DNA from: Flavobacteriales bacterium
GTDB taxonomy: Bacteria > Bacteroidota > Bacteroidia > Flavobacteriales_C > GCA-002722245
Assembly (NCBI GenBank): GCA_023251075.1
Contig: JAHEZM010000002.1
Span: forward strand, 62,001 to 126,000
Length of the DNA stretch: 64,000 nt
Reading direction: 5' to 3'
The translations under genes were made by a program, and so were the position numbers. Below, piece after piece: positions 1-64,000 of this stretch. Every line of letters begins with the position of its first letter. Positions within the stretch are counted from its first letter, which is position 1. Under the pieces are notes generated by a model, which saw nothing but the letters and a program-made list of their open reading frames with translations, did not search any database and was not told the origin of the DNA.

Positions 1-1297
1 TAAAAATTTCATTGAGCCCATCTCCATTGGGTGTGAAAGCATTGGGGAGGTTGAAATAGGTAGGTGGACAATAGTTTTTGATATGTACACTATCGGTACT
101 GATGCAATGTTTTCCGTTGGAGGCAGTAACGGCGAAAGTTCCTTCTCCAGAAACGTTGATGTAGGCAGTGTTTTCTCCTGTTGACCAAGTATATTGTAGG
201 GCCGAAGTTCCACTGTGTAAAGTATATTGCGGTAGAAATTGAAAGCACAGTGTGGTATCTGGTTCTATTTGAACAGAAGGAATAGGCAAGGCGCTAAATG
301 AAATGGTATCGGAACCGGCGCAACCCAATCCGTTATCTATAGTTACACTGTATTTTCCGGCATTGGTAACATAAATATTGGGAGAATTAGCTCCAGTTGA
401 CCATTGAAAAATGTAATTGGAAGGTTGATTGGATTTAAGTAAAACACTATCGCCATTACATATTTTCTGATCTGCCCCTAATTGTACATTTACGTTAGGA
501 TATACTGCTACTACCACACTATCTTCACTATAACAAACGGGTTTAAATGAAATGTCGTCCATTGCAAAGTCGTTTCCTTCCCCAATGGTGTTTTGATTCA
601 CAATACATATTTGAGCAGTAGTGTTTGCTCCTGAATTCCAAATAGAATAAAATTCAGTCCATTTACAAGTTGTAGGATTAGCATTGAATACATTTCCAAA
701 CAAATTGCCGTTAATAGTGAATTGAAGTGCAGCGGGATTAGGTGTATATACGGAAGTTATCCAGGTAGAAAATGCATATTCTGTATTAGGATTGACGGTG
801 ATATTTTGACACCATAGATCTACATTTGCTGCCGTTGAAGCATTTAATAGCATCATATTTCCACTGCCAGAGGTGTGGTCCGGACAATCGCTCCATGTTG
901 CGTAATATACTTTAGAGTCATTGTTTACACAGTAATACCCTTCTTCAATGCTACCATAAGAGCAATCTACAGCGTACTGACTGGTAAACCCAATATTTCC
1001 TAATTCAAAATCGCCATTGGTAATTCTTTCGTCGGGATAAGTATATCTGTTTCGCAACTTATATTTTGTAGTGGAGGGAGGAGAAGCGATAGGGTTTTTA
1101 ATAGTAGCATCACTTAAGTTGTTGGTTGGGGTCCAGTCGATTTTGTAGGGATTTCCAGAAGTGTTGATTTGTATTGATTCCCCAGCACAGATTTTTAAAG
1201 TATCAGTAGTGATATTGATAGAACAATTGATTTGACTAAACAAGATATTTCCCGTCAGTAAAAGCAAAACAAAAACTATTTTTTTTATTAATTCCAC
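1..1297 (-). CDS. T9SS type B sorted surface protein with Ig-like repeats (C-terminus beyond window)
   Basis: Secreted adhesin-like protein, partial at the window edge; about 432 codons are present without a stop. Translation from a GTG at 1297 begins with a Lys-rich stretch and a hydrophobic signal peptide, then a module ending in a GDFE...GFTSQY-type domain with the sequence NQNTIGEGNDFAMDDISF. Ig/PKD-like repeats with a YTWSTGENTAYINVSG pattern follow. The last visible residues are LPNAFTPNGDGLNEIF, the opening of the gliding-motility-associated (CHU_C) C-terminal domain used by type IX secretion for type B sorting. The GTG is inferred: no in-frame ATG is near, and the frame opens just after the stop of the upstream trmN6, so the two may be co-transcribed. 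It is paralogous to the shorter protein at 28444-29331. The specific ligand is unknown. Confidence 0.85.
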   Translation of the reverse strand, partial: MELIKKIVFVLLLLTGNILFSQINCSINITTDTLKICAGESIQINTSGNPYKIDWTPTNNLSDATIKNPIASPPSTTKYKLRNRYTYPDERITNGDFELGNIGFTSQYAVDCSYGSIEEGYYCVNNDSKVYYATWSDCPDHTSGSGNMMLLNASTAANVDLWCQNITVNPNTEYAFSTWITSVYTPNPAALQFTINGNLFGNVFNANPTTCKWTEFYSIWNSGANTTAQICIVNQNTIGEGNDFAMDDISFKPVCYSEDSVVVAVYPNVNVQLGADQKICNGDSVLLKSNQPSNYIFQWSTGANSPNIYVTNAGKYSVTIDNGLGCAGSDTISFSALPIPSVQIEPDTTLCFQFLPQYTLHSGTSALQYTWSTGENTAYINVSGEGTFAVTASNGKHCISTDSVHIKNYCPPTYFNLPNAFTPNGDGLNEIF

Positions 1298-1301
1298 CGC
1301 A

Positions 1302-2027
1302 TCAAAAATTCAAGTAAAAATCTTTTGTCATGTTTTTATATTGAGTAGTAAAATCACCGTTTTCTTCGTGAATTACTATTTCATTAATTAAACATTCCAA
1401 ACTAACTTCTCTGGTTATTTCTACCAGTACTCTCCGAGGTGGTTTCTTTCTATTAGGTTTTACTAATGTAAGGCATTTTATCGATAGGCTGCAAATTTTT
1501 ATTGTCTCTTCAATAATTTTCAGATTCTCGAAAGGGTATATAATAGCTATAGATCCATTGTGAGCAAGATGCTTTTCAGCTTGTGTAAGAAAAGATACCA
1601 AACTTAGTGAATCTGCATGTCGGGCAGTATTTCTGCTTTCAATATCGCCTTTTAAACTATTGATGAAATAAGGAGGATTGCTCACAATCAAATCAAATTT
1701 TTCAGAAGATAACCATTGCCTATAATCTTCATGAATCAATACTAATCTATTCTTCCAGGGTGATTGATTGAAGTTTACTTTGGCCTGGTCGAAAGCATTT
1801 TTTTCAATTTCAATTGCAGTGATATGTGCTTCTGAATTTCTTTGCGCAAGCATTAGTGCGATTAAGCCACTACCGGTGCCCACATCTAAAATTCTTTTTC
1901 TATGATGACAATTTACCCAAGCCCCCAGTAAAGTGCCATCAACTCCTACTTTCATCGAGCATAGATTATGGTCAACCTGAAATTGCTTAAATCTAAAGGG
2001 TTCGTATGTTCTGGTTAGTTTACTCAT
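1302..2027 (-). CDS. trmN6: tRNA1(Val) (adenine(37)-N6)-methyltransferase TrmN6 (YfiC family)
   Basis: Cytoplasmic SAM-dependent methyltransferase that in characterised relatives makes m6A37 in tRNA-Val. The 241-residue protein has a class I fold: the SAM-binding loop DVGTGSGLI lies at about residues 48-56, an acidic EIE follows the second strand, and the N6-adenine signature NPPYF is at 117-121. Length matches the family. Its start overlaps the end of rimM by 8 bp, so the two are probably translated together, joining tRNA modification to ribosome maturation. The exact tRNA substrate is inferred from the family; related N6A methyltransferases share the NPPY motif. Confidence 0.85.
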   Translation of the reverse strand: MSKLTRTYEPFRFKQFQVDHNLCSMKVGVDGTLLGAWVNCHHRKRILDVGTGSGLIALMLAQRNSEAHITAIEIEKNAFDQAKVNFNQSPWKNRLVLIHEDYRQWLSSEKFDLIVSNPPYFINSLKGDIESRNTARHADSLSLVSFLTQAEKHLAHNGSIAIIYPFENLKIIEETIKICSLSIKCLTLVKPNRKKPPRRVLVEITREVSLECLINEIVIHEENGDFTTQYKNMTKDFYLNF

Positions 2028-2532
2028 TCAACTCTAACAATCCTTCAGGAAGATCGAAATGAATTTCTTTTTTTTCGGGATCAACAGAAAGAACAAAATC
2101 TTCTACCAGTGGAATATAAATTTCTCTTTTTTCTTTTTTTATAATCAGTAGAATTTGAGGTGATTCATCATTGATATTGATGATGGTGCCAATCAATCCT
2201 TTTTTGCCCTCGAAGGCTTTATAACCTATTAAAGCATTCACATCTTCTTCTTCAATGTTTTCAAAATCGGCAAGGGGTAAATACATTTTAAATTTGAGTA
2301 GTGATAATGCATCTTTTTCGGTGTCGATTCCCTTGAATTTAAGCGTTCCTTTTTCACCTAAGACACTAATTTTTTCTAGTTGATATTCGGTGAGATGCTT
2401 GCCTATCATAATGTAAACGAATTTCTGATCGAGTACGTCTTCATTGAAAAATTCGGCCTTAAAGTGCAATTCGCCTTTGAATCCTTTGGGTTTGGTAATT
2501 ACACCGAAATAAATAGCATCTTCAATTTTCAT
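2020..2532 (-). CDS. rimM: Ribosome maturation factor RimM
   Basis: Assists maturation of the 30S head through ribosomal protein S19. The 170-residue protein has the expected two parts: an N-terminal beta-barrel RimM domain opening with FGVITKPKGFKGELHFKAEF, and a C-terminal PRC barrel from about residue 97 that includes LIGYKAFEGKKGLIGTI and ends DFVLSVDPEKKEIHFDLPEG. rpsP, which commonly precedes rimM, is not next to it; here rimM is the first gene of a run with trmN6. The upstream neighbour is divergent. A TATTTTCG box at 2551-2558 on the minus strand could be a -7 element, but no matching -33 element was found. Confidence 0.93.
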   Translation of the reverse strand: MKIEDAIYFGVITKPKGFKGELHFKAEFFNEDVLDQKFVYIMIGKHLTEYQLEKISVLGEKGTLKFKGIDTEKDALSLLKFKMYLPLADFENIEEEDVNALIGYKAFEGKKGLIGTIININDESPQILLIIKKEKREIYIPLVEDFVLSVDPEKKEIHFDLPEGLLELNE

Positions 2533-2597
2533 TCAACTTTAATTTTGCTTCGAAAATACAAAAAGCATTTTTAGTGGGAATCTTTGCAATTAACAAA

Positions 2598-2634
2598 CAC
2601 TATTTGATTTCTATTTTAAAGCAAAAAAATAGTG
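2598..2634. repeat. Small inverted repeat in the rimM/symporter divergent gap
   Basis: CACTATTT at 2598-2605 and its exact complement AAATAGTG at 2627-2634 flank 21 bases in the gap between two divergent genes. It could be an operator or chance in AT-rich DNA; nothing else in the gap is recognisable. Confidence 0.25.
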
Positions 2635-2673
2635 GGATCATTATTGCGTAATTTAACTGCATAAAGTGAAAAT

Positions 2674-4134
2674 ATGAGTGAAACCCTAATTCTTACCATC
2701 ATTGTTGCATATTTCGCAGTGTTGATTTTGATGTCGTACATCACCAGCAGAGGAGCCAATACCGATAGCTTTTTTGTAGGGAATAAAGAATCTAAATGGT
2801 ACGTAGTAGCCTTTGGAATGATAGGCGCTTCCCTTTCCGGTGTTACTTTTATTTCGGTGCCTGGTTGGGTAGATGGAAAGCAATTTGCTTACATGCAAAT
2901 CGTATTGGGTTACTTAGTAGGCTATTTGGTGGTGGCTTATGTTTTATTGCCCATATATTACCGCATGAATTTAATTTCTATTTATGGTTATTTGGAAAAT
3001 AGATTTGGGTTTTGGACTTATAAAACCGGTGCCTCTTTATTTTTAATTTCCAGAATTTTTGGTGCCTCTATTCGCTTGCTTTTAGCGGCTACTGTTTTTC
3101 ACGATTTTATTTTTGCAAAATGGGGAATTCCTTTCCCGGTAACCGTTACTTTTTCTATACTGTTTATTTGGCTGTGTACTTTTAAAGGAGGTATAAAAAC
3201 AATAGTGTGGACGGATACTTTACAAACTCTTTTCATGTTGTTGTCGCTGGGTATTACTATCTATCTTATTTCAGATCATTTAGGTTTTAGTGACCAAGGA
3301 GGATTAATTAATGTGATATCGGAAAGTTCATATTCAAAAATGTTTTTTTTCGATGATTGGCACCAAAATAATTATTTCTGGAAACAGTTTATTGCCGGTA
3401 TGTTTATTACTATTGGGATGACTGGTTTGGATCAGGATTTAATGCAAAAGAATTTGAGTTGTAAAAATATTAAGGATGCACAAAAGAATATGGTTTCGTT
3501 TGCATTTGTGTTGGCAGTGGTGAATTTAGCTTTCTTAGTGTTAGGTGCCACCTTATTCATGTATGCTAATAAAAGTGGCATGGCAATACCAGCGAAAACC
3601 GATTTATTATTTCCTACTATTGCTTTAAGTAGCCATTTTTCTGAAGTAGTAGGAGTGTTGTTTATTCTAGGATTATTTGCCGCAACTTATGCTTCTGCTG
3701 ATTCTGCTTTAGCGAGTTTAACCACTTCATTTTGCGTTGATTTTATTGGTGTGAGAAAGATGGAAGAAGCTCAGCAGAAGAAATGGAAAGACAGAGTGCA
3801 TATAGGAATGTCCTTCGTTTTATTAATCACTATTTTAGCATTAAATGTTTTTGTTTCAGATAGTGCAATACAACAAATACTAACCTTTGCATCTTTTACT
3901 TACGGACCTCTAATTGGCATATTTGCCTTTGGTATTTTTACCAAAAGATCCTTAGTGAAAGAAAAGTCATCAATGTATATTGCTATTTCAGCATTCTTGA
4001 TTTCTTTAACTCTTCATCTTCTTTCAAAAAATCAATTGTTGGGTACTTTTAATATTGGTAGCGAATTGATCGTTTACAATTCGCTTATTACTTTTGCTCT
4101 AATGTTTATTGCTTCGGAGAAAGCAAAGGTTTAA
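2674..4134 (+). CDS. Sodium:solute symporter (SSS family)
   Basis: Integral inner-membrane protein of 486 residues with about 13 hydrophobic segments, as in the SSS/SLC5 family that couples Na+ entry to uptake of sugars, amino acids or other small solutes. Family features include the early SFFVGNKESKWYVVAFGMIG segment, the GVTFISVPGW motif after TM2, GMTGLDQDLMQKNLS in the middle loop and the ATYASADSALASLTTSF segment typical of this subgroup. The first ATG is chosen because hydrophobic sequence starts at once. The substrate cannot be told from sequence. It stands alone: the upstream gene is divergent and the downstream gene convergent, separated by a REP-like inverted repeat that may also end transcription. 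Confidence 0.9.
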   Translation: MSETLILTIIVAYFAVLILMSYITSRGANTDSFFVGNKESKWYVVAFGMIGASLSGVTFISVPGWVDGKQFAYMQIVLGYLVGYLVVAYVLLPIYYRMNLISIYGYLENRFGFWTYKTGASLFLISRIFGASIRLLLAATVFHDFIFAKWGIPFPVTVTFSILFIWLCTFKGGIKTIVWTDTLQTLFMLLSLGITIYLISDHLGFSDQGGLINVISESSYSKMFFFDDWHQNNYFWKQFIAGMFITIGMTGLDQDLMQKNLSCKNIKDAQKNMVSFAFVLAVVNLAFLVLGATLFMYANKSGMAIPAKTDLLFPTIALSSHFSEVVGVLFILGLFAATYASADSALASLTTSFCVDFIGVRKMEEAQQKKWKDRVHIGMSFVLLITILALNVFVSDSAIQQILTFASFTYGPLIGIFAFGIFTKRSLVKEKSSMYIAISAFLISLTLHLLSKNQLLGTFNIGSELIVYNSLITFALMFIASEKAKV

Positions 4135-4170
4135 ATAAGCCGTATCTAAATAGTTTGGGATTTAACAATG

Positions 4171-4275
4171 CGTCATTGCGAGGAGTGTACTCACAACGAA
4201 GCACACTTATATAAAATACTAACTAATAAAACATGATGAGATTGTTTCGTCGTGGGTACACTCCTCGCAATGACG
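4171..4275. repeat. REP/MITE-like long inverted repeat between convergent genes
   Basis: The arms CGTCATTGCGAGGAGTGTAC (4171-4190) and 4256-4275 are exact 20-base reverse complements. Pairing continues inward with a few mismatches (TCACAACGAAGCA against CCACGACGAAACA), leaving an AT-rich loop. The CGTCATTGCGAGGAG...ACGAAGCA pattern resembles the dispersed extragenic palindromes found in many bacterial genomes. It sits between the 3' ends of the symporter and the gene at 4286, where it may serve as a bidirectional terminator. Confidence 0.75.
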
Positions 4276-4285
4276 TACTATGGAA

Positions 4286-5920
4286 TTATTGAACCCACTG
4301 CTGACCAGAAATCATCAATGCTTCCTGCACTGTAATTCTAGTTCCTTTGTTGTAGGCAGTAACAAACGGACCAACAATTTTATTATTCGTTTTCACATTC
4401 TCTCTATGGTCACGTGCTTCTTTGTATACCTTGAATTCACCTACTGTATATTTATGCCATCCTTCATGCATTTGCACATATATTTTTTCTGATACAGTAT
4501 TATTTTTTTGGAAGTAAGAAACATCTACCGCTTTCTTTGTAGCGCAAATTTGTACGCTATAATATAATACCTGATTGCTATTTGTTTCACCAGGATTGCT
4601 CACTGCAGCACTTGAAGTGTTATCAGAAGTAGGAGTGTTGTTTTTGATTTTAACAGGTTTTTCCTTTTCAATTACTTTTACTGATGCAGGAGTAGAGGCA
4701 TCAGCAGTGGTGTTTTGATTTTTAGTAGAGGTATTAGTTGCTTTATTTTCGCTTCCGGTGTTGGTCGTTGAAGCAGTATTAGGAGTAGTGGTTGTAGTAT
4801 TAGGAGTTGTTGCAGTAGTTGCAGGTTCTTTTGTTGCTACAGTAGCAGTAGTTGGAGTGGTAGTTGTTGGAGTATTGTTAGTAGCAGCAACAGGTGCATT
4901 ACCTACAGTAATTTCTACCGCCGGAATTTCAATTTTTGTATCTGAATTTTGATCAGGCAAGTAAGAAAAGAATCCAGTGATTTTTTGTTTACCACTGATA
5001 TTAGCACTCACTGTTACTTTGTATTTTATTTTAAAAGTAGCAGCACTCGGAATAGTCATCCAAAGAATTTTTGCTTTGTTGTCTTCAGAAGAAAACGAAC
5101 CACCAAACGATTCGATTTCTGTTGCAGTAAATCCAATAGGTAAGTTATCCTGAATTTTAGCATAGCCCGTTACATCAGATTTATTCACAGTAATTTCTAC
5201 TTCAAAACTTCCTCCGTTTGCTACTTGTGAGGTTGATAAAGTTCTTGTAGCGCTTACTTTTCCACTTACACCTGTAGTGCTTGGTTTTGTTGTAACGGCA
5301 GCGGTGGTGGGCGCAGTGGTGGTAGTTGTTGTATTAGTGCTAGCTGTTGCAGGAGTATTATTTACAACAGGATTTGTATTGGTAGTAGTAGTCGTTGTAG
5401 TAGTTGGTGTAGCAACGGTGGTGGTTGGGTTTGTTGTAGTGTTTGTTACAGTTGTAGGTGTACTTGGTGCATTTGTAGTTGCTACAGTATTTGGTGATCC
5501 AATAGTAATATTGTGTTGAGTAAAGAATACGTCTTTAGGTTCTCCGTTTTCGATGTAAGAGAATTTCCCGGTCATGGTAAAAGCACCAGAAGTTTCTTTA
5601 GTGGTAGTTACTTTAAATTTTACCGTAAAAGAATGTTCAGAAGGCATTCCCATCCATGTGATTTTCACCATGTCGTTCAATACTTTGAAATCCCCACCTT
5701 TCAAGTCAACACCCACAGCGGTTGCTCCGGTAGGAATTGAATATTGTAATTTGGCAAAATCTTTTAATTCTCCTTTATTAACAGTTAATGCTACTTCAAA
5801 AGTTTCTCCTGGTTTTGCAGTGTTAGGAGTATTTGAGCTCACTGTGATATTTCCTACGGCAAAAAAACCAATTGCGGATAGAAATAAAATGCTGAGGTAA
5901 ACGAGCAGTCCTTTAATCAT
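4286..5920 (-). CDS. Secreted Thr-rich two-domain protein with C-terminal SPOR-like domain
   Basis: Function unknown. The 544 residues begin with a signal peptide (1-21). Two homologous domains follow, at about 27-143 and 223-342, each with a PG(E/G).FEV.(L/I)TVNK opening, an I(T/L)WM.(M/I)PS centre and an FSY close, which looks like a beta-sandwich repeat. They are joined by long low-complexity linkers of Thr, Pro, Asn and Ala (about 144-222 and 343-450). The C-terminal 90 residues (YYSVQICATKK ... KYTVGEFKVYKEA ... GPFVTAYNKGTRI) resemble the SPOR-like peptidoglycan-binding domain that also ends the amidase at 32861-34135. The likely location is periplasm or outer-membrane face with wall attachment. 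The Thr-rich DNA makes long Val-rich shadow ORFs on the other strand. Confidence 0.8.
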   Translation of the reverse strand: MIKGLLVYLSILFLSAIGFFAVGNITVSSNTPNTAKPGETFEVALTVNKGELKDFAKLQYSIPTGATAVGVDLKGGDFKVLNDMVKITWMGMPSEHSFTVKFKVTTTKETSGAFTMTGKFSYIENGEPKDVFFTQHNITIGSPNTVATTNAPSTPTTVTNTTTNPTTTVATPTTTTTTTTNTNPVVNNTPATASTNTTTTTTAPTTAAVTTKPSTTGVSGKVSATRTLSTSQVANGGSFEVEITVNKSDVTGYAKIQDNLPIGFTATEIESFGGSFSSEDNKAKILWMTIPSAATFKIKYKVTVSANISGKQKITGFFSYLPDQNSDTKIEIPAVEITVGNAPVAATNNTPTTTTPTTATVATKEPATTATTPNTTTTTPNTASTTNTGSENKATNTSTKNQNTTADASTPASVKVIEKEKPVKIKNNTPTSDNTSSAAVSNPGETNSNQVLYYSVQICATKKAVDVSYFQKNNTVSEKIYVQMHEGWHKYTVGEFKVYKEARDHRENVKTNNKIVGPFVTAYNKGTRITVQEALMISGQQWVQ

Positions 5921-5929
5921 GAAGAAAAA

Positions 5930-5970
5930 TTTACACTTTAAACAAATCTATCTTAATTCAAAAGTGTAAA
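5930..5970 (-). promoter_or_regulatory. Probable promoter flanked by a perfect 10-bp inverted repeat
   Basis: On the minus strand a perfect TAGATTTG box (5943-5950) matches the Bacteroidota -7 consensus TAnnTTTG, 22 bases before the ATG at 5920. It is bracketed by TTTACACTTT (5930-5939) and its exact complement AAAGTGTAAA (5961-5970). No good -33 TTG is seen. The repeat may be an operator, or its downstream arm may be part of the leader. Confidence 0.4.
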
Positions 5971-6010
5971 GAGATGGAGCGATTGTTTATTACAAACACG
6001 AAGATGTGGA

Positions 6011-6044
6011 AAACCCGAAAATCAAGTTTTTGATTTTCGGGTTT
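6011..6044 (-). terminator. Rho-independent terminator after the barrel gene at 6085
   Basis: A 15-bp perfect stem (AAACCCGAAAATCAA, 6011-6025, with its complement at 6030-6044) surrounds a 4-base loop and is followed by a short T run on the minus strand. It lies 41 bases past the stop of the gene at 6085-7368 and before the promoter of the next minus-strand gene. Confidence 0.75.
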
Positions 6045-6084
6045 TAATTGATTTTAATTTCTTTTTAAAAAATGGGGGGAGTAC

Positions 6085-7368
6085 CTAATTCTGATCGAAG
6101 AAGAAATCTATGATTTTATGAATATCCTGAATTTTAACATCTACTGTTTTATCAAAGAATCTATCGATTACAGAATATATTTCTTTGATCGTAATTTTTC
6201 CATCGTTATCATTATCGGCAATAGAATAAGGAGGTGATAGTTTTGCGTTTGGATCAACTTTTACTTCCTCGTCATTTCCTTGTTTGCATAAGCTTGGATA
6301 AACTTTACAAATCACATCATGATCCATTGAAATAGAATCATTGTAAGCAGCCATAAACATACTATCGGTAATAGTTACTCCGCTATCATTTACGAATGAA
6401 TTTTTCTTGGTTTCTGGTTCAGCATCGGTAGGATCAGAAATTCCATCACCATCTTTATCTAGTGAACAACCGTTGATATCTACTTTTTCTCCAACAGGTG
6501 TTGTTGGGCATTTATCTTGAGGATCTTTTACCCCATCACCATCATGATCGGCATTGATTACTAAGGCGTTGAAATCTACCCCGGAAGCTGGGTCTTCTGT
6601 TTTTTCAGGTTTCTTTTGGAAATTGAATTGTAAACCTAAAGTCCCGCTCCAAAAACCATCATTTGATGTTCCTGCTTTGAAGTTTTCAAGATAGTCGGTT
6701 TGGGTAATATAATAGGTTGCTTGAATAGTGAAATCAACATTCCTATGCAATTTTTCTTTGATACCTAATCCTATAGGAAATATCAATGAGTTGTGAGCAT
6801 AGTTGTTATTAGGGTCACTTAATTTTGTTTCGTATTTATAGTCTCTTTCAATTTTTTTGGAAATAGGAATGTTGGTCTGACTTTCAGCAATATCTCTCAC
6901 GCTTCCGTCGCTCCAATAGTAGTAGTGTTCGCCAGCGTCATTTTTAATATCACCGTAAGAGTCGAATTGAAAATAGCCCACTCCTCCAAAAAAGTACGGA
7001 CCGAATTTTCCGTCTTTCAACATGTATTTATTGTCGAGATGAAAGCCTAAAGTAAATTGGCCTCCCATGATGGTTGATTCGAAATTTAAATTTCTGGTTC
7101 CAGATCTTTCGTTACTTGCTAATTGTCCGTAAAAGCCCGACAATTCAGCGCTAAACATACTAAGGAAGCGTTGGCTGATGGAAGCAGTGTACCCTAAACG
7201 CAGGTCGTGAACTGATCCTAAGTTTTTAAATGTACCTATATCGCCATTGTAGTTAAAGGCTCCCGCACTAACGCCAATTTTAAATTGATTGTAGTTAACC
7301 GAATCCTGGGCATGGCCTAAAGAAAGATTAATCAGTAAAATGAGTGTAAATACGTAGCGTAAGTTCAT
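6085..7368 (-). CDS. Outer-membrane beta-barrel protein with TSP3 calcium repeats and EF-hand-like tail
   Basis: Envelope protein of 427 residues. A signal peptide (1-20, ending LGHAQD) precedes a barrel-type region of about 230 residues with amphipathic strands, starting FKIGVSAGAFNYNGDIGTF and ending GTLGLQFNF. Thrombospondin type 3 repeats follow from about residue 273 (DHDGDGVKDPQDKCPTTP, then DKDGDGISDPTD). In OmpA-like relatives these usually lead into a peptidoglycan-binding OmpA domain; here the tail instead has DNDNDGKITIKEIYSVIDRF, an EF-hand-like loop, and ends at an amphipathic helix. Calcium binding is inferred from the Asp-rich loops. It has its own terminator downstream. Confidence 0.8.
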   Translation of the reverse strand: MNLRYVFTLILLINLSLGHAQDSVNYNQFKIGVSAGAFNYNGDIGTFKNLGSVHDLRLGYTASISQRFLSMFSAELSGFYGQLASNERSGTRNLNFESTIMGGQFTLGFHLDNKYMLKDGKFGPYFFGGVGYFQFDSYGDIKNDAGEHYYYWSDGSVRDIAESQTNIPISKKIERDYKYETKLSDPNNNYAHNSLIFPIGLGIKEKLHRNVDFTIQATYYITQTDYLENFKAGTSNDGFWSGTLGLQFNFQKKPEKTEDPASGVDFNALVINADHDGDGVKDPQDKCPTTPVGEKVDINGCSLDKDGDGISDPTDAEPETKKNSFVNDSGVTITDSMFMAAYNDSISMDHDVICKVYPSLCKQGNDEEVKVDPNAKLSPPYSIADNDNDGKITIKEIYSVIDRFFDKTVDVKIQDIHKIIDFFFDQN

Positions 7369-7426
7369 GTCTTTTTTTTTGACGAGTCCCTAAATTAGGA
7401 CAATTTTTAAAATAAAGAAATTTTCC

Positions 7427-8146
7427 TTAAAAGTTTGGCTTTAATAAGTACTTACTATAGAACTTGTCGATCTCAGTAACGGCTTCGTCGGCATTGTCTA
7501 CCAAGATGTACAGGTCTAAATCTTCAGCACTAATATTTTTTTGTGCAAGCATGGTATTTTTGAACCAATCGATTAATCCTTTCCAATAATCTTTCCCAAC
7601 CAGTACAATAGGGAAGTGTCCTATCTTTTGAGTTTGAATTAAAGTGATTGCTTCAAACAATTCATCTAATGTTCCAAATCCTCCCGGTAATACAATGAAT
7701 CCTTGTGCATATTTCACGAACATTACTTTTCTAACGAAGAAATATTCGAAGTCGAGATTTTTATCTTTATCAATGTATGGATTTGAAGATTGTTCAAATG
7801 GCAAATCGATATTTAATCCTACCGATTTTCCACCTCCTCTTTTTGCTCCTTTGTTGGCTGCTTCCATAATTCCCGGTCCGCCACCAGTGATTACTCCGTA
7901 ACCGTGTTGAGTTAATTTGTAAGCAATTTCTTCCGCCAATATATAGTAGTTATTGTCTTGAGGTGTTCTCGCCGAACCGAAAATAGAAACGCAGGGCCCA
8001 ATTACAGCTAGCTTATCAAAGGCTTCAACGAATTCAGACATGATTTTAAAAATAGCCCATGAATCGTTGGTTTTAATTTCATTCCATTTCTTTTTTTTGA
8101 ATGCTTCTCTCAGTTTTTTTTCCTCTTGATTTTCTTTACTAGCCAT
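7427..8146 (-). CDS. LOG family protein (TIGR00730 Rossmann fold; cytokinin-riboside 5'-phosphate phosphoribohydrolase type)
   Basis: Soluble protein of 239 residues. It carries the two signatures of the LOG/YgdH family: GGGPGIMEAANKGA at about 88-101 and PGGFGTLDELFE at 154-165, which build the nucleotide-monophosphate site. Characterised members cleave N6-modified or plain nucleoside 5'-monophosphates to free base plus ribose 5-phosphate; older annotations as lysine decarboxylase are wrong. The N-terminus is Lys/Glu-rich, somewhat longer than in minimal members. The true bacterial substrate, probably AMP-like, is inferred. It appears to be a single gene, with about 100 non-coding bases on its upstream side. 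Confidence 0.88.
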   Translation of the reverse strand: MASKENQEEKKLREAFKKKKWNEIKTNDSWAIFKIMSEFVEAFDKLAVIGPCVSIFGSARTPQDNNYYILAEEIAYKLTQHGYGVITGGGPGIMEAANKGAKRGGGKSVGLNIDLPFEQSSNPYIDKDKNLDFEYFFVRKVMFVKYAQGFIVLPGGFGTLDELFEAITLIQTQKIGHFPIVLVGKDYWKGLIDWFKNTMLAQKNISAEDLDLYILVDNADEAVTEIDKFYSKYLLKPNF

Positions 8147-8248
8147 AAATTGGAATTAGTTTTCTTAAAAGTAAGTCGCTAAAGAATACGGATTGAAGGT
8201 AAATGGCTACAAGTATTAAGATGTGATTGTTAATTGTGGATTGAAATT

Positions 8249-11017
8249 TTACAATTCTTCTAGTAAATAGAGGCCTGTTACACTCTTTTTGTTTTTAGCA
8301 ATTTCTTCAGGAGTTCCTTCGGCCACAATATATCCGCCATTTTTTCCGCCTTCCGGCCCCATATCAATTACGTGATCGGCTAACTTAATAACGTCCATGT
8401 TGTGCTCAATCACTATTACCGTATTGCCTTTACTCACCAATTTTTGAAGAATATCCATCAAAATGCGTATATCTTCAAAATGTAAACCCGTAGTAGGTTC
8501 ATCTAAAATATATAGGGTTTTACCGGTATCTCTCTTTGATAATTCAGCGGCTAGTTTAATTCGTTGTGCTTCACCACCCGAAAGAGTAGTAGAAGGTTGT
8601 CCTAAATGAATGTACCCTAAACCAACATCAGAAAGTGTTTTTAGTTTCTGATAAATTTTAGGGTGACTTTCAAAAAACACGCAAGCATCTTTGATACTCA
8701 TGTTTAAAATATCGTTGATGTTTTTTCCTTTAAATTTTACACGCAAAGTTTCTTGATTGAATCTTTTTCCGTTGCATACTTCACATACGGCCAGAACATC
8801 GGGAAGGAAATTCATTTCTATTTTTTTTACTCCGGCCCCTTTGCACTCTTCACAGCGTCCTCCAGTTACATTAAATGAAAAACGATTGGCTTTGTATCCT
8901 CTTATTTTTGATTCGGGTAAGATGGCAAAGAGATTTCTTATTTCTGTGTAAACATCGGTATAGGTTGCTGGGTTCGATCGCGGAGTTCTTCCAATGGGGG
9001 CTTGATCGATTTGAATAATTTTATCGATGTTTTTATATCCCTCTATTGATTTGTGGGGAAGTGCCAAATTGGTGCCTTTGTTTATAATTTGATTGAGCGC
9101 GGGAAACAATGTTTCATTAATCAGAGTTGATTTCCCACTCCCACTCAATCCGCAAATGGTTACTAGTTTTCCAAGAGGAATTTTTAAATTAACTTTTTTG
9201 AGATTGTTACCAGTGGCTTCTTTCAAAATTAAAACATCTCCTTTTTCTGTTCTTCTTTTTTTAGGAATTTCAATCTTTTTAATTCCTTTTAAATATTGGT
9301 AAGTAGTGGAATTTTTGTTACTCAATTTATGGGGAGGAGCGGCATCAATCACTTCGCCTCCATTAACGCCAGCACCCGGACCGATATCAATTACGAAATC
9401 AGCTGCCTCTATCATTTCTTTGTCGTGCTCTACTACAATAACTGAGTTTCCTGAATCACGTAATTTCTTCAGCGCATTAATTAATTTGATATTGTCTTTT
9501 TGATGCAATCCAATACTTGGTTCATCTAAAATATACAGTACACCCACTAGGTCAGAACCAATTTGGCTGGCTAGTCTTATTCTCTGACTTTCACCGCCTG
9601 ATAAACTTTTAGCACTTCTGTTGAGGGTTAAATAATGCAATCCAACATCTACCAAAAACTGTGTTTTTCTTTTAATTTCTTTGATAATTTCAAAACCGAT
9701 TTGAAGCTGATTTTTATTCAATTTTTTTTCTACAGAAAATATCCAATCTGCAAAATCAATGATGTCGATATTTACTAAATGAAAAATATTTTTTTGATCA
9801 ATTTTGAAATGTAAAGCAATCTTATTTAGTCTTGCGCCATTGCAAACTTTACAGGTAATATAATTCGAAAAACTTCCCAACCATCTTTCAGCTCCTTCCT
9901 GCTCATCGGCCAATTGCTCCAGTAAATTAATGATGCCGGAAAACCCTTCTGGTTCACCATAAAACATTTCATTAATTAAATCCTCCGGATATTCGGAAAT
10001 AGGGGTGGAGATGTTGCACTGATGCTTTTTACAAAGAGTTTCTAATTGTTTAAAAATCCAATTTTCTTTGTATTTTCCTAAAGGAACAATAGCACCATTT
10101 TTTAGCGATAAATTATTATTAGGAATTACTTTTTTGATATCTATTTCAGGGATAGTTCCTAGCCCTTTACAATGTGGACAGGCACCGTAAGGTGAGTTGA
10201 ATGAAAATAAGTTGGGTTCGGGTTCGGGATATGAAATGCCGGTGGAAGGACACATCAAATTACGACTATAATATTGCGATTTTTTTGATTCGTGTTCTCC
10301 GGCCATGATTACGCCATTACCCAATTTTAAAGCGGTTTCGATAGAACTTTTAATTCTGTCGTCTTGTGGTTTACTTAAATCCAAACGATCTACTACCACT
10401 TCTATATCATGAATTTTATAGCGATCTACTTGATAACCTTTTGTAAGTTCTACGATAGATCCATCAACTCTTACTTTTAAGTAACCTTGCTTACTTAGTT
10501 TCTCGAAAAGTTCTCTGTAATGACCTTTTCTTCCTTTGATTAATGGAGCGTATAAAATAGTTTTTTTTCCCTTAAAATCTTTGCCAATTTTGGTGATGAT
10601 TTGTGCTGTGGTAAATCTTACCATTTCCTCCCCACTTTCATAAGAATAGGCGATACCCACCCGTGCAAAAAACAATCTTAGTAAATCATAAATTTCGGTA
10701 ATGGTACCTACTGTAGATCGTGGACTTTTACCGCTTGTTTTTTGTTCGATAGAAACAACAGGGCTCAACCCTTCGATGCTATCCACATCAGGTTTTTCAA
10801 GGTTTCCAAGATATTGTCGGGCATAAACAGAAAAACTTTCTATGTATCTTCTTTGTCCTTCAGCATAAATAGTATCAAAGGCTAAAGATGATTTTCCACT
10901 ACCACTCAAACCGGTAATTACTACCAATTCATTTCTTGGAATATCAACAGAAATATTTTTAAGGTTATGTTCGCGAGCTCCAAATACTTTGATGTATTCT
11001 TTGTTGTCCGATTTCAT
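8249..11017 (-). CDS. uvrA: Excinuclease ABC subunit A (UvrA)
   Basis: Damage-recognition ATPase of nucleotide excision repair, acting as a dimer with UvrB. The 922 residues show two ABC modules: Walker A GLSGSGKSSLAFDT (from residue 36) and a second GLSGSGKSTLINE, signatures SLSGGESQRIRLA and TLSGGEAQRIKLA, and Walker B ILDEPSIGLH and ILDEPTTGLH. Zinc modules are visible (CPHCKGLG, and CEECKGAG with CEVCNGKRF). The length is normal. It starts 1 base after the stop of the lytic transglycosylase gene, so it appears to be the last member of the long minus-strand run, away from any other DNA-repair gene. Confidence 0.97.
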   Translation of the reverse strand: MKSDNKEYIKVFGAREHNLKNISVDIPRNELVVITGLSGSGKSSLAFDTIYAEGQRRYIESFSVYARQYLGNLEKPDVDSIEGLSPVVSIEQKTSGKSPRSTVGTITEIYDLLRLFFARVGIAYSYESGEEMVRFTTAQIITKIGKDFKGKKTILYAPLIKGRKGHYRELFEKLSKQGYLKVRVDGSIVELTKGYQVDRYKIHDIEVVVDRLDLSKPQDDRIKSSIETALKLGNGVIMAGEHESKKSQYYSRNLMCPSTGISYPEPEPNLFSFNSPYGACPHCKGLGTIPEIDIKKVIPNNNLSLKNGAIVPLGKYKENWIFKQLETLCKKHQCNISTPISEYPEDLINEMFYGEPEGFSGIINLLEQLADEQEGAERWLGSFSNYITCKVCNGARLNKIALHFKIDQKNIFHLVNIDIIDFADWIFSVEKKLNKNQLQIGFEIIKEIKRKTQFLVDVGLHYLTLNRSAKSLSGGESQRIRLASQIGSDLVGVLYILDEPSIGLHQKDNIKLINALKKLRDSGNSVIVVEHDKEMIEAADFVIDIGPGAGVNGGEVIDAAPPHKLSNKNSTTYQYLKGIKKIEIPKKRRTEKGDVLILKEATGNNLKKVNLKIPLGKLVTICGLSGSGKSTLINETLFPALNQIINKGTNLALPHKSIEGYKNIDKIIQIDQAPIGRTPRSNPATYTDVYTEIRNLFAILPESKIRGYKANRFSFNVTGGRCEECKGAGVKKIEMNFLPDVLAVCEVCNGKRFNQETLRVKFKGKNINDILNMSIKDACVFFESHPKIYQKLKTLSDVGLGYIHLGQPSTTLSGGEAQRIKLAAELSKRDTGKTLYILDEPTTGLHFEDIRILMDILQKLVSKGNTVIVIEHNMDVIKLADHVIDMGPEGGKNGGYIVAEGTPEEIAKNKKSVTGLYLLEEL

Positions 11018-11018
11018 T

Positions 11019-12017
11019 TTATTTAGGATCAGTTGCTGTTCCTGGATCAGATATATCCGGTAAAATAGTGTCGCCTACTGAAGCATTAGAATCTTCTTTA
11101 GTGGGGATTAATTCCGAATACTGGTAAATACCACTTTTAGGAAACCTAATAGTATAAAATTTACCTGTCTTTACGGTTAATCTGTTTTCTCTTAACCAGG
11201 GATTCATCAACTTTACTATCTTATAATTCGAGTTCATTTTAATGGCGTATTCCATTAAATTTGGAATAGTGCTGTCAATTTTTACTTCGTAAGAATCGTA
11301 AGGAGAATAAGCATCAATTTCATCAGGGTCGTAACCGTAGTATTTAGGATTGCTGAAAATTGCTTTGTAGGCTAAAATTCTAAATACGTATCTCGAGGTT
11401 TCAGTATTCAACAACAAGTCATAATAATTTCTCACTTGTTGTTCACGCATTCTACTATTCAATCCGCCCATCCCCATATTGTAAGAGGCAGCAACAGCAG
11501 TCCAGTTTTTAAATCTTTTATAAGCCGCTTTGAAATATTTGCAAGCCGCATAAGTTGATTTTTCAACGTCATATCTATCGTCTACTTCCTCACGAATTTC
11601 CATATCGAATTCTTTCGCAGTATTGGGCATTAATTGCCAAAAACCAGTAGCGCCTACCGGGCTTACCACATTGGTTAAACCACTTTCAATAACAGATACA
11701 TACTTTAGGTCTTCAGGAAGGCCTTGTTCGCGTAGTATTTTTTCGATTAAAGGGAACCATCTTTTTGCTCTTTTAAAATACATGATGGTTTCTGATTGCC
11801 AGTAGGCCGTTTTTAGAAGTTCTCTATCGTAGCGTTCTCTGATATCATCACTCTGGAAGGGAACGGGTTCACCGCAAAAATTGATGTCGGGAGAGATTTT
11901 AAAATCTCTAAACATCATATAAAATGGAGATTTATCGCTGTCGGTGGAAAACGTAAACAATTCAAATACCCCAAACAATCCAATAACAATAACTATGGCG
12001 GCAATAGCTTTCTTCAT
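11019..12017 (-). CDS. Lytic murein transglycosylase (SLT domain)
   Basis: Periplasmic enzyme cleaving the MurNAc-GlcNAc bond with 1,6-anhydro product formation. The 332-residue protein starts with a single hydrophobic anchor or signal (4-22). The SLT catalytic region has the family motifs ESGLTNVVSPVGATGFWQL from residue 111, with Glu111 as likely catalytic acid, then AACKYFKAAYKRFKNW and ASYNMGMGGL. It is close to the catalytic part of MltD but has no LysM domains; the C-terminal part is a short extension with a Thr/Asp-rich end. It is packed 1 base from both neighbours (a WecA/MraY-like transferase upstream, uvrA downstream), which suggests one transcript. Confidence 0.87.
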   Translation of the reverse strand: MKKAIAAIVIVIGLFGVFELFTFSTDSDKSPFYMMFRDFKISPDINFCGEPVPFQSDDIRERYDRELLKTAYWQSETIMYFKRAKRWFPLIEKILREQGLPEDLKYVSVIESGLTNVVSPVGATGFWQLMPNTAKEFDMEIREEVDDRYDVEKSTYAACKYFKAAYKRFKNWTAVAASYNMGMGGLNSRMREQQVRNYYDLLLNTETSRYVFRILAYKAIFSNPKYYGYDPDEIDAYSPYDSYEVKIDSTIPNLMEYAIKMNSNYKIVKLMNPWLRENRLTVKTGKFYTIRFPKSGIYQYSELIPTKEDSNASVGDTILPDISDPGTATDPK

Positions 12018-12018
12018 C

Positions 12019-13128
12019 TTATTTTTTTTCGTCTTTCTTTTTTCGTTTGGTAAGGTAGAAAAGAATAGAAAATAATAAAATACAATAGGTGCTAAAAAGT
12101 GCGATTGTTATATAGTTCCAATTGTTAATAAAGTGCAAAATAGCAATGGCCATTACAAGTGATATGGCTGAAATAATACAGAAAACAATAGCTACATGAC
12201 GATCGGTTAGTCCGGCATAAGAGAGATGATGGGTGGTGTGGTCTTTGCCGCCAACGAAAGGACTTTGCCCTCTCATCAAACGGTTTATTGTTACTGTGGT
12301 AGTATCAATGATAGGAAGAATAAACACCAGTAAAGCAGCCAATACTTTTTTGGAAAATGCTATTTCATAATGTTGGTCTACGCCATTCCAGTTTTGATCG
12401 GTACCATTCCAAAATAAAATAATGCCTATAGCAGCCAAAAGCACACCCAAGAACTGACTGCCGGTATCTCCCATATACATTCTGGAGGGGTTCCAGTTAA
12501 AATACAAGAATCCAATTAAAGCGGCTACCTGAACAATACAAATGATGAAAAGTGTTTTCTGACTAGCGAATAAATTTCCGTCGATTAAAATTAAGACAGC
12601 AGCGGTTAAGCATATAAAGATAGATACCGAGGTGGTAATCGCATCCATATTGTCTAACATGTTAATGGAATTCATCATCCCAACCACCCAAAAAATAGTA
12701 AGAGCAATATTTAATATTTGATTGTCGAAGAGATCTATAGTGGTTCCTGTTAATACTAGAATTATTGCACAAAGTAACTGACCTAAAAATTTTAAAAGAG
12801 GTTTAGTATTGTATGCATCATCGGCCAAACCAATCATAAAACCAAGAGAGGAAGCAATTAAAATTCCAATGGTAGTGGCGGTAGCTATTTCGTAATGTTT
12901 GAAAGCGGCAATTACAAAAGATACCAAAAAAAGAATGTAAAATGAAATTCCGCCAAAGGCAGGTTTAGAGGTGCTTCCCCATCTGATAATCGTTCCATCA
13001 TCAATGGTATTACTACGTACTCCTAAAGTTTTAGAAAAATTCAAAAACAAACCATTGATCAAAATAGAAAATCCAATCATCACTATGAAAAGACTCAGCT
13101 GGAAAAGTATTTCATTAATATGTGGCAT
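12019..13128 (-). CDS. Undecaprenyl-phosphate sugar-1-phosphate transferase (WecA/MraY family, GT4-type membrane transferase)
   Basis: Polytopic inner-membrane enzyme (369 residues, about 10-11 TM segments) that transfers a HexNAc-1-phosphate from UDP-sugar to undecaprenyl phosphate, the first step of lipid-linked glycan assembly. Family motifs are GLADDAYNTKP (about 100-110), NSINMLDNMDA (153-163), MYMGDTGSQFLG (from 218) and the His loop GGKDHTTHHLS (293-302). Most relatives have DG rather than DA in the second motif; this is a mild variant. True MraY would be expected in the mur/dcw cluster, so the neighbours (rfbC, Wzc, Wza, GT4) favour a role as initiating transferase for exopolysaccharide or O-antigen. 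It is not the WbaP/PglC type. Confidence 0.85.
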   Translation of the reverse strand: MPHINEILFQLSLFIVMIGFSILINGLFLNFSKTLGVRSNTIDDGTIIRWGSTSKPAFGGISFYILFLVSFVIAAFKHYEIATATTIGILIASSLGFMIGLADDAYNTKPLLKFLGQLLCAIILVLTGTTIDLFDNQILNIALTIFWVVGMMNSINMLDNMDAITTSVSIFICLTAAVLILIDGNLFASQKTLFIICIVQVAALIGFLYFNWNPSRMYMGDTGSQFLGVLLAAIGIILFWNGTDQNWNGVDQHYEIAFSKKVLAALLVFILPIIDTTTVTINRLMRGQSPFVGGKDHTTHHLSYAGLTDRHVAIVFCIISAISLVMAIAILHFINNWNYITIALFSTYCILLFSILFYLTKRKKKDEKK

Positions 13129-13165
13129 CTATTTTTTAATGAATGTGAAATTAAAATAAAGTAAT

Positions 13166-13708
13166 TTAAAACAAACCTACAAAATCGTTTAGTGCTTTAC
13201 CGAATTTATCTTTTTCCGATAAGATTGGGTTTTCTATTCCCCATTGAATATTTAAAGTGGGATCATTCCACAATAAGCATTGCTCGGATTCTTTATTGTA
13301 AAAATCAGTGCATTTGTAGGAAAATATAGTGTCATCTTCCAAAGTCAAAAAGCCATGTGCAAATCCTTTAGGAATCCAAAGCATTTTATGATTTCCCTCA
13401 CTTATTTCGATAGAGAAGTACTGACCAAAAGTACCCGAATTGCTTCTTAAATCCACTACCACATCCATAATTGATCCTTTAATTACAGAAATAAGTTTTC
13501 CTTGGGTGTGGGGTGGTGTTTGAAAATGAAGACCTCTTAGTGCTCCTTTAGATGATTTTGAAAGATTATCCTGAACAAATTCAACATTGAGATTCAATTC
13601 ATTGAATACTTTTTTGTTATACGATTCAAAAAAATAACCGCGTTGATCAGGAAAAACTTTTGGCTCAACCACCAATAAATCAGAAATCGAACAGGTGTGA
13701 ATTAGCAT
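13166..13708 (-). CDS. rfbC: dTDP-4-dehydrorhamnose 3,5-epimerase
   Basis: Converts dTDP-4-keto-6-deoxyglucose to dTDP-4-keto-L-rhamnose in the dTDP-rhamnose pathway. The 180-residue cupin-fold protein shows the family pattern: FPDQRGYFFESY near residue 19, LRGLHFQ with the catalytic His61, GSIMDVVVDLR, and WIPKGFAHGF at 111-120. Length is typical. The partner genes rfbA, rfbB and rfbD are not in this window, so they must lie elsewhere if the pathway is complete. It directly follows the Wzc kinase gene with adjoining ends. Confidence 0.93.
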   Translation of the reverse strand: MLIHTCSISDLLVVEPKVFPDQRGYFFESYNKKVFNELNLNVEFVQDNLSKSSKGALRGLHFQTPPHTQGKLISVIKGSIMDVVVDLRSNSGTFGQYFSIEISEGNHKMLWIPKGFAHGFLTLEDDTIFSYKCTDFYNKESEQCLLWNDPTLNIQWGIENPILSEKDKFGKALNDFVGLF

Positions 13709-16171
13709 CTATTTACCTTTATTTAGTCCGAAAATCTTTTGAAATATATTTCTTTTCTTCTTTGGTTTCGGTGATTTCTCTTCATAATAACCGTATCCAT
13801 AACCGTATCCGTAACCACCATATCCATATCCGTACCCATATCCGTATCCGTATCCATATCCATACCCATTTCCATAACTGTCTTTTTGTGCTTTGTCGCC
13901 AGCGCCATTTAATATTACCGAAAGATTTTTCACTTTGTTTTCATCTTTGAGGCGATTAATATTTTGCAAGAAAATTTTCTTAGAAACATTTGCTCTTAAT
14001 ATGTATAAAGGATAATCTGCTTTGGAAATCATTGGTAAGGCATCTGTTACTATACCGATAGGGGGGTTATCTATTACAATGATATCATATTTAGATTTTA
14101 ATTCTTCCAATACCTCATCCATTTTAGGGCTAATTACTAACTCTGAAGGGTTTGGAGGAATTGGTCCTGCAGTAATAAAATCTAAATTCTCTAGGGTGCT
14201 CTTTTGTATCGATTCTTCAATGGTAGATTTACCAATAAGAATTGTACTCATTCCAATTATATTGTGTGTATTGAAACCAATATGGGTTTTTGGTTTCCTC
14301 ATATCTAAGTCTATGATGATTACTTTTTTTCCTGAGAAGGCTATAATACCACCTAAGTTAATAGCAATGAAAGTTTTTCCTTCACCACTAATCGTTGACG
14401 TTACAGCAATTACTTTTGAGGATTCTGCACTATTTAAAAATTGTAAATTAGAACGAACAGAACGGAATGCTTCCGTCATTAATGATTTTGGATTTTTATC
14501 TACTAATAATTGAGAAACAGGTACTGATTCTTTGTATTCTGGAATCATTCCTAAGATGATTAAATTTTCCGTGTATTTTAATATGTCTGAAAGAGTAGAA
14601 ACAATGTTGTGAAATAAATATCTAACAACAATAATCGACAGGCCTATTAAGAGTCCTGCTACCATAAAGGAGATATATACTATTCTAGTTCTTGGTTCAA
14701 TAGGTACTTTGTTTTCATAAGCAGCTTCCAGGATATCCGTATTGGCAACAAAACCAGCAACTACCATTTCGTATTCTGATTTCTTTTGAAGCAAGCGCGA
14801 ATAATAATCCTGACTAATTTCATAAAGTCTTTTCGTTTGAAAGAAATCCGAACTTTTATTTTTTTGTGTATCAAGTGCAATGTTAAGATTCGGGATTTTA
14901 CTTTGTCGTAATTTTAGAACAGAAATCTCTTCCTGCATTTTATTTAAAGTAATATCGATGTTTTCTATTAACCCTTTTTTTTCTAATTCTACTCTGTAGT
15001 CAAGTTCTTTAATCGGACCACTATTTTCTTTAAATTGATATTGTAGTTCTAATCGTTTGGAGAGTAGCAACTGTAATTGTTGAATATTTTGTATAAGTGG
15101 AGTAACAATGGGGGATGTTAAAATAGGTGCGTATACATAATTATTAGATTGTTTAAGAAATTTGTTTTTATAATCCCTTAACGCACCATATTCAAAGTCG
15201 AGTAATGCAATTTCATTTTCTAATGCATCCTCATTTTTATTTTGCATATTCTGATAGAAAAGAGGATTTGCCTCAGCAGTTCTTTCTTCTTTTAAAATAC
15301 CGTATGGTTCTAGTTGCTCATATAAGTTGGTTATTTTTTCATTAATGGAGAATAATTGGTTGTTGATGTAGTTAATCATTTGGTTTGCACTCTCTGATTT
15401 TTTTTCCACATTATAATTCAAAAACTCATTGGCGATACTATTAGCTAAGTCGGCACATTTAAGAGCATTGTTTGAAGTGAAGATGATTTCAATGGTTTTT
15501 GCCTGTTCATTAACAACAGTAATATTTAATTCCGACAAATGTTGATTGATTATTCCTTCTTCACTATTCAGAGTAAAGAATAATTGATCTTGAACGTTTA
15601 ATAATTGGTAATAATGAAATTGAGTGGTAGTTATTTTTAGTTCCACTCCAGGTAAACTTGCCCATGAATTAATAGGAAAAATAAATTCATAATGCGTTTC
15701 ATCGAGGTTGTAATTTATTTTAACTTTTTCATCATCCAGAAATTTCACACTAATTGGCGTAAAATACATGGTTTCATTTTTCACTTGAAAATAAACATCA
15801 TAGAAACTAGTTCTGTATTGTTCTGTGTTCAAAAAAGAACCTTGTGAGAAATAATTTACTTTTAATGGTAAATTTTTCAGAGCTCTTTTGAATAAGGTTT
15901 TAGATCTCAAAAGTTCAATTTCCCCGGCAATAGACATTTCGTAAATGTTTTCAAAATTTAAAATTTTGTTTACGTTATTATCATTGCTTCCTAATTTTAC
16001 TACAGTATGAGCCTGATATATTGGTTGAGTATATCTTATGTAAATGAATGCGGAAGTAAAAAAAAGAGTAAGGATCAGTGCAACTATAGGGAAAGATTTT
16101 TTGGAAATTTTTAAAACTAATGATAAGTCGAAATCATCATTTAATATGGATATTTTCTTCTTTGCACTCAT
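13709..16171 (-). CDS. Polysaccharide co-polymerase / BY-type tyrosine autokinase (Wzc family)
   Basis: Inner-membrane protein of 820 residues that controls chain length and export of capsule or EPS together with the Wza-type channel encoded next to it. It has a first TM at about 28-48, a large periplasmic Wzz-type domain with coiled-coil stretches, a second TM around 500-520 (IVYISFMVAGLLIGLSIIVV), then a cytoplasmic BY-kinase domain. That domain has Walker A SGEGKTFIAIN (about 594-604), Walker A' VIIIDLDMRKPKTH and Walker B IIVIDNPP. The C-terminal Tyr cluster, which is the autophosphorylation target in this family, is expanded here into a Tyr-Gly repeat with 15 Tyr in 31 residues, followed by a Lys-rich end. 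The gene start is 7 bases from the Wza gene. Confidence 0.92.
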   Translation of the reverse strand: MSAKKKISILNDDFDLSLVLKISKKSFPIVALILTLFFTSAFIYIRYTQPIYQAHTVVKLGSNDNNVNKILNFENIYEMSIAGEIELLRSKTLFKRALKNLPLKVNYFSQGSFLNTEQYRTSFYDVYFQVKNETMYFTPISVKFLDDEKVKINYNLDETHYEFIFPINSWASLPGVELKITTTQFHYYQLLNVQDQLFFTLNSEEGIINQHLSELNITVVNEQAKTIEIIFTSNNALKCADLANSIANEFLNYNVEKKSESANQMINYINNQLFSINEKITNLYEQLEPYGILKEERTAEANPLFYQNMQNKNEDALENEIALLDFEYGALRDYKNKFLKQSNNYVYAPILTSPIVTPLIQNIQQLQLLLSKRLELQYQFKENSGPIKELDYRVELEKKGLIENIDITLNKMQEEISVLKLRQSKIPNLNIALDTQKNKSSDFFQTKRLYEISQDYYSRLLQKKSEYEMVVAGFVANTDILEAAYENKVPIEPRTRIVYISFMVAGLLIGLSIIVVRYLFHNIVSTLSDILKYTENLIILGMIPEYKESVPVSQLLVDKNPKSLMTEAFRSVRSNLQFLNSAESSKVIAVTSTISGEGKTFIAINLGGIIAFSGKKVIIIDLDMRKPKTHIGFNTHNIIGMSTILIGKSTIEESIQKSTLENLDFITAGPIPPNPSELVISPKMDEVLEELKSKYDIIVIDNPPIGIVTDALPMISKADYPLYILRANVSKKIFLQNINRLKDENKVKNLSVILNGAGDKAQKDSYGNGYGYGYGYGYGYGYGYGGYGYGYGYGYYEEKSPKPKKKRNIFQKIFGLNKGK
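13784..13876 (-). repeat. In-frame hexamer repeat encoding a (Tyr-Gly)n tract
   Basis: Thirty-one codons near the 3' end of the kinase gene read almost entirely as alternating Tyr and Gly (TAT/TAC then GGA/GGT/GGG), with one Asn and one GlyGly break. The 6-bp period could vary in copy number by slippage without loss of frame. Confidence 0.9.
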
Positions 16172-16178
16172 TATTATC

Positions 16179-16988
16179 TTATTTTGATTTCGTTAATAGG
16201 TTGTAAATAAGAAATATACTCAAAATACTAGAAACTAATCCCGTTACTGACGATATGTCCTGTGAAATACTTGTACTATAATTTATTACTGGGTCAATAT
16301 AAATGATGTCATTGGCTTGCATAATGATATCTGCGTTTTTTAATCCATCGATTTTCGAAAGATCAATTAAATAAATAGTTGGATTTTTTAGGTTACCTCT
16401 GATTATTTTAATCTTGTTGGCGTATCCCATTCCGCTCATATTCGAGTTAGTATTGCCCGTAGTACCGCCAATGTTTCCCGCTTTAGCAAGTACTTCAAAG
16501 AGAGTTGTGTTTTCATTTTCAAGAGTAATTTCTGAACCGATAGATCCTCCTTTAAACATAAATACCCTCTTGTTTGAGATCTCCACAATAACAAAGGGAT
16601 TTACAAAGTATGTTTGAAATTTCCCTTCTAATAAAATCTCTATTTCTTTTACGGTTAGTCCTAAAACATCAATTTCACCCAGAACGGGTAACTTGATTTT
16701 GCCATTTGATCTTACTTTACATCTATTGGCTGAGTTATAAGTACCTTCGTTATCATTATCATTAGTTAAACTAATTGATTTAAACCCTTCATTGGTATAT
16801 AATGAAAATTCTATAACGTCGTTTACAGCAATTTTGTAAGGTTCTATTTTTACCGAATCAGGAAACTTTGCAAATGGATAATCTTTTGGTGTTTTTAGCA
16901 TCCTTCCAGGATTCATTGTGATACACGATGATAATCCACTTATCACCATTACCACCACCACAAAAAGTTTTAAAATTTTATATTTCAC
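16179..16988 (-). CDS. Polysaccharide export outer-membrane lipoprotein (Wza family)
   Basis: Outer-membrane export channel subunit, 269 residues. A lipoprotein signal ends at Cys22 (GLSSC). The polysaccharide export domain follows (YKIAVNDVIEFSLYTNEGF ... GKIKLPVLGEIDVLGLTVKEIEILLEGKF), then an SLBB-like part (RVFMFKGGSIGSEITLENENTTLFEVLAKAG) and IYIDPVINYS. It ends with a hydrophobic segment of about 20 residues (SVTGLVSSILSIFLIYNLL), a plausible outer-membrane helix as in Wza. It is shorter than E. coli Wza, as is usual in Bacteroidota. It overlaps the upstream GT gene by 4 bases and pairs with the adjacent Wzc kinase. Confidence 0.88.
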   Translation of the reverse strand: MKYKILKLFVVVVMVISGLSSCITMNPGRMLKTPKDYPFAKFPDSVKIEPYKIAVNDVIEFSLYTNEGFKSISLTNDNDNEGTYNSANRCKVRSNGKIKLPVLGEIDVLGLTVKEIEILLEGKFQTYFVNPFVIVEISNKRVFMFKGGSIGSEITLENENTTLFEVLAKAGNIGGTTGNTNSNMSGMGYANKIKIIRGNLKNPTIYLIDLSKIDGLKNADIIMQANDIIYIDPVINYSTSISQDISSVTGLVSSILSIFLIYNLLTKSK

Positions 16989-18169
16989 TTCAATAAAGAG
17001 CTATAAAGTTTATCAATATCATTTACCAATCGGGTATAGTGAAATTTTTCCTTAACACTTTCCCAGCCCGATGCCTGCATTTCTGTTCTCAATTGGTCGT
17101 CTTCAATCAATCGTAATAAATTGCTACTGTACTTCTCTAAATCTCCCACCTCACTCAATAATCCTGTTTTCCCTTCTACCACTATATTTTCAACTCCTCC
17201 CACCTTTGTGCTAATTACTGGATTATTAGCAGCTTGTGCTTCAATTAAACTTACAGGGGTCCCCTCGTTTAAAGAACTTAAAGCTACTATATCTACACCG
17301 GCATTAACAACATCGATCTCCTTAAGCCATGATGTAAACGTAAGACTACATTTGGACTTTTCAAAATTTTCGGTACATATGCTCATTCCCAGCTCTTTAG
17401 CTAAAGATTCGATCTTCAGTCTATCTTCTCCATCTCCCACGATTATTGCTCTGATTTTCTTATTCGTGTTATCACTCACTTTTTTCCAGGCTCTCACAAA
17501 TAGTTCATGATTTTTGATGGGAACAATTCTTCCTATAATTCCTACCGCTATTTCATCGTCATCAATATTGTACTTTTTACGGAAAGCTTTTCTTTTTTCA
17601 TCGTAATTTTCTTGAAATCTACTTAAATCAAAGCCTAAAGGAATGACTTCTATTTTTTCAGGGGGACAAATTCTGTGAATGGTTCCCAATTCATATTTCT
17701 GACGCTCACTGATAGCAATTATTTTAGTGCTTTTAGCGGCCAAATTTCTTTCAATATTTTTGAAAACAGAAGTCTTTGTTTTATTAAAATAGGAATGAAA
17801 AACGTGTCCGTGAAAGGTATGTAAAATGACAGGAACCTTTGCATTATAAGCGGCTAATCTACCAATGGTTCCCGCTTTAGCAGCATGAGTATGTACTATA
17901 TCCGGTTTGTACTCGTCGATGATATTTTTGATTTTTCGATATACAAAATAATCATTGAAGGGGTTGATAGATCTTCGCATTTCAGGAATAATCAAGGGTT
18001 TTAAACCCAAATCGTTCAAAATATGCATAGAGCTTTCCTCATGATCTTCCTTCTCGCCGCCAATTAAAAGTGTTTCGTATTTCGAGGGTAGATGCTTGGT
18101 TAAATAAGCCGCATTGAAGGTTGGTCCTCCTAAATTAAAACGGTTTATTATCCTTAAAATTTTTGGCAT
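16985..18169 (-). CDS. Glycosyltransferase family 4 (GT-B fold)
   Basis: Cytoplasmic glycosyltransferase of 394 residues using a nucleotide-sugar donor with retention. The N-terminal acceptor domain has NRFNLGGPTFNAAYL and DIVHTHAAKAGTIGRLAAY. The C-terminal donor domain has VGIIGRIVPIKNH, AIIVGDGEDR and the GT4 signature SSLNEGTPVSLIEAQAANN followed by GGVENIV. It resembles the enzymes of EPS clusters that follow the lipid-linked first sugar. It ends 4 bases inside the Wza gene, so translation is probably coupled. The linkage made cannot be predicted. Confidence 0.88.
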   Translation of the reverse strand: MPKILRIINRFNLGGPTFNAAYLTKHLPSKYETLLIGGEKEDHEESSMHILNDLGLKPLIIPEMRRSINPFNDYFVYRKIKNIIDEYKPDIVHTHAAKAGTIGRLAAYNAKVPVILHTFHGHVFHSYFNKTKTSVFKNIERNLAAKSTKIIAISERQKYELGTIHRICPPEKIEVIPLGFDLSRFQENYDEKRKAFRKKYNIDDDEIAVGIIGRIVPIKNHELFVRAWKKVSDNTNKKIRAIIVGDGEDRLKIESLAKELGMSICTENFEKSKCSLTFTSWLKEIDVVNAGVDIVALSSLNEGTPVSLIEAQAANNPVISTKVGGVENIVVEGKTGLLSEVGDLEKYSSNLLRLIEDDQLRTEMQASGWESVKEKFHYTRLVNDIDKLYSSLLK

Positions 18170-18197
18170 CTAATGGTCAATTGTTACGCGAAAGTAA

Positions 18198-20084
18198 TCA
18201 ATTTATCCACTTTTTCCACCAATATTGGAATACAATTAATCCCCAAATGTTCGCCGTGGCGTCTTGAGGATTCGAACTTTCTAGTTTAGCTTTTAATTCT
18301 TCGATTTTTTGAGAATTAAAAATTCCTTGTTTTTCCACAAAGATTTTAGATAATAAGTCGTTGTGTATTAGTGACTTTAAGTCGTTTCTAAACCACGACA
18401 ATAAAGGTACTTCAAAACCGTGTTTCGGACGTTTGTACAATCTTTCCGGTAAAATATCTTTGAAGGTGTCTTGTAATATTCTCTTTCTATGAGTGCTGCA
18501 TATTTTATACTCTTCGGGAAGAGAGAAAACAAAATTCACCAGTTCATGATCTAGAAATGGAACCCGAACTTCTAAACTGTTGGCCATCGACATGCGATCA
18601 ACTTTGGTTAGCATGTCACCCGGAAGTACCATATTCATATCACTCCATAGAACTTCATTGAAATCTCCGTTTGGAGTAAACCCACTAAGCAAGTTTCCTT
18701 TTTCTTTTTGGTACAGACTTTCTTCGAATTCTACTTTCAAATACTCTTTAGCAACACTTTCATTCATTAAACCTGCCCATTGCCAATATCGATCTGCGGC
18801 TGATAATTTTGAAGCAGAAGCGAATTTATCGAATTGCCGAACTTTATTTCCTAAGGCACTGTTTCTTGATTTGGGGAGTTTTTTCCATGCAAATCCTAAA
18901 TTCCCAATCACCGAACTTGTGAAAGAAGGATGTCGCATCATGAATTCTGCTTTGTGCTTGTTGTAGCCCGAAAAAAGTTCGTCGGCACCATCACCCGATA
19001 AAGCTACCGTTACTTTTTTTCGGGTTTCTCTGCTGAGAATATAAACTGCTAAAGCTGAAGAATCGGCAAAGGGCTCATCGGTGTAATCTAATACTTCGAA
19101 AAGCACATTGTACAAATCTTTATTGGTGAGTTTGAATACGGTATGATTGGTATCGAATTTTTTTGCTACTTCTTGCGCGTAAGCTGTTTCGTCGAACAAG
19201 GGCTCATCCTGATAGCCTATAGAAAAAGTATTTAGTTTCGAAGTCTGTTTGCTCGCTAAAGCAGTAACAATCGATGAATCGGTTCCGCCACTTAAAAAAG
19301 CACCCAAAGGAACATCGGCTATCATTCTTCTCTCCACCGATTTCTCCAATAATTCCATTAATTTTTTTTGTGCTTCAGGGTAGGAGAGAGAACTGTATTC
19401 TCCTCTGTTGAATGGAATTTTATAGTATTGTGAAATTTCAATTTCCTGATTTTTTACTATTGCGTAATGCCCTTGTTGTAGTTGTTTGCAATTTTTAAAT
19501 ATGCTTTGGTTTCCTGGAATATAATTGAATTGCAGATATTGGTAAAGTGTAGTGAAATTGATATCTTTCTTAATATCAAAAGCCATAATGGATTTCAACT
19601 CGCTTCCAAAAAGAATTTTGTTTTCATCCTGATAGATGTACAAAGGTTTTATTCCATATCTGTCTCTGGCAATGAATACCGAATTATCTCTTTTGTCTAA
19701 AATGGCAAAGGCAAAAAATCCAACAAATTGATCTATACACTTTTCTTTTTCCTTTTTATAAAGTTCCAGTAAAACTTCAGTGTCGGAATGAGTGCGAAAT
19801 TTAATACCTTCTTTTTCCAGTGGTTTGCGCAGTTCTTTAAAGTTGTAAATCTCCCCGTTGAAAACCAAAACATAATTTCCATCTTCATGGATAAAGGGCT
19901 GACTTGCCGCCAAACTTGTATCCATGATAGAAAGTCGGGCATGGCCTAAACCAATATTTTGATGTGTTAAAACACCGGCACTATCCGGACCTCTTTTGCT
20001 CATTGCACTTACCGATGCTTTGAGTTGGGTGATGTCGTTTGCCGACAAATCTGTTTTATTTATTATTCCGCTGATTCCGCACAT
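18198..20084 (-). CDS. asnB: Asparagine synthase, glutamine-hydrolysing (AsnB family)
   Basis: Class II amidotransferase of 628 residues that makes asparagine, or amidates a related acid, from glutamine and ATP. An in-frame ATG three codons upstream (20093) exists, but the start at 20084 is preferred because it gives MCGISG, placing the catalytic Cys at position 2 after Met removal. The N-terminal glutaminase domain has RGPDSAG, GHARLSIMD and NGEIYN; the synthetase domain has the PP-loop LSGGTDSSIV at about 262-271, then SGDGADELFSGY and a final RPKHGFEVPL segment. Members placed in glycan clusters often modify sugars (uronic acid amides); this one sits with GT4, Wza and Wzc. A second copy is at 50967. 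Confidence 0.9.
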   Translation of the reverse strand: MCGISGIINKTDLSANDITQLKASVSAMSKRGPDSAGVLTHQNIGLGHARLSIMDTSLAASQPFIHEDGNYVLVFNGEIYNFKELRKPLEKEGIKFRTHSDTEVLLELYKKEKEKCIDQFVGFFAFAILDKRDNSVFIARDRYGIKPLYIYQDENKILFGSELKSIMAFDIKKDINFTTLYQYLQFNYIPGNQSIFKNCKQLQQGHYAIVKNQEIEISQYYKIPFNRGEYSSLSYPEAQKKLMELLEKSVERRMIADVPLGAFLSGGTDSSIVTALASKQTSKLNTFSIGYQDEPLFDETAYAQEVAKKFDTNHTVFKLTNKDLYNVLFEVLDYTDEPFADSSALAVYILSRETRKKVTVALSGDGADELFSGYNKHKAEFMMRHPSFTSSVIGNLGFAWKKLPKSRNSALGNKVRQFDKFASASKLSAADRYWQWAGLMNESVAKEYLKVEFEESLYQKEKGNLLSGFTPNGDFNEVLWSDMNMVLPGDMLTKVDRMSMANSLEVRVPFLDHELVNFVFSLPEEYKICSTHRKRILQDTFKDILPERLYKRPKHGFEVPLLSWFRNDLKSLIHNDLLSKIFVEKQGIFNSQKIEELKAKLESSNPQDATANIWGLIVFQYWWKKWIN

Positions 20085-20102
20085 GAGGAGCAAAGATAAA
20101 AT

Positions 20103-21347
20103 TTATGCGCTACACTTTTTAAATAATGATGTCGCAATATGTCCGCCAAATCCAAAGGTATTACTCATCGCATAATTTACTGTTCTGTTTTGTGCTTTAC
20201 CCAGGGTTAAATTAAACTTTTCTGCATATTCTGGTTCAGGCTCATCGGTATTAATGGTAGGAGGAATAATATTTTCCTTCGTCGCCATAATACAAGCAAT
20301 GGCTTCTACCGCTCCGGCAGCGCCTAGTAAATGTCCGGTCATCGATTTGGTAGCACTAATATTGAATTTTTTCGATGCACCAAATAATCTTTCTACAGCG
20401 CGTAATTCACTCACATCTCCTTGTGGAGTGGAGGTAGCATGTAAGTTGATGTAATCGATTTCATCAGGTGTAATTCCTGCTTCATTTAAGGCTTCTGTCA
20501 TTCCTAAAAATGCACCTTCCCCTTCGGGATGTGTTCCTGTTAAGTGATAAGCATCAGCTGTTTGTCCACCACCCACAATCTCTGCTAAGATAGGTGCACC
20601 ACGTTTTACAGCGTGTTCATAGCTTTCTAAAATTAATGCACCACCACCTTCGCCCATTACAAATCCGTCGCGTTTGATGTCAAATGGCCTACAAGCTCCC
20701 TGTGGATTTTCGTTTAAAGATGACAATGCTTTTGCAGCGCTAAATCCGCCAATCGCACTTTCGCAAATAGGAGCCTCAGAACCTCCTGTAATGATCATAT
20801 CGGCCTTACCCCAATGAATGTGGTTGAACGATTCTATAATGGCAGTGTTTGATGTAGCACAAGCAGAAACTGATGTGAAATTCACTCCGCGTAAACCATA
20901 TTTTATAGAGATGATTCCCGATGCGATATCTACAATCATTTTAGGGATCAAGAACGGACTAAACCTTGGTGTTCCGTCGCCTTTAGCGTATTCTTTCACT
21001 TGTTCTTCGAAGAAAGAAATTCCGCCATTTCCACTTCCCCAGATAACGCCGATTCTGTTTTTATTTAATTTTTCAAAATCGATATTGGCGTGACGAACAG
21101 CCTCATCCACCGCTACCAATGCGTATTGCGTGAAGGGATCATAACGACGCGCTTCTCCCTTATCAATATAATCTAACACATTGAAATTTTTCACTTCGCA
21201 AGCAAAACGTGTTTTGAATTTCGACGCATCAAACTTCGTGATATTGCCAGCGCCACTCACTCCATTTTTTAAATTCTGCCAAAAATCTTGAGCGTTATTT
21301 CCAATAGGAGTTAACGCACCAATACCTGTAACTACAACTCTTTTCAT
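20103..21347 (-). CDS. fabF: 3-oxoacyl-[acyl-carrier-protein] synthase II (FabF)
   Basis: Condensing enzyme of type II fatty-acid elongation, cytoplasmic dimer. The 414 residues carry the catalytic triad: Cys163 in SVSACATSN, His in INLHATSTPQGD (about 304) and His in KSMTGHLLGAAGA (about 340). The N-terminal RVVVTGIGALTPIG and C-terminal NTFGFGGHIA motifs are typical. No ACP gene is adjacent, unlike the common acpP-fabF pair, so this may be an additional FabF used with the neighbouring thioesterase under the TetR-type regulator. Gaps are 18 bases to asnB and 1 base to the thioesterase. Confidence 0.93.
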   Translation of the reverse strand: MKRVVVTGIGALTPIGNNAQDFWQNLKNGVSGAGNITKFDASKFKTRFACEVKNFNVLDYIDKGEARRYDPFTQYALVAVDEAVRHANIDFEKLNKNRIGVIWGSGNGGISFFEEQVKEYAKGDGTPRFSPFLIPKMIVDIASGIISIKYGLRGVNFTSVSACATSNTAIIESFNHIHWGKADMIITGGSEAPICESAIGGFSAAKALSSLNENPQGACRPFDIKRDGFVMGEGGGALILESYEHAVKRGAPILAEIVGGGQTADAYHLTGTHPEGEGAFLGMTEALNEAGITPDEIDYINLHATSTPQGDVSELRAVERLFGASKKFNISATKSMTGHLLGAAGAVEAIACIMATKENIIPPTINTDEPEPEYAEKFNLTLGKAQNRTVNYAMSNTFGFGGHIATSLFKKCSA

Positions 21348-21348
21348 A

Positions 21349-21795
21349 TTATATTTTATTTTCTGGTTTAGAAAATTCTGTTCTTAATAAATTGCTTTGT
21401 CCGCGAGCCACCAATCGTGTTTCATCAGCATTCCATATCTCGCATTCGGCATGAATCAATTGTTTTCCATGCTTAATAATTTTGCTGTGGGCAATTACGG
21501 TTTCACCATTTTTTACGGCAGACAAATAATCAATAGATAAATTGATGGTGGCATAAAAATGATTTTCGCCTAAAGAGAAAACCGTTGCTCCTAAAATATC
21601 ATCTACAATACCCGAAGTTACTCCACCATGAAGGTTTCCCATCGCATTAGTCATCTCATCACGTATAGTATATTTTAAAGTAATTTTCCCTTTTTCTGCT
21701 TTTAATATAGTTGGCTTCAACCAATTCATAAAAGCCGAAGGAGAGCCTTTTACTTCGTGCCCAATCCCCATTTGTAGCATTTTCAAGACATCCAT
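21349..21795 (-). CDS. PaaI-type hotdog thioesterase
   Basis: Small hotdog-fold acyl-CoA or acyl-ACP thioesterase of 148 residues, normally a tetramer. The family core is present: MGNLHGGVTSGIVDDILGAT (about 52-71) with the catalytic-region HGG and an acidic residue on the helix, followed by TINLSIDYLSAVKNGETVIA. It is located 1 base from fabF and 2 bases from the regulator gene, suggesting a small fatty-acyl operon at the head of the long minus-strand run. Substrate chain length is unknown. Confidence 0.85.
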   Translation of the reverse strand: MDVLKMLQMGIGHEVKGSPSAFMNWLKPTILKAEKGKITLKYTIRDEMTNAMGNLHGGVTSGIVDDILGATVFSLGENHFYATINLSIDYLSAVKNGETVIAHSKIIKHGKQLIHAECEIWNADETRLVARGQSNLLRTEFSKPENKI

Positions 21796-21797
21796 AT

Positions 21798-22349
21798 TTA
21801 TTTTTTTAAATCGTTAATCACTGTTCGTTTAATGGTATCAAAATCTTTCACATTGGTTAATCTGCATAGTTGTACGGCAGCCAGCATATTGCCTATAATC
21901 ATTAAGGCCTTGGTGCGCGAAGGTATATTGAAATAAAATACTTTTTTCTTTTTTCCTTCTTCTAAAATAGCCGTTACCCATTCTAAAATTTCTGCTGCCA
22001 AAACTTTTACTTCCTTCGCTAATTTTTTATCGATAGAGTGGAGGTCGGTAGCCAAAGAACCTACAATGCACACTTTGTCGTCCGCTTTTATTTTACTGTA
22101 AATAGATAAAAAAGCCTCTAGTTTTTTCTCGGGAGATTTGTCTTTTATTTTTTCTTTTAATGCTTTTACTTTTTCGGTGTGTTGCTTTAAAAGTGCCACT
22201 CCTAATGCTGTTTTTGTTGCAAAGTGATAATGGATAGATGCTGTTTTGATCCCCAAAGATTTAGATAGATCATAAAAGCTAAAGGCATTAAAACCTCTTT
22301 CTCTAATGAGCTCATCGCTAAGTTGTAATATTTTATCTTTTGTTTTAAT
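21798..22349 (-). CDS. TetR/AcrR-family transcriptional regulator with no canonical start codon
   Basis: Reading the frame upstream of a TTG at 22256 gives a normal TetR N-terminus: KDKILQLSDELIRERGFNAF, then SFYDLSKSLGIKTASIHYHF, the complete helix-turn-helix. No ATG, GTG or TTG occurs in frame between an upstream TAA (about 22397) and that TTG. The best-placed first codon is ATT at 22349, giving 183 residues, the family norm. Starting at the TTG would remove most of the DNA-binding domain. The C-terminal ligand domain is poorly conserved, as usual. A promoter with an embedded palindrome lies just upstream, fitting autorepression. Either initiation is non-canonical, or an ATG was lost by mutation or sequence error. 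Downstream genes imply control of fatty-acyl functions. Confidence 0.75.
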   Translation of the reverse strand: MKTKDKILQLSDELIRERGFNAFSFYDLSKSLGIKTASIHYHFATKTALGVALLKQHTEKVKALKEKIKDKSPEKKLEAFLSIYSKIKADDKVCIVGSLATDLHSIDKKLAKEVKVLAAEILEWVTAILEEGKKKKVFYFNIPSRTKALMIIGNMLAAVQLCRLTNVKDFDTIKRTVINDLKK

Positions 22350-22353
22350 GATA

Positions 22354-22384
22354 CAAATATAACTACCTACTAATAGATAGGCAA
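22354..22384 (-). promoter_or_regulatory. Promoter with embedded TetR-type operator
   Basis: On the minus strand, TTG (22382-22384), a 20-base spacer and TATATTTG (22354-22361) match the Bacteroidota consensus TTG-N19/20-TAnnTTTG. The spacer holds the palindrome CTATCTATTAGTAGGTAG (22363-22380; 14 of 18 positions symmetric), a TetR-style operator placed to block RNA polymerase. Transcription would begin at about 22347-22350, at the putative ATT codon, so the mRNA would be nearly leaderless. Confidence 0.65.
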
Positions 22385-22420
22385 GTGATATTTGAATTTA
22401 TTTTTCACGTACACAGCTCC

Positions 22421-22552
22421 GCTTAGGCTGCATTTTCTTTTGCCTAAGAGGTCTTCTGACTTTAGAGGCTTCGCCTCGTGTCTTAAAATAAAAAAAGCCA
22501 AAGGCTTGGTGAGTCGTAGAATCGCTTAGGCAAAAGAAAATGCAGCCTAAGC
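22421..22552. repeat. Nested palindromic element with 28-bp perfect inverted ends
   Basis: The 28 bases at 22421-22448 are the exact reverse complement of 22525-22552. Each arm is itself palindromic at its ends (CTTAGGC ... GCCTAAG). The interior has two further short hairpins, GAGGCTTCGCCTC (22465-22477) and AAGCCAAAGGCTT (22496-22505 region). No ORF is inside. The form suggests a MITE/REP-like element or a strongly structured RNA. Confidence 0.75.
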
Positions 22553-22628
22553 GAAGCGGGGGCAATAAAATCATAATTTTTTCAGTTCTTTGGTTTTATT
22601 TTATTAGATAGAATTTAATCTTGTTAAG

Positions 22629-22949
22629 ATGAAAAATTTTAGTTGGAATAGATATGTGTTGTCATTCGCTTTGCTTTTCTTATTCGGTATTCCATGTTTT
22701 ATAGCTATAGCTGCCGAAGACGAAGGAACGCTTGGAAATGGATTGTTTTCTAATGCATTTTATTATTTAGCACAAGTGATATATTTTCCGTATCTCACGG
22801 CGTATAAGCTAGGCGTATTTTCTTTTATAGACAATTTATTCTTTTTGATTTTTTTAAATTTTTTAACTGGTGCCTTATTTATTGAACGCATGATTTCTTT
22901 TTTTAGAAAAGATAAGTCTGGTAGTGAGGATTTCAATGAATTAGAATAA
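22629..22949 (+). CDS. Small membrane protein of unknown function
   Basis: Not recognised. The 106 residues contain three hydrophobic segments (about 9-28, 40-60 and 65-85) with a short charged C-terminus (RKDKSGSEDFNELE). The first segment could be a signal-anchor. It stands alone on the plus strand between the nested palindrome and the convergent lpdA terminator. Coding is supported by the clean hydrophobic pattern and an open frame with an ATG, not by any family match. Confidence 0.55.
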   Translation: MKNFSWNRYVLSFALLFLFGIPCFIAIAAEDEGTLGNGLFSNAFYYLAQVIYFPYLTAYKLGVFSFIDNLFFLIFLNFLTGALFIERMISFFRKDKSGSEDFNELE

Positions 22950-22950
22950 T

Positions 22951-22980
22951 AAAAAAGGGCATCAGTTTTCACCAACGCCC
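22951..22980 (-). terminator. Rho-independent terminator of lpdA
   Basis: On the minus strand GGGCGTTGG and CTGATGCCC pair (9 bp including three G-T wobbles) around a TGAAAA loop and run straight into six T residues, 29 bases after the lpdA stop. Confidence 0.7.
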
Positions 22981-23009
22981 TCAATCTCAATCTCCGTTCT
23001 CGAAACTTC

Positions 23010-24398
23010 TTATAAGTGTATCACTTCTCCATAAGCCATTGCTGTAGCTTCCATCACCGCTTCGCTCATCGTTGGATGTGGATGTACCGCTTTCAACATT
23101 TCATGTCCTGTTGTTTCTAATTTTTTAGCCACTACAATTTCAGCAATCATTTCAGTAACGTTAGCGCCTACCATGTGAGCACCTAGTAATTCACCGTATT
23201 TAGCATCGTAAATAACTTTGATGAATCCGTCTTTCGCACCGGCAGCAGATGCTTTACCCGATGCGCTGAAAGGGAATTTACCTATTTTCAATGTATGACC
23301 TGCTTCTTTTGCTTTAGCTTCTGTCATACCTACAGAGGCAATTTCAGGTGAGCAATAAGTACAGCCTGGGATATTTGAATAATCTAATGGTTCTGGATGG
23401 TGACCCGCAATTTTTTCTACTGCAATGATTCCTTCAGCAGAAGCAACGTGTGCTAAAGCAGCTGTTGGAATAACATCACCAATAGCATAATAACCAGGGA
23501 TATTGGTTTGATAGAATTCATCTACTTTAATTCTTCCTTTATCTGTAACGATACCTACTTCTTCCAATCCTAAGTTTTGAATGTTTGCTTCAATACCTAC
23601 TGCCGATAAAACGATTTCAGCATCGATTACTTTTTCGCCATCTTTTGTTTTGATGGTTACTTTGCACTCTTTACCTGAAGTATCCACTTTCTCTACAGAA
23701 GCATTCGTCATTACGGTAATGCCTTGTTTTTTAAATGATTTTTCTAAAGCTTGAGAAACATCGGTATCCTCAATAGGAACGATATTAGGCAAGAATTCAA
23801 CTATTGTTACTTGCGTACCCATTGTATTGTAGAAATAAGCGAACTCAACGCCTATTGCTCCTGAACCTACAATAACCATTGATTTTGGTGCTTTAGGTAA
23901 AACCAAAGCTTCACGGTATCCTATAATTTTTTTACCATCCTGAGGCAAGTTAGGCAATACTCGAGAACGTGCGCCTGTTGCTATCATGATGCTTTTCGCA
24001 GAAATTTCTTGTTTTTTCCCATCAGCACCAGTCACTTCCACTACTTTACCTGCTTTCACTTTACCTGTACCGGTAATTACTTCAATTTTATTTTTTTTCA
24101 TCAGGAACTGAATTCCCTTGCTCATTCCATCAGCAACGTCTCTGCTTCTTTTCACGATACCCTTAAAATCTGCTTCTGCATCTTTTACAGTGATACCGTA
24201 ATCGGCAGCATGTTTAATATATTCGAAAACATTAGCGCTTTTTAACAAGGCTTTGGTAGGAATACATCCCCAGTTTAAGCAAATACCGCCCAGCTCAGAG
24301 CGTTCAACGATAGCTGTTTTTAAACCTAATTGTGATGCGCGAATGGCAGCAACATATCCACCAGGGCCGCTACCTATAACGATAAGATCAAAGCTCAT
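23010..24398 (-). CDS. lpdA: Dihydrolipoyl dehydrogenase (E3)
   Basis: FAD/NAD flavoprotein that reoxidises lipoamide in the pyruvate and 2-oxoglutarate dehydrogenase complexes. The 462 residues begin with the FAD-binding motif GSGPGGYVAAIRASQLG (10-26). The redox disulfide is C40/C45 in GGICLNWGCIPTKAL, the NAD-binding loop is VGSGAIGVEFA, and the C-terminal active-site His is in HPHPTMSEAV. Ala-Ile-Gly-Asp (YYAIGDV) marks the second FAD contact. No E1/E2 gene is adjacent. A TATCTTCG box at 24425-24432 could be its -7 element, without a clear -33 partner; a good terminator follows the gene. Confidence 0.96.
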   Translation of the reverse strand: MSFDLIVIGSGPGGYVAAIRASQLGLKTAIVERSELGGICLNWGCIPTKALLKSANVFEYIKHAADYGITVKDAEADFKGIVKRSRDVADGMSKGIQFLMKKNKIEVITGTGKVKAGKVVEVTGADGKKQEISAKSIMIATGARSRVLPNLPQDGKKIIGYREALVLPKAPKSMVIVGSGAIGVEFAYFYNTMGTQVTIVEFLPNIVPIEDTDVSQALEKSFKKQGITVMTNASVEKVDTSGKECKVTIKTKDGEKVIDAEIVLSAVGIEANIQNLGLEEVGIVTDKGRIKVDEFYQTNIPGYYAIGDVIPTAALAHVASAEGIIAVEKIAGHHPEPLDYSNIPGCTYCSPEIASVGMTEAKAKEAGHTLKIGKFPFSASGKASAAGAKDGFIKVIYDAKYGELLGAHMVGANVTEMIAEIVVAKKLETTGHEMLKAVHPHPTMSEAVMEATAMAYGEVIHL

Positions 24399-24446
24399 GT
24401 TTTTTGTTTTTGAAAGTTAAGTGGCGAAGATAAGAAATTAAATAAT

Positions 24447-26612
24447 TTACTTTTCCTCTTTTATTTTAGCACCTATTTTTTTTAGAATACTCTTCTTGTT
24501 TCCGTAAATAAATTCTCCTCCTTTTTTGATTATTATTTTGGCACCCAATCCCATTCTTAGTTTACTATTTTGATCTAAAATAAGTGAGCAATTTTCTTCT
24601 ATAATTATTTTTGAAAAGGGCTTCATTTCAATAATTCCTTTGTTAGATGTTAAAATGGTTTTTTCTGTCCAGCCAATATATTTTTCATTGTTGTGGGCTG
24701 GTGTATGTAATACAGGAGTACTTGCTTTACTAAGTGTAATATTTACTTTTTTGTTTACTATCAAAGAAGGTTTTTTAACATCAAAATCATTTTCATGTAA
24801 TTCAATATTCCCACACCACCTCACGTCTTTATCAACGTTGTAATTGTTCCAAATCACTTGTGCTTTAATACCTCCATCACTCAGCTCTTCCAGTATTTTT
24901 ATTTGGAGTCCGTTAAGGTGAATGGTTCTGTTTTCGTAAGAAGGAAAAACTCCATTTTTTTGAAAATTCTGATTGTATTCGTAATTAGAAGTATAGGTGT
25001 ATATTGTAATGGGAGAGGGGTTGGTAGAAATAGAAATTTCTGTATTTCCGGTGGCCTTGCAAAAAGCATCTTTCCAATCTCCATTGTGTTGGTAATAGTG
25101 CACTACTTTTCCGTTTTCAATTTCGCTTAAAGTGCATTTGGGTATTTCGTTGGGTTGAATAATAGAATCGTGATTGCTATCAAAAATGATGGTTAAATCA
25201 TTGAGTCCGGTGAATGAATTTGTAATACTATTTTTCTTATCTACCGGAATATTGGCATTGTTCCAATTGCACTCAATCCACTGACCTTTTTGCGTGCTGT
25301 CTTCAGCAATTTTAAAATCGTAATTTCCTTCCGCACTCAGCGGATACATCCATCCGGCTAATCCATTTCTACTTTTGGTATCGGAAGAATAAATTTCATT
25401 ATTTCCTTCTTTTTGATCTTTACCCACCTGAATGTAAGCGTAAATTCCGGGTGTTCCTTTAGGATATTTTCCATGGTTGGTGTTGTTGCATTCAGTTTCA
25501 CACCATTGATCTAATTCATGTCTCATCTGGTGATTTTCTAACCATAAATATTGATTTTTCACATCACCTTCTTTTTGCCATAAGATATGTGGCAGATGTA
25601 TTCTGAGAGCATCTCCGCTAGTGATAAAATCGCGTAAAATAAAAGTTTGTGAGGCAATGGAATCATTCAGTTTTATATCACCATTGATCTCTTTTTGGTT
25701 TTCATCTAGTGCGCTGATCAACATAGATTTTTCGGGGTTTTTCCAATTCATCATATCTCTATCCCAGGCGCAGGGAGTTTGGGTGGCAGCGTGAAACTGA
25801 CCGGTAACACCCCATGTAGCAGGTTGATTCATAAAAGTATGATTTCCTCTACCGCCCGATGAATGCCAATGGTTGCCTCCGAAAATTCCATGAAGATGTT
25901 CGGCTATAGTGATCATCTCTGCCGATTTATTGATGATGGTGCAATTGAAGGAAGATAAATTATTTACTCCTTTGAAGCTTAAAAAATTTCCACTATCGTT
26001 GGGATGAACACCATAACCCGAATAATCGATGGTGTTTTGATTCACAATAAAACGATTGTTTCGCCATACGATGTACAACAAATCTATTTTACCATCGGGC
26101 TGGTTGAGTTTTGCTTGTCCGGGTGGAGTGGGCGTCCACTGATCAAATTTCTCCAAAGGAATTCCATTGGCAGAAGTCAATATTTCGTTTTCGTACAATT
26201 CATTTATTTTTTTAGTGATTTCGGCAATTCCTGAGCTTCCCATTTTCACTTCCGAACAAGGTAAACTAATAACATAGGGAAAATAATCTCCTAACATTTC
26301 ATAAGCACCAAATGATGCAGTGTGGTAATATTTAGTAATAGCTCCTTTGGGGGAGCGGGTAATTTCATGATCAAAAAAATAATCGGCATTGTTCGGAATT
26401 TGTGTTACTCCATTGCTGTCTTTTGGCCATTGCCCGTTTAGGTTGTCGGCTAAGTTTTGCGGACAAGTTCCTTTCGAAAAATCAATTTCTGCATAAACCA
26501 CTAAGGTGTATAAAGTTCCTTTGGTGGGTACACTTACACCGTTACTAATGCTGAGTTGAGCAAAGCTATTAAAGCAAAGAAAAAAGAGTGAAATAAAATA
26601 CCATGCTCTCAT
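24447..26612 (-). CDS. Secreted protein with degenerate M6-metalloprotease-like core
   Basis: Exported protein of 721 residues with a signal peptide ending NSFAQ (about 19). The N-terminal half resembles M6-type secreted proteases in layout: LVVYAEIDF near the start, YFPYVISLP, a DGKIDLLYIVW segment and a GVTGQFHAATQTPCAWDRDMMNW region. Where HExxH is expected it reads EHLHGIFGGNHWH (238-250), with His239, 241, 248 and 250 but no HExxH. The C-terminal part has beta-helix-like runs (KIIIEENCSLILDQNSKLRMG) and no recognisable T9SS sorting domain. It may be a non-catalytic relative or use another metal arrangement. Substrate and export route are unknown. It precedes lpdA with a 48-base gap. Confidence 0.65.
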   Translation of the reverse strand: MRAWYFISLFFLCFNSFAQLSISNGVSVPTKGTLYTLVVYAEIDFSKGTCPQNLADNLNGQWPKDSNGVTQIPNNADYFFDHEITRSPKGAITKYYHTASFGAYEMLGDYFPYVISLPCSEVKMGSSGIAEITKKINELYENEILTSANGIPLEKFDQWTPTPPGQAKLNQPDGKIDLLYIVWRNNRFIVNQNTIDYSGYGVHPNDSGNFLSFKGVNNLSSFNCTIINKSAEMITIAEHLHGIFGGNHWHSSGGRGNHTFMNQPATWGVTGQFHAATQTPCAWDRDMMNWKNPEKSMLISALDENQKEINGDIKLNDSIASQTFILRDFITSGDALRIHLPHILWQKEGDVKNQYLWLENHQMRHELDQWCETECNNTNHGKYPKGTPGIYAYIQVGKDQKEGNNEIYSSDTKSRNGLAGWMYPLSAEGNYDFKIAEDSTQKGQWIECNWNNANIPVDKKNSITNSFTGLNDLTIIFDSNHDSIIQPNEIPKCTLSEIENGKVVHYYQHNGDWKDAFCKATGNTEISISTNPSPITIYTYTSNYEYNQNFQKNGVFPSYENRTIHLNGLQIKILEELSDGGIKAQVIWNNYNVDKDVRWCGNIELHENDFDVKKPSLIVNKKVNITLSKASTPVLHTPAHNNEKYIGWTEKTILTSNKGIIEMKPFSKIIIEENCSLILDQNSKLRMGLGAKIIIKKGGEFIYGNKKSILKKIGAKIKEEK

Positions 26613-26700
26613 GATTATTGAATAAGAGGATTAAGTTATGAAATTACTTTGATGATATTTTGAAAACAGCCGACTCAACATTTTTCTTTATTTTGGTTCT

Positions 26701-28425
26701 ATGAAGAATCAAGATAACAAAACACAATATTCTATCAAAAGAGCACAACTGGGAAGCCATTTGGTAGAAATAGAAATGCGGGTAGTGAATAAGGAGGGGA
26801 GAGATTTAATGCAATTTTATTTGCCTATTTGGAGACCCGGAAGATATGAGCTGGCCGATTACGCAAAAAATATTCAGCATGTAAAATTCAGTGGTGCCAA
26901 AGGAACCGAGTTGAAGTTTGAGAAAAAAGATAAAAGTTGCTGGGAAGTAGAAACCGATGGTTTAGGGGAAGTGATTGTACAGTATACTTATTACGCCAAT
27001 CAGTTGGATGCCGGTGCTTCTTTTGTCGATGCCAATCAGTTGTATATTAATCCCTGCAATTGTTTTTTCTACACTCAAGAGCATTTCTATAACGAAATAG
27101 AATTAACTGTTCAGGTGCCTAATGATTTTGTGATTGCTACAGGATTAAAAAAAATCAAAAAAAATATTTTGTCGGCAAAAAATTTCGATGAATTAGCCGA
27201 TAGTCCTTTCATTGCCAGCAATCAATTGCAAACAAAAAGTTATAAGGTTAAAGACAGCACTTTTCATGTTTGGTTCAATGGTGAGTGTAAACCCGATTGG
27301 GATAAAGTATTAAGCGATTGTAAAGATTTTACTACCGAGCAAGTGAAGGTTTTTGGTGGATTTCCAGTGGAAGAATATCATTTCTTGTTTCAAATTTTAC
27401 CAGTGAATTTTTATCATGGTGTAGAGCATTGTACATCTACAGTGATTGCACTCGGACCAGGCTATAGCCTGATGAAAGGTAAGTTGTACGAAAACTTTTT
27501 GGGCATTACTTCTCACGAATTATTTCATGCCTGGAATATCAAAGCAATTCGTCCGGTAGAAATGTATCCTTACGATTTTCAACGCGAAAATTATTCGCGT
27601 TTGGGTTATGTTGCCGAAGGGGTTACCACTTACTACGGAGATTTAATGCTGGTGCGTTCAGAAGTGATTTCACAAGATCAGTATTTCAATTTGTTGAATG
27701 AAACTTTTGATAAACATTTTTACAATTACGGGCGCTTTAACCAGTCGGTAGCTGAAGCTTCTTTCGATACCTGGCTAGATGGATACGTTAAAGGAATTCC
27801 CAACAGAAAAGTTTCTATTTACACCGAAGGCAGTTTGGCTGCTTTACTTTACGATTTAGAAATTTGCAAAGCAAGCGGGGGAAGAAGAAGTTTGGATTGG
27901 GTGATGAAAAAATTGTATAATGATTTTGCTTTAGAAGATAAAGGGTATAGTGAAGATGATTTTAAGAATTTAGTTAATGAAGCCGCTGGTGAAGATTTAT
28001 CGTGGATTTTCAACGATCATGTTTATGGAACAGCTGATTATTTCCCTTCCATTAATGAGTCGTTGAAATATGTGGGCTGTCAGTTAAAGAAAACCGATCA
28101 CCCACATCACCAAGCCACTTATTTCGGATTTAGAATTGAAAATAATATTGTTACCGAAGTTGCCCCATGCTCTCCTGCTTATGAAGTGGGAATGCATAGA
28201 GGTGATGAAGTTGTTGCAGTGAACGGATTGGCAATAGATAAAAACAAAGTAAGTGATTGGATTGCTTATTTCGATGACAACGTTTTGCTTACCATTCGCA
28301 AAGACAATAGAGTGGAGGAAGTAGTATTGAAAAAAAGTCAATTTAAATACTATCAGACGGCACGTATAGAAAGAGTAAAAGCTCCTTCCAAACAACAGGA
28401 AGAAGCTTTTACGGAGTGGATATAA
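26701..28425 (+). CDS. M61 family metallopeptidase (glycyl aminopeptidase type) with PDZ domain
   Basis: Zinc aminopeptidase of 574 residues. The M61 N-terminal beta domain is followed by the catalytic motif HELFHAWNIKAIRP at 272-285, with the third ligand Glu306 in AEGVTTYYGD and a YTEGSLAALLYDLEI helix. A PDZ domain lies at about 465-550 (VTEVAPCSPAYEVGMHRGDEVVAVNG). These features define the family, whose characterised members prefer Gly or Ala at the N-terminus. No signal peptide is visible, suggesting a cytoplasmic location. The gene is single: its upstream neighbour is divergent and its downstream neighbour convergent. Confidence 0.9.
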   Translation: MKNQDNKTQYSIKRAQLGSHLVEIEMRVVNKEGRDLMQFYLPIWRPGRYELADYAKNIQHVKFSGAKGTELKFEKKDKSCWEVETDGLGEVIVQYTYYANQLDAGASFVDANQLYINPCNCFFYTQEHFYNEIELTVQVPNDFVIATGLKKIKKNILSAKNFDELADSPFIASNQLQTKSYKVKDSTFHVWFNGECKPDWDKVLSDCKDFTTEQVKVFGGFPVEEYHFLFQILPVNFYHGVEHCTSTVIALGPGYSLMKGKLYENFLGITSHELFHAWNIKAIRPVEMYPYDFQRENYSRLGYVAEGVTTYYGDLMLVRSEVISQDQYFNLLNETFDKHFYNYGRFNQSVAEASFDTWLDGYVKGIPNRKVSIYTEGSLAALLYDLEICKASGGRRSLDWVMKKLYNDFALEDKGYSEDDFKNLVNEAAGEDLSWIFNDHVYGTADYFPSINESLKYVGCQLKKTDHPHHQATYFGFRIENNIVTEVAPCSPAYEVGMHRGDEVVAVNGLAIDKNKVSDWIAYFDDNVLLTIRKDNRVEEVVLKKSQFKYYQTARIERVKAPSKQQEEAFTEWI

Positions 28426-28443
28426 TATCTCTGCAGCAAATAT

Positions 28444-29331
28444 TTACCTGATTAAAGTAGCCGTACCTGTTAAGGTTTCGGTTAATGTTTTTGCCTCAAT
28501 TACAGTGTAGTAATCTAATACCCAGAAATAGGTTCCTGCGACAGCATCACTGCCATCACCTCCCATTTTTCCATTCCATTCAGGTTCTATTGCACCTGTT
28601 GCATCTTTGTTTTCGTACATTAATCGGCCCCATCTATCGTAAATTTTAAAATTAAATCCATCGATTTCTTTGTAGGTTATAGGATGAAAAGTTTCATTCA
28701 TACCGTCTCCGTTAGGAGTAAACACGTTGGGCATCACTAACCCTGTCTCTATAAATGAAATATCATCGAGAGCAAAGTCATTACCATTACTAATTGTATT
28801 TTGATTCACAATACATATATCAGCACTTGTTGCGGTGCCTGAATTCCAGATTTCATAAAATTGATTCCAGTCACAGGTATTACTCGTGGCATTGAAAGCA
28901 CTACCTAACAAATTTCCATTGATAGAAAATTGGAGTTTCGCTGGATTATTAGTAATTATTGAAGTGATGTAAGTAGAAAATTTATAATTGGTACCAGGTT
29001 TTATTCCACTGATGTGCTCACACCATATGGAAACATTTGCATCAGTTGAACCATTAATCACCATCATCTTTTTACCGCTTCCGGGTGTGTGGTCTTTACA
29101 ATTTTGCCAACCTGCAAATCCGGTAAAATTTCCCGTGCTATCGCATACGCAATAGTTTTTTTCATTTATCACAGGGTTATAGGGAAACCATGTTGCTAAA
29201 GAGGTACAGTTAGCAGTATATTGCGAAGTGAATCCAGTGCTTCCAGATTCAAAATCACCATTGGTGATTAAATTTTGAGCACTCACCATACCACATAGTG
29301 ATAAGGAGAGTAAAGTAAGTTTAGTTTTCAT
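28444..29331 (-). CDS. T9SS type B sorted surface protein (gliding-motility C-terminal domain)
   Basis: Exported protein of 295 residues with a signal peptide (1-18, ending GMVSAQ). The domain at about 20-195 (LITNGDFESGSTGFTSQY ... NDFALDDISFIETG) is closely similar to the N-terminal module of the truncated protein at 1-1297. The final 95 residues form the CHU_C/type B sorting domain (MPNVFTPNGDGMNETFHP ... FKIYDRWGRLMYEN ... GTYFWVLDYYT), which directs export by the type IX system and cell-surface attachment. The shared module may be a carbohydrate- or protein-binding beta-sandwich; its ligand is unknown. Confidence 0.9.
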   Translation of the reverse strand: MKTKLTLLSLSLCGMVSAQNLITNGDFESGSTGFTSQYTANCTSLATWFPYNPVINEKNYCVCDSTGNFTGFAGWQNCKDHTPGSGKKMMVINGSTDANVSIWCEHISGIKPGTNYKFSTYITSIITNNPAKLQFSINGNLLGSAFNATSNTCDWNQFYEIWNSGTATSADICIVNQNTISNGNDFALDDISFIETGLVMPNVFTPNGDGMNETFHPITYKEIDGFNFKIYDRWGRLMYENKDATGAIEPEWNGKMGGDGSDAVAGTYFWVLDYYTVIEAKTLTETLTGTATLIR

Positions 29332-29490
29332 TCAGGACAGTTTTAAGCTGGGTTCCAATGTAATAAAACAATACTGATTACGAAAAATAAAAATGAGTAA
29401 AAATTACTATTTAGGTGAGGATTTGTAATCACAACATCATGACCTGCTAATGTTTTGTGTGATGTATAATTTTCACGTTACAGATAAAAT

Positions 29491-29874
29491 TTACAACGAT
29501 GCTATTACAGAAATTTCAACATTTACATCTTTGGGCAAGCGAGATACTTCTACGGTTTCTCTTGCTGGAAAATTATCTTTGAAATACGATCCGTAAACTT
29601 CATTCACTTTAGAAAAATTATTCATATCGCTTAAGAAAATGGATGTTTTCAGGATGTTTTCAAAACCCATTCCTGCTTCTTTTAAAATAGCTTCCAGGTT
29701 TTTCATCACCTGATGTGTTTCATCCGTAATGTTGGCTATTTTTAAACTTGAATCAGCAGGGTTGATAGCAATTTGTCCACTTACAAATAAAAGATTATTT
29801 ATTTTCACAGCCTGATTGTAAGGTCCGATAGGAGCAGGTGCGTTTTGGGTATTGATGATGATTTTATTAGTCAT
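29491..29874 (-). CDS. ridA: RidA family enamine/imine deaminase
   Basis: Small trimeric enzyme (127 residues) that hydrolyses reactive 2-aminoacrylate intermediates formed by PLP enzymes. The YjgF/RidA pattern is complete: APAPIGPYNQAVKINNLLFVSGQIA near the start, a central VMKNLEAILKEAG helix, and FPARETVEVSRLPKDVNVEISVIA at the end, which includes the catalytic Arg (VEVSRLP). Length is exactly typical. It is divergent from the GGCT-like gene with a 35-base gap; the 159 bases downstream to the T9SS gene show nothing recognisable. Confidence 0.94.
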   Translation of the reverse strand: MTNKIIINTQNAPAPIGPYNQAVKINNLLFVSGQIAINPADSSLKIANITDETHQVMKNLEAILKEAGMGFENILKTSIFLSDMNNFSKVNEVYGSYFKDNFPARETVEVSRLPKDVNVEISVIASL

Positions 29875-29909
29875 AACGAAAATTTTGTTGAGCGAATTTA
29901 TAAATTAAA

Positions 29910-30338
29910 ATGGAAGATAAATATCAAAAATATTTTGCCTACGGTTCAAATATGAGTATAGAAGCATTGCAGGTTATGGGTGTGAAATATAAAAATGTTC
30001 AACCCGCCATTTTGCAAAATTATGTTTTGGTTTTTGATATTCCCGATTTAGTGAAAACAGAATTTGGTTTTGCCAACATCAAAAAAAATGAAGGAGGAAT
30101 TGTGAAAGGATTGCTGATGGAAATTAGTGATTCATCTTGGACTATTTTAGATCAGTATGAGGGTTTCCCCGATGATTATTTAAAAGAAGAATTAGTGGTT
30201 GAATTGTTGGGTGGAAAAATGGTTAATTGTGTAGTATATATAGGTAATTCTGTGGTTTTGAAAGATGGGTTATTGCCCTGGCCTTCTCATTTTGAGATAG
30301 TGAAGCAATGTCACCAAAAATATTTTAATGGGTATTAG
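29910..30338 (+). CDS. Gamma-glutamylcyclotransferase-like protein (AIG2/GGCT family)
   Basis: Small cytoplasmic protein of 142 residues with the GGCT signature YFAYGSNMS (about 8-16) and the acidic residue in a DQYEGFPDDYLKEE region that is expected to act as general acid/base. Relatives form 5-oxoproline from gamma-glutamyl peptides or amines; the exact substrate is unknown. Its 3' end overlaps the 3' end of the convergent lptD by 14 bases. Confidence 0.82.
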   Translation: MEDKYQKYFAYGSNMSIEALQVMGVKYKNVQPAILQNYVLVFDIPDLVKTEFGFANIKKNEGGIVKGLLMEISDSSWTILDQYEGFPDDYLKEELVVELLGGKMVNCVVYIGNSVVLKDGLLPWPSHFEIVKQCHQKYFNGY

Positions 30339-32796
30339 GCCAGCTATTTTGTTTTCTGTATTTCATGTCTTTTAACATTGTAGCTTTAGGCTGAATAATC
30401 AAAGAATAACTTTGTAGGGGCCCAAAAGGTACCCAGTGGAACAACAATTCCCAGCAGTGTAAATCCCTTTTAAGATCAAGAGAAGTTAAAGTAATTTGTT
30501 TGTTTTGAATATCATAACCGGTGCTGTAAGTAAGACTCCATTTGTTGGTGATTTTTAATGATCCGCTCAATTGAATGGTTTGTGTAATGGTTGAAGTAAA
30601 TAGAGGTTTACTGTAACGTAAGGCATAGGTTAGGTTCATGTCGCTAGGAAATTTAATTGCCGATTTTTTAGTGTATTTTGAAAGGTTACCCAAACGCAAA
30701 GTAGCTAATGCAGCGGCAGTAGTTATTCGAGAATTTTCGTTAAACATAACGGTATTTGTTTTTAAGCCTTTTGCATCTAAAGTATACGGACTCATAGTTC
30801 CGTTCATGTTTATGTTGATTAAATTGTTAAAGGCATCGGTGGTGAAAACGCCATTGATATCACTCCAATTATTTTTGGATGCGGCAAGATCGTATGAACC
30901 TGAAAAACTTAAAGATTTTATTAAACGTACTTTGATGTTGGTATCTCGATCATTGATTTTTTTTCTGTATTTCATGTCAACACTATTGTCTAGGCTAAAA
31001 ACCAATCTTGAGGAATTGCTTGAGCTTGGACCACCGTATAAGTAAGACTGTTGTGTTGTGTTTTGCATCGTACTATATCGTGTAATCTCTCCGGCTTTTT
31101 CATAGGTTCTAAAAGCTCTGTCTTTATTAATAATATCTTCAACGGGTTTTACATTTTGAACCCATGTCATATTGGGTTTTATAATGTGTTTGATATATCT
31201 CAGGCGAGCATTTTTTTTCACCGGACGATAGGTCATAAATAGTTGTGTATTAACTCCTATTCCGCTAATGTTTATTGAGGTTCCGGTGTTAAATGCATCT
31301 ACAACTCTTTCAATTAAAGTATCGCCATTGTATTCGTATCGCTTGTCGTTTCTTTTAAAATAATTGTAATTAACTACGCCAATAGATGGAAAAGAAAAGT
31401 TCAGAAACTTAACCGGTTTAAAACTTCCGCTGTAAGAAAAACTGAAAGTGTTTTTTATTCCGTTTTGTATCATCAGTGAATCGCTGTTTTTAAAGAAATT
31501 GTAATCTTTTCCACTAATGGTATTTCCAAAATCTGAGCTAAATTGAATGTTGAATTTTTTTACCACCCATGGGTTCATTTGCAAGCGAAGAGTAGGAGCT
31601 TCCACTGTCATTGCGTGAGTAATAATATTTTGATTGTGGCGTAAATTGGTTACCAAGGTGAAGCGCTTATTTAATTTGCTGGTGAGGTTTATAGCCGAGT
31701 TGTAGTTGTTATTGAGTACATTATTGATGTTGTTATTTGCTGCCAAAGAATTTTGAAAAGCGGTACTGGTACCAAAATTTACGTTAGCGCTAAAGGTGAT
31801 GTTAGGATTTGCTTTTACATCTTGTGTATGTGTCCAGCTAACCCGATAATCTTTAGTAACGCTATAGTTCAATAAATCTTTATCACCATTAAAAGAATTG
31901 GTATAGTTGAATGCAAGTGATCCGCTGTATTTATATCTCACCTTATAGTTAACGGTATTTCTCAGTGCCCAACTTCCTTGTGAGTATATATCACCGTAAA
32001 CGGTGTAATTGATTCTGTCATTAATGGCCCAATGAAATCCACCGTTGGTTAAATAAAACCCTCGCGATTTATCTTCACCATAGCCAGGAATTAAAATACC
32101 ACTTGCTCTTTTAGGGTTGTTTGGAAAAATACCAAAAGGTAAAATGAGGGGAGTAGGAACATTAGCAATTACCAGGTTGAGCGGACCGGTTACGATTTTG
32201 TCGTTTTGAATCATTTTTATTTTTTTGGTGGCAAAATGAAAGTGAGGGTGTTCGGCATCGCAGGTAGTGTATTTTCCTCCACCCACAAAAACAGTGTTTT
32301 CAGGTACTCTCTTAATTACTTCTCCATGAATATAACTTCCGTCTTGCTGTGTAATTACCTCTAGTACTCGTCCTTTTTGGGTTTTGAAATTGTAGCTTAT
32401 TTCGTTCGATTTGAAATTTTGATCTTTATCGGTAAAGGATGCTTTTTCAGCATAAGAACCATCGGAATTTCTTTTGCCATAAGCATGAATTTCATTTTTT
32501 TCCATATCTATCCAAATGTAGTCGGCCTCTAATTTAATAGTGCCATAATCTACTTTCGCATCGCCGTACAAATGAATTATTTTGGTGGTATTGTCGACGT
32601 CGAGAGAGTCTTCGGCAGAATATTTGATCTCTTTATCGAGTCCCGACTTTGATTTTTTCAAACCAACATTGTTAATAGTGAGTGTGTCGGTTTTAACGGA
32701 ATCCTTTTCAGTCACTGGTTTATATGCCCATATCGATAGGGGCATAAGTGTGCTGAGGCACAATGAAAGAAAAGTATGTAAATATTTACTTGGCAC
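30325..32796 (-). CDS. lptD: Putative LPS-assembly outer-membrane protein LptD
   Basis: Outer-membrane protein of 823 residues, GTG start at 32796 giving a signal peptide (to about residue 24). A periplasmic OstA/LptA-like domain comes first (IKYSAEDSLDVDNTTKIIHLYGDAKVDYGTIKLEADYI and following), then IPTPLILPFGIFP-type sequence and a long C-terminal beta-barrel with alternating strands. In Bacteroidota this two-part protein inserts lipopolysaccharide in the outer leaflet with LptE. It is divergent from the amidase and MCE genes, an arrangement common in the phylum. The conserved Cys pairs of E. coli LptD are not evident, which is usual here. Confidence 0.85.
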   Translation of the reverse strand: MPSKYLHTFLSLCLSTLMPLSIWAYKPVTEKDSVKTDTLTINNVGLKKSKSGLDKEIKYSAEDSLDVDNTTKIIHLYGDAKVDYGTIKLEADYIWIDMEKNEIHAYGKRNSDGSYAEKASFTDKDQNFKSNEISYNFKTQKGRVLEVITQQDGSYIHGEVIKRVPENTVFVGGGKYTTCDAEHPHFHFATKKIKMIQNDKIVTGPLNLVIANVPTPLILPFGIFPNNPKRASGILIPGYGEDKSRGFYLTNGGFHWAINDRINYTVYGDIYSQGSWALRNTVNYKVRYKYSGSLAFNYTNSFNGDKDLLNYSVTKDYRVSWTHTQDVKANPNITFSANVNFGTSTAFQNSLAANNNINNVLNNNYNSAINLTSKLNKRFTLVTNLRHNQNIITHAMTVEAPTLRLQMNPWVVKKFNIQFSSDFGNTISGKDYNFFKNSDSLMIQNGIKNTFSFSYSGSFKPVKFLNFSFPSIGVVNYNYFKRNDKRYEYNGDTLIERVVDAFNTGTSINISGIGVNTQLFMTYRPVKKNARLRYIKHIIKPNMTWVQNVKPVEDIINKDRAFRTYEKAGEITRYSTMQNTTQQSYLYGGPSSSNSSRLVFSLDNSVDMKYRKKINDRDTNIKVRLIKSLSFSGSYDLAASKNNWSDINGVFTTDAFNNLININMNGTMSPYTLDAKGLKTNTVMFNENSRITTAAALATLRLGNLSKYTKKSAIKFPSDMNLTYALRYSKPLFTSTITQTIQLSGSLKITNKWSLTYSTGYDIQNKQITLTSLDLKRDLHCWELLFHWVPFGPLQSYSLIIQPKATMLKDMKYRKQNSWPNTH

Positions 32797-32860
32797 CGCT
32801 ACAATATTAAATTTGCTAATTAACGTTTATAAATTAGAAAACGCTCAAAGCTAACGAAAA

Positions 32861-34135
32861 ATGAAGTTTTTACGGAAATATAGACGGTCTATTTTCTTCG
32901 GGTGGCTCTCGGCAATGGTTATTTTCGTTTTTTTAACAAGCGGTAAAAGCAGACCAGCACCTCAGGGCACTGGCTACAAGTTAAAAACGGTAGTGATTGA
33001 TGCAGGTCATGGTGGTACCGATCCTGGCTGTATAGGATCAAAGATCAACGAAAAAGCTGTTGCTTTAGGTATTGCAACAAGGTTGGGTAAATACATTACC
33101 GATAATTTTCCTGGGGTTAAAGTGATTTATACCCGCGATACGGATGTGTTTATTACTTTGGCCGATAGAGCTAAAATTGCCAATGATGCCAAAGCCGATT
33201 TATTTATCAGTATTCACGCCAATGCCAATCCTAAAAAAGAACCCTATGGTACAGAAACCTATGTGATGGGGGTGGGTACCGATATGGATAGAAATGCGGA
33301 TATTGCTAAAACCAGAGAGAATTCTGTGATTTTTATGGAACAAGATTACAAGAAAAACTATGATGGTTTGGATCCTAATAATCCAGAAACAGAAATTCTA
33401 ATTCAGTTGGGGCAAAAAGAAAAACAAGATCAAAGTCTTTACCTCGCTGCTAAGGTTCAAAACCAGTTTGAAACGCGCATGAAACTTTTGAACAGAGGGG
33501 TAAAGCAGCGTGTATTGTATGTGATGTATCGAACGGTAATGCCTAGTATTTTGGTGGAAACCGGTTTTTTAACCAATACGGAAGATGAAAAATATTTGAG
33601 TTCGGATAAAGGACAAGCCTATGTGGCAGCCAGTGTTTTTAGGGCTTTTAGAATGTATAAAATGCAAGTAGAGGGTTTTGGTGCTGCTGAAATTAAAGCC
33701 GCTGAGGAAGAGGATTTCAAAAAACATACTGCCGAAATTGGTGAAATGCCCGAGACGGGTAGTGTTGTGAATAAGTCTCCTGCCGAAACTTTAGAAGTTA
33801 TAAAAGAAGTAGTTAAAGTGCCCCCTGTAAACAAGGAAGAGAAAAAAAATGTAGCAGATTCTTCCGGTTTAATATTTAGGGTTCAGTTCACTTCCTTAAG
33901 TAAGAAAATTGAATTAACTTCACCCAAGTTTAAAGGGCTTACCGATATAAAGGTTTTTGAAAATGGTGAACAATTTAAATATACTACCGGTAAGTCGAAA
34001 ACATTAGAAGAGGCTGCAAAGGTTCAGCAAAGTGCGGTAGAAAAAGGATTCAAAAGTGCTTATGTTGTGGCGTATTACAATGGTGAAGCGATTTCAATGA
34101 AAAGAGCTAAAGAATTATTGGCTCAAAAGAAATAA
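32861..34135 (+). CDS. N-acetylmuramoyl-L-alanine amidase (Amidase_3) with SPOR-like C-terminus
   Basis: Periplasmic zinc amidase that removes stem peptides from peptidoglycan, normally at the division septum. The 424 residues have an N-terminal membrane segment or signal (10-27) and the Amidase_3 domain: VVIDAGHGGTDPG (His ligand), INEKAVALGIA (Glu ligand), LFISIHANANP (His ligand) and VETGFLTNTEDEKYL (catalytic Glu). A Pro/Glu-rich linker leads to a C-terminal SPOR-like domain ending YVVAYYNGEAISMKRAKELL, similar to that at 4286-5920. The inserted segment after the second His is long, as in other Bacteroidota enzymes. It starts 64 bases from the divergent lptD and is followed by the MCE gene. 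Confidence 0.9.
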   Translation: MKFLRKYRRSIFFGWLSAMVIFVFLTSGKSRPAPQGTGYKLKTVVIDAGHGGTDPGCIGSKINEKAVALGIATRLGKYITDNFPGVKVIYTRDTDVFITLADRAKIANDAKADLFISIHANANPKKEPYGTETYVMGVGTDMDRNADIAKTRENSVIFMEQDYKKNYDGLDPNNPETEILIQLGQKEKQDQSLYLAAKVQNQFETRMKLLNRGVKQRVLYVMYRTVMPSILVETGFLTNTEDEKYLSSDKGQAYVAASVFRAFRMYKMQVEGFGAAEIKAAEEEDFKKHTAEIGEMPETGSVVNKSPAETLEVIKEVVKVPPVNKEEKKNVADSSGLIFRVQFTSLSKKIELTSPKFKGLTDIKVFENGEQFKYTTGKSKTLEEAAKVQQSAVEKGFKSAYVVAYYNGEAISMKRAKELLAQKK

Positions 34136-34170
34136 GAATTTAATAAGGCAAATGCCTAAAAGAATATAGA

Positions 34171-35211
34171 GTGAATAAACAATTAAAATTAGGAATAGTT
34201 GTGCTGCTAACAGTAGCTGCCGCTATTTGGGGGATGCAATATTTGAAAGGATATAATCTTTTAAAAGATGATTTGGTGTATCATGCCAGATACAAGCACA
34301 TTCAAGGTTTGGTGGAAGCTAACCCTGTGCAATTTCAAGGGTTTAAAGTAGGGCAGGTGAGCACTATTAAAATTGTAACAGATACGGCTACGGGGGAGAG
34401 TTATGTTGATGTTTCATTCATGATTACCGATGAAAATATTAAAATTACGGATAGTACCATCGCCAGAATTATTAGTTCTGATTTATTGGGTGCAAGGGCC
34501 ATTAATATTGAACAGAACAATAAGGGGAAAGAATTGCCAAATGGCTCTCTCGTTCAAGGATCGGTGCAACAAGAATTAACAGAAATGATTAATGCTGAAC
34601 TTCAACCTTTGAAAAATAGTGTTGCCAAATTGATTGAAAGTGCAGAGCAATTGGTAGGTTCTTTTGGTACAGTAATGAACGACGATACTAAAAACAGCTT
34701 GCTCGATGCTTTCGAAAGAATTCCTCATGCTATTAGAAATTTGGAAAAAGCCACTCAAACTATCGATACCACTATTGGTGAGTCTCAATCGAAAATCAGA
34801 ATTATTCTTGCCAATGTTGAATCTATTTCAGAAAATTTCAAAAATAACAATTCAAAAATTTCAGCTATTCTTTCCAATTTAAATGGGGTTACAGATTCAT
34901 TGGCTAAGTCGAATTTGAAACAAACTATTTTAGATGTTTCAACTACTCTATCTAACACGAATGTGATTTTAGAAAAAATAAATAAAGGTGAAGGAACGAT
35001 GGGCTTGTTGTTGAATGATAAAAAACTATACAATGAGCTTACTACAACGGCTGCCCGTTTGAATATATTGATTCGCGACATTAACACCAATCCGCAAAAA
35101 TATATCAATATGTCGTTGCTTGATTTTAGAAGAAACACTGGTAATTTTGATCCTGATTCAGGTACTGTTAAGGAGCAAATTAAGCAGGATTCTTTGATCA
35201 TGAAGGATTAA
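34171..35211 (+). CDS. MlaD/MCE family lipid-transport protein
   Basis: Periplasmic substrate-binding subunit of an Mla-type phospholipid transporter, anchored in the inner membrane. The GTG at 34171 gives an immediate N-terminal TM segment (5-25), then one MCE domain at about 36-115 (LVYHARYKHIQGLVEANPVQ ... GFKVGQVSTIKI ... SDLLGARAINIE), then a long helical coiled-coil tail. Total 346 residues. The ATPase and permease subunits (MlaF, MlaE) are not adjacent here. The position beside an amidase and divergent lptD suggests joint outer-membrane maintenance. Confidence 0.88.
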   Translation: MNKQLKLGIVVLLTVAAAIWGMQYLKGYNLLKDDLVYHARYKHIQGLVEANPVQFQGFKVGQVSTIKIVTDTATGESYVDVSFMITDENIKITDSTIARIISSDLLGARAINIEQNNKGKELPNGSLVQGSVQQELTEMINAELQPLKNSVAKLIESAEQLVGSFGTVMNDDTKNSLLDAFERIPHAIRNLEKATQTIDTTIGESQSKIRIILANVESISENFKNNNSKISAILSNLNGVTDSLAKSNLKQTILDVSTTLSNTNVILEKINKGEGTMGLLLNDKKLYNELTTTAARLNILIRDINTNPQKYINMSLLDFRRNTGNFDPDSGTVKEQIKQDSLIMKD

Positions 35212-35245
35212 GAAGGGGTTTCATTAATTTATTAAAAGTTTACCT

Positions 35246-36571
35246 ATGCAATTTATACCCAACATTGTATTTGCATTACTACTTATTGCCACTTCGGTTT
35301 TCTTTGTAAAACAAGTGGGTAAAATCAGAAGAAATATTCTTTTAGGTCGGGAATTGGATCGCAGCGATAATTCTGCGTTGCGATGGAAAACCATGTTTTT
35401 GGTGGCTATCGGACAATCGAAAATGATGGCCAATCCTTTGGTTTCTTTTCTTCATATTTTGGTTTATGTGGGTTTTATTATCATCAATATTGAAGTCATA
35501 GAGATTGTGATTGATGGTTTGTTTGCACAACATCGCTTCCTTTCTTTTATGGGTGCTTTTTATGATTTTTTGATTGGATCATTTGAGTTTTTAGCGCTGG
35601 GTGTAATTTTCGCCTGTGCTATTTTTCTTATTCGAAGAAATGTGTTGAAAGTAAAAAGGTTTTGGAATAAAGAAATGACTTCCTGGCCTCGTTCCGATGC
35701 GAATATTATTTTATGTACTGAGATTTTATTGATGAGTGCTTTCCTGATTATGAATGCTACCGATGCTTCACTTCAGAACTTAGTGATTTATCAGGATGAT
35801 TATATTAAAGCTGGATCTTTTCCTATCTCAAGTATCATTGCTCCTTTGTTTGAAGGATTTACACCTAAAGCATTGGTGATGATTGAACGTTTTTGCTGGT
35901 GGTTTCACATCATTGGTATTTTTGCTTTCATTTGTTATTTACCTATTTCAAAGCATTTCCATATTATTTTGGCTTTCCCTAATGTTTACTATTCTAACTT
36001 AAAACCTAAAGGTGAATTCACCAATATTGTTGAGGTTAGCAATGAAGTGAAATTAATGATGGATCCATCGGCAACTCCACCGCCAGCTATAGAAGGTGCC
36101 CCTAAAACTTTTGGCGCTAAAGATGTAAGTGATTTAAGTTGGAAATCGATTATGGATGGTTACACTTGTACAGAGTGTGGAAGATGCACCGCCGCTTGTC
36201 CGGCCAACCAAACCGGTAAATTACTTTCTCCTCGTAAAATCATGATGGATGTTAGAGATAGAGCAGAAGAAGTAGGTAAAGGAATTGATAAAAATGGAAA
36301 GGATTTCAGTGATGGAAAATCTTTGGTTTACGATTATGTTACACCTGAAGAATTATGGGCTTGTACTTCTTGTAATGCTTGTACAGAAGCTTGTCCGGTA
36401 AACAATGATCCATTGGCTGCCATTATAGAAATGAGAAGATTTTTAGTGATGGAGAAATCAGAAGCTCCACAAGAATTAAATAATGTATTCACCAACATTG
36501 AAAATAACGGTGCGCCATGGCAATTTTCTATGGCCGATAGGTTGAAGTGGGCATCAGAATCAGATAAATAA
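35246..36571 (+). CDS. Membrane-anchored 4Fe-4S protein (heterodisulfide-reductase type electron carrier)
   Basis: Protein of 441 residues with an N-terminal part of about six TM segments resembling the cytochrome b-type membrane subunit of respiratory complexes, then a cytoplasmic ferredoxin-like domain. The two clusters are CTECGRCTAACP (about 308-319) and CTSCNACTEACP (about 373-384). It forms a unit with the next gene (12-base gap), which carries CCG cysteine-rich domains: together they look like a split HdrD/GlpC-type module that moves electrons between a soluble donor and the quinone pool. The donor is unknown. Probably cotranscribed with the MCE gene. Confidence 0.85.
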   Translation: MQFIPNIVFALLLIATSVFFVKQVGKIRRNILLGRELDRSDNSALRWKTMFLVAIGQSKMMANPLVSFLHILVYVGFIIINIEVIEIVIDGLFAQHRFLSFMGAFYDFLIGSFEFLALGVIFACAIFLIRRNVLKVKRFWNKEMTSWPRSDANIILCTEILLMSAFLIMNATDASLQNLVIYQDDYIKAGSFPISSIIAPLFEGFTPKALVMIERFCWWFHIIGIFAFICYLPISKHFHIILAFPNVYYSNLKPKGEFTNIVEVSNEVKLMMDPSATPPPAIEGAPKTFGAKDVSDLSWKSIMDGYTCTECGRCTAACPANQTGKLLSPRKIMMDVRDRAEEVGKGIDKNGKDFSDGKSLVYDYVTPEELWACTSCNACTEACPVNNDPLAAIIEMRRFLVMEKSEAPQELNNVFTNIENNGAPWQFSMADRLKWASESDK

Positions 36572-36583
36572 AAACAGAAGTGT

Positions 36584-37372
36584 ATGTCGGAATTAATTGT
36601 ACCCTCGTTAGCTGAAATGACTGCTAAAGGCGAAACCCCTGAAGTATTGTTTTGGGTAGGTTGCGCAGGAAGTTTTGATGATAGAGCAAAAAAAATAACA
36701 CGTTCGATGGCTAAATTATTACAAAAAGCCAACGTGAAATTTGCTGTTTTAGGTACCGAGGAATCGTGTACAGGAGATCCGGCAAAACGTGCCGGAAATG
36801 AATTTTTGTTTCAAATGCAGGCCTTTACCAATATTCAGGTGATGAATGCCTATCAGGTAAAAAAAATAGTAACCACTTGTCCGCATTGTTTCAACACACT
36901 TAAAAATGAATATCCTGAACTAGGTGGTAATTATGAAGTAATGCATCATACTCAATTGCTGCAACAATTATTGAACGAAGGGAAACTATCTATTGAAGGT
37001 GGAAAATTTAAAGGCAAAAGAATTACTTATCATGATGCTTGTTATTTAGGCAGAGCGAATGATGTGTATGAAGCTCCGCGTGATTTGATTGAACGTTTAG
37101 ATTCTGAATTTGTGGAAATGAAACGCTCGAAAGCAAAAGGTTTATGTTGTGGTGCCGGCGGAGCTCAAATGTTTAAAGAACCCGAAAAAGGAAATAAGGA
37201 TGTAAACATAGAAAGAACCGAAGATGCTTTGGAAACATCTCCCGATATTATTGCAACTGGTTGTCCGTTTTGTAATACCATGCTTACCGATGGTGTGAAA
37301 AATAAAGAGAAAGAAGGTAGCATTAAAGTTTTCGACTTAGCTGAATTAATAGCGCAAGCAAGCGATTTGTAG
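36584..37372 (+). CDS. Fe-S oxidoreductase with CCG domains (HdrB/GlpC-like)
   Basis: Cytoplasmic protein of 262 residues with two cysteine-rich (CCG) domains: FWVGCAGSFDDRAKKI with CTGDPAKRAGNE and TTCPHCFNTLKNEYP in the first half, and TYHDACYLGR, LCCGAGGAQMFKE and TGCPFCNTMLTDG in the second. This pattern builds the non-cubane cluster sites of HdrB and related proteins. It is the partner of the preceding membrane-bound ferredoxin-type subunit. No flavoprotein gene is close by, so the electron donor is open. Confidence 0.87.
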   Translation: MSELIVPSLAEMTAKGETPEVLFWVGCAGSFDDRAKKITRSMAKLLQKANVKFAVLGTEESCTGDPAKRAGNEFLFQMQAFTNIQVMNAYQVKKIVTTCPHCFNTLKNEYPELGGNYEVMHHTQLLQQLLNEGKLSIEGGKFKGKRITYHDACYLGRANDVYEAPRDLIERLDSEFVEMKRSKAKGLCCGAGGAQMFKEPEKGNKDVNIERTEDALETSPDIIATGCPFCNTMLTDGVKNKEKEGSIKVFDLAELIAQASDL

Positions 37373-37373
37373 T

Positions 37374-38171
37374 ATGGATGCCTTAGATGATTCTATTTTT
37401 GAATCCCGGCCGGTAGATAAAAATGATGAAAATGTTCAGAATTACATCATCAGAGAGGATGGTTTTGAGGAAGTAAAAAAAAGAATAACTTCAAAAAAAA
37501 ATAAGGCCACTATTATAGGAGCTGCAGTTTCAATAGCCATTTTATTAGTTTATCAGTTTTACCTTAAAGATGATTTTGATTTTCAATTCATCGCTGTTTA
37601 TATTCCAATTCTATCGGTCTTTTTGTTTGTTAGTTCAAGACGCACTACCAAAAAATTAATAGAAAAACAGAAAAGCATTTTTGCAGGATATGAGCTGTTT
37701 GTTACTACCGATAGCATAAGCCGTGTAATTACCGGTTATCCGTCTATCACTATCATGTTTGCTGATATAAGAGATATTATGAAAAGTAAAGACGGTGCTT
37801 TGCTTATTCGTTCAAAAACTACTGTTCACGATATTATTTCTGTTCCCGCTCAACTACAAAATTTTGAAGAGCTTGAACAAAAGTTGGTTGCTATTAAACC
37901 CATTAGCGGTAAAAATACTTTGCTTAAATATCAGATTCTTCGATTGATTATTTCTGTTGGGTTAATTGCTACGATGTTTATTGTAGCCACGGCAGAAGAT
38001 GTTTGGATTTTGTTGGGGGCTATAGTTCTTTTATTGGTTTATATAGTATGGGTAATCACCGTGATTTTAAAAAGTAAAAATGTAGATAAGCAAGGAAAAA
38101 GAACATTGTATCTATCCATCTTACTACCTTTAGGAGTAATTCTGTTTGCAGTATTCAAATTATTAAAGTAG
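37374..38171 (+). CDS. Uncharacterised membrane protein
   Basis: Not recognised. The 265 residues have two N-terminal TM segments (about 46-63 and 72-87), a soluble middle of about 90 residues whose beta-rich pattern (ELFVTTDSISRVITGYPSIT and following) resembles a small PH-like domain, and three C-terminal hydrophobic segments. The ATG lies 1 base after the stop of the Fe-S gene, so it is likely in the same operon. A role in assembly or anchoring of the Fe-S complex would be guesswork. Confidence 0.7.
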   Translation: MDALDDSIFESRPVDKNDENVQNYIIREDGFEEVKKRITSKKNKATIIGAAVSIAILLVYQFYLKDDFDFQFIAVYIPILSVFLFVSSRRTTKKLIEKQKSIFAGYELFVTTDSISRVITGYPSITIMFADIRDIMKSKDGALLIRSKTTVHDIISVPAQLQNFEELEQKLVAIKPISGKNTLLKYQILRLIISVGLIATMFIVATAEDVWILLGAIVLLLVYIVWVITVILKSKNVDKQGKRTLYLSILLPLGVILFAVFKLLK

Positions 38172-38177
38172 CACGTT

Positions 38178-38687
38178 ATGAGCTCATTCAAAATATTAAA
38201 TTCAAATTCATTAGCACTTCATTCACGTGTTTGGATTTATCAGGCTAATCGCATTCTTAGTAGTGATGAAGTTGCAAAAGCAAACGATATGATTCAGGCT
38301 TTTCTCCCACAATGGAAATCGCATGGTAAAGAGTTGGCTGCTTCCATAGAAGTTGTGCATAATTTATTTGTGGTGGTGATGGCCGATGAAGGAATTGAAG
38401 CTCCAACGGGGTGTTCAATAGATTCGTCGGTGAAGTTGATAAAAGAAATTCAAAGCGTTTTAAATATTGATTTTTTCGATAGAATGCTGGTTTCTTACGT
38501 TGCCAATGATAAAATTTTATTGACTAAAATGTTCGATTTTCAGGCTAAATTGAAATCGGGTGAGTTAAATGAAAATACTTTGGTATTTAATAATCTGGTG
38601 GAGAATAAAGAACAGCTTTTAAATTCGTGGTTACTTCCTGTAAAAGACAGCTGGCATAAAAGAATGCTTGCAGGAATTAAAATTTAA
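38178..38687 (+). CDS. Conserved Bacteroidota protein of unknown function
   Basis: Soluble protein of 169 residues. Proteins of this kind occur widely in Bacteroidota and are often labelled ABC transporter ATPase, but no Walker A, Walker B or ABC signature is present, so I do not adopt that name. Visible conserved-looking elements are SRVWIYQANR (residues 17-25), WKSHGKELAASIEV and PTGCSIDSSVKLIKEIQ, the last with a striking Cys-Ser-Ile-Asp. It starts 6 bases after its neighbour and overlaps the convergent gene end by 4 bases. Confidence 0.75.
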   Translation: MSSFKILNSNSLALHSRVWIYQANRILSSDEVAKANDMIQAFLPQWKSHGKELAASIEVVHNLFVVVMADEGIEAPTGCSIDSSVKLIKEIQSVLNIDFFDRMLVSYVANDKILLTKMFDFQAKLKSGELNENTLVFNNLVENKEQLLNSWLLPVKDSWHKRMLAGIKI

Positions 38688-40933
38688 TTTTTCTTCGCTT
38701 TGGTATTTCCCAACTGTAAAAAGTTATAGTATAGAATTGATTTAATTCTGTCCTGACTATCTTTTCCGTTAATCATGTAAGCTTTATTGTAAATCAACTT
38801 GCCTTTTTCAATATCAGCTACCATCATGTAGTGATAGGTATAATAATCGGGTGTTGCAGCATCGTAAATAAAAATAGGGGCTAGGTAAAAATAATACACC
38901 AGATTGAAAGCTAAAGCAACAGGATCACTCATTGCATCGGGTTCAGTAATAGCAAAAACATTGTTCCACGCTAAGTATTTTGTTTGATGATGTTGCATTA
39001 GCATGTTTACCAATTCGTAATCTACCGACTGAACACTATCTAAATCTTTGTGTTTGTACAACTCATCAATAAAAGCATTTAATCGGGCAATATCATTAAA
39101 TGTGTTTACCTGTTTGGCATTAATAAATTTTGAATCGAGCAGTTCAACATTCAGATGCGCTTTTTTAGAAATATCTTTTATCATTTTACTGTACTCTTTT
39201 CTTGCGGCTTCCGATGATTGCGCATTAAATTTCTCGTTAAAAAAAGTATTGTTTATTTTAAAATAACTTGGATCAACCATCACAATTTTAGGGAGATGAA
39301 GATGTTGATCTACGGGTGAATTGTAATTAATTAACTCTGCTGAATGATAGGTTATATTATTCAGGAGAGGTTTGTCTTTGAGTTGAACAGCCTTATCGTA
39401 AGCTATTGCAAATTCTGGATCAGAAAAGAAAGAAGCAAAAGCATGTTTGGTATTTATAAAAGTACTGTCGGCTGGTCTTTTACCATAGCCATAGTAAGTA
39501 TTGATCATCATTGGTCGGGGTTTGAAATTTCTTCTGTTCTGATCAGCAATAATGGAATCAATAGGTAGTTGTTGGCGACTATAAGAATCATTGTTTTTTC
39601 CATACAAACGGAAATTTTCTATCAATAATTCTTCTGCTTTTTTCTTCAAATCTTTTCTTGAAGGAAACATCTGATAATTTTTCCAAAGAGAGGAAATAGC
39701 TAAGGCATTTATTTCATCATCTTTCATTACAGTGAAAAGCAGGTGTAGTTGTTGTGTTTCACCTTTTACATTTTCAAATCGGGAGTTTACATCAGCAATG
39801 CGATGAATATTATTGTATTTGGCCAGGTAATATAAACTGTTGGAAATATTGGTAGATAAGAATTCATTGTTTGGAAATTCCGAAAGTAGTAAATAAGAAT
39901 TGTATATAGCTTCAGCGTATCTTCTATTAGAGAGATAGAGGGAACTCATTTCAAAGCGACAAATATTTCGCATGAAAAAAAATGCTTGGGGTGGGTTTAC
40001 AAAAGTATTTCTTCCACGGGTATTTAAGTAGTAAAAATTATTTTGCAAACTAGTTTTTCTGGTTTTTAAATCAAAATGAGTGAAATCATAATTGCCCCCA
40101 TCTTCTAAAGGATTTACAGAAGCAAAAAAGTAATTTTCAGGAACTATGAAATTACTGGTATTAAAAAATTTTTTATCGAAGTTTTTTTGTTCTAACGGAG
40201 CTTCTGCATTGGCATAGCAAGAAAATAAATTATCGCTGGTTTCGCTACTGTAGGGGCTATTGGCTAAAATACTTAATGCCATAGAGTCGGCTGCCAATTC
40301 ATATTCTAAAGTATAGTTCGATTTTTGAAGCAATTGATTTTGAATAACCTTTAAATTATATCCGCCGGTGTTTAAAATTTTACTTCCATCGAGATATAAA
40401 TTAAGAGAATGCTTCGATTTAAAATGAGCAATTTCTCTTGCTAAAACAAATGCCACTTCCGCTTCGTTTTGCAATCTTGCGATTAATCCTAGCGTTACTA
40501 TAATGGCACCGTCGCTCGTGCAAAAGGAATTGGTAAAAGAAGATTTTACAATAAAAAAATGTAGCTTATTGAATGTTTCAATATCGTTTTTTAATAAGTC
40601 TTTTGCAATGTTTTGTAAGTAGTTGCTCAATGTGTCGTTAAAAACAACTTCACCACTTAGCATTAATTCAGAAACAATGAAACTACTTTCTATAATGTTT
40701 CGCTGTTTGGCTTTTTTTTCAAACCAGGAATCCTCTTTTTTAATATTCTTTTTTTCTCCTTCTGCTATTCTTTTTTCTATGTTTTTAATAATCACTTTGG
40801 GAATCTCTCCTTTCGATTGAATTCCTTGGTAGTTATTGAGATCAATGGATTGAGCATGAACAGAAAAGGTTGTAATAATAAAAAACAACAACGCAGCGTA
40901 TTTACTTGAATATATAATAGAATATTTGCTCAT
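38684..40933 (-). CDS. Secreted M48-like protein with altered zinc motif
   Basis: Exported protein of about 749 residues. The frame is open further upstream (to 41056), but ATG 40933 is chosen because it is followed at once by a signal peptide ending FSVHAQ and has a promoter just before it. The region FVLAREIAHFKSKHSLNLYL occupies the place of the M48 HExxH helix but has REIAH, so the first zinc ligand is Arg; YELAADSMALSIL matches the downstream E-x-x-x-D ligand region. The upstream SFCTSDGAIIVTLGLIARLQNEAE also fits the M48 fold. The C-terminal half of about 450 residues is unrecognised. Loss of protease activity is inferred. Confidence 0.72.
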   Translation of the reverse strand: MSKYSIIYSSKYAALLFFIITTFSVHAQSIDLNNYQGIQSKGEIPKVIIKNIEKRIAEGEKKNIKKEDSWFEKKAKQRNIIESSFIVSELMLSGEVVFNDTLSNYLQNIAKDLLKNDIETFNKLHFFIVKSSFTNSFCTSDGAIIVTLGLIARLQNEAEVAFVLAREIAHFKSKHSLNLYLDGSKILNTGGYNLKVIQNQLLQKSNYTLEYELAADSMALSILANSPYSSETSDNLFSCYANAEAPLEQKNFDKKFFNTSNFIVPENYFFASVNPLEDGGNYDFTHFDLKTRKTSLQNNFYYLNTRGRNTFVNPPQAFFFMRNICRFEMSSLYLSNRRYAEAIYNSYLLLSEFPNNEFLSTNISNSLYYLAKYNNIHRIADVNSRFENVKGETQQLHLLFTVMKDDEINALAISSLWKNYQMFPSRKDLKKKAEELLIENFRLYGKNNDSYSRQQLPIDSIIADQNRRNFKPRPMMINTYYGYGKRPADSTFINTKHAFASFFSDPEFAIAYDKAVQLKDKPLLNNITYHSAELINYNSPVDQHLHLPKIVMVDPSYFKINNTFFNEKFNAQSSEAARKEYSKMIKDISKKAHLNVELLDSKFINAKQVNTFNDIARLNAFIDELYKHKDLDSVQSVDYELVNMLMQHHQTKYLAWNNVFAITEPDAMSDPVALAFNLVYYFYLAPIFIYDAATPDYYTYHYMMVADIEKGKLIYNKAYMINGKDSQDRIKSILYYNFLQLGNTKAKKN

Positions 40934-40948
40934 TAAATTTATCTTTAC

Positions 40949-40979
40949 CGAAGGTACATAAAACCTGCAATAGTGCCAA
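40949..40979 (-). promoter_or_regulatory. Promoter of the M48-like gene
   Basis: Minus-strand TTG (40977-40979), a 20-base spacer and TACCTTCG (40949-40956) fit the Bacteroidota promoter pattern with one mismatch in the -7 box. Predicted transcription starts near 40944, upstream of ATG 40933, and excludes the longer reading start. Confidence 0.45.
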
Positions 40980-41665
40980 TGAACGTTAAAATCCATAAAA
41001 TTCTTGCTTCTGTTTTCGCCTTTATTGTATTTTTTCATTTTCAAGGCAGTGCACAAGAAAGAATAATTCCTGGTTATTTAGGTAAAAAAAATATTCTATT
41101 CGCTTCTGGAAAAATTTGTGCTTTACCTCTTTACAATTATTTTGTGGTAGATTACGGTACTTCTTTTTTTAAATCCAATATATTATTGTGGAATGCAGGT
41201 GTTAAAAGGGTAATCGGTAAATCGGGAACGGTTGGCTTGTCGGCAGGTTATGCACAAGGAACTGTTTTTTCTGATGGAACTCCCGAATTTGTATCGTGTA
41301 ATTATAGCGGATTGGATTTTAAGCTTGATTTTCGTTCTTATAGCTTTAGAAACAGAGGAAGTTTAGCTCCTTTAGGAAAGCATATGAGATATAATATTTT
41401 GTATTCAGAATATGCTATTCATACTGCACAGGATAGACTGCAATTGGGAAAGATTCGCACCATAGGAGCCGGATTGGGCTTAGGAAGTTCAAGAATATTT
41501 TATGATAAACTTTGGGTGGATTATGGTTGGGATTTCGATTTAACCTTTAAAGTTTATGATCAGCAAGATATCGTGAACGGATTTAAATACGATCAACGTT
41601 TGTTTAATATTACGCAAACCATGTTTATCGTAACATTTAATGCGAGCTTTGGTTTAGTGTATTAA
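40979..41665 (+). CDS. Exported protein, probable outer-membrane beta-barrel
   Basis: Function unknown. ATG 40979 is preferred to a GTG at 40973. The 228 residues begin with a signal peptide (VFAFIVFFHFQGSAQER, cleavage near residue 25), followed by alternating hydrophobic strands and many Tyr, Gly and aromatic residues (VGLSAGYAQGTVF, TIGAGLGLGSSRIFYDKLW) and a final strand TMFIVTFNASFGLVY ending in an aromatic residue, the usual outer-membrane signal. It is divergent from the M48-like gene, sharing a 45-base gap, and convergent with kdsA. Confidence 0.75.
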   Translation: MNVKIHKILASVFAFIVFFHFQGSAQERIIPGYLGKKNILFASGKICALPLYNYFVVDYGTSFFKSNILLWNAGVKRVIGKSGTVGLSAGYAQGTVFSDGTPEFVSCNYSGLDFKLDFRSYSFRNRGSLAPLGKHMRYNILYSEYAIHTAQDRLQLGKIRTIGAGLGLGSSRIFYDKLWVDYGWDFDLTFKVYDQQDIVNGFKYDQRLFNITQTMFIVTFNASFGLVY

Positions 41666-41666
41666 G

Positions 41667-42485
41667 TTATTGAATCGCTTTTCTAATTCTCACTAGTTTT
41701 TCAATCAATCCTTCTAGCAAATCCAATTGAAGCATATTGGCTCCATCCGATTTAGCTTCTGATGGGTTAGGATGGGTTTCAATAAATAAACCATCTACTC
41801 CCACCGAAATACCAGCTTTAGCGATAGTTTCTATCAATTGAGGTTTACCTCCGGTAACTCCTGAATTTTGATTGGGTTGTTGCAACGAATGTGTGATATC
41901 AAGAACTACAGGATGTCCGAATTCTTGCATTTCAGGAATGTTGCGGTAATCTACAATCAAATCCTGATAACCAAATGAATTTCCTCTTTCAGTAAACCAA
42001 ACATGTGGATTACCACTATCGATTACCTTTTGAGCGGCAAATTTCATGGCTCCTGAATTAACAAACTGCCCTTTTTTAATATTTACCACTTTTCCGGTTT
42101 GTGCTGCGGCAATTAATAAATCTGTTTGTCGACAAAGAAATGCTGGAATTTGCAATACATCTACGTATTCTGCTGCTATGGCAGCGTCTTTCGATTCATG
42201 AATATCGGTGATGGTGGGAATATTGAATGTTTCAGATACTTTTCTTAGTATTTTCAGGGCTTTTTCGTCGCCTATTCCTGTAAAGGAATCAACTCTGGAG
42301 CGGTTGGCCTTTTTAAAAGATCCTTTAAAAATAAAAGGAATTTGATGTTTATCGGTTATTTTTACTAATCTTTCGGCAATTTTCATTGCTATTTCTTCTC
42401 CTTCAATAGCACAGGGGCCAGCGATTAAAAAGAAGTTTCCTGAATTACTGTATTTTATCTTTGGGAGATATCCGATGTTGGCCAT
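41667..42485 (-). CDS. kdsA: 2-dehydro-3-deoxyphosphooctonate aldolase (KDO-8-phosphate synthase)
   Basis: Condenses phosphoenolpyruvate with arabinose 5-phosphate to make KDO-8-P for lipopolysaccharide. ATG 42485 is chosen (272 residues, MANIGYLPKI...), not the in-frame ATG at 42572, since the extension is AT-rich and unlike the family. Conserved blocks are FFLIAGPCAIEGEE, IPFIFKGSFKKANRSR, GIGDEKALKIL, TDIHES, IPAFLCRQTDLL, NIKKGQF and DITHSLQQPN. Metal dependence is not resolved here. Its presence beside glycan genes and the lptD locus fits lipopolysaccharide supply. Confidence 0.95.
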   Translation of the reverse strand: MANIGYLPKIKYSNSGNFFLIAGPCAIEGEEIAMKIAERLVKITDKHQIPFIFKGSFKKANRSRVDSFTGIGDEKALKILRKVSETFNIPTITDIHESKDAAIAAEYVDVLQIPAFLCRQTDLLIAAAQTGKVVNIKKGQFVNSGAMKFAAQKVIDSGNPHVWFTERGNSFGYQDLIVDYRNIPEMQEFGHPVVLDITHSLQQPNQNSGVTGGKPQLIETIAKAGISVGVDGLFIETHPNPSEAKSDGANMLQLDLLEGLIEKLVRIRKAIQ

Positions 42486-42638
42486 TTTGTAAATTTTGGT
42501 AAAGGTAAATGAAAAATAAGGGGAATAAAATATGTTTTCTCGTTTAAATAAAACTAGGGTTGAATCGATCATTAACGAAAAATTGCTATTTTTTAGCAGT
42601 TAATGAAACAGACAAAGCGTATTTATTCAGGCTATTAA

Positions 42639-42669
42639 TTTGAATCTCTTTGTTAATTAATTACTTTCG
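42639..42669 (+). promoter_or_regulatory. Promoter at the head of the plus-strand glycan cluster
   Basis: TTTG (42639-42642), exactly 19 bases, then TACTTTCG (42662-42669) match the Bacteroidota consensus with one mismatch in the -7 box. It would start transcription near 42674, 20 bases before the first gene at 42694. Confidence 0.6.
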
Positions 42670-42693
42670 CGAGCATATCTAATATTAATTGTA

Positions 42694-43617
42694 ATGATAG
42701 ACAGAATTTTAAATCGATTTTCCCCACAAAGGAAACAGCTGCAATCAGAGGTGGAAAATTTAAAAGAAGAATTAAGAGGGATCAAAAATCTTGTTGGGAG
42801 AATTGCTGCCGACATTTGTGTGCATGATGATTTGAGATCTAGCGAATTTAAAGTGTATTCGCAATTTGGTGAAGATGGCATCTTACAATTTCTAGTAAAA
42901 AATTTACCAATTAGTAACAAAATCTTCATTGAGTTTGGAGTGGAACATTATTCGGAGGCAAATACTAGGTTTTTGCTGATTAACGATAATTGGAAAGGGT
43001 TAATCATCGATGGCTCAAAAGAGCATATGGATTTTGTTAGAAATCAAGATATTTCGTGGAGATATGATTTAACTGCGGTAGCTAAGTTTATTACCAAAGA
43101 AAACATAAATTCTATTTTTACTGAGAATGGTTTTGAAGGTAAAATTGGAATTTTAAGCATTGATATTGATGGGAATGATTACTGGGTTTGGGAAAATATA
43201 AATACGGTTGATGCTGATATTGTAGTGGCCGAATACAATAGTGTTTATGGAAGTAAACTTGCTGTTTCTGTTCCATATCAAGCTGATTTCTACAGAACAG
43301 ATCACCATACTTCAAATTTATACTGGGGGTGTTCTTTAAAAGCTTTAAATTTTTTAGCCGAGAAGAAGGGATATGCTTTGGTTGGCTGTAATAATAACGG
43401 CAACAATTGTTTTTTTGTTAAAAAATCCTTGCTGAATGGAAAGGTGAAGGCGGTATCTGTTGAGGATGCCTATGTTGAAAGTAAATTCAGAGAATCGAGA
43501 GATGAGCAGGGTAATCTGACATTCATAACGGGAAGTCAAAGACTACAAATTATAAAGGACCTTACCGTTGTTGAAGTAGAGCTGAATCAGAAAAAAAAGA
43601 TTTCCGAATTGTTATAA
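42694..43617 (+). CDS. SAM-dependent methyltransferase-like protein (FkbM-type) in glycan cluster
   Basis: Cytoplasmic protein of 307 residues, first gene of the plus-strand glycan cluster. It starts with a short coiled coil (QLQSEVENLKEELRGIKNLV). The body has SQFGEDGILQFLV followed by IFIEFGVEHYSEANTRFLL and WKGLIIDGS, a pattern of methyltransferase-like proteins of polysaccharide loci, then GILSIDIDGNDYWVWE and VVAEYN. The typical SAM loop is E-F-G-V-E here. Likely role is O-methylation of a sugar, but activity is inferred; no relative of this exact type is known to me. Confidence 0.65.
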   Translation: MIDRILNRFSPQRKQLQSEVENLKEELRGIKNLVGRIAADICVHDDLRSSEFKVYSQFGEDGILQFLVKNLPISNKIFIEFGVEHYSEANTRFLLINDNWKGLIIDGSKEHMDFVRNQDISWRYDLTAVAKFITKENINSIFTENGFEGKIGILSIDIDGNDYWVWENINTVDADIVVAEYNSVYGSKLAVSVPYQADFYRTDHHTSNLYWGCSLKALNFLAEKKGYALVGCNNNGNNCFFVKKSLLNGKVKAVSVEDAYVESKFRESRDEQGNLTFITGSQRLQIIKDLTVVEVELNQKKKISELL

Positions 43618-43626
43618 TTTTTTCAA

Positions 43627-44346
43627 ATGTTGAAAGCAATATCCTCGAAAATTTATTTTCATATACGGAGGTCAAGAAATTGGTTTCAATACAGAGCATT
43701 TCTATATAATCTTAGAAAAAAGAATATTTTCATCGATAGAACAGTACAAATTCTTGGGGCCAGGTATATCGAAATAGGATCCAATTCATGTATAGGTGAA
43801 GGAACCTGGATAAATGTTAATATGGGGTTTGAAGGCCACAAATGTTTGTTTATAGGTGAAAACTCCTTTATTGGAAGAAGAAATTTAATTGATGTGGGAA
43901 AAAATATTACCATAGGCCCTTTTTTTCTTTCGGGGTTAAACTGCGAAATAATCGGAGCAAATCATAAAATTTCTAACCCTTACAAGCCATATATTTCTGA
44001 GGCAGATGTGGATAAAGAAATCGTTATTGGGGCAAATTGTTGGTTGGGTTCAGAAGTTGTTGTTTTACCAGGTTCGTCTTTGGGAAATGGTTGTGTAGTA
44101 GCTTCCAAAAGCTTAGTCAACAATATTTTTCCCTCTTTTGTAATGCTGGCTGGAATACCCGGTAAAATAATAAAACGATATTCTTTTAGAAGTAATAAAT
44201 GGCTAAAAGTTAGCGAGTTTGATGAGCTTGAAGAATTAAAGTTTTATCCTGATCACAATCACTATCTCTCCCAATTGAATCAAAATAAAATTGAACTAAG
44301 TAATTTAAAAATAGCCTGTTCTAGTGCGGGTGGAAATCTTTATTGA
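43627..44346 (+). CDS. Hexapeptide-repeat (LbH) acyltransferase
   Basis: Trimeric left-handed beta-helix acetyltransferase, 239 residues. The repeats are evident (IGSNSCIGEGTWINV, IGENSFIGRRNLIDVG, ITIGPFFLSGLNCEIIGANH, IVIGANCWLGSEVVVLPGSS, LGNGCVVASKSLVN), with the catalytic His in GANHKISNP and the closing AGIPGKIIKRY seen in WcaF/NodL-type enzymes. Likely transfers acetyl to a sugar hydroxyl or amine. It is 9 bases after the methyltransferase-like gene and 90 bases before the cupin/aminotransferase pair, so amino-sugar N-acetylation is possible. Confidence 0.85.
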   Translation: MLKAISSKIYFHIRRSRNWFQYRAFLYNLRKKNIFIDRTVQILGARYIEIGSNSCIGEGTWINVNMGFEGHKCLFIGENSFIGRRNLIDVGKNITIGPFFLSGLNCEIIGANHKISNPYKPYISEADVDKEIVIGANCWLGSEVVVLPGSSLGNGCVVASKSLVNNIFPSFVMLAGIPGKIIKRYSFRSNKWLKVSEFDELEELKFYPDHNHYLSQLNQNKIELSNLKIACSSAGGNLY

Positions 44347-44436
44347 AGCAACCAGAAGTATGAGGATGATCAATTATTTTCAAATAATTTTTATTAATCT
44401 TTTATGTACATTAGCAGCAACCAATAATTTTATAAA

Positions 44437-44856
44437 ATGGAAAAATTAAATATTGAAGAAATTCAATTCGATAATATTCGTTACGCAGAGGTAATTTGGG
44501 CTGATACACAGGTAGAAACAACGAGGTTTTTTTCTCCGGCAAGTTCTTCTTTTCAGTTTGGTTTACTCGCGCACAAAGCAGGATTTAAAGAAGCTGCACA
44601 TTTTCATAAATCAGAAAAAAGAGTGATTGCCGATTTACAACAGATGTTTGTAGTGCAAAAAGGTGTAGTTGATGTAGAGTTGTACAGTAATGATTTGAAA
44701 TTGATTAAAGTTGTGCGACTAAAACAAGGTGATGCAATTGTATTGATTGATGGTATTCACGCAATTAATGTTATTGAGGATATGCAATGTTTGAGTGTAA
44801 AACAAGGCCCTTTTTTAGGTGATGCAAATGATAAGATTTTTGTGGATATAAAATAG
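44437..44856 (+). CDS. Cupin-fold protein of glycan cluster
   Basis: Small beta-barrel protein of 139 residues. The cupin metal site is suggested by HFHKSEKRVIADLQQMFVV (about residues 50-68) and a second motif GDAIVLIDGIHAI. Related WxcM/FdtA-like cupins isomerise dTDP-keto sugars ahead of an aminotransferase; here the DegT gene follows after 20 bases. It does not show the full H-x-H...E signature of FdtA that I would expect, so a sensor or epimerase role is also possible. Confidence 0.7.
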   Translation: MEKLNIEEIQFDNIRYAEVIWADTQVETTRFFSPASSSFQFGLLAHKAGFKEAAHFHKSEKRVIADLQQMFVVQKGVVDVELYSNDLKLIKVVRLKQGDAIVLIDGIHAINVIEDMQCLSVKQGPFLGDANDKIFVDIK

Positions 44857-44876
44857 TTTTTAATCTCTTAAGTGAT

Positions 44877-45980
44877 ATGATACCTGTTTTTGAACCAGAA
44901 TATGATGAAAATGAAATCAACCTAGTTGTTGATGCTCTGAAGAGAGGAGAGATTTCCGGAACTTTTGGAAAATATATTGAGGAATTTGAAAATAAATTTG
45001 CAGCGTATTCAGGATGTAAATATGGTGTAGCTGTGACAAGTGGTACAACCGCTTTGCAAATGGCGGTTGATGCAATAGGAATTAAAAGTGGAGACGAAAT
45101 ATTGGTTAGTGCTAGCACTAATATTGCAACTGCTTTGGGTGTGTACCATAATCAAGGCATAACTGTTCCTGTTGATTCTGAAGCGGAAACATGGAATTTA
45201 GATTTATCTCTGATTGAAAAATTAATAAACCCAAAAACAAAGGCAATCATTCCTGTGCATTTATTTGGACATCCCGTTCACATGAACGAGTTGATGAAAA
45301 TTGCTAAAAAGCATAACCTTATTGTTATTGAAGATGCAGCGGAAGCTCATGGGGCATTGTGTGATGGACAAAAAGTGGGAAGTTTTGGAGATATGGCTTG
45401 TTTTAGTTTTTATGCAAATAAAATTATTACTACAGGTGAGGGCGGAATGATTACCACTAATAATTTAGAACTCGCTGAAAAATTAAGATTACTGCGAAAC
45501 TTAGGTTTTGGTAAACCCCGCTTCTTTCATAAGGTACCTGCTTATAACTTCAGAATGACGGGATATCAAGCTGCTTTTGGGGTGGGCCAAATGGATAAAA
45601 TCGAAAAAATAATTGATAAAAAAAGAGAATTAGCGGCTTGGTATAATGCTGAATTAAAAGGTGTAAAGGCCATTCAACTTCCTGCAGAAAAAGAGTGGGC
45701 GAAGAACGTGTATTGGATGTATGGCATTAAGCTCAAAAAAGAATTTGGTTTCGATAGAGACAGATTCATGCAAGATTTGCTGAAAGAAGGCATTGATACT
45801 CGTACCTTTTTCTGTCCAATGAGTCAACAACCATTTTTATACGAACAAAAAGATTTTCGAGGAACAACACCTGTAGCCGACGATTTGTGGGAAAATGGTT
45901 TGTATCTTCCTTCTTCAACAATACTTACTCATGAGCAAGTTAAATTTATTTCTCAAGTAATTATTAAGCTTTTAGTGTAA
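44877..45980 (+). CDS. DegT/DnrJ/EryC1/StrS sugar aminotransferase
   Basis: PLP-dependent enzyme of 367 residues that aminates a nucleotide-activated keto sugar. Key residues are visible: TSGTTALQMAV (54-64, cofactor phosphate), Asp153 in IEDAAEAHGA and the Schiff-base Lys182 in FYANKIITTGEGGM. Length is typical. Directly preceded by the cupin gene and followed by a methyltransferase (14 bases), so it likely belongs to a nucleotide-sugar pathway for an amino-deoxy sugar such as Qui3N, Fuc3N or perosamine; the exact sugar cannot be fixed. Confidence 0.92.
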   Translation: MIPVFEPEYDENEINLVVDALKRGEISGTFGKYIEEFENKFAAYSGCKYGVAVTSGTTALQMAVDAIGIKSGDEILVSASTNIATALGVYHNQGITVPVDSEAETWNLDLSLIEKLINPKTKAIIPVHLFGHPVHMNELMKIAKKHNLIVIEDAAEAHGALCDGQKVGSFGDMACFSFYANKIITTGEGGMITTNNLELAEKLRLLRNLGFGKPRFFHKVPAYNFRMTGYQAAFGVGQMDKIEKIIDKKRELAAWYNAELKGVKAIQLPAEKEWAKNVYWMYGIKLKKEFGFDRDRFMQDLLKEGIDTRTFFCPMSQQPFLYEQKDFRGTTPVADDLWENGLYLPSSTILTHEQVKFISQVIIKLLV

Positions 45981-45994
45981 TAATATTATTAGAA

Positions 45995-46762
45995 ATGAGC
46001 TCATATCTAGATAAACACGCTGAACTCTATGATCTTTTTTATACAGGAAAAGATTATAAATCAGAAGCTGAATTTATTCACCAATGTATTTCGCGCTATT
46101 CGGTAAATTCAAAAAATATTCTTGAATTGGCGTGCGGAACCGGAAATCATGTTCATCAATTGAAAGAATATTCTTACAATATTTTAAGTACGGATTATTC
46201 TAAGGATATGCTTGCTGTTGCGAAGAAAAAAGTGATAGCGGATAATGTTCGATTTGAGTGGATGGACATGACTAATTTCACGATTGAAAAAGGTGACAAA
46301 TTTGATGTCATTCTTTGTCTTTTTGATTCTATCGGTTATGTTCAAAGTAATGAAAATATCATTAAGGTATTCCAAAACATATATGATCATTTGTCGGATA
46401 ACGGGATTTTTATTTTTGAATTTTGGAATGGCGGTGCTTTTATGAAGCAGTATGAGCCTTATAGGGTAAGAAGAATTGAAAATGAGGCTCTGAAAATTGT
46501 TCGTATTTCGGAAACAGAGATTGATTATGTAAAACAATTAGGCAAGGTGAAATATTCTATTTATCTGGCTGAACAAAATAAGCCTATTGAGGTAATAGAA
46601 GAACTACAGGTTAATCGCTTCTTTTTTATTCAGGAAATGAAAGCATTGTTGAGTCAAGCTGGTTTGATTCCAATGGAGTTTTATAATGGTTATAATTTTA
46701 GTTCTGATATTGATTTGAATTCCTGGCATACAGTAAGTGTGGTAAAAAAGCAATTGAAATAA
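45995..46762 (+). CDS. Class I SAM-dependent methyltransferase
   Basis: Cytoplasmic methyltransferase of 255 residues. Motif I ILELACGTGNHVHQL lies at 42-56, the acidic end of strand 2 is STDYSKDML, and motif IV-like FDVILCLFDSIGYV follows. These resemble the small-molecule or sugar N- and O-methyltransferases encoded next to DegT aminotransferases (for example N,N-dimethylation of amino sugars). The stop overlaps the start of the next GT gene by 1 base, implying coupled translation. Confidence 0.85.
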   Translation: MSSYLDKHAELYDLFYTGKDYKSEAEFIHQCISRYSVNSKNILELACGTGNHVHQLKEYSYNILSTDYSKDMLAVAKKKVIADNVRFEWMDMTNFTIEKGDKFDVILCLFDSIGYVQSNENIIKVFQNIYDHLSDNGIFIFEFWNGGAFMKQYEPYRVRRIENEALKIVRISETEIDYVKQLGKVKYSIYLAEQNKPIEVIEELQVNRFFFIQEMKALLSQAGLIPMEFYNGYNFSSDIDLNSWHTVSVVKKQLK

Positions 46763-47928
46763 TGAATATAGGGGTTTTTATAGGCGATATTCCGCAGGAA
46801 GAAGGTGGTGGATTCACATTTCAGGAAAGCATCGTCAATTCTATTTACATGAATTCTTCTCCCAATCGACACTTTGTTGTTTTTCACTATGGTGCTGTAA
46901 AAAATAGAATTACAACTCCCAACATAAAATATCACGAATTAAAAAGAAATTCTTTTTTTTCTAAAGCGTTTCAAAAACTAAAAAGTTTTCGTCGTCCATT
47001 TTTAATTGAAACTCCGTTGGAGATTCAATGTAAAGCTTTTGATATTGATTTGGTTTGGTTTCCTTCGTATTATTTCGAAAATATTTCTTTTCCGTTTATC
47101 TATACTATTTGGGATTTACAGCACCGTTTGCAGCCCTTGTTTCCTGAGTTACTGGAAAACAATAAAGTTATCTCCCGTGATTTGTATCTCAAGAATATTT
47201 TATTGAAAGCATCCTATGTATTAACGGGTACCGAAAGAGGTAAAAGTGAAATTATCGGTTTTTACAATGTTCATCCTGACAGAATAAAATTGCTGCCTCA
47301 TCCAACGCCTTTTTACGTATACAGAACTTCCGATGCTATCATTGAAAAGGTAAATTATAAAGAACCATTTTTATTTTACCCTGCTCAATTTTGGTCGCAT
47401 AAAAATCATATCGTTATACTGCTCGCTTTAAAATATTTGGCAGATACTTATGGAGCTTCTTTTGTGCCAAAGGTTTATTTTGTTGGATCTGAAAAAAATA
47501 CAAAAAATTATATTCAAGATAAAGTCATGGAATTTGGCTTGTCGGAAAAGGTTGTCTTTCTTGGGTTTGTTTCAAATGCTCAATTAGTAGGCTTGTATAA
47601 AAATGCCACAGCACTTATTTATTCCTCTTTGTTTGGTCCTGAAAACTTACCCCCTCTGGAGGCGTTTGCTTTTGGTTGTCCGGCAATCGTTTCAGATGTT
47701 CCTGGCTCAACAGAACAATATCAGGATGCTGTATTGTATTTTGAAAGGTTTAATGAGGTGGATTTAGCAAGTAAAATAAAAGAACTTATTGAAAATAAAT
47801 TGCTTCGAGATAGTTTAATAACAAAAGGTAAAGTCCTTTCTGAATTCTATTCTCTACACAACTATCAGCTTAAAATGGAGGAGATATTTGCTGAATATGA
47901 GCTTTATTTGAGATGCTGGAAAAGTTGA
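46762..47928 (+). CDS. Glycosyltransferase family 4 (GT-B)
   Basis: Cytoplasmic glycosyltransferase of 388 residues. The N-terminal domain has FIGDIPQEEGGGFTFQESIV and TIWDLQHRLQPLFPE; the donor domain shows FLFYPAQFWSHKNHIVLLAL-like sequence, VVFLGFVSNAQLVGLY and the acid/nucleophile region GPENLPPLEAFAFGCPAIVS with DVPGSTEQ. It belongs with mannosyl- and rhamnosyl-type transferases of O-antigen loci, donor unknown. It begins on the last base of the previous gene. Confidence 0.88.
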   Translation: MNIGVFIGDIPQEEGGGFTFQESIVNSIYMNSSPNRHFVVFHYGAVKNRITTPNIKYHELKRNSFFSKAFQKLKSFRRPFLIETPLEIQCKAFDIDLVWFPSYYFENISFPFIYTIWDLQHRLQPLFPELLENNKVISRDLYLKNILLKASYVLTGTERGKSEIIGFYNVHPDRIKLLPHPTPFYVYRTSDAIIEKVNYKEPFLFYPAQFWSHKNHIVILLALKYLADTYGASFVPKVYFVGSEKNTKNYIQDKVMEFGLSEKVVFLGFVSNAQLVGLYKNATALIYSSLFGPENLPPLEAFAFGCPAIVSDVPGSTEQYQDAVLYFERFNEVDLASKIKELIENKLLRDSLITKGKVLSEFYSLHNYQLKMEEIFAEYELYLRCWKS

Positions 47929-48040
47929 ATTTTATTGCTATTGATTAATGTTTTTTACTTCTCCATAGTTCGGATTTAATGTTTTATTTTCTGAAAATAC
48001 TCATCATTGTTGGTTTTGAATCAAAAAGTATGAATTGATT

Positions 48041-48961
48041 ATGAATTTAGCACCCATCTTATTATTTGTATACAAAAGACCCGTTCATACCCGATTGACT
48101 TTGGAAGCACTAAAGAATAACTTCCTTGCCAATGAGTCAGAATTATTTGTAGTTTCTGATGCACCAAGAAATCCAGCCGATAAAGATGAAGTGGAAAGTG
48201 TTAGGGAACTTGTTAAAAGCAATAATTGGTGTGCTAAGGTGCATTTAATTTGTAATGAAAAAAATCTCGGGATGAACGATAATTTTTTCTTTCATATTAC
48301 TTCTCTACTTGAAAAATACGGACGCCTTATTGTTCTTGAAGATGATCTCTGTACTTCTCCTTATTTTCTGAAGTTTATGAATGAAAATTTAGAATTGTAC
48401 CAAGAGGATAAAAGGGTTATGCAAATTACGGGTTTCAATTTTAAAATGAAAACTAGAAATTTGCCAAGCAGTTTTTTAATGGGTGTTGCTAACGGATGGG
48501 GTTGGGCAACTTGGAATAACAGATGGCAAAAATTAATAAGAGATCCAAAAATTGTTTTTGATAAAATCAAGCAAAAAAATCTGTACGATAGATTAACCAT
48601 AGATAAATCATACCCTGATTATTGGAAGCAATTGGAATCAAATGCTACCGGTATACATAATGACTGGGATATAAAATGGTTCTCTTCTTTTGTTTTAGAG
48701 AATGGATTGTGTTTGTATCCCAAAGAAAGCTTGGTGGTTAATATAGGGTTTGATGGTACTGGTATGCATTTTAAGAATGGAAATAAAGGCCATGAAACTA
48801 TTCTAAGTAAAAAACCTGTTCTTCTTGAAAAACAAATAATAGAAGAAAATGAATTAGCACGGAAATACCTTAGAGCTTATTTTTTTAAGCAACAACCTGG
48901 TTTTAAAGAAAAAGTAATTGATAAATTAAAACTTATCAAACGTACCTATTTCAAAAAGTAA
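48041..48961 (+). CDS. Glycosyltransferase, GT-A-like (GNT-I-type nucleotide-diphospho-sugar transferase)
   Basis: Protein of 306 residues. ATG 48041 is preferred to a TTG six bases upstream. The start, LAPILLFVYKRPVHTRLTLE, and the central LIVLEDDLCTSPYFLKFMNE with its E-D-D metal motif fit the GT13/GNT-I-like fold that moves a sugar from a nucleotide donor. Further conserved features are NGWGWATWNNRW and GTGMHFKNG. It follows a gap of 112 bases in which nothing was recognised. Confidence 0.8.
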   Translation: MNLAPILLFVYKRPVHTRLTLEALKNNFLANESELFVVSDAPRNPADKDEVESVRELVKSNNWCAKVHLICNEKNLGMNDNFFFHITSLLEKYGRLIVLEDDLCTSPYFLKFMNENLELYQEDKRVMQITGFNFKMKTRNLPSSFLMGVANGWGWATWNNRWQKLIRDPKIVFDKIKQKNLYDRLTIDKSYPDYWKQLESNATGIHNDWDIKWFSSFVLENGLCLYPKESLVVNIGFDGTGMHFKNGNKGHETILSKKPVLLEKQIIEENELARKYLRAYFFKQQPGFKEKVIDKLKLIKRTYFKK

Positions 48962-49093
48962 TTAGTATTTCGTTAAAACATTTTCAAAATGCACTTAACT
49001 TGCTATTGAATATTAATTTTGAGAAAGAATTTTATCTATTCAATCTGGAATTAATATTTTCTCCTTTTTTCCTAAAATTGATAACTTAGTCGA

Positions 49094-50056
49094 ATGAAAG
49101 AGCCCTTGAAAATTTCAATCATTACTCCTTCTTACAACCAAGGGCAATACATTGAAGAAACTATTCTCTCCGTTTTGAATCAAGAATATAGCAATCTGGA
49201 GTATATCATTATGGATGGTGGTAGCAAAGATGATTCGGTGGAGCTCATCAAAAAATATGAGGACAAAATTTCTTTTTGGGAGAGTAAAAAAGATAAAGGA
49301 CAATCAGATGCGATTAATAAAGGGTTGAAAAAAGCAACAGGAGACATTGTGGCTTGGCTGAACAGCGATGATATGTACGCTGAAAATGCACTTGTAAGAG
49401 TGGCAAGCATTTTTGAAAATCATCCTGATGTTGATATTGTTTACGGAAATGTATGGCAGGTTTATCCCAGTAAAACAGTAAAACATATCAATCCTAAATT
49501 TAACCCAAAAGGATTTTTAACAGGTGTTAATCTTCATCAACCTTCTGTTTTTTGGAGAAGAAAAATTCACGATGAAATTGGCTTTTTAGATCAAGATCTT
49601 TACTACACTATGGATTATGACTTGTGGCTAAGGATATTTTATACTTACAAATCGTATAGAACAGATTCTATTTTAAGTAGATTTCGTTGCCATGTAGAAG
49701 CAAAAACCAGTAACAATCCTAAAGGAATTTATGCTGATTATAGGACTTGTATCTCTCGCTTTTTTAGATCAGCAGGTTTTGATAAGCATATTCCAGTTTT
49801 AAGAGCACTCAAAATTTATAATTCTTCCGATAAAAGTCTGTATTCTGTAAAACATCAGTTTACAGAAAAGGCAAAACAAGAAATTATTGATCACTATATT
49901 TTCAATTGCGGTGTGCAAGAATATTCTTTTGGAAATATAAAAGCGGCAAATAAAATATTGAATTACTGTTTAACTACTTCTTACAAACGGCAGGCCCGAC
50001 GATTTATGCTGAAGAACAATTTAGGAGTGAGAAAAATGATCAATCTGTTTAAATGA
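49094..50056 (+). CDS. Glycosyltransferase family 2
   Basis: Inverting GT-A glycosyltransferase of 320 residues. It opens with ISIITPSYNQGQYIEETI, typical for GT2, has MDGGSKDDSVELIKKY, the metal-binding WLNSDDMYAEN and a DYDLWLRIF acceptor region near 178-190. The preceding 132 bases are AT-rich without a clear promoter. It overlaps the next GT2 gene by 4 bases (ATGA). Confidence 0.9.
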   Translation: MKEPLKISIITPSYNQGQYIEETILSVLNQEYSNLEYIIMDGGSKDDSVELIKKYEDKISFWESKKDKGQSDAINKGLKKATGDIVAWLNSDDMYAENALVRVASIFENHPDVDIVYGNVWQVYPSKTVKHINPKFNPKGFLTGVNLHQPSVFWRRKIHDEIGFLDQDLYYTMDYDLWLRIFYTYKSYRTDSILSRFRCHVEAKTSNNPKGIYADYRTCISRFFRSAGFDKHIPVLRALKIYNSSDKSLYSVKHQFTEKAKQEIIDHYIFNCGVQEYSFGNIKAANKILNYCLTTSYKRQARRFMLKNNLGVRKMINLFK

Positions 50057-50964
50057 TGAAGAACGATTTGTTTTTTAGTGTAGTAATTCCCACTTATAAT
50101 CGAGGTGAAATGATTTTGAATACTCTGGAAACGGTATTCAATCAATCGTATAGACAGTTTGAAATTATTGTGGTTGATGATTGTTCTACCGATAATACAG
50201 AAGCTATTCTTAAATCTTTCGTGGAAAAAGGCGTTATACGTTACATTCGTTTGGCTCGCAATAGTGAACGTTCAGTGGCAAGAAATACAGGAATGCAAAA
50301 TGCCAAAGGCGATTTTGTTACGCTACTCGATTCCGATGATTTTATGTATCCCGATTGCTTGAAAGATGCTGCGGAGTTTGCAGGTAATCACCCTGAGTTT
50401 AAAGTTTTTCAAAATAAATATGAACTGGTGAATCAAAAGCGTGAATTGGTTTATGCTTATCCTTTTCCTTCATTAGACAATCAATATAAAGCGCTTTGTT
50501 CAGGAAATTTTATGGCTTGTGTGGGTGGATTTTTACATCGTGAAGTGTATCAAAAAATTCAATTCGATGCTAATCCTGCGTTAATTGGCTCAGAAGACTA
50601 TGAAATTTGGTTTAGAGTTTTGGCAAAATATAAGGTAGGGAGAGTTGACAAAGTAAATCATGGCGTTTTACAACATGATAATCGCTCTGTTGGTTCTCAT
50701 ACTTTTGAAATTTTATTGCGCAATAAAGATTATATTGTTAATGTTATTCGCCGACATTCTTCGGTAAAAGAAAAATTTGAAAAATACATTCCTCGTTTTG
50801 AAGCCTCAATTTTAATTTATGCTGCAATATTGGCGAATCAATCAAAGATGTATTCAAAGGCCCGCCAACTTTTATTGCTAGCTGTTAAGGCGGAGTTTAG
50901 TGTATTGTTTACCAAAAGATTTTTGAGAGTATTGCAAATTGCCCTATTTAAAATGAATAAATAA
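50053..50964 (+). CDS. Glycosyltransferase family 2
   Basis: Inverting GT-A glycosyltransferase of 303 residues. Motifs are VVIPTYNRGEMILNTLETVF, VVDDCSTDNTEAIL, LARNSERSVARNTGMQNAKG and the DXD-type LLDSDDFMYPD, followed by GSEDYEIWFRVLAKYKVG. Two ATGs three bases apart (50053, 50056) could start it; the first gives the overlap with the previous gene. The donor is unknown. The asparagine synthase gene follows 2 bases on. Confidence 0.9.
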   Translation: MMKNDLFFSVVIPTYNRGEMILNTLETVFNQSYRQFEIIVVDDCSTDNTEAILKSFVEKGVIRYIRLARNSERSVARNTGMQNAKGDFVTLLDSDDFMYPDCLKDAAEFAGNHPEFKVFQNKYELVNQKRELVYAYPFPSLDNQYKALCSGNFMACVGGFLHREVYQKIQFDANPALIGSEDYEIWFRVLAKYKVGRVDKVNHGVLQHDNRSVGSHTFEILLRNKDYIVNVIRRHSSVKEKFEKYIPRFEASILIYAAILANQSKMYSKARQLLLLAVKAEFSVLFTKRFLRVLQIALFKMNK

Positions 50965-50966
50965 TT

Positions 50967-52808
50967 ATGTGCGGAATTGCAGGATATTTCTCGGTTAATA
51001 ACGTTTTTTCAAGGGATGAATTATCAGCAATGGCTGCTGCTATCGCCCATCGTGGTCCTGACGCAGAAGGTACATATTCTCATGGAAATGTTGGATTGGC
51101 TCACCGACGATTAAGCATCGTTGATTTGAATGTGCGCTCCAATCAACCCATGACTTCCCAGGATGGAAATTTCGTGATTTGCTATAATGGTGAGGTATAT
51201 AATTTTCAGGAATTGGCACTTAAACACCATCTCACTCTTCGTACTCATTCTGATACTGAAGTAATACTTGAATTGTTTGCAAAAATTGGCCCTTCTTGTG
51301 TGAATGAATTCAATGGAATGTTCGCTATTGCCCTCTATGATATTCAAAAAGAAACATTGCATATTTATCGCGATAGAATTGGAATTAAACCAATTTATTA
51401 TTTTTGGGATAAATCAAATTTCGCTTTTGCTTCTGATATAAAAGCACTGCTGTCGCTTAAATTTGTTGCGCAACAAAAGACTACTGATTTTGCTTCTGTT
51501 CAAGAGTTTCTACACTTGGGTTATATTCCACATCCACATACTATTTACCAAAATATTTTCAAGTTTGAAACAGGAACTCATCTTGAAATTAATAAAAATG
51601 GAATGCGTTTTAACAGGTATTGGAAAATGGAGGATCACATTAAACCCCGCACCATTACTAATAAAACTGAAGCAAAAAAGAACTTAAAACACTTGATTGA
51701 ATCATCGGTAAAGCGGCGATTGATTGCCGATGTTCCTTTTGGTACTTTTTTAAGCGGTGGTACCGATTCAACTATAGTTACTGCTGTTGCCCAAAGTTTA
51801 AGATCGGAGAAAGTAAATACTTTTTCCATCGGCTTTAAAGAAGCAAAATTTAACGAAGCAGAACATGCTAAAGCTGTTGCCAATCATTTAGGAACCAATC
51901 ACCATGAGTTTATTGTTTCTGAAAAAGATGCCATCGATTTATTTCCGCAGATTATAAAAACTTATGATGAGCCTTTTGCTGATTGTTCCAGTATTCCCAG
52001 TATGTTGGTGTCGAAGTTAGCGAGAGATCATGTGAAAATGGCACTCTCTGGTGATGGTGGTGATGAGCAGTTTTTAGGTTATGGTTTTTATACTTGGGCC
52101 AATCGTTTGAATAATCCATTGATTAAAACTTTTAGAGCTGCGATTTCTCCCACTTTAAAAATAATGGGCAATCGTTTTGAACGCGCATCTTACTTATTCA
52201 ATTATCCTGCTGACAGAAAGAAAAGTCATATTTTTTCGCAAGAACAATACTACTTTTCTACTTCCGAAATTGATCAATTAATTCTCCCTTCATTAAAAAG
52301 TAATCTTCGATTTAATGAAAATTTTAAATTAAATAGAATTTTATCTCCTGCTGAAGATCAAGCATACTTTGATTTGAATTATTATTTGCCAGATGATTTA
52401 TTGGTGAAGGTAGATAAGGCTTCTATGAAATATGGGTTGGAAGCCAGAACTCCATTGTTGGACCATACTATTGTAGAATATTCTTTGAATATCGATGAGC
52501 AATTAAAAGTAAAAGATGGTGTACAAAAATATTTGTTGAAAGAGGTGTTGTACGATTATGTTCCTAAAGAATTATTCAACCGTCCGAAATGGGGATTCAG
52601 TATTCCACTGAATCAATGGTTGAAAAAAGAATTGCGCGATTTAGTAGATCAATACACCAGCAAAGAAGTTATTGAGTCAGCCGGAATGCTCGATTATAAA
52701 AAGGTTGAAGAGTTGAAAAAGCAATACTTCGGAGGTAAAGATTTTTTATACAATAGAATATGGGCTATTGTACTTTTGCATAATTGGTATATCAATTCAA
52801 ATGAGTAA
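50967..52808 (+). CDS. asnB: Asparagine synthase, glutamine-hydrolysing (AsnB family), second copy
   Basis: Class II amidotransferase of 613 residues starting MCGIAGYF, so the catalytic Cys is at position 2. Glutaminase motifs are RGPDAEG, AHRRLSIVD and NGEVYNFQ; the synthetase part has FLSGGTDSTIVTA and SGDGGDEQFLGY, and the end has RPKWGFSIPL. It differs clearly from the copy at 18198. Glycan clusters often keep such a gene for amidation of uronic acids or of an amino acid substituent; here it lies between two GT2 genes and an SGNH hydrolase, which favours that view over housekeeping asparagine synthesis. Confidence 0.9.
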   Translation: MCGIAGYFSVNNVFSRDELSAMAAAIAHRGPDAEGTYSHGNVGLAHRRLSIVDLNVRSNQPMTSQDGNFVICYNGEVYNFQELALKHHLTLRTHSDTEVILELFAKIGPSCVNEFNGMFAIALYDIQKETLHIYRDRIGIKPIYYFWDKSNFAFASDIKALLSLKFVAQQKTTDFASVQEFLHLGYIPHPHTIYQNIFKFETGTHLEINKNGMRFNRYWKMEDHIKPRTITNKTEAKKNLKHLIESSVKRRLIADVPFGTFLSGGTDSTIVTAVAQSLRSEKVNTFSIGFKEAKFNEAEHAKAVANHLGTNHHEFIVSEKDAIDLFPQIIKTYDEPFADCSSIPSMLVSKLARDHVKMALSGDGGDEQFLGYGFYTWANRLNNPLIKTFRAAISPTLKIMGNRFERASYLFNYPADRKKSHIFSQEQYYFSTSEIDQLILPSLKSNLRFNENFKLNRILSPAEDQAYFDLNYYLPDDLLVKVDKASMKYGLEARTPLLDHTIVEYSLNIDEQLKVKDGVQKYLLKEVLYDYVPKELFNRPKWGFSIPLNQWLKKELRDLVDQYTSKEVIESAGMLDYKKVEELKKQYFGGKDFLYNRIWAIVLLHNWYINSNE

Positions 52809-52817
52809 TTTTTCTTT

Positions 52818-53972
52818 ATGAAGAAAAAGGTTCTCTTTATCTCTCTCTCTACTTTACTTTTTATTTTGTTGCTGGAAACAGCATGCAGGATAGGTGCCTA
52901 TTTTATTTATTCTCCTTGTCATACTTCTTTCTCTATACAGGCCCAGGGAATGTGGATTAACGATGATGAATTGATTTACGATTCCCGTCCGAATTATCTT
53001 TTTTACAATGAACTTGCGCGATTCAATGAAGATGCTTTGCGTGTTGATTTGAATGAAATTGAAATACCTGTAAAACAAAAAGGTGAGACTTGGATTTTAT
53101 TGATAGGAGGTTCTTCTATGTTAGGCAACGGTGCAAATCGCGATAACAATTGGAGAACTATTTCTCAACAAGAAGATCATGGAAAATCTACTTCTATTGA
53201 TGGCTATCTCGAACAAATACTCAATAAAAAAGAAAAAGGAAAGTACCGTGTTTTCAATGCTGCTGTGGCTGGTTATAAAGCATGGCAAGCTTTTGAAAAA
53301 GCAAAACGATTGATGAATAAATATTCTTTCGATTGGGTGATTTCAATGGACGGAATGAATGAACCTAAAATTTTGAGTTCTCGGCAAAGTGTGAAGTCTT
53401 TCACCAAAGAAGAATGGTCGCAACACATTACTCAAAATCCACCTCTTGCTACACAGATTTCATGGATGAAAAATTCTGCTTTGGTTTATTCTGCTTTTAA
53501 ATGGAAATATGAAAAGAATGAAGAGGAGTTAAAAGAAACAGAAGCAAATCATCGCAATTCTTTTATTCAAAAATGTATCAATACAAGAGGTGAAACGAAA
53601 TATTTAAAAGATAATCAAAACAGTCAATATGCAGCTTTATCTTTTTTCAAAACAATAGAGGAGGAGGATCAACACTTTACCAATAAGAAAATAAAACATT
53701 TGCACTTTATTCAACCTCATTTAAGTTTGCGAAACAAACTGAAAGCAGATTCTCTGGAGATTGCAGTGCTGGGTAATTTCTATAAAGTGCAAAAAGATAC
53801 AGCCAATTCTTTCATGAAAATAATTAGTGAATGGAAACCCTCTTCACCCACCATCATGAACTTAAATGAAATGCACGAACTTAATTTTTGGGTTTTTGTA
53901 GATTATTGTCATTTCACCAAAGAAGCAAATCATTATATCGCGAATAAAATGGCAGCATTGATTTTACGTTGA
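52818..53972 (+). CDS. SGNH/GDSL-type hydrolase, membrane-anchored
   Basis: Protein of 384 residues with an N-terminal TM (5-24), then an SGNH hydrolase-like domain facing the periplasm. The four blocks are recognisable: LLIGGSSMLGNGAN (nucleophile Ser99 or Ser100), NAAVAGYKAWQ (Gly), SMDGMNEPKI (Asn) and the C-terminal DYCHFTKEAN, with Asp362 and His365 as catalytic pair. Such proteins in polysaccharide loci add or remove acyl groups. It is the last gene of the cluster, 9 bases after asnB, and converges on the SpmAB-like gene with 3 bases between. Confidence 0.78.
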   Translation: MKKKVLFISLSTLLFILLLETACRIGAYFIYSPCHTSFSIQAQGMWINDDELIYDSRPNYLFYNELARFNEDALRVDLNEIEIPVKQKGETWILLIGGSSMLGNGANRDNNWRTISQQEDHGKSTSIDGYLEQILNKKEKGKYRVFNAAVAGYKAWQAFEKAKRLMNKYSFDWVISMDGMNEPKILSSRQSVKSFTKEEWSQHITQNPPLATQISWMKNSALVYSAFKWKYEKNEEELKETEANHRNSFIQKCINTRGETKYLKDNQNSQYAALSFFKTIEEEDQHFTNKKIKHLHFIQPHLSLRNKLKADSLEIAVLGNFYKVQKDTANSFMKIISEWKPSSPTIMNLNEMHELNFWVFVDYCHFTKEANHYIANKMAALILR

Positions 53973-53975
53973 AGC

Positions 53976-55277
53976 TTAGAAGTTGGGATAAAAAATGTAA
54001 GCCAGTAAAATAGCTACAATTGTTCCGATAAGATCAACTGCAAGGCCAGCACCCAATGCATAACGAGTTTTTTTAATTCCTACAGATCCGTAGTAAAGTG
54101 CTAAAACATAAAAGGTAGTTTCTGTTCCTCCCTGGATGGTAGAAACACAGTAGGAGGGAAAAGATTCAATCAATTCCCCTACACTATTTAAGGTCAAAGG
54201 ATTTTGTTTCATCGTTTCAACCATTAATCCTCTTGCACCACCACCACTTAAAGGTTTCATCAAAGCAGTGGGCATGGCTTCAACAAATTGCGTATCGCCT
54301 CCAAACAGAAGAACAACTTCCCTAATGCCATCATTAATGAATCCCAAGGCGCCACATTCCCTAAAAACACCAATGGCTACTAATAATCCAATTAAGTAAG
54401 GTATAATGCCAACAGCGGTTTGAAATCCGCCCTTCGCACCATCAATAAACGATTCATATACATTGCTCTTATTGAGCATCCCTAATCCGATAAAAAATAT
54501 AATAATTCCGAAAATAAAAACGTTGGCAATGATTTTTGATTGAAATTCCATCTGATCACTATCTAGCTTCATCATATACATGGTAAATCCTCCCACTAGT
54601 AGAATACTCCCCAATAGATAGGCTAAAATAACTTTGTCGAAAATATTTATCTTTTGAATTAACGATACGATGATGATGGATGCTAAACACGAACAAAATG
54701 TTGCAATTAATATAGGAAGAAATACATCAGTAGCCGATGCGTCAATCGTGGCTCCGGGGAAGGCCGCACTCTGTGTTTTAAAAGTGGTTGCCCTCAATGC
54801 TAAAATGGAAACTGGAATCAAAGTCATTCCCCCGGCATTAATCACCGTAAACATCAACATCGATTTACTGGCCGTTTCTTTTTCTGTATTTAATTCTTGT
54901 AATTCCTTCATTGCTTTTAATCCCATTGGGGTTGCCGCGTTATCAAGTCCTAACATGTTTGCTGAAAAGTTCATCATGATAGAGCCTACAGCAGGATGAT
55001 TTTTAGGTATTTCGGGAAATAATTTCGCAAAGAAAGGACTAAATAAACGTGTGATAATTTTAATTGCTCCTCCATTCTCTCCAATCTTCATGATGCCCAT
55101 CCAAAGGGTTAAAGCTCCCGCTAATCCTAATGAGATGGTGAAACCTAATTCTGTATTTTTAAATACGGCTCCTATAATATTGTTGAAGATTTCGTAATCG
55201 TGATAAACAGAAAAACGTACAGCAGCAATAATGAATGCTACCAAAAAGAAACCAATAAATACTACGTTTAATGCCAT
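53976..55277 (-). CDS. Fused SpmA/SpmB-type nucleoside-recognition membrane protein
   Basis: Inner-membrane protein of 433 residues with about ten TM segments. The N-terminal half matches the SpmA type (LTLWMGIMKIGENGGAI, FFAKLFPEIPKNHPAVG, MNFSANMLGLDNAATPMGL) and the C-terminal half the SpmB type (ESFIDGAKGGFQTAVGIIPY, PLSGGGARGLMVE, STIQGGTETTFYVLALYYGS). In Bacillus the two are separate proteins implicated in spore core dehydration; the fused form is widespread in non-sporulating Bacteroidota, where the role is unknown, perhaps transport. Confidence 0.85.
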   Translation of the reverse strand: MALNVVFIGFFLVAFIIAAVRFSVYHDYEIFNNIIGAVFKNTELGFTISLGLAGALTLWMGIMKIGENGGAIKIITRLFSPFFAKLFPEIPKNHPAVGSIMMNFSANMLGLDNAATPMGLKAMKELQELNTEKETASKSMLMFTVINAGGMTLIPVSILALRATTFKTQSAAFPGATIDASATDVFLPILIATFCSCLASIIIVSLIQKINIFDKVILAYLLGSILLVGGFTMYMMKLDSDQMEFQSKIIANVFIFGIIIFFIGLGMLNKSNVYESFIDGAKGGFQTAVGIIPYLIGLLVAIGVFRECGALGFINDGIREVVLLFGGDTQFVEAMPTALMKPLSGGGARGLMVETMKQNPLTLNSVGELIESFPSYCVSTIQGGTETTFYVLALYYGSVGIKKTRYALGAGLAVDLIGTIVAILLAYIFYPNF

Positions 55278-55416
55278 GAATGAAAAATAGAAAGTAAAAT
55301 AATAATAGAGAGGCGGGGAGAAGGAAAGTTGTTAACGGGGAGGTGTTATTGAGGCAAATATTCCACTGAATTTTTTCGTGCTCAATTTGTTTTGTGAGTG
55401 GGCGAATAACAAAATG

Positions 55417-55926
55417 TTAGCGAGTTTTTTCCTTTTTTTCTGAGTTGATCAGTTCCTTATATTTCTTCAAATTCAATTCAATTTGTTTGTAGTAGTTGGG
55501 ATCAAATTTTTCGTTTTTGTAAATAATACCTTCTACTAAATCAATATATCCTTTCACAAAAATATTGGCAATATTGAGTTGTATTTCCCCGTCTACAAAC
55601 CGCTCAATTTTATTGGCATTAAGAAGTTGAAAGGAATTTATTTTTGAATTTAATTCTGTTTTACAAAGGAGAGAACAGTGGTCGAGGAGTAGTTTCGACA
55701 TGCTTAAAACGATAATTTGATTTCCGTAAAATTTTCTTTGATGCCACCAGAAATCTAACCAAACATCCTGACCCGAAACCTGATCGGCTGTTTTATACAA
55801 AGGATTTTCAAAAAAGAAACCGCTTTCAATGATGCTCATCGCAGAATGACGATCGGTAACATGAATAAAATTCACATTTTTATCCAGATCTGAAAAAACA
55901 AACTCTTGTATAAATGGCTTTATCAT
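55417..55926 (-). CDS. Uncharacterised protein with possible ADP-ribosyltransferase-like N-terminus
   Basis: Not firmly recognised. The 169 residues open with VNFIHVTDRHSAMSIIESGF, a pattern reminiscent of ART-fold proteins in which a His-Val-Thr strand is followed by an I-x-x-x-G-F helix end. QDVWLDFWWHQRKFYGNQI is also present, then a Leu-rich strand and a basic helical C-terminus (KKYKELINSEKKEKTR). Catalytic residues cannot be assigned with confidence. It stands between an SpmAB-like gene (139 non-coding bases downstream, nothing seen) and a response-regulator gene 37 bases away. Confidence 0.55.
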   Translation of the reverse strand: MIKPFIQEFVFSDLDKNVNFIHVTDRHSAMSIIESGFFFENPLYKTADQVSGQDVWLDFWWHQRKFYGNQIIVLSMSKLLLDHCSLLCKTELNSKINSFQLLNANKIERFVDGEIQLNIANIFVKGYIDLVEGIIYKNEKFDPNYYKQIELNLKKYKELINSEKKEKTR

Positions 55927-55963
55927 TTTTATCAGTACGAATCAGCGCTTTAAAGGTTCTGAA

Positions 55964-57139
55964 TTACTTACTTAATGGCTGAGCATAACTTACAACGTCG
56001 GCTGCTGAAATAGTATTGCCACATAAGATAATTAATCTCTCCATTACGTTTCTGAATTCACGAATATTACCTGTCCAATTTATTTTTTGCAATTCCTTCA
56101 TGGCATCTTTATGAATGGTCTTTTTTACTGTTCCGTATTCTTCACAAATGCTGCTTACAAAATGCTCTGCTAACAATGGAACGTCTTCTATTCTATCGTT
56201 TAAAGATGGGTTTTGAATTACAATTACACTCAATCGATGATATAAATCTTCACGGAAATTACCTGCTTCAATTTCTTTTTTCAAATCTTTGTTGGTAGCA
56301 GCAATAATACGAACATCAACGCTTATTTCTTTTTCACCACCTACCCTTGTAATTTTATTTTCTTGTAATGCACGCAATACTTTGGCTTGTGCCGACAAAC
56401 TCATGTCACCTATTTCATCCAAGAATAAAGTTCCACCAATAGCTTGTTCAAATTTTCCAATTCTTTGTTTAATAGCAGAAGTAAATGCTCCTTTTTCATG
56501 ACCGAATAATTCGCTTTCTATTAACTCTGAAGGAATAGCTGCACAATTTACTTCAATCAATTCAGCGTTGGCTCTGTTGCTTTTGCCGTGGATTTGACGG
56601 GCCACTAACTCTTTTCCTGAACCATTGCCTCCAGTTACCAATACACGTGCATCAGTAGGAGCAACTTTATTGATCATCTCTAATACTTTTTGAATCGCTT
56701 CCGATTCGCCAATGATATCTGCAGTTTTTGATTTGCTTAATTTTTTCTTCAGCACTTTAGCTTCTTTCACCAATTCCGTTCTATCCATTGCATTGCGAAT
56801 GGTGATCAATAGTCGGTTTAAGTCGAGTGGTTTTGCGATATAATCAAATGCACCTTTTTTCAATGCATCAACAGCAACATCAATAGTTCCGTGTCCGGAA
56901 ATCATAATTACAGAGGGCTCGTGTTCCAACTTCATGATATTATCGAGTACTTCCATGCCATCCATCTTAGGCATTTTAATATCGCATAATACCACATCGT
57001 ATTTTTCTTTTTGCGCCATCTCTAAACCGGCTGCTCCATCTGGCGCTTCATCTACTTGAAATTTTTCGTACTCTAATATTTCTCTTAATGTACTTCTGAT
57101 TGGTTTCTCGTCGTCGATCACTAAAATTTTTGCAGCCAT
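55964..57139 (-). CDS. Sigma-54-type response regulator lacking a DNA-binding domain
   Basis: NtrC-family protein of 391 residues. The receiver domain (1-115) has the phosphoacceptor Asp53 in CDIKMPKMDG and a Lys in IAKPLD. The AAA+ domain has Walker A GGNGSGKE (170-177), a variant of GESGTGKE, the sigma-54 contact loop GAFTSA (217-222) in place of GAFTGA, and GGTLFLDEIGDMSL. The protein ends soon after the NIREFRNVMERL segment, so the usual Fis-type HTH of about 50-70 residues is absent. It may act from solution or by partner binding. No sensor kinase gene is nearby. The next gene upstream encodes Ppx/GppA, 25 bases away. Confidence 0.85.
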   Translation of the reverse strand: MAAKILVIDDEKPIRSTLREILEYEKFQVDEAPDGAAGLEMAQKEKYDVVLCDIKMPKMDGMEVLDNIMKLEHEPSVIMISGHGTIDVAVDALKKGAFDYIAKPLDLNRLLITIRNAMDRTELVKEAKVLKKKLSKSKTADIIGESEAIQKVLEMINKVAPTDARVLVTGGNGSGKELVARQIHGKSNRANAELIEVNCAAIPSELIESELFGHEKGAFTSAIKQRIGKFEQAIGGTLFLDEIGDMSLSAQAKVLRALQENKITRVGGEKEISVDVRIIAATNKDLKKEIEAGNFREDLYHRLSVIVIQNPSLNDRIEDVPLLAEHFVSSICEEYGTVKKTIHKDAMKELQKINWTGNIREFRNVMERLIILCGNTISAADVVSYAQPLSK

Positions 57140-57164
57140 GTGGTACTTGATTAAGAATTAAAAT

Positions 57165-58100
57165 TTACAGTTTGTTATGAGCTATTCGATTAAGTACTCC
57201 TTCTTTCAATGCGTATTTAGATAAATAGAGTTTTTTAATCTTCGCCTTAGTGAGTACCAGTTGCACAAGAATTGTTCCAATTACAATCATGTCAGTTCTC
57301 ATGAAGGAGAGTCCGGGCATTTCCATTCTTTCTTCGAAAGTAGAAGGTAAAAGTGTGTTGTGGATATTTTCAAATTCAGCAATTTCAATATTTTCAAAGG
57401 TAGATCGCTCATTAGGTGTTATACTGTTTTTCGCGCAAATCATTTCGTAAATAGAACTGAAAGCTCCCGCACATCCTATTAAATCTGAAGTCGGAAAATT
57501 TCTTAACGCTTGCCATAATGGCTGCATTTCCGAATCTAAATAGTGATCAATGGCTTCAGCTTCTTCTTTTTTCATTGGATTTGAAGGATTGAACTTGTAT
57601 AAAATACGAGCCATCCCCAAATTGAAACTTTTTCTCCAGAATATTTTTTCTTTATTGGCAATAATGAATTCATTGCTTCCACCGCCAATATCCATGATCA
57701 GTTTTAAATCTTGTTCCAGTGGATAGGCTAATTGCACACCATTGTATATTAATTCGGCTTCCTGATCTCCATCAATGATTGAAATTTGAATTCCTGTTTC
57801 TTTTTTAGCTACTTCAACAAATTCTTTTCCATTGGCAGCACCACGTAATGCGGAGGTTCCAAAGGCATGAATTTTATCTGCTCCGCGCTCCTCAATCAGT
57901 TCTTTCATGTCTCGCAAACACTGAATCCCTCGTTCAAAGGCCGATGGAATAATAGTATTATCATTGATTGATTTTTCCCCAATTTTAGAAGGGACCTGTG
58001 TGGTATAAATAATTTGATGGGTATTATTCGGAAAAAATTCAGCAATCAGTAGATTAAATGTGTTCGTTCCTAAATCTATGACTGCTATTTTTTTATTCAT
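57165..58100 (-). CDS. Ppx/GppA phosphatase family protein
   Basis: Cytoplasmic phosphohydrolase of 311 residues in the ASKHA superfamily; characterised members are exopolyphosphatases and pppGpp phosphatases. Motifs are VIDLGTNTFNLLIAEF at the start, GTSALRGAANG, LIMDIGGGSNEFI and a final RTDMIVIGTILV. It is at the short end of the family and lacks the C-terminal HD-like domain of the E. coli enzymes. The stop is 25 bases from the regulator gene downstream, and its start overlaps the permease gene stop by 1 base. Confidence 0.9.
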   Translation of the reverse strand: MNKKIAVIDLGTNTFNLLIAEFFPNNTHQIIYTTQVPSKIGEKSINDNTIIPSAFERGIQCLRDMKELIEERGADKIHAFGTSALRGAANGKEFVEVAKKETGIQISIIDGDQEAELIYNGVQLAYPLEQDLKLIMDIGGGSNEFIIANKEKIFWRKSFNLGMARILYKFNPSNPMKKEEAEAIDHYLDSEMQPLWQALRNFPTSDLIGCAGAFSSIYEMICAKNSITPNERSTFENIEIAEFENIHNTLLPSTFEERMEMPGLSFMRTDMIVIGTILVQLVLTKAKIKKLYLSKYALKEGVLNRIAHNKL

Positions 58101-59449
58101 CAGCTCTTATACTTCAACCATTTAAAAATGGTTTTATAACTTGCTTTCTGACCATACATTAATATTCCCGTTCTATAAATTTTTGCAGCCATTTTTGTTG
58201 CAAAAACAAAAGAAACGTATAGTAAAATCAAGGCTGTTAGAACTTCCCACCATTGTGTACTTAAATCCATAAACGGCAATCTGGCCAACATAACAATAGG
58301 GGAGGTGAGTGGAATTAAACTCGACCAAAATGCTAAATCACCATTAGGGTTTTCGTAAATATTGGTGGCAATGATGATTCCGGCAATAATGGGCAATGTT
58401 ACGGGTAGCGCAAATTGCTGTGTTTCTGTTTCTGCATCAACCGCCGAACCTATGATAGCGTAAAATGCCGAATACAATAAATATCCTCCCAAAAAGAAAA
58501 GAGGAAAGAATAAAATCATTTTCGGTACTAAATTTTTTAATTCTTCTAAAAACTCTATAATCTCTTGATCTGAAACTGATTTTTCTTCCACTTGCTGAGT
58601 CATTACAACTTCGTTGTCCATATTCTTTTGTCCCTGACTTTGTAGTGTTGCTACTTGCTCATGAGCTTTTTGTATAGTGGCCGTAACAAAATAATTTTTA
58701 GCACTTACAAAAAGCGTAAACATTACTATTATTAAGATTATAAATTGCGTTAAGCCAGCCATTGCTACACCAATGATTTTACCATACAGTAATTGTAGTG
58801 GTTTTACCGATGAAATGATGATTTCTACAATGCGATTTGTTTTTTCTTCCATGATGCCGCGCATTACCTGTACACCATAGAGCATAATTAAAATATACAT
58901 CAGCATACCCGCCACTATACCCGAAAATATTTTTACTTCCAATGAAAGATCTTCGGTGTGAAAATTGACTTTTATTTCTTTTAAAAATTTATCTAAGGCA
59001 ACAAGATTTAAATTCGATACATCATGCACTGCCCATTTGATGCGAATATCCTGTAAGTCTTTTTTAAGTTTTGTAACGGTATTTAGTCCGGGATGATTTT
59101 TGTGAAATAGATCAACTCCTCCAATTTCCATGAAATTTGCTTTTAATAAAACAACCACAGTGTCGTCTGAATGCCTGAATTTATCAATGGCTTCGTTGTG
59201 ATTTTTATCCTGATAATGATGTAAATAAACTACATGATCTGAATTGTAGTAATCTAAATGTTGTCCAATGCTATGCGTATAATCCACTACTTCAACATAA
59301 ATAGTTTTGAAATTATTTTGTTTGATCAATAGTGGAATAATAAAAGTTGACGCAATTAATAAAGGGCCTAAAATTGACATGATAATGAACGATGGTTTTC
59401 TCACTCTTGTCCAGTATTCACGCCATATGATCAATTGAGTTTTACCCAT
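58100..59449 (-). CDS. ABC transporter permease (ABC-2/NatB type)
   Basis: Inner-membrane subunit of 449 residues: one TM near residues 22-42, a long extracytoplasmic region to about 170, then five or six TM segments, as in NatB-type permeases. Characteristic sequences are REYWTRVRKPSFIIMSILGP at the start and MEEKTNRIVEIIISSVKPLQLLYGKIIGVA in the coupling region. An internal Gln/Glu-rich loop (about 285-310) is inserted between TM segments. It overlaps the ATP-binding gene by 8 bases and forms the exporter with it; the substrate (Na+, peptide or drug) is unknown. Confidence 0.9.
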   Translation of the reverse strand: MGKTQLIIWREYWTRVRKPSFIIMSILGPLLIASTFIIPLLIKQNNFKTIYVEVVDYTHSIGQHLDYYNSDHVVYLHHYQDKNHNEAIDKFRHSDDTVVVLLKANFMEIGGVDLFHKNHPGLNTVTKLKKDLQDIRIKWAVHDVSNLNLVALDKFLKEIKVNFHTEDLSLEVKIFSGIVAGMLMYILIMLYGVQVMRGIMEEKTNRIVEIIISSVKPLQLLYGKIIGVAMAGLTQFIILIIVMFTLFVSAKNYFVTATIQKAHEQVATLQSQGQKNMDNEVVMTQQVEEKSVSDQEIIEFLEELKNLVPKMILFFPLFFLGGYLLYSAFYAIIGSAVDAETETQQFALPVTLPIIAGIIIATNIYENPNGDLAFWSSLIPLTSPIVMLARLPFMDLSTQWWEVLTALILLYVSFVFATKMAAKIYRTGILMYGQKASYKTIFKWLKYKS

Positions 59450-60356
59450 TTATTTCTCGTACTTTTTGAATGAAAATATCGTTGATGCTAGGTATTACTT
59501 CACTCACGCTTTTAATTTTAACAGCAGGAATTAAAGCCGCTAATAAATCATTGATAGATTGATTTTCAACACAACTCACAATTGCCTTCATGTTGTCTTT
59601 GTCTCCTTCGTGTTTAATCAATTTATAACCAGCCCATAATGCAGTTGAAAAGGAAATCATATTGCCTTCAAAATTGATTTCGTAGTGATTTGTTTTGTGT
59701 TTGTTTTTGATGGTTTCAACTCTTCCTTCCAATATTTTTTTCGATCGGTTGATCAATGCAATTTTATCACACATTTCTTCCACCGATTTCATATTGTGTG
59801 TAGAAAAAATGATGGTTGCTCCATTTTTTCTCAATTGTAAAATTTCATTTTTAATTAGCTCCGCATTGATAGGATCGAAGCCACTAAATGGCTCATCCAA
59901 TATCAATAATTTAGGTTCGTGAATAACTGTTACAATAAATTGTACTTTCTGCTGCATCCCTTTGGAAAGGTCTTCTACTTTTCTATTCCACCACGCACTA
60001 ATCTCAAATTTTTCAAACCATTGATTTATTCTCCTTTTCGCTTCGTGTTTATCTAAACCTTTTAATTGCGCCAGGTACATAACTTGTTCGCCTACTTTCA
60101 TTTTGCGGTACAAACCTCGCTCTTCAGGTAAATAACCAATCATTTCAACATGCCTTCTTTCTAAAGGCTGATCATTAAAAAGAATTTTTCCTGAATCAGG
60201 AGCAGTGATTTGATTGATGATACGGATTAAAGAAGTTTTACCGGCACCGTTCGGACCCAATAAACCGAAAATACATTTTTCGGGTACATACAAACTAACA
60301 TCGCTCAATGCTTGGTAATCGCCGTAATACTTGTTTATGTTTTCAATGCTAAGCAT
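59442..60356 (-). CDS. ABC transporter ATP-binding protein
   Basis: Nucleotide-binding subunit of 304 residues paired with the ABC-2 permease. Walker A is GPNGAGKTSLIRIINQ (about 34-49), the signature DLSKGMQQKVQFI, Walker B LLILDEPFSGFDP, and the switch His is in FSTHNMKSVEEM. The C-terminal 90 residues form the extra domain seen in NatA-type subunits. It starts 29 bases from the dnaJ stop. Confidence 0.94.
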   Translation of the reverse strand: MLSIENINKYYGDYQALSDVSLYVPEKCIFGLLGPNGAGKTSLIRIINQITAPDSGKILFNDQPLERRHVEMIGYLPEERGLYRKMKVGEQVMYLAQLKGLDKHEAKRRINQWFEKFEISAWWNRKVEDLSKGMQQKVQFIVTVIHEPKLLILDEPFSGFDPINAELIKNEILQLRKNGATIIFSTHNMKSVEEMCDKIALINRSKKILEGRVETIKNKHKTNHYEINFEGNMISFSTALWAGYKLIKHEGDKDNMKAIVSCVENQSINDLLAALIPAVKIKSVSEVIPSINDIFIQKVREING

Positions 60357-60385
60357 TAATGCTAATGTAAAAAATTAGAAGGGTT

Positions 60386-61522
60386 TTATTCAAACATTTC
60401 TTTCATTCTCCCAAAAAAACCTTTGTCTTTTTTAGTAGGATTCGGCTTGAAGTTTTCCGATTCTCTCAATTTTTCAATTATTTTTTTCTCCTCTGAACTT
60501 AATTTTTGAGGAGTCCAAATATTGATATTTACCAATTGATCTCCCGTTTCATAACGGTTGATATCAGGTAATCCTTTTTGTTTTAATCGCAGAATTTTTC
60601 CAGCTTGTGTTCCAGCTTCAATTTTGATTTTTACTTTTCCTCCTAAGGTTGGAACAACTGTTTCAGATCCTAACGCAGCATCTGCAAAATTGATAAACAA
60701 ATCATAATGTAAATCATTACCATCTCTGGTAAATTGTTCGTGTTCTTTTTCTTCAATCACCACCAATAAATCTCCATTTACTCCGCCACGTGCACCGGCA
60801 TTACCCATTCCGCTTACTTGCAATTGCATTCCATCTTGTACTCCTGCAGGTATGTTTACCGGCAATACAGATTCCCCTCTTACAATTCCTTCACCGCTAC
60901 ATTTCTTACATTTATTTTTGATGATTTTACCTTCTCCGTTACAGGTAGGACAAGTACTGCTGGATTGCATTTGTCCTAAAATGGTTTGTGTTATTCGAGT
61001 CACTGTTCCTGTTCCTCTACAAGTAGTACAGTTATCATGAGCACTGCCCGCTTCCGCACCACTTCCATGACATCCTTCGCAAGCTACAAACTTATTTACT
61101 TTTAATTTTTTTTCTACGCCATTGGCAATTTCTTCTAGTGTTAAAGCTACTTTGATTCTGATGTTTGAGCCACGATTTACTCTTCTTCCACCTCGTTGTT
61201 GTCCACCAAATCCACCACCAAAAATATCTCCGAAATGGGAGAAAATATCTTCCATATTCATCCCACCACCGAATCCTTGTCCGCCACCCGCAGCTCCGCC
61301 CATGCCTGCATGACCAAACTGATCGTATTTCTGTTTTTTTTCTTTGTTGCTTAAAACATCATATGCTTCAGCAGCTTCTTTAAACTTGTCTTCAGCTTCC
61401 TTATTGCCTGGATTTTTATCGGGATGGAACTGAATAGCCATCTTGCGATAAGCTTTTTTTATTTCTTCTTCCGAAGCTCCTTTGCTAACTCCTAATACTT
61501 CGTAATAATCTCTTTTTGCCAT
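60386..61522 (-). CDS. dnaJ: Chaperone protein DnaJ
   Basis: Hsp40 co-chaperone of DnaK, 378 residues. The J domain (1-68) has the HPD motif (FHPDKNPG), followed by a Gly/Phe-rich linker ([20 protein letters not shown]), four zinc-binding CxxCxGxG repeats ([32 protein letters not shown]) and a C-terminal peptide-binding domain. All standard elements of type I DnaJ are present. It follows grpE with a 21-base gap, a common Bacteroidota arrangement. Confidence 0.97.
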
Positions 61523-61543
61523 AAAACTTAAGCCTACTTGTTT

Positions 61544-62062
61544 CTACTTTCCTACAATCACTTTCGCGTAACGAATGATTTTACCATCCAGAGTGTATCC
61601 TTTTTCTACAACATCAACCACTTTGCCTTTCAATTCTTCAGTTGGTGCAGGTATTTCAGTAATTGCTTCGTGGTAGTCGGCATCAAAATCCTTGTTCAAT
61701 GCTTCCATTTCCAACAAGCCTTTTTGTTTCAAAGTGTTCAATAATTTTCCATGAATTAAATCAACTCCTTCTTTCAAGCTTTGCACATCTGCTGCTGTTT
61801 CTATTGATTTCAGCGCTCTATCGAAGTCATCTAAAACAGGTAAGAATGTTTTAAAAACATCTCCTGTTGCCGATTTATAAATATCATTCTTTTCTTTTTG
61901 TGTTCGTTTTCTGAAGTTATCGAAATCCGAATACAGACGCAGATATTTGTCATTTAACTCTGCCACTTTTGCTTCATCTGTGACAGGTGTAGTATTGTTT
62001 TGTTCCGGTGTTACTTCATTTTGAACCTCACCAGCTTCCTTTTCTTCAATATTTTCGCTCAT
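61544..62062 (-). CDS. grpE: Nucleotide exchange factor GrpE
   Basis: Homodimeric exchange factor for DnaK, 172 residues. The N-terminal 40 residues are acidic and disordered-looking; a long helix follows (YLRLYSDFDNFRKRTQKEKNDIYKSA is its core), and the C-terminal beta domain ends EKGYTLDGKIIRYAKVIVGK, matching the family signature. It is located ahead of dnaJ and is preceded by a putative promoter. Confidence 0.96.
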   Translation of the reverse strand: MSENIEEKEAGEVQNEVTPEQNNTTPVTDEAKVAELNDKYLRLYSDFDNFRKRTQKEKNDIYKSATGDVFKTFLPVLDDFDRALKSIETAADVQSLKEGVDLIHGKLLNTLKQKGLLEMEALNKDFDADYHEAITEIPAPTEELKGKVVDVVEKGYTLDGKIIRYAKVIVGK

Positions 62063-62090
62063 TTTAGGTAATTTTTATGACCGCGTTTTG

Positions 62091-62123
62091 CATAGATAAT
62101 GCCATCGCGAAATTTTAGACAAA
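62091..62123 (-). promoter_or_regulatory. Possible promoter of grpE-dnaJ
   Basis: On the minus strand TTTG (62120-62123), 21 bases, then TATCTATG (62091-62098) fits TTTG/TAnnTTTG with one -7 mismatch and a slightly long spacer, 29 bases before the grpE ATG. No CIRCE-type inverted repeat was seen. Confidence 0.35.
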
Positions 62124-62134
62124 TTGACATGGGG

Positions 62135-62650
62135 TTAATGGGTAAGATCTTCCAAATAGGAGGAAAGAAAATTGCCTTTTAAATCTTTCTTAATGATTTT
62201 TCCTTTTGGATCAATCAGGAAATTAGAAGGAATACTGTGTATTCCATATTTTTTTGCAGAAGGAGAATCATAGCCTAATGAATCTAATCCTTGGAATGCG
62301 AAAGTGAGTCCATCTTTTTGAATGGCTGAAATCCAAGCAGATCTTGATTTATCGATAGATACTTGAAATACTTCAAAGCCTTTACCATCCTTGAATTGAG
62401 TGTTTTTATATTTTTTATATACTGAGAGTAAATTGGGATTTTCTTTTCTGCAGGGTCCACAATGCGACGCCCAAAAATCTACTAAAACATATTTACCTCT
62501 TAAGGATGATAATCGGATAGTAGTTCCTGATTTGCTAACAACACTAATATCAGGCGCTGTTTGACCAATATTTTGCCTGTAAATAAATGAACTGGTTGCT
62601 ATGCTTACAGTGATCAATAGCACAAAGAAAATAAGAGCCGATTTTTTCAT
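62135..62650 (-). CDS. TlpA-like thioredoxin-fold protein
   Basis: Periplasmic thiol-disulfide protein of 171 residues. An N-terminal signal or anchor (4-22) is followed by the AhpC/TSA-like fold: GQTAPDISVVSKSGTTIRLS, the redox motif CGPC (Cys64 and Cys67, in WASHCGPCRKENPN) and KKYGIHSIPSNFLIDPKGKI with the cis-Pro. It resembles ResA/TlpA. The start is 7 bases from the stop of murA, so it is probably in the same transcript; the role may be redox maintenance of envelope proteins. Confidence 0.9.
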   Translation of the reverse strand: MKKSALIFFVLLITVSIATSSFIYRQNIGQTAPDISVVSKSGTTIRLSSLRGKYVLVDFWASHCGPCRKENPNLLSVYKKYKNTQFKDGKGFEVFQVSIDKSRSAWISAIQKDGLTFAFQGLDSLGYDSPSAKKYGIHSIPSNFLIDPKGKIIKKDLKGNFLSSYLEDLTH

Positions 62651-62657
62651 GATTTTT

Positions 62658-63965
62658 TTAATCTACTCTTTCAATTTTTGCACCAATTGCATTCAATCGT
62701 TTGTCGATATTTTGGTAACCTCTATCGATTTGATCAATATTGTAAATAGTGCTTTTCCCTTCAGCAGAAAGAGCTGCTATCAATAAGGAAACTCCTGCGC
62801 GGATATCTGGAGAAGTCATGGAAATTCCTTTCAATTTTGTTTGTCGGTTTAATCCTATAACTGTTGCTCGGTGAGGATCACAAAGAATGATTTGTGCACC
62901 CATGTCGATCAATTTATCAACAAAAAACAATCGGCTTTCAAACATTTTTTGATGAATCAAAACAGTTCCTTTTGCTTGAGTGGCTACAACTAGTATTATG
63001 CTTAATAAATCGGGCGTAAAACCAGGCCAGGGTGCATCAGAAATGGAAAGGATGGAGCCGTCGATAAAAGAATCTACAGTATAATTTTCTTGAGATGGAA
63101 TAATCAAATCATCACCTTTCAATTCCATTTGAATGCCCAATCTTTGAAAGGTTCTTGGAATTATTCCAAGGTTTTCATAAGAAACATCTTTAATGCGAAT
63201 TTCTGATTTTGTCATTGCGGCAAGTCCAATAAAACTGCCTATTTCAATCATGTCTGGAAGAATAGTATGTTCTGTTCCTCCTAATTCTGTGATGCCTTCA
63301 ATGCTTAGTAAATTCGAACCAATTCCAGAAATTTTTGCTCCCATGCGGTTCAGCATCTTACACAATTGTTGTAAGTAAGGTTCACAGGCTGCGTTGTAAA
63401 TAATGGTTTTACCTTTTGCAAAAACGGCAGCCATTAAAATGTTTGCAGTTCCTGTTACTGAAGCTTCATCCAAAAGCATGGAACATCCTTTCAAACTTTT
63501 CCCCTGTACTTTATAAAATTTACTTGCAGCCTGATATTCGAATTTTGCACCCAGCATTTGAAAACCATCGAAGTGAGTATCTACTCTTCTTCTACCTATT
63601 TTATCACCTCCTGGTGCAGGAATATATCCTTTTCCAAATCTCCCTAACATAGGTCCAACAATCATGATAGAACCACGCAATGCAGCGCCCTTCTTCATGA
63701 ATTCGTCTGATTCTAAATAATCAAGATTTACATCGTCGGCCTGGAAATCGTAAGTGTCTTCTGCTATTTTATCAACTTTAACTCCTAAACTTTTTAGTAA
63801 GTCAATTAGCTTATTAACATCAATGATATCGGGAACATTTTTGATTCTAACTTTTTCCTTAGTTAGTAATACTGCACATAGAATTTGTAATGCTTCGTTT
63901 TTTGCCCCTTGAGGAATGATTTCACCTTTAAGTTTTGTTCCTCCCTGAATAATGAATTTGCTCAT
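62658..63965 (-). CDS. murA: UDP-N-acetylglucosamine 1-carboxyvinyltransferase (MurA), Asp active-site variant
   Basis: Cytoplasmic enzyme of 435 residues for the first committed step of peptidoglycan synthesis, transfer of enolpyruvate from PEP to UDP-GlcNAc. Conserved parts are FIIQGGTKLKGEIIPQGAKN with the catalytic Lys region, RGSIMIVGPMLGRFG and RAGVSLLIAALSAEG. In the flexible loop the residue equivalent to E. coli Cys115 is Asp121 (PAPGGDKIGRRRVDTHF). Cys-to-Asp enzymes are known to be active and to resist fosfomycin, which alkylates the Cys. It starts 3 bases after the stop of the upstream frame. Confidence 0.96.
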   Translation of the reverse strand: MSKFIIQGGTKLKGEIIPQGAKNEALQILCAVLLTKEKVRIKNVPDIIDVNKLIDLLKSLGVKVDKIAEDTYDFQADDVNLDYLESDEFMKKGAALRGSIMIVGPMLGRFGKGYIPAPGGDKIGRRRVDTHFDGFQMLGAKFEYQAASKFYKVQGKSLKGCSMLLDEASVTGTANILMAAVFAKGKTIIYNAACEPYLQQLCKMLNRMGAKISGIGSNLLSIEGITELGGTEHTILPDMIEIGSFIGLAAMTKSEIRIKDVSYENLGIIPRTFQRLGIQMELKGDDLIIPSQENYTVDSFIDGSILSISDAPWPGFTPDLLSIILVVATQAKGTVLIHQKMFESRLFFVDKLIDMGAQIILCDPHRATVIGLNRQTKLKGISMTSPDIRAGVSLLIAALSAEGKSTIYNIDQIDRGYQNIDKRLNAIGAKIERVD

Positions 63966-63968
63966 TGA

Positions 63969-64000
63969 CTATTTAAATCTTCTTTTGTTATTGTTGTTAC
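63969..64000 (-). CDS. C-terminal end of an upstream protein (partial), Asn/Lys-rich tail
   Basis: The frame entering from the window edge reads NNNNKRRFK and stops at 63969-63971, just 3 bases before the murA ATG. An Asn/Lys-rich tail of this kind ends DUF4290 proteins, which commonly precede murA in Bacteroidota; that identity is inference from context. A second frame (ending NSQ, stop at 63962-63964) is open too, so the assignment is tentative. Confidence 0.4.
   Translation of the reverse strand, partial: NNNNKRRFK

Follow-up and report, generated by a model that had tools for sequence, protein, structure and literature searches.

Work on the kinase Wzc of E. coli, as set out in the extracts of Yang et al. 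2025 (PMC11986026) used here, suggested that tyrosines of its tail are phosphorylated by a ratchet that depends on YxY spacing, and that the Wzc ring comes apart once a fourth phosphate is added. Studies cited in the same extracts (PMC11986026) suggested that the extent of tail phosphorylation matters and that no single Tyr does. Glu675, an acidic residue of the pocket, was proposed there to reject phosphotyrosine (PMC11986026); an earlier structure paper on this protein, also represented here by extracts, is PMC8285477. Taxon names beginning with Bacteroid- or Flavobact- are absent from PMC11986026. In P. gingivalis, according to extracts of PMC6759763, the kinase Ptk1 is phosphorylated on Y775, Y782, Y784, Y786, Y788 and Y790, five of which lie at spacing two, and is dephosphorylated by the PHP phosphatase Php1, while Ltp1 also acts on it.

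The locus described here lies in a window of 64,000 nucleotides of a Flavobacteriales bacterium (class Bacteroidia; contig JAHEZM010000002.1), the window being the whole stretch of DNA that was analysed. With a probability of roughly 75%, its focal gene encodes the principal BY-kinase (Wzc type, PCP-2a) of a cluster for the export of an exopolysaccharide or capsule, and the Tyr-Gly tract at its end is a long, class-typical autophosphorylation tail, an extended YxY ladder, that is kept by selection. The gene, its domains and its motifs are as follows; class kinases are those of the survey of the class given further on.

13709 to 16171, minus strand: BY-kinase / polysaccharide co-polymerase gene (Wzc type, PCP-2a), with an ATG start, 820 aa and the Pfam matches Wzz, GNVR and AAA_31
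15869 to 16138, minus strand: Wzz chain-length domain, residues 12-101 (Pfam PF02706)
14618 to 14839, minus strand: GNVR domain, residues 445-518 (Pfam PF13807)
14453 to 14473, minus strand: EX2RX2R oligomerisation motif, EAFRSVR, residues 567-573; E, R and R are found in 74/74 dereplicated class kinases and in Wzc
14372 to 14398, minus strand: Walker A, STISGEGKT, residues 592-600 (from the sequence)
14291 to 14323, minus strand: Walker A', VIIIDLDMRKP, residues 617-627; equivalents of D564 and R566 in 74/74 class kinases
14060 to 14086, minus strand: Walker B, DIIVIDNPP, residues 696-704; equivalent of D642 in 74/74 class kinases
13970 to 13996, minus strand: RANVSKKIF, aligned without gaps between two anchors to the tyrosine-pocket strand of Wzc; the Glu675 equivalent is Phe734

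The focal kinase scores 165.4 bits against TIGR01007 ('polysaccharide biosynthesis tyrosine autokinase'), above the curated cut-off of 108.05, and solved E. coli Wzc chains match it in a structure-sequence search (E 4e-50). Its score against the Wzc equivalog NF008568 of NCBIfam is 217.8 bits, below the cut-off of 1068. By these scores it belongs to the family of Wzc but is not the E. coli orthologue. The periplasmic Wzz/GNVR part and the kinase form a single chain, as PCP-2a proteins do, and alignment to Wzc places Walker A, A' and B and EX2RX2R all in the focal protein. Wzc of E. coli (K30, K-12) shares with it the Wzz/GNVR part plus kinase, EX2RX2R, the Walker motifs and a C-terminal YxY Tyr cluster. 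However, the K-12 tail has six Tyr and the focal tail 15, wzb adjoins wzc whereas no phosphatase gene adjoins the focal kinase, and the pocket residue is Glu675 in the one and Phe734 in the other. Split kinases of the Staphylococcus aureus CapAB / CpsD type match in the kinase domain (2ved, 3bfv, 4jmp) but consist of two chains with short tails (4-6 Tyr in three plasmid kinases), whereas the focal kinase is one chain with 15 Tyr; on Bacilli plasmids, CpsB adjoins the CpsD-type kinase. An earlier note on this DNA, made from the sequence, had named a Wzc-type BY-kinase, and the Pfam domains, the TIGR01007 score and the adjoining Wza-like exporter bear it out.

The genes on either side of the kinase are the following.

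16179 to 16988, minus strand: Wza-like polysaccharide export protein (Poly_export), the upstream partner (Pfam PF02563)
16985 to 18169, minus strand: glycosyltransferase group 1, in the same operon-like run (Pfam)
13166 to 13708, minus strand: dTDP-4-dehydrorhamnose 3,5-epimerase (RmlC), abutting the kinase stop codon (Pfam PF00908)
12019 to 13128, minus strand: MraY/WecA-type glycosyltransferase family 4, likely the initiating phosphoglycosyltransferase (Pfam PF00953)

An asparagine synthase gene also lies in this neighbourhood. By their predicted products, the surrounding genes make up an exopolysaccharide or capsule cluster. The exporter at 16179-16988 provides the linked Wza-type partner that characterizes PCP-2a proteins, and a Wza-like relative was present in 39 of the 40 kinase loci of at least 6 kb. 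Family and neighbourhood together suggest that the focal kinase controls polysaccharide polymerisation. The source genome encodes both a CpsB_CapC phosphatase (L142:1429-2178), directly behind two sugar-nucleotide genes (epimerase/dehydratase-like, named by eye), and an LMW-PTP (LMWPc), each on a contig other than the kinase's. CpsB_CapC phosphatases were found in 47 of 60 class genomes, and in at least five class genomes (G022, G034, G051, G056 and G065) the coordinates place this gene immediately downstream of a kinase. Ltp1 of P. gingivalis is an LMW-type phosphatase. Ptk1, known here by the sites in the published extracts, resembles the focal kinase in class and in Tyr at spacing two, and the phosphatases acting on it are one PHP and one LMW enzyme; it differs in having six mapped phosphosites against 15 focal Tyr, and in that php1 adjoins ptk1. 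Elsewhere in the window, 24447-26612 (minus strand) encodes a protein of 721 aa that seems to carry a signal sequence and matches no Pfam family.

The end of the focal protein is built as follows.

13784 to 13876, minus strand: Tyr-Gly ladder, residues 766-796, 15 Tyr (by translation)
13778 to 13789, minus strand: ladder end YYEE, the class motif of YY plus acidic; a loose YY-plus-acidic pattern is found in 99/107 class kinases
13712 to 13783, minus strand: Lys/Arg-rich C-terminal end past the ladder, residues 797-820 (by translation)

Read on the minus strand, 13784-13876 is YGNGYGYGYGYGYGYGYGYGGYGYGYGYGYY, 31 codons for 15 Tyr, 15 Gly and 1 Asn, and translation thus confirms the near-perfect alternation with 15 Tyr that had been noticed there. 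The peptide is YGNG(YG)8G(YG)4YY, at the C-terminus of the 820-aa kinase, with Tyr at 766, at 770-784 (eight, spacing 2), at 787-795 (five, spacing 2) and at 796. Its register is interrupted twice, by Asn (NG) and by Gly-Gly (GG), and a Tyr at both i and i-2, the YxY arrangement, recurs in two GG-separated registers of 8 + 5 Tyr. It is the sole Y/G run of at least eight residues in the six frames of the window, and within the source genome (GGNTAY)6 occurs in the focal tail only, as three overlapping matches (G000:C39:75820-75867). Lys/Arg-rich C-termini were also seen by eye in many relatives.

How widespread such tails are was surveyed in 107 kinases from 109 loci of the class, all found by protein similarity and not a random sample. 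Ten of the loci belong to the family and 21 are further top matches; 40 were hand-picked over many families, 30 were taken from 48 low-scoring genomes and eight are of one genus. Two loci were omitted: L151, which lacks a kinase ORF, and L084 (genome G064), whose kinase gene is broken across several frames and is a pseudogene or an assembly error. Loci L112-L141, found via the YG pattern, were kept outside all frequency counts and inside the pair table (133 kinases), and in this survey and that of other classes the tail start was extrapolated where a match ended early. A search of the contig collection for related loci returned one true relative, which is locus L003.

A YG-tailed kinase was found in 10/10 genomes of the order (two genera). 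Tail Tyr numbers in the 107 class kinases have a median of 12 (range 4-25), with at least 15 in 29 of them, and the longest YG run has a median of 8 (range 1-17). Runs of at least three YG occur in 97/107, and in 64/74 after dereplication at 75% core identity; the exceptions are mostly Tyr-rich tails without alternation (L098, L101, L105 and L108) and short ones with four Tyr (L085 and L089). In 78% of cases the next Tyr follows at a distance of exactly two residues, versus 25% in shuffles of the same stretch, a figure for 85 kinases, 22 having been lost to the motif filter. Relatives L021, L028 and L029 are like the focal kinase in domains, tail and YY-acidic end, with 17-18 Tyr of their own, and many YG-tailed class relatives have an uninterrupted ladder, whereas that of the focal kinase is broken by NG and GG. 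Because nearly all related bacteria examined carry one, the focal ladder is the local norm and no strain oddity, and the focal gene is an ordinary member of the class kinases with long Tyr-Gly tails. The earlier view of the tail as exceptional was rejected on the 97 of 107 class relatives with YG runs of at least three. The accompanying statement that BY-kinases usually have four to seven Tyr holds roughly outside Bacteroidota (six in K-12, 0-8 in plasmid kinases) but not in this class (median 12, n=107).

Elsewhere in the phylum, in other classes, 6/30 kinases reach a YG run of three or more, and many end in a YGSYYKYYYYY-like tail; in L159-L168, from one such class, the tail has the form YGSYYKYYYYY, which is Tyr-rich and conserved but follows a different pattern. 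Thirteen plasmid kinases from outside Bacteroidota were hand-picked from a listing of 60 out of 810 records; their tails contain 0-8 Tyr, and their YG runs range from 0 to 5, reaching three or more in two (Cereibacter 3, Sphingobium 5). (GGNTAY)6 was found in 44/296 genomes of the phylum, and 42 of the 43 tracts read lie in a kinase ORF, as identified with a kinase query from which the tail was left out; the remaining one is in an ORF of 33 aa close to the edge of a contig. That the repeat might act as DNA was considered and dropped, because 42/43 of these tracts belong to one gene family and their silent sites vary freely. A search of the open-access literature found no description of a Tyr-Gly tail on bacterial kinases, and an earlier description is possible in subscription papers, which lay outside it.

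If the tract is an extended YxY ladder, kinase subunits would assemble into a ring in which the tail of each enters the active site of its neighbour, and Tyr would be phosphorylated one by one, from the C-terminal YY towards the N-terminus. Small flexible residues set between the Tyr would supply the YxY spacing, so that the Tyr two upstream is poised for the next step. Phosphate build-up would loosen the ring, a CpsB-type or low-molecular-weight phosphatase would reset it, and this cycling would drive the Wzy polymerase and export via the Wza-like partner. The ladder peptide would be kept by selection, with its length shifting slowly through gain or loss of YG units. The extracts at hand describe multi-site phosphorylation in P. 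gingivalis and the ratchet and ring disassembly in E. coli, and by analogy with these the source organism probably has the phosphorylation, the ring and the role in polysaccharide.

That earlier note had also proposed that the tract tunes the phosphate load and acts as a graded switch. The first part is in line with the multiple phosphorylation of Ptk1 (PMC6759763) and with the importance of its extent in E. coli (PMC11986026), as far as the extracts go. The second is not, since those of PMC6759763 report Phos-tag gels of Ptk1 in which discrete intermediates are absent, and a threshold favoured by the authors.

Several points weigh against an extended ratchet. The Glu675 equivalent is Phe in the focal protein and in 78/105 class kinases with ungapped spacing, and acidic in none, by sequence alignment; the focal protein thus has no acidic pocket residue like that of the Wzc ratchet. 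As the residue is mostly Phe, the E. coli ratchet chemistry cannot transfer unchanged. Should a structure bear out the alignment, this pocket would need other means of selecting Tyr. Furthermore, the focal ladder breaks at YGGY after five in-register Tyr, counted from the end, and fewer than four in-register Tyr from the end are found in 50/107 relatives, a count that changes with the treatment of the final YY and is given as a caution only. Kinase and both phosphatase genes are on different contigs of the source genome. Finally, four phosphates undo the E. coli ring, in the published extracts, which leaves 12-15 Tyr unexplained.

The number of YG units might be a molecular counter, which we regard as unlikely. 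Many steps through the neighbour's site would then precede ring opening, and repeat number would set the duration and precision of a polymerase run; species with 4-25 Tyr would form a series of chain-length rulers, and YGGY breaks would be pauses. If so, the relative spread over N equal sequential steps would be ~1/sqrt(N), falling from about 0.5 for 4 steps to about 0.27 for 14.

The tract's composition may resemble that of the Tyr/Gly low-complexity stickers of condensate proteins. Tyr-Tyr stacking might cluster kinases at export sites, with phosphorylation dissolving the contacts, and a tract far longer than the four phosphates said in the published extracts to undo the E. coli ring would suit such a role. 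The tail function published for this family, in the same limited material, is that of a kinase substrate, and we consider an aromatic sticker distinctly improbable.

It is also very unlikely that the tail is neutral, low-complexity filler, in which any flexible Tyr-containing sequence suffices and Tyr and Gly alternate only as a mutational leftover of repeats. Tail length and composition do vary, as in L098 and L101, which have many Tyr without alternation, and in the YYKYYYYY-type tails of other classes. However, the Tyr spacing far exceeds that of shuffles (78% of Tyr pairs at spacing two vs 25%), the alternation of codons speaks against recent mutational repeats, and the peptide stays fixed under silent change. 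In eight pairs of related species, five of them from one genus, 20-28 residues of the tail are identical although 10-17 codons differ silently. Identical peptides despite so many silent differences indicate that the amino acids of the ladder are under selection, as expected of an extended YxY ladder.

Least probable, and very much so, is a variable switch driven by slippage, in which a 6-bp repeat changes its unit number fast within a population, so that cells differ in tail length and in polysaccharide. The 13 YG units of the focal ladder draw on 5 hexamers, at most 2 identical ones stand in a row, and the top-scoring period in Tandem Repeats Finder is 18 bp. A pure 6-bp repeat was therefore rejected for the focal gene, and the tract is not a pure short tandem repeat of the phase-variable kind. 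In 46 dereplicated tracts, adjacent YG units use the same hexamer 67 times versus 88.6±7.3 in codon shuffles within the tract (1/1000 shuffles as low), whereas units two apart are identical 101 times versus 78.7±6.8 and units three apart 90 times versus 68.8±6.4 (0/1000 each), with shared ancestry not fully modelled by these shuffles. Such depletion of identical neighbours is the opposite of recent 6-bp slippage and contradicts the claim that the repeat is prone to it. The 12- and 18-bp excess fits old duplications of blocks of two to three units, which would favour slippage in the past, or selection against pure repeats.

Tail length does differ between species, which agrees with the change of length that had been proposed, though not with a slippage-prone repeat behind it. 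Within the focal genus, the tails of the five species carry 15, 12, 11, 11 and 12 Tyr. Of the 16 pairs whose kinase cores are 90% identical or more, 11 agree in Tyr number, nine of those 11 being from one genus; counted by eye per independent lineage, in species pairs with one genome per species, three of eight are unchanged and five changed by 1-2 Tyr, which speaks for slippage. Against it, both peptide and length remain constant across species in the pairs with 10-17 silent differences. A kinase on Bacteroides plasmids, the one relative represented by several strains, is identical in 20/21 strain records over 507 bp including the tail, and the 21st (90.7% identity) aligns in one piece with net length unchanged; this is a weak test, because the tract is interrupted and recently spread. 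L189 and related loci on plasmids of Bacteroides/Parabacteroides, many of them ~98 kb long, share the same gene end, identical over 507 bp, across many gut species; in L189 a CpsB phosphatase gene adjoins the kinase, and the plasmid pattern was read as recent spread of a polysaccharide locus. In family f78 of another class (L203, L204, L205 and L206), tails consist of pure hexamers (6/6, 8/9 or 9/9 identical units). Slippage therefore acts in some relatives, unlike in the focal gene, and strain variation would be better sought in that family.

In short, the observation of the tract was right, and the exceptional, slippage-tuned graded switch built on it is not supported. Phe at the Glu675 equivalent suggests that an acidic residue in the pocket, as in the E. 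coli ratchet, is not universal. For the question of how Wzc-type kinases set chain length, the class offers natural variants in its ladders of differing length. These variants let one ask whether it is the number of phosphates or the length of the ladder that sets the length of the chain.
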